This document shows, piece after piece, positions 1 to 42,276 of a stretch of DNA of 42,276 nucleotides. The DNA comes from Pseudonocardia sp. (GTDB taxonomy: Bacteria; Actinomycetota; Actinomycetes; Mycobacteriales; Pseudonocardiaceae): the NCBI GenBank assembly GCA_025465235.1, contig JAODNO010000615.1, positions 1 through 42,276 on the forward strand, in the 5' to 3' direction. The notes under the pieces were generated by a model that saw nothing but the letters and a program-made list of their open reading frames with translations, was not told the origin of the DNA and searched no databases. Numbering within the stretch: the first letter of the stretch is position 1; each line of letters opens with the position of its first letter. Both the position numbers and the translations under genes were made by a program.

Positions 1-245
1 TTCGACTCGGGCTTCGACTCGCTCGTCGTCTCGGTCTTCGCCGCCTCGGCCACCGTGCCGCCCGCGCCCGAGCGGCTGTCGGTGCGGTAGAAACCGCTGC
101 CCTTGAACACGATTCCCACTGACGAGAACACCTTGCGAAGGTGCCCCGCGCACACGGGGCATTCGGTCAGCGACGCGTCACTGAAGGACTGCACTGCCTC
201 GAACCTGTGATTGCAGGCGGTGCAGGCGTATTGGTAGGTCGGCAC
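1..245 (-). CDS. ruc: FmdB-type zinc-ribbon protein, Ruc-like redox chaperone (C-terminus cut off)
   Basis: The visible 81 residues begin MPTYQYACTACNHRFE. They carry two CxxC pairs (CTAC at 8-11, CPVC at about 33-36), the zinc ribbon of the FmdB/CxxC_CxxC_SSSS family, followed by an Ala/Thr/Ser/Glu-rich tail that looks disordered and runs off the window edge. The GTG start at 243-245 has a GGAGGG ribosome site just upstream. The order zinc ribbon next to 5-FTHF cyclo-ligase next to galU matches M. tuberculosis Rv0991c-Rv0993. Rv0991c (Ruc) is described as a redox-regulated chaperone with a zinc ring and a disordered tail. The gene is preceded by a CIRCE operator and a SigH/SigR-like promoter, which supports a stress role. 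Family membership is clear; the chaperone function is inferred by synteny and domain layout. Confidence 0.8.
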   Translation of the reverse strand, partial: MPTYQYACTACNHRFEAVQSFSDASLTECPVCAGHLRKVFSSVGIVFKGSGFYRTDSRSGAGGTVAEAAKTETTSESKPES

Positions 246-273
246 GTGTCCCTCCGGACTGGCACTCGACGAG

Positions 274-300
274 CTGGCACTCGAACGCACTGAGTGCCAG
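274..300 (-). promoter_or_regulatory. CIRCE operator (HrcA binding site)
   Basis: A perfect 9-bp inverted repeat, CTGGCACTC-N9-GAGTGCCAG, matches the CIRCE core GCACTC-N9-GAGTGC with exact 9-bp spacing. It lies between the candidate promoter and the ruc start. An extra direct copy of the half-site ctggcactc is at 259-267. HrcA repression released by heat is the known role of CIRCE. Confidence 0.88.
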
Positions 301-303
301 CAT

Positions 304-329
304 AACTCGCCGGGGTCACTCGCTGTTCC
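304..329 (-). promoter_or_regulatory. SigH/SigR-like promoter for ruc
   Basis: On the minus strand GGAAC (329-325) is followed by exactly 18 nt and GTT (306-304). This matches the GGAAT/C-N18-GTT pattern of thiol-oxidative-stress sigma factors SigR/SigH. The -10 side abuts the CIRCE element and the -35 side lies in the last codons of the cyclo-ligase gene. A SigA-like TATGCT (304-299) overlaps as an alternative. Confidence 0.5.
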
Positions 330-948
330 CCAGAGGACCGTTGCCCAGCCGAGTGTGACCGGCGTCGGCGAGGAGGGCAGCCGTCACCCGTCGGTCGTGC
401 GGCTCGTCGGGGAGCTCGTCCACCAGTTCCTCGTCGTTGAGCACCACGACCAGCGGCACCCCGGGGTTCGCCTGCGGCAGGGTGCGGTCGTAGTAGCCGG
501 CGCCGCGGCCGAGCCTGCGACCGCTGCGATCTGCGGCGAGGGCAGGCACGAGCACGAGGCGGGCTGCGGCGATCGCGGTGGGGCCGCGACGGGGTCCGGT
601 CGGCTCCCGTAGGCCGAGCGGGCCGCGGCCGATCGCGGCCGGGCCGTCGTAGCTGGCCCAGTCGAGTGGACCGCGCACCGCGGGCACGACCGGCAGCAGC
701 ACCTCATGGCCTGCCGCGTGCAGCGCCGCCACCAGCTCGGGCGAGCCGGGCTCGGAGCCCACCGGCAGGTAGGCGCACACCGGACCACCCGTGGCGGCGG
801 CCAGCGCCACCGCAGCCTCGGCCAGCGCCATCGCCCGCGCGGCCCGCACCTCGACCGGAAGTGCCAGGCGGGCCGCGGTGAGGCGGGCCCGCCACTGCGC
901 CTTCGCCGCACGGACCGCCCGTTCGGTCCGATTCGCGCGTGCCGTCAC
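316..948 (-). CDS. 5-formyltetrahydrofolate cyclo-ligase
   Basis: The 210-residue protein is in the usual size range for the family. This enzyme makes 5,10-methenyl-THF from 5-formyl-THF with ATP. It contains the family's diagnostic nucleotide-binding loop GRRLGRGAGYYDR near residue 142 and an Arg-rich N-terminus for phosphate contact. The GTG start at 948 sits 6 nt from a TAGCGT -10 box, so the mRNA is probably leaderless. It is divergent from galU across only 36 bp and lies directly upstream of the ruc-like gene on the same strand, the same order as Rv0992c-Rv0991c. Assignment is firm. Confidence 0.92.
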   Translation of the reverse strand: MTARANRTERAVRAAKAQWRARLTAARLALPVEVRAARAMALAEAAVALAAATGGPVCAYLPVGSEPGSPELVAALHAAGHEVLLPVVPAVRGPLDWASYDGPAAIGRGPLGLREPTGPRRGPTAIAAARLVLVPALAADRSGRRLGRGAGYYDRTLPQANPGVPLVVVLNDEELVDELPDEPHDRRVTAALLADAGHTRLGNGPLGNSE

Positions 949-954
949 GCGGCC

Positions 955-960
955 ACGCTA
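955..960 (-). promoter_or_regulatory. -10 box of leaderless cyclo-ligase mRNA
   Basis: TAGCGT on the minus strand (TANNNT) ends 6 nt before the GTG start codon at 948. No Shine-Dalgarno sequence fits in that space. Confidence 0.5.
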
Positions 961-970
961 CCGGCGCCGA

Positions 971-976
971 TAGGCT
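971..976 (+). promoter_or_regulatory. -10 box of leaderless galU mRNA
   Basis: TAGGCT (TANNNT) ends 8 nt before the galU ATG at 985, the spacing expected when transcription starts at or next to the start codon. No purine-rich ribosome site precedes the ATG. Confidence 0.5.
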
Positions 977-984
977 CGCCGACC

Positions 985-1899
985 ATGAGAGAGGCTACGA
1001 GCGAACCATCGGCAAGAAGTGCGCTGCCGTTCCGCTCGGCCGTGGTTCCGGCCGCCGGTCTGGGCACCCGATTCCTGCCCACGACCAAGACCGTGCCCAA
1101 GGAACTGCTGCCCGTCGTCGACACCCCCGGTATCGAGCTGGTCGCGGCCGAGGCCGCGGAAGCGGGAGCCGAGCTGCTGCTGATCGTCACATCGCCGGGC
1201 AAGGACGCGGTGGCCGCGCATTTCGCCGACTCCTCGGAGCTGGAGAAGGAACTCCAGACGCGGGGCAAGGACGCGCTGGTGGCGAAGGTCCGCCGGGCCC
1301 ACGAGCTGATCGCCGTGCGCACCGTCACGCAGGACGAGCCGAAGGGCCTCGGCCACGCGGTCGGCTGCGCGCGCGACGCGATCGGTGACGACGAGCAGGC
1401 ATTCGCCGTCCTGCTGCCCGACGACCTGGTGCTGCCCACTGGTGTGCTCACGAAGATGGCGGAGGTGCGCGAGCAGCACGGCGGCAGCGTGCTGTGCGCG
1501 TTCGACGTCCCGCGCGAGCAGATCGCGGCCTACGGGGTGTTCGAGGTCAGCGACACCGGTGACGACGACGTCAAGCGGGTGCACGGGATGGTCGAGAAGC
1601 CCGCACCCGAGGAGGCGCCGTCGACGCTGGCGGCCGCAGGCCGCTACCTGCTCGACCGTGCGATCTTCGACGCCCTGGACCGGATCGCCCCGGGCGCGGG
1701 AGGCGAGCTGCAGCTCACCGACGCCGTCGCGCTGCTGATCTCCGAGGGGCACCCTGTACATGTGGTGGTGCACCGTGGTGGGCGACATGACTTGGGCAAC
1801 CCGGGCGGTTATGCGCGGGCGTTCGTGGACTTCGCACTCGAGGATCCGGACTACGGTCCCGACCTGCGTGCCTGGCTGGCCGCTCGCCTGAACGGCTGA
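985..1899 (+). CDS. galU: UTP-glucose-1-phosphate uridylyltransferase
   Basis: The 304-residue protein makes UDP-glucose from UTP and glucose-1-phosphate, for trehalose, glycolipid and polysaccharide synthesis. The nucleotidyltransferase signature GLGTRFLPTTKTVPKELLPV lies near residues 23-42, followed by the family motifs LPDDLV and DLGNPGGY. The ATG at 985 was chosen because the homologous part starts shortly after it and a -10 box sits just upstream; the frame stays open further upstream but that DNA is the opposite-strand cyclo-ligase gene. It is followed 6 nt later by glp. Confidence 0.95.
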   Translation: MREATSEPSARSALPFRSAVVPAAGLGTRFLPTTKTVPKELLPVVDTPGIELVAAEAAEAGAELLLIVTSPGKDAVAAHFADSSELEKELQTRGKDALVAKVRRAHELIAVRTVTQDEPKGLGHAVGCARDAIGDDEQAFAVLLPDDLVLPTGVLTKMAEVREQHGGSVLCAFDVPREQIAAYGVFEVSDTGDDDVKRVHGMVEKPAPEEAPSTLAAAGRYLLDRAIFDALDRIAPGAGGELQLTDAVALLISEGHPVHVVVHRGGRHDLGNPGGYARAFVDFALEDPDYGPDLRAWLAARLNG

Positions 1900-1905
1900 C
1901 CTCCC

Positions 1906-3132
1906 GTGCGATCGGTCGACGAGCAGCTCGAGCGGGTGCTGGCGAGCGCGGTCAAGCCGGCTCCCGTGCGGGTGGCGATCTCCGAGGCGCACGGACTGCG
2001 GTGTGCGGAAGAGGTCGTCACGTCACGGCCGCTGCCCGGGTTCGACCAGGCGGCGATCGATGGTTACGCCGTGCGCAGCGTCGACCTGGTCGGTGCGACC
2101 GAGCACGAGCCGGTGTCGGTTCCGGTGGTTGGGGAGATCCCGGCCGGGTCGCGGCAGCCGCTGCGGCTGCAGCCGAGGCAGGCCGTGCGGGTGGCGGCAG
2201 GGGCGCCGCTCCCGACCCTGGCCGATGCCGTCGTCCCGGTCGGGTTCACGGACGGGGGCAGCGCGCGCCTCATGGTGCACTGCGGCGTGCCCTCGGCCGC
2301 GTTCGTGCGGCGGATCGGGGAGGACGTGCAGCCCGGGGACGTCGCGGTGCGCCGGGACGCGGTGATCGGGGCGGCGCAGGTGGCCCTGCTCGCCGCCGCC
2401 GGGCGGGAGAAGGTGCTCGTGCACCCGAAGCCGCGGGTCTCGGTGATCTCGGTCGGTGACGAGCTCGTGGAGCTGGCACGCTCGCCTGGCGCCGGGCAGG
2501 TCGCCGACGTCTGCTCGCACGCGCTCACCGCCGCCGCGCGCGAGGCCGGAGCGGAGACGTCGAGGGCGGGTCTCGTCCGCGGCGACGCCCGCGAGATCGG
2601 TGCGGCGATGCAGGACCGGCTCCCCCTCAGCGACCTCATCGTGGTGTGCGGGGCCGTCGGCGGCAACGCGGGCGCCGAGGTGCACGCCGCGTTCGCCGGA
2701 CTCGGCGAACTCGACACGACCCGCGTAGCGATGCATCCCGGTTCCACGCAGGCGTTCGGTCGGCTCGGCCCGGATGGCGTCCCGACCTTCCTGTTCCCCT
2801 CGCACCCGGCCACCGCCCTGCTCCTTTTCGAGGTGATGGTGCGCCCGCTGCTGCGGCTCGCGCTGGGCCGGTCCAATCCGTACCGGCGCATGCTCTCGGC
2901 CCGGCTCACCTCACCCGTCAGCTCCACCCTCGGACGCCGCGGCTACGTGCGCGGTCGGCTGCTGCGCGAGCAGGCCACCGGGGACTACCTCGTGCAGCCG
3001 CTCGGCACGTCCGGCACGCACCTGCTGTCCTCGATCACCGAGGCCAACGGGCTCATCGTGTTGCCGGAGCACGTCACGGAGGCCACGGTGGACGAGGTGG
3101 TCACCGTGGCCTTCTTGCCGGCTCCGGCCTGA
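1906..3132 (+). CDS. glp: Gephyrin-like MoeA paralogue (Glp), probably not a functional molybdenum insertase
   Basis: The 408-residue protein has the full MoeA domain order. It keeps PLPGFDQAAIDGYA (42-55) and SVGDELV (182-188). The active-site loops are altered: the MoeA GGVSxGxxD loop reads CGAVGGNAGAEV (248-259); MKPGKP with its two lysines reads MHPGST (276-281); GLPGNPVS reads FPSHPATA (297-304). It is the positional equivalent of M. tuberculosis moeA1 (Rv0994) and of the Corynebacterium Glp protein, reported to bind FtsZ together with the membrane receptor GlpR. The gene lies between galU (6-nt gap) and rimJ (7-nt gap), with the GlpR-like gene third, and no other molybdopterin gene is nearby. 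Family is certain; the division role is inferred. Confidence 0.8.
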   Translation: MRSVDEQLERVLASAVKPAPVRVAISEAHGLRCAEEVVTSRPLPGFDQAAIDGYAVRSVDLVGATEHEPVSVPVVGEIPAGSRQPLRLQPRQAVRVAAGAPLPTLADAVVPVGFTDGGSARLMVHCGVPSAAFVRRIGEDVQPGDVAVRRDAVIGAAQVALLAAAGREKVLVHPKPRVSVISVGDELVELARSPGAGQVADVCSHALTAAAREAGAETSRAGLVRGDAREIGAAMQDRLPLSDLIVVCGAVGGNAGAEVHAAFAGLGELDTTRVAMHPGSTQAFGRLGPDGVPTFLFPSHPATALLLFEVMVRPLLRLALGRSNPYRRMLSARLTSPVSSTLGRRGYVRGRLLREQATGDYLVQPLGTSGTHLLSSITEANGLIVLPEHVTEATVDEVVTVAFLPAPA

Positions 3133-3139
3133 ACCCGCA

Positions 3140-3805
3140 ATGGCTCATGCCTATCCGGCGCCGATTACCGGGCGCCACCCCGGCTGGCCCGCCGCTCTCG
3201 GGGCACTCCGCGTCACCGCCGGGGTGGTGGCGCTCCGACCGGTACGGCTGCGCGACGGCGGGACGTGGTCGGCCATCCGGATCCGTGACGAGCGCCACCT
3301 CGCGCCATGGGAGCCGACGATGCCCGGCGGCTGGGCCCAGCGGCACGCCGTGAGCGAGTGGCCGGCGCGCTGGCTGCAGCTGCGGGGGGCCGGCAGGCGT
3401 GGTGCGGTGCTGCCGTTCGCGATCACCCTGGACGGGCGCTTCGTCGGGCAGGTGATGGTCGGCAACGTGGTGCGCGAGCCGCTGCTGTCGGCGTACGTCG
3501 GGTACTGGATCGACTCCGCCGTGGCCGGCCAGGGTGTGACCACGGCGGCGGTGGCACTGGTGGTGGACCACTGCTTCGGCCGGGTCGGGCTGCACCGGCT
3601 GGAGGCGACAGTGCGGCCGGAGAACGTCGCGAGCCTCCGGGTGCTGGCGAAGCTCGGATTCCGAAAGGAGGGCCTCTTCAAGCGATACCTGGACGTCGAC
3701 GGCGCCTGGCGGGACCATTACTGCTTCGCGGTCACGGTCGAGGACCTCGGGTCGAGCACCCTCGTCGGACGGCTCCTCGCGGATGGTCGGGCAGAACGAG
3801 CCTGA
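3140..3805 (+). CDS. RimJ/RimL-type GNAT acetyltransferase
   Basis: The 221-residue protein has an N-terminal ALRPVRLRD start of the GNAT fold (from about residue 31), the acetyl-CoA loop GQGVTTAA near 129-136, and the closing ENVASLRVLAKLGFRKEGL segment near 160-178, both typical of RimJ-like N-acetyltransferases. This family acetylates N-terminal residues of ribosomal or other proteins; the target here cannot be read from sequence. It is in operon position between glp and the glpR-like gene, matching Rv0994-Rv0996. The ATG at 3140 is the only reasonable start after the glp stop. Confidence 0.85.
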   Translation: MAHAYPAPITGRHPGWPAALGALRVTAGVVALRPVRLRDGGTWSAIRIRDERHLAPWEPTMPGGWAQRHAVSEWPARWLQLRGAGRRGAVLPFAITLDGRFVGQVMVGNVVREPLLSAYVGYWIDSAVAGQGVTTAAVALVVDHCFGRVGLHRLEATVRPENVASLRVLAKLGFRKEGLFKRYLDVDGAWRDHYCFAVTVEDLGSSTLVGRLLADGRAERA

Positions 3806-4016
3806 CCACGCTCCGCGACCATTTGCCTGCCATTTGGCCCCTCACAAATATCACATCCGTCCCAGGCACCCCCTACTGCTCATGAGTAAACCTCGTCGCC
3901 ACGGCGCGTCGCTGCCTGCAACCCCGGTCTCGCTCACTACCGTTGGCGGTTGGGGAAGCGATCTTGGCCGGGGAGACCGGGTCGCGACCGGACTGCGCCG
4001 TGGGGAGGAAGCAGCC

Positions 4017-4997
4017 GTGCCGAGCTCGATGATCTTCGCGAGCCTGGTTGTTCTGTGGTTGCTGATCCTCGTCCCTGCGGTCGCGCGACACCGCCAGGAG
4101 GTGGCGCGCCCGACGGTGGCTGCGCTCTCCGGACGGGTGCTCGAGCGGCCACGGCAGCGCCATGGTTCGGATACGGGCCGCGAGCTGGAGGTGGACGTGA
4201 TGGACGAGGTGGACCAAGAACTCAGCACGACGAGCGAGACCGACCGCGAGGACGGCGGGGCCGACGAGGTGGACCACGACGACCGTGGATGGGAGCGGCC
4301 CCCGCCGCGGTACCGTCCCGGGCGCGGCGGATTCGACCCGGAGGCCGCAGCTCTCGCCGCACGTGCCCGCTACGCGTTCCGGCAGCGGGTCGTGCTCGCG
4401 ATGCTGATCGTCGCGTTCGCCACCGGAGTGATCGCCGCCATGGCCGTGCAGGCTCTCTGGTGGGCGCACGGCGCGGTCGACGTCGTCCTGGTCGGGTATC
4501 TCGTCTATCTGCGCCGCCAGGTGCGGCTGGAGGAAGCGATCCGGGAGCGGCGGGCGTCCAGGATGGCGGGCACCCGGCGTCAGCAGGCCGCCGATGACCC
4601 CGAGCTCGACGAGTGGGCACGACGCGGCCGCGAGATGACCCGCAGCCCGCAGGACGACGGGTACGACGGCGACCAGCACGCCGTGGACGGGCACGAGGCC
4701 GGGCTCGATGACGACACCGATCGGGACGGCGGCGCGGACGACCTCGCCCGGGATCGGCCAGGGCGTGTCCGCGGGGCAGGCGAACCGCTCCGGTCCGGAC
4801 AGGATCGTTCCGCAGCCGGCGACGAAACGCTCTCCGACCCGGTCGAGGGAGAGCCCGCGCTGCCGCGCCTTCGCCCCGCGCCGCCACCGCCTCTTCCGGC
4901 GGGAACGGCGCTGGTCGACGCCACCGAGGAGGACCCCGAGCTGCATGATCTGACGGCGCCGGGTCGGCCGCGCTACCGCCGTGCGGCGGGGGAGTGA
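4017..4997 (+). CDS. glpR: Three-pass membrane protein with acidic disordered regions, Rv0996/GlpR-like
   Basis: The protein has 326 residues from the GTG at 4017, which has GGGAGGAA upstream. The frame is open further upstream but the homologous N-terminus and the ribosome site fit here. One membrane helix spans about 5-23, then an acidic low-complexity segment (about 55-92, many Asp/Glu), two more helices at about 125-145 and 149-166, a basic amphipathic stretch, and a long acidic tail. It holds no enzymatic motif. By position (glp, rimJ, this gene) it matches Rv0996 and the corynebacterial receptor GlpR, which recruits the gephyrin-like Glp to the membrane. It is 211 bp from rimJ, so it may have its own promoter. 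The role is inferred from synteny and topology. Confidence 0.65.
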   Translation: MPSSMIFASLVVLWLLILVPAVARHRQEVARPTVAALSGRVLERPRQRHGSDTGRELEVDVMDEVDQELSTTSETDREDGGADEVDHDDRGWERPPPRYRPGRGGFDPEAAALAARARYAFRQRVVLAMLIVAFATGVIAAMAVQALWWAHGAVDVVLVGYLVYLRRQVRLEEAIRERRASRMAGTRRQQAADDPELDEWARRGREMTRSPQDDGYDGDQHAVDGHEAGLDDDTDRDGGADDLARDRPGRVRGAGEPLRSGQDRSAAGDETLSDPVEGEPALPRLRPAPPPPLPAGTALVDATEEDPELHDLTAPGRPRYRRAAGE

Positions 4998-5005
4998 GCG
5001 GCTGA

Positions 5006-5011
5006 TAGTCT
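5006..5011 (+). promoter_or_regulatory. Possible -10 box for tRNA-Ala
   Basis: TAGTCT fits TANNNT and lies 30 nt upstream of the tRNA, between the glpR stop and the tRNA. No good -35 hexamer is seen. Confidence 0.25.
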
Positions 5012-5041
5012 CGTTCACGCCCACCGGGAACGGCGGGTGCC

Positions 5042-5114
5042 GGGGCTGTGGCGCAGTTGGTAGCGCGACTCGTTCGCATCGAGTAGGTCAGGGGTTCGAT
5101 TCCCCTCAGCTCCA
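5042..5114 (+). tRNA. tRNA-Ala (CGC)
   Basis: This is a 73-nt cloverleaf. The acceptor stem GGGGCTG pairs with CAGCTCC and includes the G3:U70 wobble that marks alanine tRNA. The anticodon stem ACTCG/CGAGT has loop TTCGCAT with anticodon CGC, the T stem is AGGGG/CCCCT, and the discriminator base is A. CCA is not encoded. Confidence 0.95.
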
Positions 5115-5385
5115 CTCCGACAGAAGCATAGGAAGGCTGCTGCCTTTGGCCAGCGGCTTTACGGCAGTGGGTTTCCCATCGGGCCAGATCCCGGTGGTGT
5201 CCTTCCTCGGACAGCCTTTCTTGCGTGTGCTCGCCGGTCGAGGGCCTGTGCTTCCGCTCGCACCGATCGTCGGCCTCCGTGCCATTGCTCAGGGAACGCT
5301 TCCTTTGCCGGACGGAACTTTCCGGGCGTCGCCCTGATCGTTCTGCTCGATTCGCGTGGCGAACGAGAATCCTGGGAGGAAATCA
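5115..5385 (+). other. Intergenic stretch after tRNA-Ala
   Basis: I see no gene here. A weak stem AAGGC-TGCT-GCCTT at 5133-5146 followed by TT could end the tRNA transcript. A good ribosome site GGGAGGA (5374-5380) precedes the broken dehydrogenase ORF. Confidence 0.4.
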
Positions 5386-5757
5386 ATGGCAGGGACCTAC
5401 CGTGCGGTCGAGTTCCGTGAGTACGGCGAATCTGACGTGCTGCGGGTGGTCGAGCGCGAGGTGCCCCGCCAGGTCAGGGCGAGGTTCGGATCGCCGTCCG
5501 CGCGGCGGGAGTAGCCCGATCGGCTGGAAGATCCGCAGCGGCGCGGTGGCCGCGTTCATGCCGGTGGATCTGCCCGCCGGTGATCGGGACCGCAGCGAAG
5601 GCAACCACGACTACCTGTGCTCACTCGGCGCGACACCCGTGACATACCGCGAAGGGCGTGCCGACCGGATCACGGCCATCGCGCCCGAAGGCGTCGACGC
5701 TGCCCTGGACGTGTCGGGGCGTGCCTCGCTGCCCGAGGTCCCCGCGGGCCTGGGCTT
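5386..5757 (+). pseudogene. Decayed zinc-less alcohol dehydrogenase / quinone reductase (MDR family)
   Basis: Pieces of an MDR-family quinone oxidoreductase can be read by switching frames. The ATG at 5386 gives AVEFREYGESDVLRVVERE; a frameshift then gives GEVRIAVRAAGV; a third frame gives WKIRSGAVAAFMPVDLPAG. About 130 residues of the cofactor domain appear to be missing before SLGATPVTYREG and ITAIAPEGVDAALDVSGR. The original reading frame stops at 5516. The intact ribosome site GGGAGGA remains. With several frameshifts and an internal deletion it cannot make an enzyme. Confidence 0.7.
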
Positions 5758-5906
5758 GTCACCCAGGCCGCCCAGGCACTACCGGTCAGGCCCATCGCGC
5801 CTGCGAAGACATCGGCGAGGTCGTGGTGCTGGCAGCCACGAACACGAACATCACCGGCACGATCATCGAGACCGACGGCGGTGCGCGCCTCGTCTCCATG
5901 ACCTGA
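5758..5906 (+). pseudogene. C-terminal remnant of a short-chain dehydrogenase (SDR)
   Basis: The end of the decayed region is not MDR-like. In one frame it reads QALPVRPIAP and, after a one-base shift, DIGEVVVLAATNTNITGTII followed by ETDGGARLVSM and a stop at 5904-5906. This is the conserved SDR C-terminus (the xTGTxxxxDGGxxL motif). So an SDR tail is joined directly to the MDR fragment, a fusion of two gene remnants left by deletion. Confidence 0.6.
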
Positions 5907-6066
5907 CAGGCACCCTCCGCTGTGTCGGCCCACTCTCCCGGCTCCGGCTGGTCGCCGACCCGGAGTCGACCACCGCGCGACCCGCTGATCAGCAGGAGGA
6001 CACGGGGTCGGGCTCCGTGCGGCGTCACGCGGTCTCGCCCGGCGTGATCGAACGGGGTCCGGCAGT

Positions 6067-6645
6067 ATGCGTCGCGTGCCGAGACTGCGCCGTTCCGTCA
6101 TCCTCGCCGTGCTCGCACTGATCGCGGGTGGGCTCGCCGCGCTGGCGGTGGCGGATCCGTTCCACCTGCGCTACGCCCGATGGTTCACGGCGGGACTCGT
6201 ACTCCTCGCGCTCCTGCTGGTCACGGCCACCTTCGCCGTCGTCGCACGGCGGGGCCTCCCGCGTGTGCTGGTGCTTGCTCTGGGCGGGGTGGCCGTTCTC
6301 GGCTGGGTTGCGCTGGTGGGGGTGGCGGCGCAGCTGATCGTCGACAATCACACGGTGTCCCAGGTGGCCGACAGTGGCAGGCGGCTGGTCGTGGTCGAGG
6401 GGGCGCCGGCCGCCATCGATCCCGTCTACGCCGTGGTGCTGCAGGCGGGCGGCGGTCCGTTCGAGCAGGAGACGGTGGTCTACCAGGGGGTCGAGCAGGC
6501 ACCGGCGCCTGCCGACGTCCGGTTCGTCGACTCCGACACGGTGGAGGTACGGACCAGCGGTGGGTGCCTGTACCGCTCGGAGGTGGAGGCGTTGACGCTG
6601 GCCGTGGACCCGGTGCACCGGCCGCTGCGCGCGGACGGCTGCTGA
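6067..6645 (+). CDS. Small membrane protein of unknown function
   Basis: The 192-residue protein has three strongly hydrophobic helices at about 10-29, 37-58 and 66-90. The rest (about 100-192) is a soluble domain of alternating hydrophobic strands with two cysteines near the end (GGCLYRSEVEAL and the final ADGC). I do not recognise a family. Codon use is normal for the window and the frame is intact, so I take it as a real gene. The ATG at 6067 or a GTG at 6076 could be the start; no clear ribosome site is seen. Its stop abuts the stop of the convergent XRE regulator. Confidence 0.6.
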   Translation: MRRVPRLRRSVILAVLALIAGGLAALAVADPFHLRYARWFTAGLVLLALLLVTATFAVVARRGLPRVLVLALGGVAVLGWVALVGVAAQLIVDNHTVSQVADSGRRLVVVEGAPAAIDPVYAVVLQAGGGPFEQETVVYQGVEQAPAPADVRFVDSDTVEVRTSGGCLYRSEVEALTLAVDPVHRPLRADGC

Positions 6646-7305
6646 TCACTGCAGCGGGGTCCCGGCCTCGGCGATGCTGGTGGGTGGGACGAGCCCGGCG
6701 TCACCGGGCTGCAGTACGACCATGACGAACCGCACCGGATCGCCGCCCTCGTCCGCAGCTGCGTCGTTGCTGTAGCGGTGTGGGGCGTGGGCCTGGAAGA
6801 GCACGGTGTCGCCGACGTTCAGGTGCTGGTCGGTGGTGCCGACGCGGAGGCCGAGGCGTCCGGACAGCACCGAGAGCACCTCGCGGGTGCCCATCGGGTG
6901 CGCCTCGCCGTCGAAGCTGTCGCCCGGTTGCAGCGTCCAGTCCCACAGCTCGACGACGTCGGGGGGGTCGGTGCCGATCCGGAACACCGCGTTGCTCCCC
7001 GCGGCGCTGCTCCACAGCCGGGCTGCCTCGGTGGCCCGGCGGATGACGACGCGCGGCTCGGCGTCGCCGTCGACGAGCGAGGCGACCCCCACCCGCAGCG
7101 CTGCTGCAAGTCCGACCAGGGTGGCGATGCTCGGGTTGCCCCGAGCAGTCTCGATCTGGATCACCGTGCCGCGGCTGACGCCCGCGGCGGCCGCGAGTGC
7201 GTCGATGGTCATCCGTCGCTGCTGCCGCAGGGCGCGGACGTTGCGGCCGACGGTGGTGGCCACGTCCTCGGGAGACTGCACGCCGGATAGTCTGCCGTAC
7301 CTCAT
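6646..7305 (-). CDS. XRE-family regulator with C-terminal cupin domain
   Basis: The 219-residue protein has an N-terminal helix-turn-helix of the XRE/HTH_3 type (about 15-70; VGRNVRALRQQRRMTIDALA and SRGTVIQIETARGNPS) and a C-terminal cupin sensor domain (about 130-205; GTREVLSVLSGRLGLRV, GDTVLFQAHAPHRY). This layout belongs to regulators that often control a divergently transcribed exporter or amino-acid gene, here the EamA transporter 85 bp away. The start is ATG at 7305; a GTG eight codons inside (7281) is an alternative. The ligand is unknown. Confidence 0.85.
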   Translation of the reverse strand: MRYGRLSGVQSPEDVATTVGRNVRALRQQRRMTIDALAAAAGVSRGTVIQIETARGNPSIATLVGLAAALRVGVASLVDGDAEPRVVIRRATEAARLWSSAAGSNAVFRIGTDPPDVVELWDWTLQPGDSFDGEAHPMGTREVLSVLSGRLGLRVGTTDQHLNVGDTVLFQAHAPHRYSNDAAADEGGDPVRFVMVVLQPGDAGLVPPTSIAEAGTPLQ

Positions 7306-7316
7306 CGGATACTTGG

Positions 7317-7345
7317 TTGTACTTCGGGGACCGCGACACTAACGT
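7317..7345 (+). promoter_or_regulatory. Candidate promoter of the EamA transporter
   Basis: TTGTAC (7317-7322), 17 nt, TAACGT (7340-7345). It lies in the 85-bp region shared with the divergent XRE-cupin regulator, which probably binds here. Confidence 0.35.
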
Positions 7346-7390
7346 CCAATCTGCTGTCCTGTTCGGTACATCCTAGTGAACTGAGGTTCG

Positions 7391-8290
7391 ATGTCCGTCC
7401 CCGTCGCGTTCCCCGCCGCGCTCGCCTACGGCGTGGCCGACTTCGCAGGCGGACTGGCCGCCCGCCGCGCGCCCTTGCTCGTCGTCACCCTGGTGGCGCA
7501 GGCCGCAGGCCTCCTGACCCTCCTGCCGGCGGCGTGGTTGCTGCCCGGGCGGCCGACTGTCGCCGCGCTCGGGTTCGGGGCCCTGGCGGGCATCGCCGGC
7601 ACCAGCGGGCTGCTGCTCTATCTGCGTGCGCTCGCGGTCGGCCCGATGGGCGTGATCGCACCGCTGTCCGCGGTGGTCGGCGCCGGGCTCCCACTCGTGG
7701 TCGGCGTGCTGGCCGGGGAGCGCCTCGGACCTGTCACGGTGCTGGCGATCGTTGTGGCGCTGGCCGCCATCCTGCTGGCCACCGTGGGAAGCCGGCGGGA
7801 CGCGGCCGCGAGCACCGGCCTCGCTCTCGGTCTCGGCGCGGGCGTGGGATTCGGTCTGTTCTTCGTCGCCCTGGCGGCGACGCCGGACGATTCCGGGCTC
7901 TGGCCGCTGCTCGGCGGGCGCGTGACGTCGGTGACCCTGCTCGCCGCGCTGGTGCTGCGGCACCGGCTGCCGCTGCGCCTCCGTGGGCGCCCGGCGGTGC
8001 GGCACCCGGAGCCTGCCGGTCCGCCGCTGCCGGTGACCGGCCCGGCGCCCGCTCCGTTCCCGACGCGCTGGATGATCGTCAGTGGGGTCTTCGATACCGT
8101 GGCGAATGTGCTGTTCCTGCTGTCCGCCCGGCTCGGTGACCTGGGCGTGAGCGCGGTTGTCGTGTCGCTCTACCCGGTGGTGGTCGTGCTGCTGGCGCGC
8201 CTGGTGCTCCGCGAACGGCTCAGCCGGGTGCAGCTCGCCAGCGCGGGCCTCGCCCTGGGAGCGAGCGTGCTGCTGGCGACGGCGAGCTGA
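7391..8290 (+). CDS. EamA/DMT-superfamily transporter
   Basis: The 299-residue, almost entirely hydrophobic protein has about ten membrane helices arranged as two EamA repeats (about 1-135 and 150-297). The C-terminal repeat carries the family-typical SALYPVVVVLLARLVLRERL-like segment (VVSLYPVVVVLLARLVLRER near 258-277). DMT carriers export metabolites or amino acids; the substrate is not readable. The ATG at 7391 follows a weak purine tract. It is divergent from the XRE-cupin regulator, its likely controller, and convergent with the mannosyltransferase gene (13-bp gap). Confidence 0.85.
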   Translation: MSVPVAFPAALAYGVADFAGGLAARRAPLLVVTLVAQAAGLLTLLPAAWLLPGRPTVAALGFGALAGIAGTSGLLLYLRALAVGPMGVIAPLSAVVGAGLPLVVGVLAGERLGPVTVLAIVVALAAILLATVGSRRDAAASTGLALGLGAGVGFGLFFVALAATPDDSGLWPLLGGRVTSVTLLAALVLRHRLPLRLRGRPAVRHPEPAGPPLPVTGPAPAPFPTRWMIVSGVFDTVANVLFLLSARLGDLGVSAVVVSLYPVVVVLLARLVLRERLSRVQLASAGLALGASVLLATAS

Positions 8291-8303
8291 CCCGTTCGCC
8301 CCG

Positions 8304-9923
8304 TCAGGCCCGCCAGGACGGCAGCCACAGCTGTGCGTCCCACATCTCCGGCGTGATCGGCTGACCGACCAGGATCGGCCACAGCCACAGGAAGTTCGCG
8401 ACGACCGCGCCCACCCAGAGCCCGACGACCAGCAGCCCGGTCTGGCGACGCTCCCGGGATGCGCCCGACCTGCCGAGGATCTCGCCCATCACCAGCGTCG
8501 TGGCGAGGATCAGGAACGGCACCACCGGCGTCATGTAGAAGAAGTACATCTGGCGGTTGATGTCGGCGAACCATGGGAGGATGCCCGCCCCGTAGCCCAC
8601 CAGCACGGCCGCATAGCGCCAGTCGAAAGCGGTGAACATGCGCCACAACGCGAACGCGAGCACCGGGATCGCGGGCCACCACAGCGCGGGCGTGCCGATC
8701 AGCATCACGGCGCTGATACAGGTCGGCGCACCGCAGCCGGTGATCTGGCTGCCCGAGGCGTAGTAGTAGAGCATCGGGCGCAGGCCCATCGGCCAGGTCC
8801 AGGGCTTGGACTCCCACGGGTGCACGCCGCTGGCCTGCGTCGTGAGGCCGGCGTGGAACGCGAGCACCTTTCCGCTGTAGTACCAGAGCCCGCGCAGCGC
8901 GTCGGGGACGAACGACCACGGGCCGCCGGTACCCACCTCCTCGCCGACGGCGTGCCGGTCGATCGCGGTCTCGCTACCGAACCAGCCCCACCACGCCGAG
9001 AGATAGGCCAGCAGCGGCACCAGCGCCACCGCCCAGATCGCCGGGGCGAGGTCCCGCCGGATCGTGCCCAGCCACGGCCGCTCGACGCCGGCGGCGCGCC
9101 GGGCCGTGAGGTCCCAGACCACGGTGAGCACGGCGAACGCCGCGAGCCAGTACACGCCCGACCACTTGACCGCGCAGCCCAGCCCGAGCAGCACCCCCGT
9201 GGCGAAGCGCCACCACCGCACACCCAGGCGTGGGCCGTACGGGGAGTCACCGATGCGGCCCTCGGCAATCACGATGGCCATCCGGGCGCGCACGTCATCG
9301 CGGTCGCGGAGGAGCGTGGCGAACGCGGCCAGCACGAAGAGGGCCGAGAAGACGTCGAGCATCCCCATCCGGGACTGCACGTGCGACAGCCCGTCGCAGA
9401 TCAGCAGCACGCCGGCGATCCCGCCGAGCAACGTCGAACGGGTGAGCCTTCGCCCGACCCGCACGATCAGCAGGACCATCAGCGTGCCGGCCAGCGCCGC
9501 CGACACGCGCCAGCCGAACCCGTCGTAGCCGAAGGCCAGCTCGCCGAGCGCGATGAGCTGCTTGCCCAACGGCGGGTGCACAACGAGCTCGTAGCCTGGG
9601 TTGTCCTCCACGCCGCCGTTGCGCAGCATCTGCCAGGCCTGCGGCACATAGTGCTTCTCGTCGAAGACCGGGGTGCCGCCGTCTGTCGGAAGGCCCAGGC
9701 CGGCGAACCGCACCGCTCCTGCGACGACCGCCAGCGTGATCGCGACCACCCAGCCCCGCACTCGGTCGGACGGGGGTGGCGTACCCAGCCGCACCGTCGG
9801 ATCGCCGGGATGGAGGCCGGGAGCCGGGGCGTCGCCGACCGGACGGCTGCCGGTGGTGGGAGTGTCGGCACTGGCCCGGGTGGCTGCGACGCCTCGCGAG
9901 CGGTCGACGCTGCGGGTGGCCAC
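8304..9923 (-). CDS. pmt: Protein O-mannosyltransferase (GT39, PMT)
   Basis: The protein has 539 residues from the GTG at 9923. It is a polytopic GT-C enzyme that transfers mannose from polyprenyl-phosphomannose to Ser/Thr of secreted proteins at the membrane. It has a Pro/Ala-rich cytoplasmic N-terminus (1-55), then many helices. The conserved acidic pair is in FDEKHY (87-92) on the first external loop, with HPPLGKQLIALGEL shortly after. M. tuberculosis Rv1002c also neighbours rsmI (Rv1003). The frame stays open another 71 codons upstream, but that DNA is rsmI on the other strand; a TACGAT -10 box 7 nt upstream of 9923 fixes the start. Confidence 0.93.
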   Translation of the reverse strand: MATRSVDRSRGVAATRASADTPTTGSRPVGDAPAPGLHPGDPTVRLGTPPPSDRVRGWVVAITLAVVAGAVRFAGLGLPTDGGTPVFDEKHYVPQAWQMLRNGGVEDNPGYELVVHPPLGKQLIALGELAFGYDGFGWRVSAALAGTLMVLLIVRVGRRLTRSTLLGGIAGVLLICDGLSHVQSRMGMLDVFSALFVLAAFATLLRDRDDVRARMAIVIAEGRIGDSPYGPRLGVRWWRFATGVLLGLGCAVKWSGVYWLAAFAVLTVVWDLTARRAAGVERPWLGTIRRDLAPAIWAVALVPLLAYLSAWWGWFGSETAIDRHAVGEEVGTGGPWSFVPDALRGLWYYSGKVLAFHAGLTTQASGVHPWESKPWTWPMGLRPMLYYYASGSQITGCGAPTCISAVMLIGTPALWWPAIPVLAFALWRMFTAFDWRYAAVLVGYGAGILPWFADINRQMYFFYMTPVVPFLILATTLVMGEILGRSGASRERRQTGLLVVGLWVGAVVANFLWLWPILVGQPITPEMWDAQLWLPSWRA

Positions 9924-9930
9924 GGCTCCG

Positions 9931-9936
9931 ATCGTA
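9931..9936 (-). promoter_or_regulatory. -10 box of leaderless pmt mRNA
   Basis: TACGAT on the minus strand ends 7 nt before the GTG start at 9923. It overlaps the rsmI -10 box by two bases (TA at 9935-9936). Confidence 0.5.
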
Positions 9937-9940
9937 GGCT
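9935..9940 (+). promoter_or_regulatory. -10 box of leaderless rsmI mRNA
   Basis: TAGGCT ends 7 nt before the ATG at 9948 and shares bases with the divergent pmt -10 box. The whole intergenic region is 24 bp. Confidence 0.5.
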
Positions 9941-9947
9941 GCAACCC

Positions 9948-10799
9948 ATGTCTGGTGAGCCCCTGTCCGGCCGTGTGGTGCTCGCGGCGACCCCGTTGGG
10001 TGATGCCAAGGACGCCTCGGCCCGCCTGCTCGCCGCGCTGGCGACGGCCGATGTGGTCGCCGCAGAGGACACGCGGCGGCTGCGGTCGCTCGCCGCAGCG
10101 CTCGGTGTGACCGTCTCGGGACGGGTGATCAGCCACTACGACGCGGTGGAGGCCGCCCGCCTACCCGGGCTGCTCGAGGATGTCCGTGCAGGCCGCACGG
10201 TGCTGGTGGTGACCGACGCGGGGATGCCCGCGGTGTCCGACCCCGGCTACCGGCTGGTCGCGGCGGCAGCGGCCGAGGGGCTCCCGGTCACGTGCCTGCC
10301 GGGGCCGTCCGCAGTGACGACGGCGCTGGTGCTGTCGGGGCTGCCCTGCGAGCGGTTCTGTTTCGAGGGCTTCGCGCCGCGCCGCGGGGGCGAACGCCGC
10401 CGGTGGCTCGCGACGCTGGTGGCGGAGCCGAGGGCGACCGTGTTCTTCGAGTCGCCGCACCGGCTCGCCGACACGCTCGCTGCCGCGGTGGAGGTCCTGG
10501 GCGCAGAGCGGGCAGCCGCCGTCTGCCGGGAGCTCACCAAGACGCACGAGGAGGTGCTGCGCGGCCCGCTCGCGGAGCTCGCGGAGTGGGCCGCGGAGGG
10601 ACCGGTGCGCGGGGAGATCACCGTCGTACTGGCCGGCGCCGCTCCCACCGCTGCACCGAGCGTCGACTCGTTGGTAGGGGCCGTCGAGGAGCGGGTGGCC
10701 GACGGCGAGCGCCTGAAGGACGCGGTGGCGGTGGTCGCGCAGGCGGCAGGGGTCCCGAAACGCGACCTCTACGCAGCTGCGCTAGCCGCCCGCCCCTGA
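9948..10799 (+). CDS. rsmI: 16S rRNA (cytidine1402-2'-O)-methyltransferase
   Basis: The 283-residue protein 2'-O-methylates C1402 of 16S rRNA using SAM. Family motifs are present: VVLAATPLGDAKDAS at the N-terminus (the usual TPIGN loop reads TPLGD), VVAAEDTRRLRSL, the SAM-site DAGMPAVSDPGYRLV near 89-103, LPGPSAVTTALVLSGLP, and FFESPHRL. The pairing with the divergent O-mannosyltransferase is conserved in mycobacteria (Rv1002c/Rv1003). It is convergent with the cation antiporter. Confidence 0.95.
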   Translation: MSGEPLSGRVVLAATPLGDAKDASARLLAALATADVVAAEDTRRLRSLAAALGVTVSGRVISHYDAVEAARLPGLLEDVRAGRTVLVVTDAGMPAVSDPGYRLVAAAAAEGLPVTCLPGPSAVTTALVLSGLPCERFCFEGFAPRRGGERRRWLATLVAEPRATVFFESPHRLADTLAAAVEVLGAERAAAVCRELTKTHEEVLRGPLAELAEWAAEGPVRGEITVVLAGAAPTAAPSVDSLVGAVEERVADGERLKDAVAVVAQAAGVPKRDLYAAALAARP

Positions 10800-10826
10800 A
10801 GCCCCGCGGCCGGCTCGCGCCCCGAC

Positions 10827-10876
10827 TGGACACGTATCTCTGTTCGGAGCGGCTCCGATTCCGCGCCGCGTGTCCA
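10827..10876. terminator. Nested palindrome between convergent genes, probable bidirectional terminator
   Basis: An outer 8-bp perfect repeat TGGACACG (10827-10834) / CGTGTCCA (10869-10876) encloses an inner hairpin CGGAG-cgg-CTCCG (10845-10857). It sits in the 108-bp gap between the rsmI and antiporter stops. There is no U-tract, so intrinsic termination is uncertain. Confidence 0.45.
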
Positions 10877-10907
10877 TGTCGCGCGTCGAGGGGTGTGGGT
10901 GGGGGCG

Positions 10908-12104
10908 TCAGTTGCCTGCGGAGGGAGCCGGCGTTGTCGCGGGGCGTTTCGTGCGGGCGAAGCGGGCCGCCGGCTCGACAACCCGGGCGGCCACCGGGCC
11001 GATCATGGCCATGAGCAGCACGTAGGTGGTGGCCAGTGCGGCGAGCCGCTCGTCGATCGCCGCATAGCCGACGGCCAACCCGGCGATGACGATCGAGAAC
11101 TCGCCCCGCGCCACCAGTGCCGCGCCGGCGCGAGCCCGGCCGAGCGGCCCGATGCCCACCCGGCGGGCGGCCCACCAGCCGGTGACGAGCTTCGTGAGCG
11201 TGGTGGACACCGCGAGCACGACCGCCCAGCCGAGCACCGGCGGGATCGAGGCCGGGTCGGTGTTCAACCCGAACACGACGAAGAACACCGCGGCGAACAG
11301 GTCGCGCAGCGGCTCCAGCAGCTTGCTGGCGTTCTCCGCGGTGGAGCCAGAGATCGCGATGCCCAGCAGGAAGGCCCCGACCGCGGCCGAGACCTGCATC
11401 GCCGAGGCGAACCCGGCGACGAGCAGGGCCACTCCGAGCACCTTGAGCAGGAACACCTCACGGTCCGGCGAGTCGACGAGCGCCGAGACGAACCGCCCGT
11501 AGCGCAGCGCCACCACGAGCACGACGGCGAGCACCGCCACCGAGATCCCTACCGCGGCGAGACCGCCCGCCAGGTTCACGCCGATCAGCACGGCGGTGAG
11601 GATCGGCAGGTAGAGCGCCATCACGAGGTCCTCGAACACGAGGATCGACAGCACCACCGGCGTCTCGCGGTTCCCGAGCCTGCCGAGGTCGGCGAGGACC
11701 TTCGCGATGATCCCGGACGAGGAGATGTAGGTGACCCCGCCCATCACGAGCGCGCCGACCGGCCCCCAGTCCAGCGCCAGTGCCACGGCTGCACCCGGTG
11801 CGGCGTTGAGGACGACGTCGAGGATCCCGGCCGTCCAGGACCGCCGCAGCCCGGTGACGAGCTCCGCTGCGGAGTACTCCAGCCCGAGCAGCAGGAGGAG
11901 CAGCACGACACCGACCTCGCCGGCCAGCGCCGTGAACCCCTGGATGCCGCTGAGCGGGATGATCCCGCCGGTGCCGAAGAACAGGCCGCCGACCAGGTAG
12001 AGCGGGATGGGGGACAGGCCGATGCGGCCGGCGAGACGGCCCAGCAGCCCCAGGCTGAAAAAGACGGCCCCGAGCTCGATCAGTTCCAGCGCGGTGTGGT
12101 CCAC
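10908..12104 (-). CDS. CPA2-family cation:proton antiporter, KhtU-like
   Basis: The 398-residue protein has about 12-13 membrane helices of the Na+/H+ exchanger fold (CPA2, KefB/KhtU type). Family segments include LLLLLLGLEYSAAELVTG, the core helix with GGVTYISSSGIIAKVL, FEDLVMALYLPIL, and VSAAVGAFLLGIAISGS. It lacks the long C-terminal RCK domain of KefB; that role is supplied by the small protein encoded 6 nt upstream. Together they resemble the KhtTU K+/H+ antiporter. The start GTG at 12104 follows the regulator stop. Ion specificity is inferred. Confidence 0.88.
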   Translation of the reverse strand: MDHTALELIELGAVFFSLGLLGRLAGRIGLSPIPLYLVGGLFFGTGGIIPLSGIQGFTALAGEVGVVLLLLLLGLEYSAAELVTGLRRSWTAGILDVVLNAAPGAAVALALDWGPVGALVMGGVTYISSSGIIAKVLADLGRLGNRETPVVLSILVFEDLVMALYLPILTAVLIGVNLAGGLAAVGISVAVLAVVLVVALRYGRFVSALVDSPDREVFLLKVLGVALLVAGFASAMQVSAAVGAFLLGIAISGSTAENASKLLEPLRDLFAAVFFVVFGLNTDPASIPPVLGWAVVLAVSTTLTKLVTGWWAARRVGIGPLGRARAGAALVARGEFSIVIAGLAVGYAAIDERLAALATTYVLLMAMIGPVAARVVEPAARFARTKRPATTPAPSAGN

Positions 12105-12110
12105 GCTGGA

Positions 12111-12587
12111 TCAGCCTCGCTTGAGGATCTTGACAGCGTTGTCCAGCCCCTCCGACGTGCCGACGGCGACCATGAGGTCCCCGGCGGTCAGGGTGAAGTC
12201 CGGCGTGGGGCTCGGGTGTACCTGGCCCGCGCGCATCACGGCGACGACGGAGACGCCGGTGCGGGTGCGCAGGGCGGTGTCGCCCAGCGTGCGCCCGTCG
12301 AACGGGGTGCCGACGGGAATCTGGCGCGTGTGGATGCCAGGGAGGTCGCGGTGCTCCTCGGTGAGCTGCGCGACGAGCTGCGGGGCGCCGAGCAGGTTGG
12401 CCAGCGCGCTCGCCTCGTCGACGGTGAGGGGCAGTTCGGCGAGGCACGCGTCGGGGTCGTCCGACTTGGAGATGATCAGCTCGATCTTCCCGTCCCGGTG
12501 CGTGACGACGCCGATCCGGCGGCCGTTGCGGAGCGCGAAGTCCTTCCGCACCCCGATTCCGGGTAGGGGCGTGACCTCAACGTTCAC
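12111..12587 (-). CDS. Antiporter regulatory subunit with RCK_C (TrkA-C) domain, KhtT-like
   Basis: The 158-residue soluble protein starts VNVEVTPLPGIGVRKDFALR. Its N-terminal domain is typical of KhtT-type regulatory subunits. The C-terminal half (about 75-155) is an RCK_C domain ending in LTAGDLMVAVGTSEGLDNAVKIL. In Bacillus and actinobacteria this domain gates the partner antiporter and can bind c-di-AMP or sense pH. The GTG at 12587 was chosen because homologues begin with this sequence; a GTG at 12596 is possible and the longer open frame upstream is unsupported. It is translated just before the antiporter. Confidence 0.85.
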   Translation of the reverse strand: MNVEVTPLPGIGVRKDFALRNGRRIGVVTHRDGKIELIISKSDDPDACLAELPLTVDEASALANLLGAPQLVAQLTEEHRDLPGIHTRQIPVGTPFDGRTLGDTALRTRTGVSVVAVMRAGQVHPSPTPDFTLTAGDLMVAVGTSEGLDNAVKILKRG

Positions 12588-12626
12588 GGTGTCCACGGTA
12601 ACGGAACGCCCCGCTACCCTGGGCAC

Positions 12627-13179
12627 ATGCGGGTCCTCATGCTCGACGCGCCCAGGCGATGCTCGACGAGCGCCGCCGGTTGGGTCACGACGTGCGCGAC
12701 GAGATGTGGGACGGGGTACTGCACATCGTTCCGCCGCCGGGCGGCGCTCACCAGCATTTCGGAGCCACCTTCCTGATGCTCGTCGGGCCGGTGGCGTGAG
12801 CACGCGGCCTGCGAGCGCAGTACGAGACACGGCTCTTTCGGACTGCCGACGACTACCGGGTTCCCGACGTCGTCTTCTTCCGGCCCGAGCGTTTCTCCGA
12901 ACGGGGGGTGGAGGGTGCCCAGCTCGTGCTCGAGATCCGGTCGAAGGGGACGAGACCTACGACAAGATCGACTTCTACGGCCGGGTCGGCGTACGGGAGA
13001 TGATCGTTGCGCACCCCGACGAGCGCCGGGTCGAGCTGTTCCGGGCCCTCGGCGGCCGGCTCGTCCCCGTGCAGCCCGCTCCCACCGGCGAGCTCGCCAG
13101 CGAGGTGCTCGGCATCGCGCTGCGCACGGTCGACGGGAAGCTGGAGATCACCTGGTCCGGCGGCTCCGCCGTGGTCTGA
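12627..13179 (+). pseudogene. Uma2-family (DUF820) endonuclease, frameshifted
   Basis: Uma2-family sequence can be followed only by switching frame at least three times. The ATG at 12627 gives MRVLMLDA. After a shift near 12650 it reads MLDERRRLGHDVRDEMWDGV and LHIVPPPGGAHQHFG until a TGA at 12797-12799. It resumes as [20 protein letters not shown] and QLVLEIRS, and after a third shift near 12945 as [20 protein letters not shown] to the stop at 13179. The PD-(D/E)XK elements (VPDVVFF, VLEI) are still visible. The breaks look recent because flanking homology is intact. Confidence 0.75.
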
Positions 13180-13211
13180 GCGCTCCCGGAAACCCGGGTG
13201 CGCCCTGGGCC

Positions 13212-13217
13212 TACGCT
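13212..13217 (+). promoter_or_regulatory. -10 box of leaderless metG mRNA
   Basis: TACGCT (TANNNT) ends 6 nt before the ATG at 13224, and no ribosome site precedes the ATG. Confidence 0.5.
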
Positions 13218-13223
13218 TGTCGT

Positions 13224-15017
13224 ATGAGTTCCCCCGTGCTGACCGCCGTGGCCTGGCCCTATGCCAACGGCCCGCGGCACATCGGTCACGTCTCCGGTAT
13301 CGGTGTGCCCTCCGACGTGTTCGCCCGCTACCAGCGCATGGTCGGGAACCGGGTGCTCATGGTCTCCGGCAGCGACGAGCACGGCACCCCGATCCTGGTG
13401 CAGGCCGAGAAGGAAGGCCTGACGCCGCAGCAGACCGTCGACAAGTACCACCGCATCATCGCGGAGGACCTGCGCGGGCTCGGCGTCACCTACGACCTCT
13501 ACACGCGCACCACCACCGGCAACCACGCCGACGTCGTGCAGCAGATCTTCCTGGCCCTGTACCGCAACGGCTACGTGGTCCCGAAGACCACGACCGGCGC
13601 GATCAGCCCGTCCACCGGGCGCACGCTGCCCGACCGCTACGTCGAGGGCACGTGCCCGATCTGCGGCTACCCGCAGGCGAGGGGGGACCAGTGCGACAAC
13701 TGCGGCAACCAGCTCGACGCCGCTGAGCTGATCAACCCGCGCTCGCGGATCAACGGCGAGGTGCCGAAGTTCGTCGAGACCGAGCACCTGTTCCTCGACC
13801 TACCCGCGTTCACCGAGTCACTGGGCAAGTGGCTCTCGACGAAGACGGGCTGGCGCCCGAACGTCCTGAACTTCACCAGGAACCTCATCGACGACATGCG
13901 GCCGCGGCCGATCACCCGCGACCTGGACTGGGGCGTCACGATCCCGCTCGACGGGTGGCGCGACCAGCCCCTCAAGAAGTTCTACGTGTGGTTCGACGCG
14001 GTGATCGGCTACTTCTCGGCGAGCGTTGAATGGGCCCGGCGCAGCGGCGACCCCGACGCGTGGAAGGCCTGGTGGAATGACCCGTCCGCCGAGATCGTGC
14101 ACTTCATGGGCAAGGACAACATCACCTTCCACGCGCAGATCTGGCCTGCCCTCCTGCTGGGGCACAACGGGCAGGGCGACCACGGCGGCGAGCAGGGGCC
14201 CTACGGCGAGCTGAACCTGCCGACGGAGATCGCGTCGAGCGAGTTCCTCACGATGAGCGGATCGAAGTTCTCCACCTCACGCGGCACCGTGATCTACCTC
14301 AACGACTTCCTTCGCGGGTTCGGACCGGACAGCCTGCGGTACTTCATCGCTGCGGCCGGCCCGGAGACCCAGGACGTCGACTTCACGTGGGACGAGTTCA
14401 TCCGCCGGGTCAACTTCGAGCTCGCCAACGAGTGGGGCAACCTCGTGAACCGGTCGATCTCGATGGCCTACAAGAACAACGGAGCGATCCCGCGCCCCAC
14501 CGCGCCCGCGGCTGCCGACGCCGAGCTGCTCGCGCTGTCGCGAGCCGCATTCGACACCGTCGGCGCGCATCTGGCGAGGTCGCGGTTCCGGGCCGGCATC
14601 AGCGAGGCGATGCGGGTGGTCTCGGCGGCCAACCGGTACCTGTCGGACCAGGAGCCGTGGAAGCTCAAGGACGACCCGGACCGCCGCGACGCTGTTCTGC
14701 ACACCGCGCTGCAGGTGGTGCAGGACGCCAACACATTGCTCACCCCGTTCCTGCCGCACGCGGCGCAGAAGGTGCACGAGGCGCTGGGCGGCACCGGGGT
14801 GTGGGCGGCCCAGCCGGAGCTGCACGACGTGCCGGACCTGGACATCCCGGGCCGGATCAACCCGATCCTCACCGGTGACTATACGAAGGAGCAGGCTCGC
14901 TGGAGGTCGATGCCGATCGAGGTGGGCCGGCCGCTGGCCAAGCCCACGCCGATCTTCGCCAAGCTCGACCCCGAGCTCGGCGAGACGGGCCCGGAGTGGG
15001 CACCGATCGAGAAGTGA
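13224..15017 (+). CDS. metG: Methionyl-tRNA synthetase
   Basis: The 597-residue class I synthetase charges tRNA-Met. The HIGH motif is HIGH-like at 19-22 within [15 protein letters not shown] zinc knuckle [17 protein letters not shown] lies near 136-152, and the anticodon-binding helical domain includes [15 protein letters not shown]. The KMSKS loop is atypical, reading [12 protein letters not shown]. From memory the M. tuberculosis enzyme at this locus (Rv1007c) is a shorter form with canonical KMSKS, so a different MetRS subtype occupies this slot. The ATG at 13224 follows a -10 box. TatD follows on the same strand 25 bp later. Confidence 0.94.
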
Positions 15018-15042
15018 GGTCGTCCGCTTTCGGAGGGACGTC

Positions 15043-15918
15043 GTGAGCGGCCGGCGTGAACGGCCGCCCGCGCCCGATCCGCTCCCCGCGCCGACCGTCG
15101 ACGCGCACACCCACCTCGACGCATGTGGCTGCATCGACGCCGCGGACGTGGCGGCGGTGATGGACCGGGCGGCCGCCGTCGGGGTCGCGCGTGCCGTCAC
15201 GGTCGCCGACGACCTCGCCTCCGCCCGGTGGGTGGTACGGGCGGCACACTGGGACGACCGGGTGGTCGCGGCCGTCGCCCTGCATCCGACGCGAACGGCG
15301 GAGGTCACGGAGGACGAGTTCGCGGAGATCGAACGCCTCGCAGGCGACCCACGCGTCGTCGCGGTGGGGGAGACGGGGCTCGACTACTACTGGGACCACT
15401 CGCCGCCGGTGGCCCAACAGGAGTGGTTCCGCCGCCACATCGACCTCGCCAAGCGCATCGGCAAGCCACTCATGATCCATGACCGGGACGCCCACGACGA
15501 CGTCCTGCGCATCCTGCGCGAGGAGGGGCCGCCTGCGAGCGTGGTGTTCCACTGTTTCTCGGGTGACGCCGCAGTCGCGCGCGAATGCGCCGAAGCCGGT
15601 TACGTCCTGTCCTTCGCCGGTCCGGTGACCTTCCGCAACGCCCGTGCGCTGCAGGAGGCGGCGGTCGTCGTGCCGGAGGACCAGCTCCTCGTGGAGACCG
15701 ACGCGCCGTTCCTCACCCCGCACCCGCACCGCGGCCGGGCGAACGAGCCGTACTGCCTGCCGTGGACCGTGCGGGGTCTCGCGGCGCTGCGGGGCGTCAG
15801 CGACCAGCGGCTCGCGACCAGCGCCGGGCGCAACGCCGACCGGGTATTCCGGCTCGGCGAACTGCCGCCCGTGGTGCAGTCGGCCACAGTGAGCGTCGAC
15901 GGAACGCGTTCAGCGTAG
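15043..15918 (+). CDS. tatD: TatD-family metal-dependent deoxyribonuclease
   Basis: The 291-residue TIM-barrel hydrolase has the metal-ligand motifs of the family in order: DAHTHLD (about 20-26), GETGLDYYW with the bridging Glu, MIHDRDAHDD, VVFHCFSG and VETDAPFLTPHPHRG. TatD enzymes are 3'-5' DNA exonucleases and possible D-aminoacyl-tRNA deacylases. The GTG at 15043 has GGAGGGACGTC upstream. It lies between metG and rpfB as in mycobacteria (Rv1007c-Rv1009). Confidence 0.93.
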   Translation: MSGRRERPPAPDPLPAPTVDAHTHLDACGCIDAADVAAVMDRAAAVGVARAVTVADDLASARWVVRAAHWDDRVVAAVALHPTRTAEVTEDEFAEIERLAGDPRVVAVGETGLDYYWDHSPPVAQQEWFRRHIDLAKRIGKPLMIHDRDAHDDVLRILREEGPPASVVFHCFSGDAAVARECAEAGYVLSFAGPVTFRNARALQEAAVVVPEDQLLVETDAPFLTPHPHRGRANEPYCLPWTVRGLAALRGVSDQRLATSAGRNADRVFRLGELPPVVQSATVSVDGTRSA

Positions 15919-15976
15919 CCAGAGCGCCGTTCAGCGCAATCGGTGTGTCGCGGCTCGGTGGCTGCCATCACTGTTC

Positions 15977-17827
<1,851 letters not shown>

Positions 17828-17876
17828 CGCCTGACCTGCCGATGACGGCCCCGGTGACGTCGGGCCGAGCGGGCCG

Positions 17877-18761
17877 GTGCACCCTCCCGGGGTGACGGAC
17901 GAGCAGTCGCGGTTGCTGGGGCCCGCGGAGGTGCGGGCACTCGCTGGGGAGCTGGGGCTGCGGCCCACCAAGCGGCTGGGGCAGAACTTCGTCCACGACC
18001 CGAACACCGTGCGCCGCATCGTCCGGGCCGCGGACCTGGCGCCCGAGGACGTCGTGCTCGAGGTCGGTCCGGGCCTCGGGTCGCTGACGCTGGCCCTGCT
18101 GCCGGCCGTGCACGCGGTGCACGCTGTGGAGATCGACCCCGTGCTTGCCGCGCGACTGCCCGGCACGGCGGCCGAGCGGGCCCCGGCGCTGGCCGGCCGG
18201 CTCACGGTCACGGCGGCCGACGCGCTGCGCCTGCGGGCCGAGGACCTGAGCGGTCCGGCGCCCACCGCGATCGTCGCGAACCTGCCGTACAACGTCGGCG
18301 TGCCCGTTGTGCTCCATCTCCTTGCCGAGCTGCCGCAGCTGCGGCGCGGGCTCGTGATGGTCCAGTCCGAGGTTGCCGAGCGGCTCGCCGCACCGCCCGG
18401 AAGCAAGGCATACGGGGTTCCGAGCGCGAAGCTCGCCTGGTTCGCCGCGGCCCGCCGGGCGGGCCCGGTGCCCCGGGCGGTGTTCTGGCCCGTGCCGAAC
18501 GTCGACTCCGGGCTGCTGGCCTTCGACCGCCGCGACCCGCCACCCGGTGACCGGGCCGACGTGTTCCGGCTGATCGACGCTGCTTTTGCGCAACGCCGCA
18601 AGTCGCTGCGGTCGGGTCTGGCCGGCTGGGCCGGCTCGCCCGCTGCTGCGGAGGGCGCCCTCCGTGCGGCCGGTATCGACCCGCAGGCGCGGGCCGAGAC
18701 CCTGGGTGTCGAGGCTTTCGCGCGCCTCGCAGCCGCCCGCCCCAGGACGTCAGCGGAATGA
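17877..18761 (+). CDS. ksgA: 16S rRNA (adenine1518/1519-N6,N6)-dimethyltransferase
   Basis: The 294-residue protein dimethylates A1518 and A1519 of 16S rRNA. Its signatures are [20 protein letters not shown] near residue 30, the SAM loop [15 protein letters not shown] near 60, catalytic [11 protein letters not shown] near 139, and the C-terminal [10 protein letters not shown] segment. The start is GTG at 17877 or at 17892; both are plausible. It lies 49 bp after rpfB and before ispE, as in mycobacteria (Rv1009-Rv1011). Confidence 0.95.
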
Positions 18762-18791
18762 CATCGCGGACGGTGAACGTCGGTGATGTCA
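18759..18791 (+). terminator. Nested inverted repeat at the end of ksgA
   Basis: TGACATC (18759-18765) pairs with GATGTCA (18785-18791), enclosing GACG-gtgaa-CGTC (18769-18781). It starts in the ksgA stop codon and precedes the ispE promoter. No U-tract is present. Confidence 0.4.
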
Positions 18792-18842
18792 CGCCGCCGG
18801 GTCTCCGGGGGGCACTGACGGCGGGGATCCGCGGTGCGCACG

Positions 18843-18848
18843 TAGTGT
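18843..18848 (+). promoter_or_regulatory. -10 box of leaderless ispE mRNA
   Basis: TAGTGT (TANNNT) ends 6 nt before the GTG at 18855. No ribosome site is present. Confidence 0.45.
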
Positions 18849-18854
18849 GGTCAG

Positions 18855-19813
18855 GTGCTCGCTGCCGTCCCGCCTCCGGTCACCGTGCGCGTACCCGCGA
18901 AGATCAACCTGCATCTTGCCGTCGGGCCGCCGCGCGAGGACGGCTACCACGACCTCGTCACGGTGTTCCACGCCGTGAGCCTGTTCGACGAGGTGTCCCT
19001 CGAGCCCAGTGACGCTCCGGGGATCGAGGTGCACGGGGAGGGCGTCGCCGAGGTGCCCGCCGACGAGACGAACCTCGCCTGGCGCGCCGTCCAGCTCCTG
19101 GCCGAGCGCGCCGACCGTGACCCCGACGTGCGACTGGTGCTGCGCAAAGGCATCCCGGTAGCAGGCGGGATGGCGGGCGGGAGCGCCGACGCGGCCGCCG
19201 CACTCGTGGGGCTGTCGGCGTTGTGGAAGCTCGACCTCTCCCGCGACGAGCTGTCCGTGCTGGCCGCCGAGCTGGGCAGCGACGTCACGTTCGCGCTCTA
19301 CGGCGGTACCGCGCTCGGCACCGGGCGCGGCGAGCGGATCGTCCCGGTGCTCTCCCGGCACCCGCAGCACTGGGTGATCGCGCTCCATCGCGGTGGTCTC
19401 TCCACGCCGAGCGTCTTCCGCGAGCTCGACCGGCTGCGCGGGGGCGGGAAGCCGCCGGAGCGTCCGGTCGAGCCGGTGCTGGAGGCACTTACCGGTGGTG
19501 ATCCTCGTCAGCTCGCACTCAGCCTGGGCAACGATCTGCAGGCTGCCGCCGTCAGCATGGCTCCTGAGCTGCGGCGCACCCTGCGCGCCGGGGTGGGTGC
19601 CGGTGCGCTCGCCGGGCTCGTCTCCGGTTCCGGGCCGACGTGCGCCTTCCTGTGCTCCAACGCCGAGGCCGCGATCGACGTGGCGACCGAGCTGGCCGGG
19701 GTCGGCGTGTGCCGCACGGTTCGCGTGGCGCACGGCCCGGTGCCCGGTGCCCGGGTGATCGACCAGCACGAACCGCCCGGCCCGCCCACGTCATGGCCCC
19801 CGGTGCGTGCCTG

Positions 19814-19814
<1 letters not shown>
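18855..19814 (+). CDS. ispE: 4-diphosphocytidyl-2-C-methyl-D-erythritol kinase
   Basis: The 319-residue GHMP kinase of the MEP isoprenoid pathway phosphorylates CDP-methylerythritol. The N-terminal [14 protein letters not shown] and the ATP loop [18 protein letters not shown] (about 101-118) are diagnostic; the C-terminal [10 protein letters not shown] motif is also present. The GTG at 18855 starts within 9 codons of the family's first conserved strand. The stop overlaps the start of the next gene (TGATG), indicating translational coupling to the ABC-F protein. Confidence 0.95.
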
Positions 19815-21631
<1,817 letters not shown>

Positions 21632-21729
21632 CCGCCCCGTGCGCGGAAACGAGTGTCCCAGCACCCATATCCGAGCACGACCCCCCGGCGGCCGGTGCTC
21701 GCGCAACGCCTGGTCGGCGCGCCCCGCGT

Positions 21730-22827
21730 GAGCTGGCCACCTCGACGCTCGACCCGGCGCTGTGGACGGCGCTGACCTGGCTGCTGGTGCGGTGGGTGCG
21801 CACCAGGGCCGACGGGCTGCTGCTCGTGGCGGGGCTGGTGACGGCGGTCGCGCTGCAGGCGAAGTTCCTCGTCGTCGGGTTCTGGGCGGTCGCGATCGTC
21901 GCGCTGCTGGTGTTCGGCCCGCGGGAGCTGCTGCGCAGGCCCGCGCTGTGGCTGGGCGGTGCGATCGCGGTACTCACGACGCTGCCGACGCTGTTCTGGC
22001 AGGCGCAGAACGGGTGGCCGCAGCTGGAGATGACCCGTGCCGTCGCTGCCGAAAGCGTCTACGCGGGCGGGATGATCGGGTTCCTGCCCATGGCGTTGCT
22101 GATGATCGGGCTGCTGATCGGATCGGTGCTCGCGGTGCACGGCGTAGGCCGGCTGCTGGGCGACCCCAAGTACCGGTTCCTCGGGGTCACGGCGCTCGGC
22201 ATCACCGTGCTGTTCCTGGTGACCAGCGGGCGCCCGTACTACATCGCCGGGATGTTCCCGCTGCTCTGGGCCGCGTCGGTGGCCGCGATCGAGCAGCGCA
22301 GGTTGGCTGCGTGGTGGCGCTGGGTGCCGACCTGGCCCGTCTACGGGGTGACGGCGATCGCCGTCCTCGGCGTCCTCCACGTGCTGCCGATCAAGCCGAT
22401 CTCCGCGCACGCCGACCAGCCCCTGCAGATCGGCAACTTCCAGCTCGACGAGATCGGCTGGCCCCAGATGGTGGACGACGTGGTTGCCGCCCATCGTGCG
22501 CTACCGCCGGAGACCGCGCGCAACGCCATCGTCGTCACGGGCGACTACTGGACGGTGTCGGCGATCCAGCACTTTGCGCCCGACCTCTCCTCGTACAGCG
22601 GGGCCAGGGGCGCGGCATGGTTCGGCACGCCGCCCGAGGACTCCGGCGCGGTGCTCTTCGTCGGCGACCCCACCGCCCTGGCCCCGGCGTTCGCTCGTGT
22701 CACGCAGGTCGGCGTCCTGGACAACGACGTGCGCGTCTCCAACCTGACGCAGGGTGCTCCGATCTTTCTGCTCGAGGGCCGCAGCAGGCCGTGGGGCGAG
22801 CTCTGGCAGAGCATTCGGCACCTCTAG
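21730..22827 (+). pseudogene. Truncated GT-C glycosyltransferase (ArnT/PMT_2-like)
   Basis: Homology starts in mid-protein: LATSTLDPALWTALTWLLVRW at about 21733 corresponds to the fourth or fifth helix of PMT_2/ArnT-like enzymes. About 365 residues follow without interruption, with six to seven helices and a soluble C-terminal domain ending SRPWGELWQSIRHL. The first loop with catalytic acidic residues and the first helices are missing. The upstream DNA back to the ABC-F stop has no homologous sequence and no ribosome site. A GTG at 21787 could start a shortened product, but it could not be catalytic. Confidence 0.7.
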
Positions 22828-22918
22828 CCGAACAGGTCCTCGCGGCACAGGGAGCGGACAGCCCGACTGCGCCGGCTCTCGCGGCGTTGTCGTCGCGTCC
22901 GAATCCACCGTCGCCCGT

Positions 22919-23356
22919 TCAGGCTGCCGAGAGCGCGGCCACCAGGTCCGGGGTGCGGCCGAGCAGCGCGGCCATGGCGATCGGGTCCATGTAGTCGTCG
23001 TAGGTGACGATCCCGCCGTCCCGCACCCGGATCACGCCCAGCGCGCGGAACCGGTAGGGCCCGCCGGTTCCGTGCGAGTGCCCGTGGTGCTCGATCTCGG
23101 CGACGACGACCTCGGGGTCGTCCGTTTCGCGGACCACGACGTCGACGCCCTCGACCTCCAGCATCCCCCGCCGCTCGGAGGCGGCGCCGTGGTAAGCCCT
23201 GATGGCGTCCCGGCCCCGCAACTCCCGGGGCATCCCCGGCATGGCGAAGGGATAGGTGAGCACGCCGTCAGCAGCGAAGAGGTCGGCAAAGGCGACGCCT
23301 TCCCCGGCCACCATGCGACGGACCTGCTCGACGACCTCTCGAGGACTGCGGCTCAT
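22919..23356 (-). CDS. SnoaL-like / NTF2-fold protein
   Basis: The 145-residue protein has the NTF2 fold of SnoaL-like ketosteroid-isomerase relatives: VVEQVRRMVAGEGVAFADLFAADGV at the N-terminus, a TYPFAMPGMPRELRGRDAIRAYH loop, and the C-terminal GVIRVRDGGIVTYDDYMDPIAMAALL. These small cavity proteins act as isomerases, hydrolases or binding proteins; the substrate is unknown. The ATG at 23356 has a purine-rich AGGAGG site. It is divergent from a TetR regulator 140 bp away, which probably controls it. Confidence 0.8.
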   Translation of the reverse strand: MSRSPREVVEQVRRMVAGEGVAFADLFAADGVLTYPFAMPGMPRELRGRDAIRAYHGAASERRGMLEVEGVDVVVRETDDPEVVVAEIEHHGHSHGTGGPYRFRALGVIRVRDGGIVTYDDYMDPIAMAALLGRTPDLVAALSAA

Positions 23357-23371
23357 GAATCCTCCTAGAAT

Positions 23372-23406
23372 CGGAACGATGACCCCGGTTCAACGATACG
23401 GAACGA
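23372..23406. promoter_or_regulatory. Repeated element in the snoaL/tetR divergent region
   Basis: The octamer CGGAACGA occurs at 23372-23379 and 23399-23406, 27 bp apart, between the two divergent genes. A GAAC...GTTC pair (23374-23390) overlaps it. It is a candidate operator of the adjacent TetR protein. Confidence 0.3.
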
Positions 23407-23496
23407 CCGCCCCGTTTAGCAACCGTGAGTTCGTCCTCGGGATTCGGAGGCGCCCGCGTCGGGCCGGGGGTCCCTCCGGGGTGCGAACGGGGCACC

Positions 23497-24051
23497 GTGG
23501 CTGAGCGGCCTTTGCGCGCGGACGCACGCCGAAACCGGGAGCGCGTGCTGGCTGCCGCCGACGAAGCGTTCGCGGAGCACGGGTTCGGCGTTCCGCTCGA
23601 CGAGATCGCTGCCGCTGCCGGTGTCGGGCCCGGTACGGTCTACCGGCACTTCCCGACGAAGGAGGCGCTGTTCGAGGCGGTCTCGCTGGCTCGAGTGCAG
23701 GACGTGGTTGACGATGCGCGGGCGCGCGCAGAGGCAGCCGATCCGGGGTCTGCGTTCGAGGGTTTCCTCGCCCGGCTCGCCGAGGAGGCGGGACGCAAGC
23801 GTGACCTGCCCGACGCGCTCGCCGGGGCAGGGGCGCACGGCATGGCCGAGGCGGTCGCCGATCTGCACGAAGCGCTGGGGGTGCTGCTGGCGCGGGGGCA
23901 GGCGGCCGGTGCCGTCCGCGCTGACATCACCGTCCCGGATCTGATCGCGCTGCTCAAGGGGCTGCTGCACACCGTTCGCGACCCGGAGCCGGGTCTACGA
24001 CAACGCGTCTTCGCCGTGCTGCGCGACGGACTGCGACCGCCGGTCGACTGA
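23497..24051 (+). CDS. TetR-family transcriptional regulator
   Basis: The 184-residue protein has an N-terminal TetR helix-turn-helix at about 12-58 (RERVLAAADEAFAEHGF, LDEIAAAAGVGPGTVYRHF, PTKEALFEAV) and an all-helical ligand-binding C-terminal domain with the common IALLKGLL ending. The GTG at 23497 places the HTH at the usual distance from the N-terminus; the open frame 24 codons further up is low-complexity. It is divergent from the SnoaL-like gene. Confidence 0.88.
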   Translation: MAERPLRADARRNRERVLAAADEAFAEHGFGVPLDEIAAAAGVGPGTVYRHFPTKEALFEAVSLARVQDVVDDARARAEAADPGSAFEGFLARLAEEAGRKRDLPDALAGAGAHGMAEAVADLHEALGVLLARGQAAGAVRADITVPDLIALLKGLLHTVRDPEPGLRQRVFAVLRDGLRPPVD

Positions 24052-24511
24052 GGATCAACCTTTCGACTGATCCGCTTCGCGCCCTTCTGCCCTAACGTCG
24101 TATGTGTGCGGCCGGGTCGGGGGACCCGGATGGGGGGCACCGCACTGCGCGACCGGCCCACCGCTGTTCGACGGCGGCGGCGGGCCGGTCGGCGCTTCGC
24201 CCGGGTGATCCCCGCCGGCGCTGTCAGGGGAGCTGAACGCCGGGCGCCCCGAGGGCGACTCTCGAGCCTGGATGCCCCTGGCGGATGGCGCCGATCAAGT
24301 CCTACGTCGCCATACGAGCGGCACCCGAGATCGCGTAGGTCCTGGCGGGCGCTCGGGTTAGCCGCACCTCGTTGTAGGGCCCCGCTGGCCGGTCCGCGCG
24401 CCAGCTCAACAGCTCACGCCGCACCTGGTAGCCGTGCGCCTGGCCGCTGCCGTGCACGACCCCCAGGCACGAGGATGCGGATGTCGGACGCGATCGTCGT
24501 TGATCAGGTCG
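24052..24511. other. 460-bp gap between convergent tetR and M20 peptidase genes
   Basis: No convincing gene is seen. It holds a perfect hairpin CCGGGTC-GGGG-GACCCGG (24112-24129), without a U-tract, and two copies of TCGACTGA about 20 bp apart near the tetR stop. Short open segments in several frames are broken by stops, which suggests a decayed gene that I cannot name. Confidence 0.45.
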
Positions 24512-25861
24512 TCAGGGAGCGAGCTCGGCGAGCAGGAGGGCCTCGGCGAGCACCGCCTTGCCGAACATGGTCAGGTCGAGGCTCTCGTCGATGCCGTGCC
24601 AGCGGCTCGCCGGGTCGCCGACACCCGTCACCAGGACTGTGGCGCCGGGGAACGTGCGCGCGAACTCCGCGATGAACGGGATCGAGCCGCCGATACCCAT
24701 CTCGACGACGGGGTTGCCGTACGCCTGCGAGAAGGCCCGGCGGGCAGCGTCGTAGGCGTCGCCCGTGGTCTTCAGGGTGAACGGCTCCGCGATACCGGGA
24801 TCGGGCGTGACCGTCACCCGCGCCCCCCACGGCACGTTGGCCTCGAGGTGCTCCGCCAGCGCCCGCTGCGCCTTGACGGCGTCGTCGCCGGGTGCCAGCC
24901 GCAGGCTCACGACCGCGCGGGCGCGGGGAAGCAGCACGTTCGACGCGTCGGCAACCCGCGGGGCGTCGATGCCGAGGACGGCGACGGCGGGCTTGTTCCA
25001 GGCGCGGTCCGGGATGCTGCCGGTGCCGATGAGCTCGACGCCGTCGAGCAGCCCGACGTCGGAGCGGAAGGTGGCTTCGTCGAGGTCGGGGGCAGCGGAG
25101 TTGCCGCCTGCGAGTCCCGGGATCGCGACTCCACCGTGCTCGTCGTGCAGCGCGGCGAGCCCGTGGCACAGTGCCGTGAGGGCGTCACCGACCGGACCGC
25201 CGTAGACGCCCGAGTGGACGGGCCGCTCCAGCATCGCCACCTCGATGGTGACGCTCACGAGGCCGCGCAGGCTCGTCGTCAGCGCCGGGACGTCGACAGA
25301 GGGGTTGGCGGCGTCGGCGATCACGATCACATCGCACGTGAGGACATCGCTGTGCTCGCGCAGCAGCGCGGACAATGTGGGAGAGCCCGACTCCTCCTCG
25401 CCCTCGACGAACAGCGTCACCCCGACCGGCGGACGGCCCTCGTAGGCGCGCAGCACTGCGAGGTGAGTCATCACGCCGGCCTTGTCGTCGGCGGCGCCAC
25501 GCCCGTACAGGCGGCCGTCGCGCTCGGTCGGTTCGAACGGCGGGCTCGTCCAGTGCTCGTCGCCGCCGGTGGGCTGGACGTCGTGGTGGGCGTAGAGCAG
25601 GACGGTGGGTGTGCCTTCAGGGGCCGGCCAGTGCGCGACGACGGCGGGCGCTCCGCCATCGACCGCGATGATCGTGACGTCGGTCGCGCCCGCGCCCCTG
25701 GCCAGCTCGGCGACGGCCTCGGCGCTGCGGCGGGTGTCGTCGGCGCGGGCCGGATCGGCCCAGATGCTCGGGATGCGGACCAGTCGTTCCAGGTCGGCGC
25801 GTGCGCCGGGCAGAGCGGCGGCGACGAGGGCGGAGAGGCGTTCACCAGAATCATCGGGCAC
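24512..25861 (-). CDS. M20-family metallopeptidase (dipeptidase)
   Basis: The 449-residue protein has the metal-ligand motifs of M20 peptidases: LLYAHHDVQPTGG (about 88-100), GRGAADDKAG (about 120-129), EGEEESGSP (about 151-159), and the late GIGGSIPFI segment near 395. The inserted dimerisation domain carries LERPVHSGVYGGPVGDAL. This subgroup cleaves dipeptides and small peptides in the cytoplasm. The start is GTG at 25861. It is convergent with tetR and divergent from the FAAL-like gene. Confidence 0.9.
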   Translation of the reverse strand: MPDDSGERLSALVAAALPGARADLERLVRIPSIWADPARADDTRRSAEAVAELARGAGATDVTIIAVDGGAPAVVAHWPAPEGTPTVLLYAHHDVQPTGGDEHWTSPPFEPTERDGRLYGRGAADDKAGVMTHLAVLRAYEGRPPVGVTLFVEGEEESGSPTLSALLREHSDVLTCDVIVIADAANPSVDVPALTTSLRGLVSVTIEVAMLERPVHSGVYGGPVGDALTALCHGLAALHDEHGGVAIPGLAGGNSAAPDLDEATFRSDVGLLDGVELIGTGSIPDRAWNKPAVAVLGIDAPRVADASNVLLPRARAVVSLRLAPGDDAVKAQRALAEHLEANVPWGARVTVTPDPGIAEPFTLKTTGDAYDAARRAFSQAYGNPVVEMGIGGSIPFIAEFARTFPGATVLVTGVGDPASRWHGIDESLDLTMFGKAVLAEALLLAELAP

Positions 25862-25963
25862 GGACCGATGCTAGTACTCCCCGTCGCCCCGGCATTGCCC
25901 CGCGAGTCGCCCCAGTCCGATACCGCCCATTCCCGCCGAGACGTCAGCTCTGTGCAGAGTCCG

Positions 25964-25969
25964 TAAGAT
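25964..25969 (+). promoter_or_regulatory. -10 box of leaderless FAAL-like mRNA
   Basis: TAAGAT (TANNNT) ends 7 nt before the ATG at 25977, with no ribosome site between. Confidence 0.5.
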
Positions 25970-25976
25970 CCTGACC

Positions 25977-27650
25977 ATGTCCCGGTTCCTGGCGATGTTG
26001 CTCGACTCCGCCGTCCGTTCCTCCCGTGGGATGACGACCGGCGAGCCGAGAACCGCTGTCCGGTGCACCTGGCCCGAGGTGCATGCGGCCGCCCGGCGCA
26101 TGGCGGCCGCCCTGCGCGCAGGGGACGGCGAGGTGTCCGGTCTGCAGCACGGTGCGGCGGTCGGCATCCTCGCAGGCGAGCCTGCGTCTATCGCGCCGGC
26201 CGCGCAGGCCGTGTGGATCACCGGCGGCAGCGTCACGATGCTCCACCAGCCCACAGCCCGCACCGATCTGGCCGCCTGGGCGGAGGACACCCTGTCCGTC
26301 CTCCGGATGATCGACGCGAAGCTCGTGCTGCTCGGTGCGCCGTTCGACGCGCTGGCACCGGTGCTCACCGAGCGCGGGGTCGCGTTCCGCACCATCGACT
26401 CCCTCTCCACCAGCGGCGAGGACATCGACCCGGACGCCGGGGTCGCGGGTGAGGACGACACCGCCCTTCTGCAGCTCACCAGCGGCTCGACGGCGGAGCC
26501 GAAGGCCGTCCGGATCACCCACGGCAACCTGCACGCCAACATCACCGGCATGGTCCGGGCCTCCGCCCTGGACGGCGAGCGGGACGTGATGGTGTCCTGG
26601 CTCCCGCTGTTCCATGACATGGGCATGGTGGGATTCCTGACGGTCCCGATGGTCACCGGGCTCGAGCTCGTGAGCGTCACCCCGCTCGACTTCCTCAGCC
26701 GCCCGGTGCTGTGGGCCGAGCTGATCTCGAAGTACGGCGGAACGGTCACGGCAGCGCCGAACTTCGCCTACGCGGTGATCGGCCGGCAGCTCGGGCGTGC
26801 CGACGACGGGTCGCTCGACCTCTCGTCGCTGCGGATCGCTCTCAACGGGGCCGAGCCCATCGATCCCGATGCCGTGGAGGCGTTCACGGCGGCGGGGAGC
26901 CGCTTCGGCCTGCGCCCGGACTCCGTGGTCGCCGCGTACGGGATGGCCGAGACGGCGCTCGGGGTGTCCTTCGCACCGATCGACACCGGGTTGCAGGTCG
27001 ACCACGTCGACGCGGAGCAGCTGGAGGCGCAGCGGCGTGCCGTCCCGGCGGGTGACGGGCCACGGCGCCGCTTTCCGAAGCTCGGGCCGCCGCTGCCCGG
27101 CATCGAGGTCCGGGTGGTCGGGGACGACGGCTCGGTACTGGGCGAGCGCGAGGTCGGCGTGCTGCAGCTGCGGGGCGACTCGGTGACGCCCGGCTATCTC
27201 ACCGTCGACGGACCGGTCCCCACGCAGGACCCCGAGGGCTGGCTCGACACCGGCGACGAGGGCTACGTCGCCGATGGCGCCCTCGTGGTCTGCGGCCGCC
27301 GCAAGGACGTGATCATCATGGGTGGTCGCAACATCTACCCGACTGACATCGAGCGCGCCGCGGCCGACGCCGACGGTGTGCGCGCCGGCAACGCGGTGGC
27401 CGTCCGGATGCTCACCGGCACGGATGGCGCGCGGCACCGGGAGTCGTTCCTCGTGGCGGTCGAGTCGCGCAGAGCCGGCGACCCGGAGGCCGAGAAGCTG
27501 ATTCGCAAGGACGTCGCGAGCCGCGTGGTCTCCGCGGTGGCGGTACGGCCCGCCGAGGTCGTGGTGCTCGGGCCCGGCAGCCTGCCCAAGACGCCGTCGG
27601 GCAAGCTGCGCCGCGCCGCCACGGGGGAGCTGTTGAGGGCCCGGGCCTGA
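25977..27650 (+). CDS. Fatty-acyl AMP ligase-like protein (FadD/FAAL), Rv1013 (pks16) equivalent
   Basis: The 557-residue ANL-superfamily enzyme has the adenylation loop LLQLTSGSTAEPKAVRITHG (about 163-182), SWLPLFHDMGMVG, AYGMAETALG, the DTGDEGY core and GRRKDVIIMGGRNIYPTDIE, ending LPKTPSGKLRR with the catalytic Lys. It activates a fatty acid as acyl-AMP, and as CoA ester if not a true FAAL. It occupies the slot of M. tuberculosis Rv1013, annotated pks16 although it is an AMP ligase and not a polyketide synthase; this protein likewise has no KS, AT or ACP domain. It is convergent with pth (36-bp gap). Confidence 0.87.
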   Translation: MSRFLAMLLDSAVRSSRGMTTGEPRTAVRCTWPEVHAAARRMAAALRAGDGEVSGLQHGAAVGILAGEPASIAPAAQAVWITGGSVTMLHQPTARTDLAAWAEDTLSVLRMIDAKLVLLGAPFDALAPVLTERGVAFRTIDSLSTSGEDIDPDAGVAGEDDTALLQLTSGSTAEPKAVRITHGNLHANITGMVRASALDGERDVMVSWLPLFHDMGMVGFLTVPMVTGLELVSVTPLDFLSRPVLWAELISKYGGTVTAAPNFAYAVIGRQLGRADDGSLDLSSLRIALNGAEPIDPDAVEAFTAAGSRFGLRPDSVVAAYGMAETALGVSFAPIDTGLQVDHVDAEQLEAQRRAVPAGDGPRRRFPKLGPPLPGIEVRVVGDDGSVLGEREVGVLQLRGDSVTPGYLTVDGPVPTQDPEGWLDTGDEGYVADGALVVCGRRKDVIIMGGRNIYPTDIERAAADADGVRAGNAVAVRMLTGTDGARHRESFLVAVESRRAGDPEAEKLIRKDVASRVVSAVAVRPAEVVVLGPGSLPKTPSGKLRRAATGELLRARA

Positions 27651-27686
27651 CCGGCGGGGCCCGCGGGCCGGCCGGACAGGACGGCC

Positions 27687-28271
27687 TCAGCCGGACAGCG
27701 CGTGGAACCTGTTCTGCGCCGGTTCGAGACCGTCGGCGAGCAGGGCCTCGGCGGCGTCGGCCGCCAGGTCGACGGCGAACTCCAGCTCCTTCTTCTCGGC
27801 CCCCGAGAAGCGCTTCAGCACGAACTCGGCCGGGTCCTGGCGGCCCGGGGGGCGGCCGATCCCGAAGCGGACACGCAGATAGTCCTTCGTCCCGACCGCG
27901 GAGCTGATCGAGCGCAACCCGTTGTGGCCACCCTCGCCTCCGCCGCGCTTGAGCCGGACCACGCCGAATCCGAGGTCCAGGTCATCGTGGACGACGACAA
28001 GATCCTCGAGCGGCACCGAGAAGTACTTCGCGAGGCCGGCGACGGGGCCGCCGGAGACGTTCATGTACGTGCGCGGCTTCGCGAACACGACCCGACGCCC
28101 GTCGAGCCTGCCCTCGAGCACATCGGCGTTCGTCCGGTGCTTGGAGAACCGGCCACCGCCGGCCCGCGCCGCGAGCAGCTCGACGACGCGGAAACCGACG
28201 TTGTGCCGGGTCTCGGCGTAGTCCGGGCCCGGGTTGCCGAGCCCGACCACCAGTGCGGGGCCCGGCGCCAC
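27687..28271 (-). CDS. pth: Peptidyl-tRNA hydrolase
   Basis: The 194-residue enzyme recycles peptidyl-tRNA released from stalled ribosomes. Conserved segments: [20 protein letters not shown] with the catalytic His, [25 protein letters not shown] and [13 protein letters not shown]. The GTG start at 28271 lies 2 nt after the rplY stop, so the two are translated as an operon, the order kept in mycobacteria (Rv1014c-Rv1015c). Confidence 0.96.
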
Positions 28272-28273
28272 GG

Positions 28274-28915
28274 TCAGCTCTCGGGCGGCGCGGCAGCAGC
28301 CGCCGGGGCCTCCGGGGCGTCCTCGACGACGCCGGCGCCCTCGGTGTCCATCTCGGCCTCGAGCTGGGCCTCGGTCGGGGCGGCGACGATGTTGACCACG
28401 AGGATCTCGGGCTCGGCGCGCAGCGTGGTGCCCTCGGGCAGCGGTACGTCAGAGGCCTGGATCTGCGTGCCGACCCGCAGCCCCTCGACGGACACCTCGA
28501 TCTGCTCCGGGATGTTCGAGACGTCGGCCTCGACCTCGAGCGCGTTGAGCTCCTGAGTGACGAGCGTGCCGGGCGCCGCATCGCCGACGATGGCGATCTG
28601 GACCTCGACCGCCACCTTCTCGCCCCGGCTGATGACCAGCAGGTCGACGTGCTCGATGTACGGGCGGATCGGGTGGGTCACGACGGTCTTGGTGAGCGCC
28701 AGCTGGGGCGTGCCGCCGATGTTCAGCGTCACGACCGCGTTGCGGCCCTGCTCGCGGACGACCCGCTTGAACTCCAGCTCGGGGAGCGAGAGGTGCTGCG
28801 GGTCGGTGCCGTGCCCATAGAGCACTGCGGGAATCTTGCCGGCGCGACGGGTGCGGCGGGCGGCGCCCTTGCCGAACTCCGTGCGGGTCTCGGCGTCGAT
28901 ACTGGCCTCGGCCAC
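28274..28915 (-). CDS. rplY: Large ribosomal subunit protein bL25 (CTC form)
   Basis: The 213-residue protein binds 5S rRNA through its N-terminal L25 domain (about 1-95: [39 protein letters not shown]) and has the longer C-terminal TL5/CTC domain (about 100-185) of the general stress form, plus an acidic Ala-rich tail. The GTG at 28915 has GAGGAGAAG upstream. Upstream lies the prs terminator, so it should have its own promoter. Confidence 0.95.
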
Positions 28916-29170
28916 GGTACTTCTCCTCGATCAAGCGTGCTGCGACATGGACGCGCGCGGCGAGGCAGGCCGGCCGGGCCGGGGCTGCGTCGATAACGGC
29001 GGGCTAGAAGGACACCCGCCCTCGCCGCGGAACTGGCGTTCACGATACGCGATCCACAGGTGGCGCCGGTCGGCCGGGGTTGCCCTCTGCGCCGCCTGCC
29101 TCGTCGCCGGCGCTGTGCTCCTGGCCGGTCCGGCCGGGGAAGACCCCGAGGGGCCCGCCGACCTCCTCAC

Positions 29171-29190
29171 AAAAGCCCTGACGCGTCAGG
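29171..29190 (-). terminator. Rho-independent terminator of prs
   Basis: On the minus strand CCTGA-CGCG-TCAGG is followed by GC and TTTT. The stem overlaps the prs stop codon. The 255 bp from here to the rplY start hold no gene that I can support. Confidence 0.6.
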
Positions 29191-30166
29191 CGTTGCCGTC
29201 GAACAGGCTGGTGACCGAGCCGTCGTCGAAGACCTCGTGGATGGCGCGGGCCAGTAGCGGGGCGATGGACAGCACCGTCATCGTCGGGAACCGCTTCTCG
29301 TCCGGGATCGGGAGCGTGTCGGTGAAGATGACCTCGCGTGCCCCGCAGGTGGCGAGGCGCTCGGGCGCGGGGCCAGAGAGCACCCCGTGCGTCGCCGCGA
29401 CGACGACGTCCAAGGCGCCCGCCTTGAGGAGGACCTCGGCGGTCTTCGCGACCGTGCCGCCGGTGTCGATCATGTCGTCGATCACGACGCAGAGCCTGCC
29501 CTCGACCTCGCCGACGACGCGGTTGGCGACGGCCTCGTTGGGCCTGCGCGGGTCGCGGGTCTTGTGGATGAAGGCGAGCGGCGTGCCGCCCAGGGTCGCG
29601 GCCCAGCGTTCGGCCAGCCGGACACGGCCGGAGTCGGGGGAGACGACGGCGAGCGGGTGCTCGGCGTAGGTGCGCTTGACGTGCTCGGCAAGCACCGGCA
29701 GCGCGAAGAGGTGGTCGACCGGGCCGCTGAAGAAGCCCTGGATCTGCGCGGTGTGCAGGTCGACCGTCATGATCCGGTCGGCGCCTGCGACCTGGAACAT
29801 GTCGGCGATGAGCCGGGCCGAGATCGGCTCCCGGCCGCGGTGCTTCTTGTCCTGGCGCGCGTAGCCCCAGAACGGCATCACCACGGTGATCCGTTTCGCC
29901 GAGGCGCGTTTCAGTGCGTCGACCATGATCAGGTGTTCCATGATCTGGTCGTTGATGGGCGCCGAGTGCGACTGCAGCACGAACGCGTCGCAGCCGCGTA
30001 CCGACTCCTCGAAGCGAACGAAGATCTCCCCGTTGGCGAACGAGTACGCCGACTGCGGGGTGATCGTCACGTCCAGGTGCTTGGCCACCTGCTCGGCCAG
30101 CTCGGGATGCGCCCGCCCCGAGAAGAGCATGAGGTTCTTCTTGGGGATTGCCGACATCGCGCTCAC
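29186..30166 (-). CDS. prs: Ribose-phosphate pyrophosphokinase
   Basis: The 326-residue protein makes PRPP from ribose-5-phosphate and ATP. It contains [35 protein letters not shown], the ATP region [18 protein letters not shown] and the PRPP loop [13 protein letters not shown]. The GTG at 30166 is preferred over the ATG at 30157: it overlaps the glmU stop as GTGA, has GGAGG 9 nt upstream, and gives 326 residues, the length I recall for M. tuberculosis PrsA. It is coupled to glmU. Confidence 0.96.
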
Positions 30167-31671
30167 CGTGGTGTGCCTCCATGACCGTTGTTCGCCGGGT
30201 CGGCCGCTCTGGCAGCGGCCTCGGCTGCCGGGGTGTCGGGCCGGTTCTTCTCGACCCACCCCTCGATGGTGCGCTGTGATCCGGCGGACACCGCGAGCGC
30301 CCCCGGCGGGACGTCCTCCCGCACGACTGTGCCGGCGCCGGTGTAGGCGCCGTCGCCGATGTGCACCGGGGCGACGAACGTGTTGTCCGATCCGGTCTTG
30401 ACGTGTGAGCCGACGACACTGCGCTGCTTGCGCACCCCGTCGTAGTTGACGAACACCGAGGACGCCCCGATGTTGCTGTACTCGCCGATCGTCGCGTCGC
30501 CGACGTAGGTGAGGTGCGGCACCTTGGTGCCTGCTCCGATGTCGGAGTTCTTCACCTCGACGAAGGTGCCGATCTTGCCCCGCTCGCCGAGCCGGGCCCC
30601 CGGCCGCAGGTACGCGAACGGCCCGACCGACGCGCCCGCCCCGATCGTGGCGCCGGTGCCGTGCGCGCGGACCACACGGGCACCAGCGCCGACCTCGCAG
30701 TCGATGAGCGTGGTGTCGGGTCCGACCTCGGCGCCGCCTGCCACCGACGTGGTGCCGTGCAGCTGCGTACCGGGGTGCAGGACGACGTCGGGCTCCAGCC
30801 GGACGTTCACATCCGTCCAGGTCGAGGTCGGGTCCACAACCGTGACGCCGCTGAGCATCCAATGCTCGAGCAGGCGCCGGTTCAGCTCGGCGCGGAGGGC
30901 GGCGAGCTGGACCTGGTCGTTGACCCCGCGTACCTGCCACCCGTCGATGCAGCGGACGCCGCGCACATCGACGTCGTCGTCGTGCGCGATCTTGACGAGG
31001 TCGGTGAGGTACAGCTCGCCCTGGCTGTTGGTGGTGCGCAGCCTGCCGATCGCGGTGGTGAGGAACTCGGCGCCGAAGGCGTACACGCCGGAGTTCACCT
31101 CGGTGACGGCGCGCTGCTCCGGGCTGGCGTCGGCCTCCTCCACGATGCGCGTGACGGTGCCGTCCGACTCGCGCAACACCCGGCCGTACCCGCTGGGGTC
31201 GGCCAGCTCGCTGGTGAGCAGCGTGAGCGCCGCCCCGGATGCGGCGTGCGCGGCGAGCAGCGCGCCCAGGGTGGCCGGCTCGAGCAGCGGGACGTCGCCG
31301 TAGGTGACGAGCACGGGGCCGGTGAGCGGGGTCGGCACGGCGTCCAGGGCGCAGCGGACGGCGTGCCCGGTGCCGAGGCGCTTCTCCTGCACGGCTGCCA
31401 GCACCGGCCGGGCCAGCTCCTCGCCCAGACCCGAGACGGCGTCGCTGACCTCGTGCCGGCCGTGGCCGACGACCACGACGAGGTGCTCGGGTTCGAGCGC
31501 GGCGACGGCGTGCACGGCGTGGCCGAGCAGGCTCCGGCCGGCGATCGGGTGCAGGACCTTCGGTACCGCGGAACGCATCCGCGTTCCGTCGCCGGCAGCC
31601 AGGACGATCGCTGCGGCCGGGCGGACGGGCGGGGTACCACCGATCCATCCGGGCCCGTGACTGTCGACCAT
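30163..31671 (-). CDS. glmU: Bifunctional N-acetylglucosamine-1-phosphate uridyltransferase / glucosamine-1-phosphate acetyltransferase
   Basis: The 502-residue cytoplasmic enzyme makes UDP-GlcNAc for peptidoglycan. The N-terminal nucleotidyltransferase domain (about 18-250) begins [20 protein letters not shown] and includes VTYGDVPLL and EVNSGVYAF. The C-terminal left-handed beta helix (about 270-480) has hexapeptide repeats, [20 protein letters not shown] and [15 protein letters not shown]-type segments. The ATG at 31671 has GGGAG about 8 nt upstream. Its stop overlaps the prs start. Confidence 0.96.
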
Positions 31672-32197
31672 GGAGCCACTCCCTGGTTCTGCTGCTCGTA
31701 GTCGGCGCGGCGAGCGGACGGCAAGCCCGGGCCGCGCGGTTCGCCGCGCCGATGCCGGCGTCGGGGACCGGGAAATCCTACGGGGTCTGCGAGCACGCCG
31801 CCGTGGACCCATCGGGTGCAGGGCGTAACCAGGACGGACGTGCCGTCGTTGTCGGGCCGAGCACTCGTCGTATTCGCCCGCTCACGGCTGTCGTACGGCT
31901 CGGGCAATTTCGAAGGACGTTCGATGATGAACACAGCAGGGGTGCCGCCCATGGCGGGCGACCCGTGCATCCACGGCCCGCGGACTTCGTACCCGATGGG
32001 GCGACCGGAACGCGTAACGACGCGAAGGCGCCCGACGACTTCCTGGCATTGACAACCCCGTAGATCTGCTTCAGGTGAACCGTTCGTCGTCGATCCTGCA
32101 CCGGTCGTCTCACAAGCCGGGCTCAGGTGAATGGTTTGCACGTCTCAGGGGTTGTCCGATGACGAGGCGATCACCAACACCTCTCTGGAGGCACGTC
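31672..32197. other. 525-bp gap between glmU and osmC
   Basis: No intact gene. A possible gene remnant lies at about 31936-32052 (+): PPMAGDPCIHGPRTSYP resembles the conserved core of DUF433 antitoxin-like proteins (MGGxPCIRGTR), but the frame stops soon after and the rest is not recognisable. The motif TCAGGTGAA occurs twice (32071-32079 and 32123-32131) upstream of osmC and may be a regulatory repeat. Confidence 0.35.
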
Positions 32198-32635
32198 ATG
32201 CCGACGCGTACCGCACGCACGGCCTGGAACGGCACGCTCGAGCAGGGGGCCGGGCAGGTCGAGCTCTCGAGCAGCGGGGTGGGTACCTACGACGTCAGCT
32301 TCCCGAAGCGGACGGCCGAGGACGCCGGCGGCACCACGAGCCCGGAAGAGCTCATCGCTGCAGCCCACTCGTCCTGCTACGCGATGCAGCTCTCGGCGCT
32401 GATCGCGCAGGCAGGCGGCACACCGCAGTCGCTGGACGTCACCGCGGAGGTGACGCTCGGGCCGGACCCGAAGGGCGGGTTCGCGATCACGGGCATCGCC
32501 CTCACGGTCCGGGGCGAGGTCGAGGGACTCGACGCGGACGGATTCGAGAAGGCCGCTCAGGCGGCGAAGGAAGGATGCCCGGTCAGCAAGGCGTTGGCGG
32601 GCACCACGATCACGCTGGACGCAGGTCTGGAGTGA
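32198..32635 (+). CDS. osmC: OsmC-family peroxiredoxin
   Basis: The 145-residue thiol peroxidase reduces organic hydroperoxides. The two active cysteines are in HSSCYAMQL (about 62-70) and EGCPVSKAL (about 126-134), with the usual N-terminal strand region ARTAWNGTLEQG. The ATG at 32198 has TGGAGGC 7-8 nt upstream. It stands alone on the plus strand. Confidence 0.93.
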   Translation: MPTRTARTAWNGTLEQGAGQVELSSSGVGTYDVSFPKRTAEDAGGTTSPEELIAAAHSSCYAMQLSALIAQAGGTPQSLDVTAEVTLGPDPKGGFAITGIALTVRGEVEGLDADGFEKAAQAAKEGCPVSKALAGTTITLDAGLE

Positions 32636-32642
32636 GAAGTCA

Positions 32643-32663
32643 GACCCGCAACGTCGCGGGGTC
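32643..32663 (+). terminator. Hairpin after osmC
   Basis: GACCCGC-aacgtc-GCGGGGTC forms a stem with one bulged G, 8 bp after the osmC stop. There is no clear U-tract. Confidence 0.4.
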
Positions 32664-33057
32664 TCGAGGGGAACAGAGGAGTGGCATGAGGTGCACGGGG
32701 AACGGACGACCGCCTGAGCCGCCGCCGCGGCCTAACGGGCGCTCGAGCTGACGGCTTCTGCGAGCGAACGGTGCAACGACCAGGGGCGGTACCGCTGAGG
32801 CGGGACCGCCCCTGGCGTGTGTGGTCATTCGTGGTCATTCGTGATGAGACACATCAACCGTTGTCCCCGGATTTCGCGCAGTAAGGTCGGTTCCGTTTGC
32901 GGCTGCGTGTCCCCGGCCATGTTTCGCGGTATCGAGAGCGCTACCCGATTGGTCGGGATCATGGAATGGGAGTCGCGGGAGCACCATCTCTACCACGACG
33001 AGAGCGCGGCCGTCGGACGGCGCCGTGCGCGATCACACCGGCCCGAGCCGCGGGTGG
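32664..33057. other. Gap between osmC and trmO
   Basis: No firm gene. A 21-codon ORF starts at ATG 32687 with a good AGAGGAG site and ends at 32752. A perfect 10-bp stem CAGGGGCGGT/ACCGCCCCTG (32781-32790 with 32805-32814) looks like a terminator. A tandem copy of GTGGTCATTC occurs at 32821-32840. A 56-codon frame from 32920 overlaps the trmO end and has no ribosome site; I do not call it. Confidence 0.4.
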
Positions 33058-33471
33058 TCACCGGTCGAGCGGGTGGAGCACCGGCTTGACGTCGAGGACC
33101 GGGGTGCCGTCAAGTGCTTCGAGATCCTGCACCTCCACGCCCGAGGCGCTGATCGCGCTGATCGTGACGCGATGCAGGCCGATGGGGTTGGGCCGGTCGG
33201 CCGAGCGGGTGCTGAACACTCCACGCTGCGGGTTGGTGAGATCGTCGCGGGGATGGACGACGAGCACGTCGCGGCGGGCGCGGTCGAGCCAGGTCAGCAC
33301 GAGGATCTCGGAGCCGACCTGCAGGTCGCGGAGCCCGTCGCCCACCGACCCGTCGAAGACGAGCCTGGCGACGGGAGATCCCTCGCCCCCCTGCTTCGGG
33401 GCGGCGTCCTTGTCCACCAGGGGAGACTCGACCCACCCGATCGGCTGCAGGACGTATGTACCGTCGGTCAC
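33058..33471 (-). CDS. trmO: TrmO-like tRNA N6-threonylcarbamoyladenosine methyltransferase (TsaA/YaeB fold)
   Basis: The 137-residue protein has the UPF0066/TsaA fold: YVLQPIGWVESPL at the N-terminus, IGSxIxVLTWLDRA-like segment VGSEILVLTWLDRARRD, and the signature FSTRSADRPNPIGLHRVTI (about 93-111). TrmO methylates t6A37 of certain tRNAs using SAM. The GTG at 33471 has GGAGGG upstream; the longer frame would run into tRNA-Gln on the same strand, 56 bp upstream, and is rejected. The short form lacks the C-terminal extension of E. coli TrmO. Confidence 0.88.
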   Translation of the reverse strand: MTDGTYVLQPIGWVESPLVDKDAAPKQGGEGSPVARLVFDGSVGDGLRDLQVGSEILVLTWLDRARRDVLVVHPRDDLTNPQRGVFSTRSADRPNPIGLHRVTISAISASGVEVQDLEALDGTPVLDVKPVLHPLDR

Positions 33472-33527
33472 GAGCCCTCCCGGCCGGGCGGGGTGCCCGC
33501 CCTGGTCACCCTTCACCACACCTGCCG

Positions 33528-33598
33528 CTCCGCCGCCAGGATTCGAACCTGGACCATCGGAACCAAAATCCGAGGTGCTGCCGTTACACCACGGCGGA
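33528..33598 (-). tRNA. tRNA-Gln (UUG)
   Basis: This is a 71-nt cloverleaf on the minus strand. Acceptor TCCGCCG pairs with CGGCGGA. The anticodon stem TCGGA/TCCGA has loop TTTTGGT with anticodon TTG, the T stem is CCAGG/CCTGG with TTCGAAT loop, and the discriminator is G. CCA is not encoded. trmO follows 56 bp downstream in the same direction. Confidence 0.95.
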
Positions 33599-33815
33599 CA
33601 GGCCTTCATCCTGTCACGCAGCGGGAGAGGGGTTGCGGCGGACCGTGGCCGGGTAGACGAGGGAGGGCGTTGTGATCCGGGTGATTCGCCTGTTGTTCCC
33701 GTTGAGGGGGCTGTGTGGTGCGCGCTGATCACCTAGCCTCCGCAAGAGATGCGGTCCGCGGTCCGTCGCGCGGGTCTGCCCGGCAAGCACCCATCCCCCA
33801 CCTGCGAGGAGCCCC

Positions 33816-34769
33816 ATGACCACAACCGTCGAGGACGCCAACGGAAGCCGGCCGACGTCCGATCCGAACCCGGTGATCTCCGGTCGGCGCACGGCGTTCC
33901 AGCATTCGATGATCTATGTGTTCGTCGCGCTGCCGATGGTCGCGCTCGCGCTGGCCGTTCCACTGGCCTGGGGCTGGGGGGTGGACTGGCACGACCTCGT
34001 CCTCCTCGGCGTGTTCTACGTTCCTGCGGTACTCGGTGTCACCGTCGGCTTCCACCGCCATTTCACCCACAAGTCGTTCAAGGCGAAGCCGTGGCTGCGC
34101 GTCGCGATGGCGATCACGGGCTCGCTGGCCGTGCAGGGCAACGTGCTGAACTGGGTGGCCGACCACCGTCGCCACCACGCCTTCTCCGACCGCGAGGGCG
34201 ACCCGCACTCGCCGTGGCTGTTCGGCACCTCGCCCGCCGCCGTCGCCAGGGGCTTCCTGCACGCCCACATGACGTGGTTCTTCGACCGCGACGAAACCAA
34301 CCACCGCCGCTTCATCCCCGACCTGCTGGCCGACCGGGCGATCGTCCGGGTCAGCCGCACGTTCGGCGTCTGGGTGGCGGTCAGCCTGTTGCTGCCCGCC
34401 GTGCTGGGGGGCCTGATCTCGTGGTCCTGGGTGGGTGCGCTCACCGGCTTCTTCTGGGGCGGCCTGGTGCGCCTCGCGCTCTCCAACCACGTCACATGGT
34501 CGATCAACTCGATCTGCCACATGATCGGCAGGCGGCCGTTCCGGTCGAGGGACCGATCGCGCAACTTCTGGCCGCTCGCGATCCTGTCGATGGGCGAGTC
34601 ATGGCACAACCTGCACCATGCCGACCCGACCTGCGCGCGACACGGCGTCCTCCCCGGCCAGATCGACATCTCCGCCCGGCTGATCTGGATCTTCGAAAAG
34701 CTCGGCTGGGCCTACGACGTGCGCTGGCCCACCCCGAAGCGGCTCGCCCGCCTCACCAGCGCGGGATGA
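33816..34769 (+). CDS. Acyl-CoA / fatty acid desaturase
   Basis: The 317-residue di-iron membrane desaturase has all three histidine boxes: GFHRHFTHKSF (about 75-85), DHRRHHAFSD (about 112-121) and SWHNLHHADP (about 265-274). Four hydrophobic helices lie in pairs before and after the second box. It resembles the stearoyl-CoA delta-9 desaturases of actinomycetes (DesA3-like). The ATG at 33816 has GAGGAG 4-5 nt upstream. No dedicated electron-transfer partner is adjacent. Confidence 0.92.
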   Translation: MTTTVEDANGSRPTSDPNPVISGRRTAFQHSMIYVFVALPMVALALAVPLAWGWGVDWHDLVLLGVFYVPAVLGVTVGFHRHFTHKSFKAKPWLRVAMAITGSLAVQGNVLNWVADHRRHHAFSDREGDPHSPWLFGTSPAAVARGFLHAHMTWFFDRDETNHRRFIPDLLADRAIVRVSRTFGVWVAVSLLLPAVLGGLISWSWVGALTGFFWGGLVRLALSNHVTWSINSICHMIGRRPFRSRDRSRNFWPLAILSMGESWHNLHHADPTCARHGVLPGQIDISARLIWIFEKLGWAYDVRWPTPKRLARLTSAG

Positions 34770-34965
34770 CCCAGCGGTGGGCCAGTCAGGTGGCGGTGCG
34801 GTCCTGACCTGCTCGAACCGGACATGTTCACCAGCCGGTGGGGACAGGGGCAGGCCAGCAGGGTGACCCACCCCCGGGGGAGCGCTGCGCTGTTCGTGGA
34901 ACACTGTCGCCCGTGCGCAGAGTGGAGACGCGGTCACGGGCGCGGCACGATCAGGGGGTCGCCCA

Positions 34966-36243
34966 GTGCTGACCGGGAATGCAGTTCAGACGGATGACGC
35001 GCCCACGGCCGTCCCGATGATCACGTGCCGGCTCTGTGGTTCCGCAGAGCTCAGGAGTTTTCTCGATCTCGGGGCCACCCCGCCGTGTGAGCTGTTCCTC
35101 ACGGCCGACGCAGCGGAGCGTCCGGAGGTCACCTACCCGCTGCACGTGCGGGTATGTGACAGCTGCCTGCTCGCGCAGCTGCCCCCGCTGATCACGCCCG
35201 AGGAGACGTTCACCGAGTACGCCTACTTCTCGTCGTTCTCCACCTCCTGGGTGGAGCACGCGAGGCGCTTCGTCGACGGCGCTGTAGAGCGGCTCGGCCT
35301 GGGGCCCGACTCGTTCGTCGTCGAGGTCGCGAGCAACGACGGCTACCTGCTCCAGCACGTGGTCGAGCGGGGCATCCGCTGCCTGGGCGTCGAACCGTCG
35401 GTCAACGTCGGAGAGGCGGCCCGCGAGAAGGGCGTGCCGACGCTCACCGCCTTCCTCACCCCGGAGACCGGTGCGGCCGTCCGCGCCGAGCACGGCGGCG
35501 CCGACCTCGTCTGCCTCAACAACGTCTACGCGCACATCCCCGACGTCGTCGGGTTCACGCAGGGGCTGCGGGCGATGGTGGCCGACGACGGCTGGGTGTC
35601 GATCGAGGTGCAGCACCTGCTGACGCTGGTCGAGCGCACCCAGTTCGACACGGTCTACCACGAGCACTTCCAGTACTACACGCTGCTCACCGGCCAGCGG
35701 GCGCTCGCCGCGGGCGGCCTGACGCTCGTCGACGTCGAGTTGCTCGACACGCACGGCGGGTCGATCCGGATGTGGGCCCGACCCAGCGAGATCGCAGGCG
35801 AGCCGTCCCAGCGCGTGCGTGACGTCCTCGCAGCCGAGGAGGCTGCCGGGCTGCACACGCCCGAGGGACACGACGGGTTCGCGGAGGCGGTGTCGAAGGT
35901 GCGCGACGACCTCGTCGCCTTCCTCGTCGAGGCGCGCCGGGCCGGCAAGACGGTTGTGGGCTACGGGGCGCCCGGCAAGGGCAACACGCTGCTCAACTAC
36001 TGCGGAATCCGCCCTGACCTCTTGGCGTACACGGTGGACCGCAACCCCTACAAGCACGGGCGGTTGACTCCGGGGACGCGTATCCCGGTGCTCCCCCCGG
36101 AGCAGATCGCGAAGGACCGGCCGGATTACGTACTGATCCTGCCGTGGAACCTGCGCGACGAGCTGATCGAGCAGCTGTCCTACGTCCGGGAATGGGGCGG
36201 GCAGCTGGTGTTCCCGATTCCAGCGCTCGAGGTGATCGCGTGA
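34966..36243 (+). CDS. Sugar C-methyltransferase-like SAM enzyme (zinc-binding, NovU/TylCIII type)
   Basis: The 425-residue protein has the three-part layout of nucleotide-sugar C-methyltransferases: an N-terminal zinc-binding domain with CRLCGS (about 21-26) and VCDSCLLAQLP (about 64-74), a central SAM domain with VVEVASNDGYLLQH (about 122-135) and CLNNVYAHIPD, then a C-terminal domain with HGGSIRMW and VVGYGAPGKGNTLLNYC. It probably methylates a deoxysugar nucleotide or similar. The GTG at 34966 has AGGGGG 8 nt upstream; an ATG at 35017 is possible. The stop overlaps the next gene as GTGA, so they form one operon. Confidence 0.87.
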   Translation: MLTGNAVQTDDAPTAVPMITCRLCGSAELRSFLDLGATPPCELFLTADAAERPEVTYPLHVRVCDSCLLAQLPPLITPEETFTEYAYFSSFSTSWVEHARRFVDGAVERLGLGPDSFVVEVASNDGYLLQHVVERGIRCLGVEPSVNVGEAAREKGVPTLTAFLTPETGAAVRAEHGGADLVCLNNVYAHIPDVVGFTQGLRAMVADDGWVSIEVQHLLTLVERTQFDTVYHEHFQYYTLLTGQRALAAGGLTLVDVELLDTHGGSIRMWARPSEIAGEPSQRVRDVLAAEEAAGLHTPEGHDGFAEAVSKVRDDLVAFLVEARRAGKTVVGYGAPGKGNTLLNYCGIRPDLLAYTVDRNPYKHGRLTPGTRIPVLPPEQIAKDRPDYVLILPWNLRDELIEQLSYVREWGGQLVFPIPALEVIA

Positions 36244-37106
36244 AGGTTGTCCTGTTCTGCGGTGGTTACGGAATGCGGATGCGTGATGGCGTGTCCGATC
36301 TGCCGAAGCCGATGCATCCGGTCGGGCCGCGGCCGCTGATCTGGCATGTGATGCGTTACTACGCGCATTTTGGGCATACCGATTTCGTGTTGTGTCTGGG
36401 GTACGGGGCGCATCACATCAAGGACTTCTTCCTGAACTACTCCGAGACCGCGTCGAATGACTTCGTGCTGCGCGGTGGCGACGTGGAGCTGTTGGGGTCC
36501 GACATCCAGGACTGGACGATCACGTTCGTGCACACCGGGCTGGACTCGCCGATCGGGGAGCGGCTGCGGCGGGTGCGCGCGCTGGTCGAGGGCGAGGAGA
36601 TGTTCCTGGCCAACTACGCCGACGTGCTCACCGACCTGCCGCTGAACGACATGGTCGGCAAGTTCGCGGCCTCGGACTCAGTGGGGGCGTTGCTGGCGGT
36701 GCCGCCGCAGTCGGCGTTCCACTGTGTGGATGTGGCCGAGGACGACCGGATCTCCTCGATCACCACGCTGCAGCAGCTGCCGTTGTGGGAGAACGGCGGG
36801 TACTTCGTGCTGCGGCCGGAGATCTTCGACTACATCCCGGAGAACGGCGACCTGATCGAGGACGGGTGCGCGGTGCTGGCGCAGGAGGGCCGGATGATGG
36901 CCTATCGCCACCGCGGGTTCTGGCAGCCGGCCGACACGGTCAAGGAGCGCACCGCGCTGGAGGCGGCCTACCAGGGCGGCACCCGGCCCTGGATGCTCTG
37001 GGAGGGCCCGGCCGTGGGCGAACGCGACCCCCTGCAGGCCACCATCGCCCAGATCGGGGCCGCCGACGCCCACGACCAGACCATCTCCATCTCGGTGCCC
37101 CGGTAG
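36240..37106 (+). CDS. Sugar-1-phosphate nucleotidylyltransferase (RfbF-like)
   Basis: The 288-residue protein is related to glucose-1-phosphate cytidylyltransferase. Its N-terminus FCGGYGMRMRDGVSDLPKPM aligns with the RfbF pattern, followed by PLIWHVMRYYAHFGHTDFVL and the metal/sugar segment NYADVLTDLP. The GTG start overlaps the methyltransferase stop. Codon choice differs from neighbours in the first 200 bp, with many T-ending codons (TTT, CAT, GAT, TGT, GGT), hinting at separate ancestry or conversion. With the upstream methyltransferase it could make a branched or methylated sugar nucleotide; no epimerase, dehydratase or glycosyltransferase is adjacent. Confidence 0.83.
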   Translation: MKVVLFCGGYGMRMRDGVSDLPKPMHPVGPRPLIWHVMRYYAHFGHTDFVLCLGYGAHHIKDFFLNYSETASNDFVLRGGDVELLGSDIQDWTITFVHTGLDSPIGERLRRVRALVEGEEMFLANYADVLTDLPLNDMVGKFAASDSVGALLAVPPQSAFHCVDVAEDDRISSITTLQQLPLWENGGYFVLRPEIFDYIPENGDLIEDGCAVLAQEGRMMAYRHRGFWQPADTVKERTALEAAYQGGTRPWMLWEGPAVGERDPLQATIAQIGAADAHDQTISISVPR

Positions 37107-37124
37107 GCCCCCGCCGGGTACGGA

Positions 37125-38813
37125 TCAGACGGCGAGCCAGGCCGCCGCGTCCGGGGGCAGAGCGCCGTCGGCGATCCCCGGGCCGCTCCCGAGCAGGACC
37201 GTTGCCCCCGCCGGGAGCGGCACCGGGCTGTCCGACAGGTTCACCACGCAGGCGAAGCCGGAGCCGCGGGAGAACGCGAGCACACCGGGCCCGCTCGGCA
37301 ACCAGGTGAACTCACCGTCGCCCAGGGCCGGGTGCTCGTGGCGCAGCGCCAGCGCGGCCCGGTACAGGCTGAGCATGGATGCAGGGTCGTCCTCCTGCGC
37401 CTCCACGGTGACGGACGCGAAGTCGGCGGGCTGGGGCAGCCAGGGCGTGGACCTCGCTCCGTCCTGGCTGAACCCGAACGGTGGGGCCGTTCCGGACCAC
37501 GGCAGCGGTACGCGGCAGCCGTCGCGCCCCCGGTCGGTGTTCCCGGAACGCTTCCACGTGGGGTCCTGCAGCACCTCGTCGGGCAGGTCCTCGACCTCCC
37601 ACAACCCGAGCTCGTCGCCCTGGTAGACGTACGCGCCGCCGGGCAGCGCGAACATCAGCAGGGCGGCGGCGCGAGCGCGCCGTCGGCCGAGCTCGCGGTC
37701 CAGCGTGGTCGCCGGGGCCAGGTCCGACAGCGAGTGGCCTGCCCCGTTCGTGACGGGCCGGCCCAACCGGGAGACGTGCCGCACGACGTCGTGGTTGGAC
37801 AGCACCCAGGTGGGGGGCGCGCCCACCTCGGCGACGGTCGCGAGCGAGTGGTCGATCGCCTTGCGCAGCGCTTCGGCATCCCACGGCGTGCGCAGGAAGT
37901 CGAAGTTGAACGCGGTGTGCAGCTCGTCGGGACGCAGGTACCGCGCCAGCCGCTCCGGTGAGTCGACCCATGCCTCAGCGACGAAGACGCGGGGGTCGGG
38001 ATAGGAGTCGCCGACCCGGCGCCACCCGCGGTAGATCTCGTGCACGCCGTCGCGGTCCCAGTGCGGATGATCGGTCCGCTCGACGGGAGCGAGCATGTTC
38101 TCGCCGTCCCCGCCCAGGTCGGGCAAGCCGTCGGACTTGACGAGGCCGTGGGCCACGTCGATGCGGAAGCCGTCGACGCCACGGTCGAACCAGAACCGCA
38201 GGATCGACTCGAACTCCGCCTGCACCCGCGGATCGGCCCAGTTGAGATCCGGTTGCGTCGCGTCGAACAGGTGCAGGTACCACTCCCCCGGCTCGCCCCC
38301 GTCAGTCACGCGCGTCCACGCCGAGCCGCCGAAGACGCTGCGCCAGTCGTTGGGCGGCTCCTCGCCTCCAGGTCCGCGGCCGGGCCGGAAGTGGTACAGC
38401 GCGCGCTCGGGTGAGCCGGGTGCGGCCGCGAGCGCCTGCCGGAACCAGTTGTGCTGGTCGGAGCTGTGGTTGGGGACGATGTCGAGGATCACCCGCAGCC
38501 CGAGCGCGTGCGCCTCGTCGACGAGAGCACCCGCCTCCTCAGCGGTGCCGAACACCGGCTCGACAGCGCGGTAGTCCGCCACGTCGTAGCCGCCGTCGGT
38601 CATCGGGGACGGGTACCACGGGTTGATCCACACCGCGTCCACCCCGAGGTCGCGCAGGTGCCCGAGCCGGGCGCGGATGCCGGCGATGTCACCGATCCCG
38701 TCCCCGTTGCCGTCGGCGAAGCTGCGGATGTACAGCTGGTAGACCACCGCGTCCCGCCACCAGGTGCTCCCACCGGTCCGTCGCGTGGCGACCTCGGCCG
38801 TGCCCATGCGCAT
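37125..38813 (-). CDS. GH13 alpha-glucosidase (oligo-alpha-glucosidase type)
   Basis: The 562-residue (beta/alpha)8 glycoside hydrolase shows all conserved GH13 regions: DIVPNHSS, GFRIDVAHG with the nucleophile Asp, VFVAEAW with the acid Glu, and VLSNHDVVRH with the third Asp, plus QPDLNWADP. The N-terminal WWRDAVVYQLYIRSFADGNG is typical of alpha-glucosidases. No signal peptide is seen, so it should act in the cytoplasm on imported maltose-type sugars. The start is ATG at 38813 or 38807. It is convergent with the nucleotidylyltransferase (18-bp gap). No ABC sugar transporter is adjacent. Confidence 0.92.
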   Translation of the reverse strand: MRMGTAEVATRRTGGSTWWRDAVVYQLYIRSFADGNGDGIGDIAGIRARLGHLRDLGVDAVWINPWYPSPMTDGGYDVADYRAVEPVFGTAEEAGALVDEAHALGLRVILDIVPNHSSDQHNWFRQALAAAPGSPERALYHFRPGRGPGGEEPPNDWRSVFGGSAWTRVTDGGEPGEWYLHLFDATQPDLNWADPRVQAEFESILRFWFDRGVDGFRIDVAHGLVKSDGLPDLGGDGENMLAPVERTDHPHWDRDGVHEIYRGWRRVGDSYPDPRVFVAEAWVDSPERLARYLRPDELHTAFNFDFLRTPWDAEALRKAIDHSLATVAEVGAPPTWVLSNHDVVRHVSRLGRPVTNGAGHSLSDLAPATTLDRELGRRRARAAALLMFALPGGAYVYQGDELGLWEVEDLPDEVLQDPTWKRSGNTDRGRDGCRVPLPWSGTAPPFGFSQDGARSTPWLPQPADFASVTVEAQEDDPASMLSLYRAALALRHEHPALGDGEFTWLPSGPGVLAFSRGSGFACVVNLSDSPVPLPAGATVLLGSGPGIADGALPPDAAAWLAV

Positions 38814-38875
38814 GCTCCCCCCTCGAGATCGGCTGTCGCGCCCATTGGACCAACGTCGTGTCGCCGTCCCACGAG

Positions 38876-38894
38876 CGGGGCGGGGCGGGGCGGG
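38876..38894 (+). repeat. GGGGC tandem repeat, possible G-quadruplex
   Basis: Three copies of CGGGG and a terminal CGGG give four G-runs of 3-4 in 19 bp, in the 117-bp gap between the hydratase stop and the alpha-glucosidase start. In an mRNA for the minus-strand genes this is a C-rich tract. Confidence 0.6.
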
Positions 38895-38930
38895 TGAGGT
38901 TCCTTCGCCACCACCGTGTGCTGTGGTTGG

Positions 38931-39728
38931 TCAGCGGAAGCGCGAGAAGTCCGGGGGCCGCTTCTCGGCGAACGCCCGCGCCCCCTCCATGCCCTCTTCG
39001 CCGTGCGCGTACTCCTCGAGCCCGTCGAAGGCGAGGTGGGAGATGCCGCTGATGTGGTCGGTGTCGGCGTTGAACGAGTGCTTGAGGAACTTGAGCGCCG
39101 TCGGCGAGTACGAGCCGATCTTCCGTGCCCACGCCCGTGCCGTGTCGAGCAGGTCCGCGGCCGGGACGACCTCGTTGACCAGGCCCCAGCGCTCGGCGGT
39201 GGCGGCGTCGTAGCGGTCGAGCAGGAACCAGATCTGCCGCGCCCGCTTCTCCCCCACGACGCGGGCGAGGTAGGCCGACCCGAACCCGGCGTCGAAGGAG
39301 CCGACGCGGGGTCCGGCCTGGGCGAACGTCGCATGCTCCGCCGCCACCGTGAGGTCGCAGAGCACGTGCAGCACGTGGCCACCGCCGATCGCGATGCCGT
39401 TGACGGCCGCGATCACCGGCTTGGGGATGTCCCGGATGATCCGGTGGAGCTGCTCGACCTCGAAGGTCCCCCACTCCGTCTCGCCGTAGCCGCCGGTCTC
39501 CGCGCGCTCCTTGACGTCGCCCCCGGTGCAGAACGCCCGCTCCCCGGCGCCCGTCAGGATGACCGCCGCGACCCGACGGTCGGCCCACGCGTGCTTGAAC
39601 GCGGAGATCAACTCATCGACCGTGCGGCCGCGGAAGGAGTTCAGCCGCTCCTGCCGGTCGATCGTGATCACGGCGTGGTTGTCGTCCTCCACGGCGTAGC
39701 CGATGTCGGTGAACTCGTCGATCCGCAT
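38931..39728 (-). CDS. MenB/BadI-like crotonase (enoyl-CoA hydratase / ring-cleaving hydrolase)
   Basis: The 265-residue crotonase-fold enzyme has the oxyanion-hole segments AFCTGGDVKER (about 66-76) and AIGGGHVLHVLCDLTVAAE (about 107-125), and the MenB/BadI-specific GPRVGSFDAGFGSAYLARVV (about 133-152), ending AFAEKRPPDFSRF. MenB closes the naphthoquinone ring and BadI hydrolytically opens 2-ketocyclohexane carboxyl-CoA; the sequence alone does not separate them. Context (aryl-CoA ligase, PaaX, SDR, Rid protein) favours a ring-opening role over menaquinone synthesis, as no men gene is near. The ATG at 39728 lacks a clear ribosome site. It is divergent from the SDR across 45 bp. Confidence 0.82.
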   Translation of the reverse strand: MRIDEFTDIGYAVEDDNHAVITIDRQERLNSFRGRTVDELISAFKHAWADRRVAAVILTGAGERAFCTGGDVKERAETGGYGETEWGTFEVEQLHRIIRDIPKPVIAAVNGIAIGGGHVLHVLCDLTVAAEHATFAQAGPRVGSFDAGFGSAYLARVVGEKRARQIWFLLDRYDAATAERWGLVNEVVPAADLLDTARAWARKIGSYSPTALKFLKHSFNADTDHISGISHLAFDGLEEYAHGEEGMEGARAFAEKRPPDFSRFR

Positions 39729-39773
39729 GCTGCGATGTTGACGGCCGTCACCGTCGCTTGACAAGCTCGGCGG

Positions 39774-40532
39774 GTGGACGACGCCAGACGCTGTCTGGTC
39801 ACCGGAGCGGGTCGCGGGATCGGGGCGGCGGTCGCGCGGAGGCTCTCGGCTGCAGGACTTTCCGTGGCGCTCACCGCTCGCAGCGCAGGCGAGCTCGAGG
39901 CGCTGGCCGCAGAGCTGCCGGGTCGGTCGATGGTCGTGCCGGCCGATGTCACCGCACCGGACGCCGTCGAGAGCGTCTTCGCCGAGGTGGAGAGGGCGTG
40001 GGGGCCGGTCGAGGTGCTCGTGCTGAACGCGGGCGCCGGGACGTCCGCCCCGCTGCAGCGCACCACCGACGCCGACTGGCAGCGGATGCTCGACCTCAAC
40101 CTCACCGCCCCGTTCCGGATGCTGCGCCGGGCCGTGCCGGGAATGGTGGAACAGGGCTTCGGCCGGGTGGTCGCCATCGCGTCGGTGGCCGCCAAGCGGG
40201 GTGAGCCGTACATCTCGGCCTACACCGCGAGCAAGCACGGGCTGCTCGGGCTCGTGCGCTCGGCGGCAAGTGAGCTCGCGACCACCGGCGTCACCGTCAA
40301 CGCCGTTTGCCCCGCCTACGTCGACACGCCGATGACCGACGCCACCGTCGCCTCCATCAGCTCCACCACCGGCCGCACCCCCGAGCAGGCCCGCGAGGTC
40401 CTGGAGCGCCGGCAGCCGATCGGCAGGCTCGTCACCCCGGACGAGGTGGCCGACGCGGTGCTGCTGTGCGTCACGAGCGGGGCGATCACCGGCCAGGGCA
40501 TCAACGTCGACGGCGGGGCGGTCCAGTCGTGA
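39774..40532 (+). CDS. Short-chain dehydrogenase/reductase
   Basis: The 252-residue classical SDR has the cofactor loop VTGAGRGIG (about 9-17), an NAG motif (LNAGAG), the catalytic Ser in IASVAAKRG, YTASK with the catalytic Tyr and Lys, and the C-terminal ITGQGINVDGGAV. An Arg after the second strand (TARSAGEL) suggests NADP(H) preference. In aryl-CoA loci such enzymes act as 3-hydroxyacyl-CoA dehydrogenases. The start is GTG at 39774. The Rid-family gene follows 13 bp later. Confidence 0.9.
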   Translation: MDDARRCLVTGAGRGIGAAVARRLSAAGLSVALTARSAGELEALAAELPGRSMVVPADVTAPDAVESVFAEVERAWGPVEVLVLNAGAGTSAPLQRTTDADWQRMLDLNLTAPFRMLRRAVPGMVEQGFGRVVAIASVAAKRGEPYISAYTASKHGLLGLVRSAASELATTGVTVNAVCPAYVDTPMTDATVASISSTTGRTPEQAREVLERRQPIGRLVTPDEVADAVLLCVTSGAITGQGINVDGGAVQS

Positions 40533-40545
40533 GGTCGGTGCACTC

Positions 40546-40962
40546 GTGATCGAGCGCATCAACCCGCCGGAGCTGGTCCGGCCCTCCGGGTTCGCCCACG
40601 CCGTGGTGGCGACCGGACGCATGGTGTTCCTGGCCGGCCAGACCGCGCTGGACGCCGACGGGCGGATCGTCCCTGGCGGCCTGGTGGTGCAGTTCGAGCG
40701 GGCGTTGCAGAACCTGCTGGTCGCACTGCGGACCGCCGGCGGCGCCCCGGAGCACCTGGCGCAGCTGACGATCTACATCGTCGACATGGACGATTATCGT
40801 GCCCGCGCCCGCGAGATCGGCGCGGTCTGGCAGCGGCTGGTCGGGAGGCAGTATCCGGCGACGGCTGGCATCGGTGTAGCGCGGCTGTGGGATGTCGAGG
40901 CGCTGGTGGAGCTGCAGGGCAGCGCAGTGCTGCCCGCCGACGACGGGGCGGCCGAAGGATGA
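40546..40962 (+). CDS. Rid-family (YjgF/YER057c) protein without the canonical arginine
   Basis: The 138-residue Rid-fold protein has FAHAVVATGRMVFLAGQTALD at the N-terminus, QNLLVALRTAGGAPEHLAQLTIYIVDMDDY in the middle, and YPATAGIGVARLWDVEALVELQGSAV at the end. Archetypal RidA enamine/imine deaminases have PxRSxVEVxxLP with an essential Arg; here that position is Thr (PATAGIGVARL), as in other Rid subfamilies. It may handle an enamine or CoA-linked intermediate in the local pathway, or be structural. The start is GTG at 40546. It is an operon partner of the SDR and convergent with paaX. Confidence 0.85.
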   Translation: MIERINPPELVRPSGFAHAVVATGRMVFLAGQTALDADGRIVPGGLVVQFERALQNLLVALRTAGGAPEHLAQLTIYIVDMDDYRARAREIGAVWQRLVGRQYPATAGIGVARLWDVEALVELQGSAVLPADDGAAEG

Positions 40963-41056
40963 GCCGCGCTCAGCGCGCGTCCTGCTCGCCGATCTGGCCG
41001 GCCGGGACGGTTCGCAGGCATTGCTCGTCACCGAGGCGCCTGCCCGCGCTTGAGGG

Positions 41057-41902
41057 TCAGCGTCCCGCGATCAGCTGCCGTGCGTGCACCCGTGCCGGCT
41101 CGGCCAGCCGATCCGCGAGCTCGGCGAACAGCTCCGCCGCGCGCACCCCGTTCCAGCGCGGGGGCAGCAGGTGGAGCGGCAGCCCGGGGTCGGCGTAGGG
41201 CAGCCGCCGCCAGTCCGTCACCAGCCGCACGTAGTCGGCGAACGCCGCCGCCTGGTCCGGCGTCCGCCGCCGTGACCACCGCGCCCGCAACGGGCGATGC
41301 CGGTCGAGGAACGCAGCGTAGAGATCGCGCAGCCCGTCGAGGTCCCACCATGCGCGCACGGCCGAGGGCAGGCCGCCTGCGGCGAGGTGCTCGCCGCGGA
41401 ACAGCTGGGCGTAGCCGTCGAGACGGAGCCTGCGCAGCATGTCGCTCACCTCGCCTGCCCGATGCCCCCGCGCGATCCAGACGCCCGGAGCGGCGGTTCC
41501 GAACCCGAGCCGGGACAGCTGCGTCCGCAGCGCATGCCGCTTCTCCCGCTCCGACTCCGGCACCGAGAACACCACGAGCACCCAGCCGTCGGCCTCGGTG
41601 GCGCGGCGCCGTGCGAAGATCCGCACGTCGCCGTCGTCGAGGATCTCCCGCGCCGCCGCGGTGAGCACGTACCCGGCGCTGCCGTCGCGGCGGTCGGGGG
41701 CGAGCAGGCCACGGCGCTTGAGCCGCGAGATCGACGATCGAACGGCCGGCTCGTCGACGCCCAGCCCGGCCAGCAGGCGCACCAGCGCCGCCACCGAGAG
41801 GCGTCCGCCGTCGTCGCGGGCGTAGAGGCCGTACAGCGTGACGATCAGCTGCCGCGGCTGCACGACACCCGCGACCACGGGCGCTTCCTCGACGGTGGTC
41901 AC
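41057..41902 (-). CDS. PaaX-family transcriptional regulator
   Basis: The 281-residue protein has an N-terminal winged helix (about 15-85: QLIVTLYGLYARDDGGRLSVA, VDEPAVRSSISRLKRRGLL), a central domain with GWVLVVFSVPESEREKRHALR and LGFGTAAPGVWIA, and a C-terminal PaaX_C-like helical part. PaaX proteins are repressors of aryl-CoA catabolism released by a CoA thioester inducer. The GTG at 41902 is chosen because TATCGT at 41914-41909 lies 6 nt upstream (leaderless); a GTG at 41908 is possible. It is divergent from the aryl-CoA ligase. Confidence 0.88.
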   Translation of the reverse strand: MTTVEEAPVVAGVVQPRQLIVTLYGLYARDDGGRLSVAALVRLLAGLGVDEPAVRSSISRLKRRGLLAPDRRDGSAGYVLTAAAREILDDGDVRIFARRRATEADGWVLVVFSVPESEREKRHALRTQLSRLGFGTAAPGVWIARGHRAGEVSDMLRRLRLDGYAQLFRGEHLAAGGLPSAVRAWWDLDGLRDLYAAFLDRHRPLRARWSRRRTPDQAAAFADYVRLVTDWRRLPYADPGLPLHLLPPRWNGVRAAELFAELADRLAEPARVHARQLIAGR

Positions 41903-41908
41903 GCGCAC

Positions 41909-41914
41909 ACGATA
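41909..41914 (-). promoter_or_regulatory. -10 box of leaderless paaX mRNA
   Basis: TATCGT on the minus strand ends 6 nt before the GTG at 41902, inside the divergent region shared with the ligase gene. Confidence 0.45.
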
Positions 41915-41941
41915 TCGGCTCGGCCTCCACCTCGCGCTCGC

Positions 41942-41969
41942 TTGACTATCGTCACCACAACGCCATACT
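41942..41969 (+). promoter_or_regulatory. Promoter of the aryl-CoA ligase gene
   Basis: TTGACT (41942-41947), 16 nt, CATACT (41964-41969). It lies in the 103-bp region divergent from paaX, where a PaaX operator would be expected. Confidence 0.5.
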
Positions 41970-42005
41970 CGATCCGGGTAGCATTCGCTCGGGGAGGTGC
42001 CGCCC

Positions 42006-42276
42006 ATGGCCACTGCCCGCAGCGCCCATATCGATCCGTTCTGCCGAGAGCACCTGCCGCCCCGTGAGCAGTGGCCGCAGCTGTGGTTCGACCTCCCCGA
42101 GCCGCAGTACCCCGAGCACCTCAACGCCGCGCAGGCTCTGCTCAGCGGCCCGCCGGACAACCGGCCGTGCGTGCGGGGGTCCGGCGAGGAGTGGACGTAC
42201 GGGGAGCTGCGCCGGCGGGCCCACCAGATCGCGGCTGTGCTCATCGACGATCTCGGCCTCGTGCCCGGCAACAGGG
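42006..42276 (+). CDS. 2-aminobenzoate-CoA ligase-like AMP-binding protein (N-terminus only)
   Basis: The 90 visible residues (SAHIDPFCREHLPPREQWPQ, FDLPEPQYPEHLN, WTYGELRRRAHQIAAVLIDD, LGLVPGNR) match the N-terminus of benzoate-CoA ligase-family proteins annotated as 2-aminobenzoate-CoA ligases in actinomycetes, from memory of the family. It activates an aromatic acid to its CoA thioester. GGGAGG lies 9-10 nt before the ATG. It is divergent from paaX. The rest is beyond the window, so substrate residues cannot be read. Confidence 0.75.
   Translation, partial: MATARSAHIDPFCREHLPPREQWPQLWFDLPEPQYPEHLNAAQALLSGPPDNRPCVRGSGEEWTYGELRRRAHQIAAVLIDDLGLVPGNR

Follow-up and report, generated by a model that had tools for sequence, protein, structure and literature searches.

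A Rid-family protein without the canonical arginine accompanies the anthraniloyl-CoA monooxygenase/reductase and is a candidate hydrolase of its CoA-bound enamine product

How is the amino group removed from the ring when anthranilate is degraded aerobically as a CoA thioester? FAD-monooxygenase/old-yellow-enzyme (OYE) fusion enzymes convert anthraniloyl-CoA to a cyclic enamine by published chemistry. In the literature searched, seen in part, no enzyme was assigned to amino-group removal from the CoA-bound intermediate and no Rid role was found for the 2-aminobenzoyl-CoA pathway, the original Azoarcus abm and pAL1 reports lying outside the reach of that search. A 2022 curation effort, in the accessible part of its report, omitted the anthraniloyl-CoA pathway for lack of knowledge (PMC9007349). 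The question was raised by the edge of a 42,276-nt window (i.e. the whole stretch of DNA analysed), which is one entire contig of a fragmented Pseudonocardia genome (731 contigs, 89% complete). Its gene content suggests that the window ends within an aerobic anthranilate pathway operating on CoA thioesters.

All five genes that an earlier note had read at this edge were recovered at the same positions, and the same set occurs in three related loci (L046, L047 and L048), indicating that these are not chance open reading frames. A crotonase gene (38931..39728, -) is followed by genes for an SDR-family oxidoreductase (39774..40532, +) and a Rid (YjgF/YER057c/UK114) protein (40546..40962, +), the latter starting 13 bases past the SDR stop codon. 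From its profiles and orthologues the SDR is 3-hydroxybutyrate dehydrogenase/FabG-like, its best NCBIfam model being PHB_DH with 209.7 bits, under the cut-off of 307.05. A regulator gene (41057..41902, -), with a GTG start at 41902 and its end at 41057, is divergent from the ligase gene. The earlier assignment of this regulator to PaaX was only partly upheld: three PaaX Pfam domains score above gathering but the TIGR02277 equivalog reaches 151.5 bits, under 264.55, indicating a PaaX-like protein and not PaaX itself. A relative was tagged at many of the actinobacterial loci. A promoter-like element, TTGACT-16 bases-CATACT (41942..41969, +), was recognized before the ligase gene by consensus match and conservation, both hexamers being identical in the window, L046, L047, L048 and L050 (5/5 aligned). 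The CoA ligase gene begins with ATG at 42006 and ends with the contig (42006..42276, +). This 5' part belongs to the benzoate-CoA ligase family; the fragment of ~90 residues scores 25.1 bits with the AMP-binding Pfam model, under the gathering score of 29.9, and the full-length orthologue in L047 has the benzoate-CoA ligase family as its best NCBIfam model, also under its cut-off.

A ring monooxygenase/reductase gene had been predicted past position 42276 and is present there, on an overlapping contig (C722). Positions 42150..42276 (no strand assigned) form an exact 127-base overlap with the end of C722 (L006:9311-9437, -), and this contig carries the C-terminal part of a FAD-monooxygenase/OYE fusion (L006:7891-9302, -). 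Approximately 2.26 kb, comprising most of the ligase and the front part of the monooxygenase, is absent at the join, either by deletion or by misassembly. A pathway killed in the source genome by a 2.26-kb deletion, with the beginning of the ligase fused to a mid-portion of the monooxygenase, is a serious possibility, if somewhat short of an even chance: C722 fuses ligase codon ~95 straight to monooxygenase residue ~326, and no other contig held the missing part above paralogue level (40 of 825 candidate places scored). Against this, the assembly is fragmented and incomplete, and relatives have intact genes, with ligase and monooxygenase/reductase both nearly full length in L046, L047, L048 and L050. 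Contig ends sharing an exact 127-base overlap also suggest that the assembly graph branches here, in which case the sample may contain intact genes as well.

The association of the Rid protein with the ring enzyme was examined in genomes, loci and plasmids. Within a comparison set of 60 genomes (the source and 59 relatives), a Rid orthologue was found in 19 of 19 genomes with an anthranilate-type fusion enzyme and in 1 of 41 without it (Fisher 1e-14, kinship being ignored and the 522-bit enzyme line having been set once the gap down to the following match, at 399, was apparent). In G024 and G061, among others, the Rid gene is on another contig than the enzyme gene; G047 has a 52% identical Rid with the ring enzyme absent at E 1e-60, which is unexplained. 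A survey covered 120 loci that were not randomly sampled and that count one place in one organism twice (L049 and L114). A Rid lies nearby in 92, a gentisate-dioxygenase-like gene but no Rid (salicylate type) in 13 and neither gene in 15, while L089 is one locus with both. An alignment (A1) built from the enzymes of Rid-bearing loci served as query for the 80 named loci, the best 80 of at least 592, and a locus was classed as cut if one flank was shorter than 8 kb. The 13 Rid-less gentisate-type loci occupy three or four separate places on the enzyme tree. The tree of named loci leaves out the partial enzyme loci L006 and L071; the enlarged tree leaves out L241 and has 13 added plasmid loci, mostly chosen since no Rid was listed for them and with hand-assigned labels. 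No enamine is expected in a salicylate-type pathway. The Streptomyces genomes of two gentisate-type loci (L151 and L162) each possess a second enzyme of anthranilate type, at distances of 3.7 and 5.2 kb from their Rid, and a distant Rid (80 bits) is present at two Novosphingobium gentisate-type loci. No Rid orthologue was detected in four enzyme-bearing genomes (those of L150, L131, L120 and L160), which are drafts or MAGs, nor in the genome of L158 (G075), which has two fusion enzymes.

Plasmid records with the enzyme had a Rid within 15 kb in 54 of 60 cases, including three from haloarchaea, with four of gentisate type and two with neither gene; the 60 were taken from a spread list of 90 records, and many of the strains are near-identical. 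Rid positions came from the best 60 of 81 matches and other entries, and 13 uncovered records were scanned individually together with a Haladaptatus plasmid already among the 47 covered records; the plasmid loci L229 and L239 were left out of the follow-up. This tracking of the ring enzyme by Rid, across bacteria and three haloarchaeal plasmids, is as expected of a Rid dedicated to enamine hydrolysis.

A CoA ligase and a fused FAD-monooxygenase/OYE in one locus mark the 2-aminobenzoyl-CoA pathway, and this pair was found in relatives of the window. The NCBI enzyme name points elsewhere, to a salicylate cluster of ligase, salicylyl-CoA 5-hydroxylase and gentisate formation: the L047 fusion enzyme scores 1171.5 bits with the NCBIfam model PRK08255 ('bifunctional salicylyl-CoA 5-hydroxylase/oxidoreductase'), above 1078, and the L047 ligase is slightly closer to salicylate-type ligases than to the ligase of plasmid pAL1 from Arthrobacter sp. 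Rue61a. In a tree of 82 ligases, salicylate-type and anthranilate-type sequences are interleaved, indicating that ligase sequence does not decide the substrate. We consider the salicylate assignment very improbable. No gentisate-dioxygenase-like gene was found in the fetched stretches of L046, L047, L048, L052 and L053, and in the enzyme tree the window-type enzyme groups with sequences from Rid-bearing loci, including pAL1, and not with gentisate-type sequences. Strain Rue61a, with a Rid-bearing cluster, grows on anthranilate and not on salicylate, according to the accessible text of PMC3534580. Two of the gentisate-dioxygenase-like genes have TIGR02272 as best model, with 310.8 and 330.4 bits, under the cut-off of 442.1.

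Membership of the window protein in the Rid family was evident in both profile and fold, with a PF01042 score of 65.9 bits (gathering 27.3) and an AlphaFold2 monomer model (pLDDT 94.2) whose best Foldseek matches are YabJ and RidA structures. The lack of the canonical arginine, noted earlier, was borne out by alignment of PATAG in the window to PARSC of YabJ (5yu2). This column holds Thr106 in the window and Met in most orthologues (M 85, T 4, L 4, V 3 and S 1 over 97 orthologue-level Rid sequences). The conserved Rid glutamate, presumably the equivalent of Glu120, is retained as E122 and is invariant (28/28). Of the residues that define RidA sensu stricto and Rid1-3, the protein therefore has the glutamate and lacks the arginine (Arg105, E. 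coli numbering). The same column is without arginine in 29 of 29 more distant Rid sequences from the surveyed loci, gathered by similarity to the window Rid; arginine loss is thus not specific, and its use as a diagnostic was ruled out. The arginine grips a free carboxylate, and its loss would be expected if the carboxylate of the proposed substrate is a thioester. Rid proteins without arginine have been described as most likely not imine hydrolases, and serine is reported at this position in ~10% of RidA proteins (PMC4433059, available in part).

One alternative is that the Rid protein provides general damage control for stray 2-aminoacrylate or imines from PLP enzymes such as kynureninase, and is present because of tryptophan breakdown. 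Damage control is the known role of RidA (PMC4433059, in the part available), kynurenine-pathway genes adjoin some Rid/enzyme loci, an observation that counts for the anthranilate reading too, and kynureninase and tryptophan dioxygenase are found at some. However, most surveyed loci, including the window, retain the Rid although no kynureninase was tagged in the stretch fetched, the protein has lost the arginine that imines derived from amino acids require, and Rid presence follows the ring enzyme. Such a role appears quite unlikely. We favour a Rid protein dedicated to the CoA-bound enamine, which the co-occurrence and residue pattern make the probable function.

The crotonase had been read as MenB/BadI-like, with a BadI-like role; it proved to be neither MenB nor BadI. 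Its best NCBIfam models are two for MenB, with 320 bits (cut-off 380) and, for the TIGR01929 equivalog, 311 bits (cut-off 342.7); badI (TIGR03210) gives 285.9 bits, under 467.6. The MenB of the source genome is encoded on C518 and scores 420 bits, above cut-off, and in a tree that includes three annotated BadI sequences the MenB and BadI sets are separate from a third clade, which contains the crotonase. A Ser144/Asp146 pair common to MenB and BadI is retained. The C-terminal tyrosine column, invariant in the MenB and BadI sets, is A, V or T in crotonase orthologues, and a Tyr or Phe stands one column ahead; this tyrosine and the Ser/Asp pair are presumably the catalytic residues of MenB and BadI. 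On score, clade and tyrosine column, identification as a simple BadI was rejected.

Orthologues of the crotonase (74-97% identical) adjoin the Rid gene in L046, L047, L048, L052, L053, L089 and L168. With this crotonase (at least 74% identity) beside the Rid in these seven fetched loci and the window, a conserved crotonase and Rid unit was also rejected. Three downstream modules replace one another while Rid is constant: module A is crotonase and SDR, module B is enoyl-CoA hydratase and acyl-CoA dehydrogenase, in part with SDR, and module C includes an FAH protein, pAL1 having FAH, cupin and thioesterase in place of crotonase and SDR. SDR orthologues adjoin Rid in module A loci and part of the module B loci. 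The crotonase being part of one interchangeable module, the conserved unit is Rid with the monooxygenase/reductase and not Rid with BadI; hence the overall reading of the earlier note stands for the link between ring enzyme and Rid but not for the BadI identity or a Rid-plus-BadI step. Two of the three modules offer a candidate 1,3-dicarbonyl C-C hydrolase (MenB/BadI-like or FAH). Cleavage of C-C bonds by BadI- or FAH-type enzymes requires a beta-ketone. Such cleavage here would need a ketone and not an enamine, which supports prior deamination by Rid.

Ring opening by the crotonase is plausible from its family and position, with a probability approaching one half, and is a weaker proposal than the Rid step. 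Only a little less credible is a crotonase that acts as a hydratase/isomerase or as a MenB-like enzyme on another substrate, with the ring opened by enzymes encoded elsewhere. The scores below the MenB and BadI cut-offs, the third clade, the changed tyrosine column and the Pseudonocardia asaccharolytica locus (L049/L114), which has Rid and SDR and no such crotonase, all favour this alternative; the retained Ser144/Asp146 pair and the position of the gene, where other loci put FAH or enoyl-CoA hydratase/acyl-CoA dehydrogenase modules beside Rid, favour a ring-opening crotonase.

From the observed gene content, co-occurrence, residue pattern and near mutual exclusion of Rid and the salicylate-type neighbour gene, we infer catalytic steps for the Rid protein, the crotonase and the SDR. 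The CoA ligase would convert anthranilate to anthraniloyl-CoA, from which the fusion enzyme would form 2-amino-5-oxocyclohex-1-ene-1-carbonyl-CoA, the cyclic enamine. Hydrolysis of the C2 enamine/imine by Rid would release ammonia and 2,5-dioxocyclohexane-carbonyl-CoA. Less securely, the crotonase may open this beta-keto-thioester ring hydrolytically to 4-oxopimelyl-CoA, and the SDR may reduce the remaining ketone before or after ring opening. The PaaX-type protein would act as a repressor until an aryl-CoA appears.

The metabolite evidence comes from strain Rue61a, for which the available part of one paper reports a C7H8O4-CoA ester in anthranilate-grown cells only (PMC3534580). If genuine, this ester fits deamination before ring opening. 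The same text describes formic acid quenching of the cells, analysis at pH 3.5 and a cyclic enamine unstable below pH 5, so that the ester may be an artefact. As the enamine hydrolyses spontaneously in acid, a catalyst may matter for rate only. The acid extraction takes a little from the confidence in the Rid step, which stays probable, and adds a little to the case for a later action. Rid might instead act at a later stage, after ring opening, on an amino or enamine intermediate, the ring being opened or reduced with the amino group attached. The steps of module B may run in another order and the Rue61a ester could stem from acid handling, but the ester, if genuine, and the beta-ketone required for C-C cleavage both oppose late action, which we regard as unlikely. 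Deamination by Rid before ring opening remains the preferred order. By extension, a widespread group of arginine-less Rid proteins probably supplies the missing deamination step in aerobic anthraniloyl-CoA breakdown. These proteins would be specialized for an enamine that carries a CoA thioester in place of a free carboxylate, would travel with the ring enzyme across Actinomycetota, Pseudomonadota, Gemmatimonadota and haloarchaea, and would have been lost several times as the enzyme switched to salicylyl-CoA.

If true, this proposal supplies an enzyme for the deamination that leads from the product of the monooxygenase/reductase towards the ring-opened products, and gives a function to some, at least, of the Rid proteins without arginine. 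Rid would also serve as a marker in genomes by which genuine 2-aminobenzoyl-CoA enzymes can be distinguished from salicylyl-CoA 5-hydroxylases that bear their name rightly. The enzymes at many of the surveyed loci may be misnamed as 'bifunctional salicylyl-CoA 5-hydroxylase/oxidoreductase', and the neighbouring gene, either Rid or gentisate dioxygenase, would give a simple rule for telling the two enzyme types apart.

Among the closest known systems is the aerobic 2-aminobenzoyl-CoA pathway of Azoarcus evansii and of pAL1 in Rue61a, which has the same CoA ligase and FAD-monooxygenase/OYE fusion. Plasmid pAL1 shares Rid with the window-type loci, the gene lying beside the ligase/monooxygenase pair, and the expressed pAL1 ligase has anthranilate-CoA ligase activity (PMC3534580, in the part available; gene numbers were matched here to the pAL1 record by order). 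Paralogous ligase and monooxygenase genes also occur in Rue61a. The pairing of Rid and ring enzyme is already present in sequenced plasmids such as pAL1. BadI resembles the crotonase in family, Ser/Asp pair and the proposed reaction, hydrolytic opening of a CoA ester with a 2-keto ring, whereas its neighbours in L191 and L192 are badH, aliA and aliB and those of the crotonase differ. RidA and Rid1-Rid3 are like the window Rid in fold and conserved glutamate but possess the arginine essential for imine hydrolysis. Rid4-Rid7, as described in the accessible part of PMC4433059, lack the arginine and keep the glutamate, as does the window Rid, and the roles of these arginine-less proteins were called completely unknown there in 2015. 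A further functional parallel is AmnE (2-aminomuconate deaminase) and related deaminases, Rid-fold enzymes dedicated to an enamine of aromatic degradation, as proposed here; AmnE acts on a free acid with Arg117 in its cleft, whereas the window Rid, with the arginine replaced, would act on a CoA thioester.

The window forms the whole of contig C286, from a 6.8 Mb genome in 731 contigs (89% complete). The five genes that the earlier note had recognized at its right end were all confirmed: a crotonase (38931-39728, minus strand), an SDR (39774-40532, plus strand), a Rid protein (40546-40962, plus strand) starting 13 bases past the SDR, a PaaX-like regulator (41057-41902, minus strand) and a CoA ligase gene beginning at 42006 (plus strand), cut after 271 bases by the window edge and preceded by a TTGACT-16-CATACT element that was kept in all five aligned loci. 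The end of a second contig, C722, exactly matched the final 127 bases of the window and, on its minus strand, extended the locus 9.3 kb past the window edge. On C722, an old-yellow-enzyme (OYE) domain came after the C-terminal end of an FAD-monooxygenase. An orthologue of this fusion enzyme, whose halves matched solved OYE and VioD-type structures, was present in a complete locus of a relative (L047 in G016), comprising crotonase, SDR, Rid, PaaX-like, ligase (531 aa) and monooxygenase/reductase (798 aa) genes. Relative to L047, the joined contigs lacked 2258 bases (query 297-2554), covering the greater part of the ligase and about 325 monooxygenase residues, and at the join (window 42276; L006:9302-9303 in the C722 stretch) the ligase start ran straight into mid-monooxygenase. 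Scoring of 40 out of 825 candidate places in the genome located the missing segment on none of the other contigs above paralogue level, and the join reflects either a deletion or a misassembly or assembly branch.

The distributions of Rid and the fusion enzyme were compared in the genome of the window and 59 relatives. Orthologue-level Rid (at least 109 bits; next best match 60.7) was present in 20 of the 60 genomes. An anthranilate-type fusion enzyme, defined by likeness to the C722 sequence (at least 522 bits; next best 399), was present in 19, every one of which was also Rid-bearing; in G024 the two genes were on separate contigs. The sole Rid-bearing genome without this enzyme type was G047, which had no ring enzyme at E 1e-60; its Rid (locus L061, 52% identical) adjoined, as judged by eye, apparent P450 and methyltransferase genes. 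Full-length fusion enzymes below the 522-bit line were observed in G017, G023 and, as a second copy, G020 (365-399 bits) and also in G010. All four loci (L067-L070) carried a gentisate-1,2-dioxygenase-like gene, indicative of a salicylate route in which no enamine is expected, and lacked Rid; a genome-level search found no Rid orthologue in G017, G023 or G010. The best model for the L068 dioxygenase was TIGR02272, with a score of 310.8 bits under a cut-off of 442.1.

For a wider survey, named genomes were scanned using enzymes taken from Rid-bearing loci as seeds, and the best 80 loci were kept; together with those of the relatives and those on plasmids, of which 13 were the last to be added, this gave 120 labelled loci with full-length enzymes. 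Rid without a gentisate dioxygenase was found in 91, the dioxygenase without Rid in 13, both in one (L089) and neither in 15, 11 of which had a short flank. L089, from Geodermatophilus telluris, had the gentisate-dioxygenase-like gene together with the crotonase/SDR/Rid set, and at the chosen threshold its genome yielded a single fusion enzyme. Twelve of the 15 genomes with 'neither' loci were searched whole: eight, G061 among them, did carry an orthologue-level Rid (108.9-168 bits), and no orthologue was found in the other four (L150, L131, L120 and L160), which are drafts or MAGs. Rid and enzyme were on different contigs in G061, and Rid was likewise on another contig in the genome of L060. 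Among five named gentisate-type genomes searched whole, no Rid orthologue was found in three (L148, L157 and L158), and in the other two, both Streptomyces (L151 and L162), Rid lay 3.7 and 5.2 kb from an additional fusion enzyme of anthranilate type. The L158 genome contained two fusion enzymes, each about 59-60% identical to the L047 enzyme, without a Rid orthologue. In a tree of fusion enzymes with a haloarchaeal outgroup, Rid-less gentisate-type loci fell in four places (L233 with L240; L231 with L238; L148; and an eight-leaf actinobacterial clade), implying three or four switches between types, as the node splitting L148 from the actinobacterial clade had a support of only 0.75. Since genomes carrying orthologue-level Rid have about one copy, nearness to the ring enzyme by chance would be expected at well under one percent per locus.

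Of 60 listed plasmid records with the enzyme, 54 had Rid within 15 kb, four were of gentisate type and two had neither feature; two gentisate-type Novosphingobium records had only a distant Rid (80 bits). The 54 included three haloarchaeal plasmids (Haladaptatus, Natronosalvus and Natronococcus). In haloarchaeal loci L228, L230 and L241, a related monooxygenase (annotated at about 718-720 aa in L228 and L230) was near Rid, acyl-CoA dehydrogenase, SDR and enoyl-CoA hydratase-like genes, which suggests an archaeal version of the anthranilate pathway; in L228 an annotated benzoate-CoA ligase family gene adjoined the monooxygenase. Annotated indolepyruvate ferredoxin oxidoreductase subunits adjoined the fusion enzyme in L240, and a 743-aa protein resembling this oxidoreductase was seen by eye beside an aryl-CoA-ligase-like gene in L062.

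Enamine hydrolysis is the reaction type of Rid proteins. The product published for this class of fusion enzyme, 2-amino-5-oxocyclohex-1-ene-1-carbonyl-CoA, is a cyclic enamine, whose hydrolysis by Rid would link it to a C7H8O4-CoA dione. Plasmid pAL1 of Arthrobacter sp. Rue61a carries Rid. According to the portions consulted of a study of this strain, a C7H8O4-CoA ester, for which the structure cyclohexanedione-carboxyl-CoA was proposed, was detected solely in anthranilate-grown cells, the expressed pAL1 ligase had anthranilate-CoA ligase activity, salicylate did not support growth, and a plasmid-free strain still grew on anthranilate via chromosomal paralogues (PMC3534580). Because extraction used formic acid and the samples were run at pH 3.5, conditions under which the enamine is not stable (PMC3534580), the dione may have arisen in the tube. 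RidA depends on an arginine for holding a free carboxylate (PMC4433059, in part); here this position is Met or Thr and the glutamate is retained. Loss of the arginine fits a substrate whose carboxylate is a thioester, although it is also absent outside this group and hence not special to these Rids. Structure prediction gave a Rid fold with high confidence (pLDDT 94.2), and its closest structural matches were YabJ and RidA.

Three downstream gene sets alternated beside Rid, with a few loci outside all three by gene tags: the crotonase and SDR of the window; an enoyl-CoA hydratase and acyl-CoA dehydrogenase, accompanied at some loci by an SDR, also found in Thalassospira and Paracoccus; and an FAH-family protein, cupin and TesB-like thioesterase, found in pAL1 and Rhodococcus. 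In Thalassospira (L087) and Paracoccus (L088), the Rid gene and that of a small thioesterase share 11 and 8 bases, an overlap suggesting coupled translation. The first and third sets each contain an enzyme that could hydrolyse a carbon-carbon bond of a 1,3-dicarbonyl; as this hydrolysis requires a ketone at C2, the amino group would have to come off first. This is a hint only, because the FAH family catalyses other reactions as well and gentisate-type loci likewise carry an FAH gene. The crotonase scored 311 bits on MenB (TIGR01929) and 286 on BadI, under both cut-offs, and in a tree it grouped with several plasmid-borne enzymes in a third clade; by scores and placement it is not a BadI. The MenB of this genome is on C518. 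The crotonase keeps the Ser144/Asp146 pair that MenB and BadI share but not a tyrosine column invariant in the compared sets of both, making ring opening plausible only. Extra MenB-family paralogues (L177-L179, in G020, G018 and G012; 325-332 bits on the MenB model) were located outside the Rid locus and were about 69% identical to the crotonase.

The earlier note had proposed a Rid acting with a BadI-like crotonase. Comparative support is strong for a Rid that would be dedicated to a CoA-bound enamine, but the pairing with BadI was not upheld, since the crotonase has several alternatives and is not BadI. No statement assigning a Rid to the anthraniloyl-CoA pathway was found in the open-access material consulted; the primary Azoarcus and pAL1 cluster papers were beyond this search and may mention the gene. 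The known neighbours, from sources consulted in part, are AmnE, a 2-aminomuconate deaminase (PMC6742747), and Rid genes predicted to belong to regulons for benzoate and catechol (PMC6449761).
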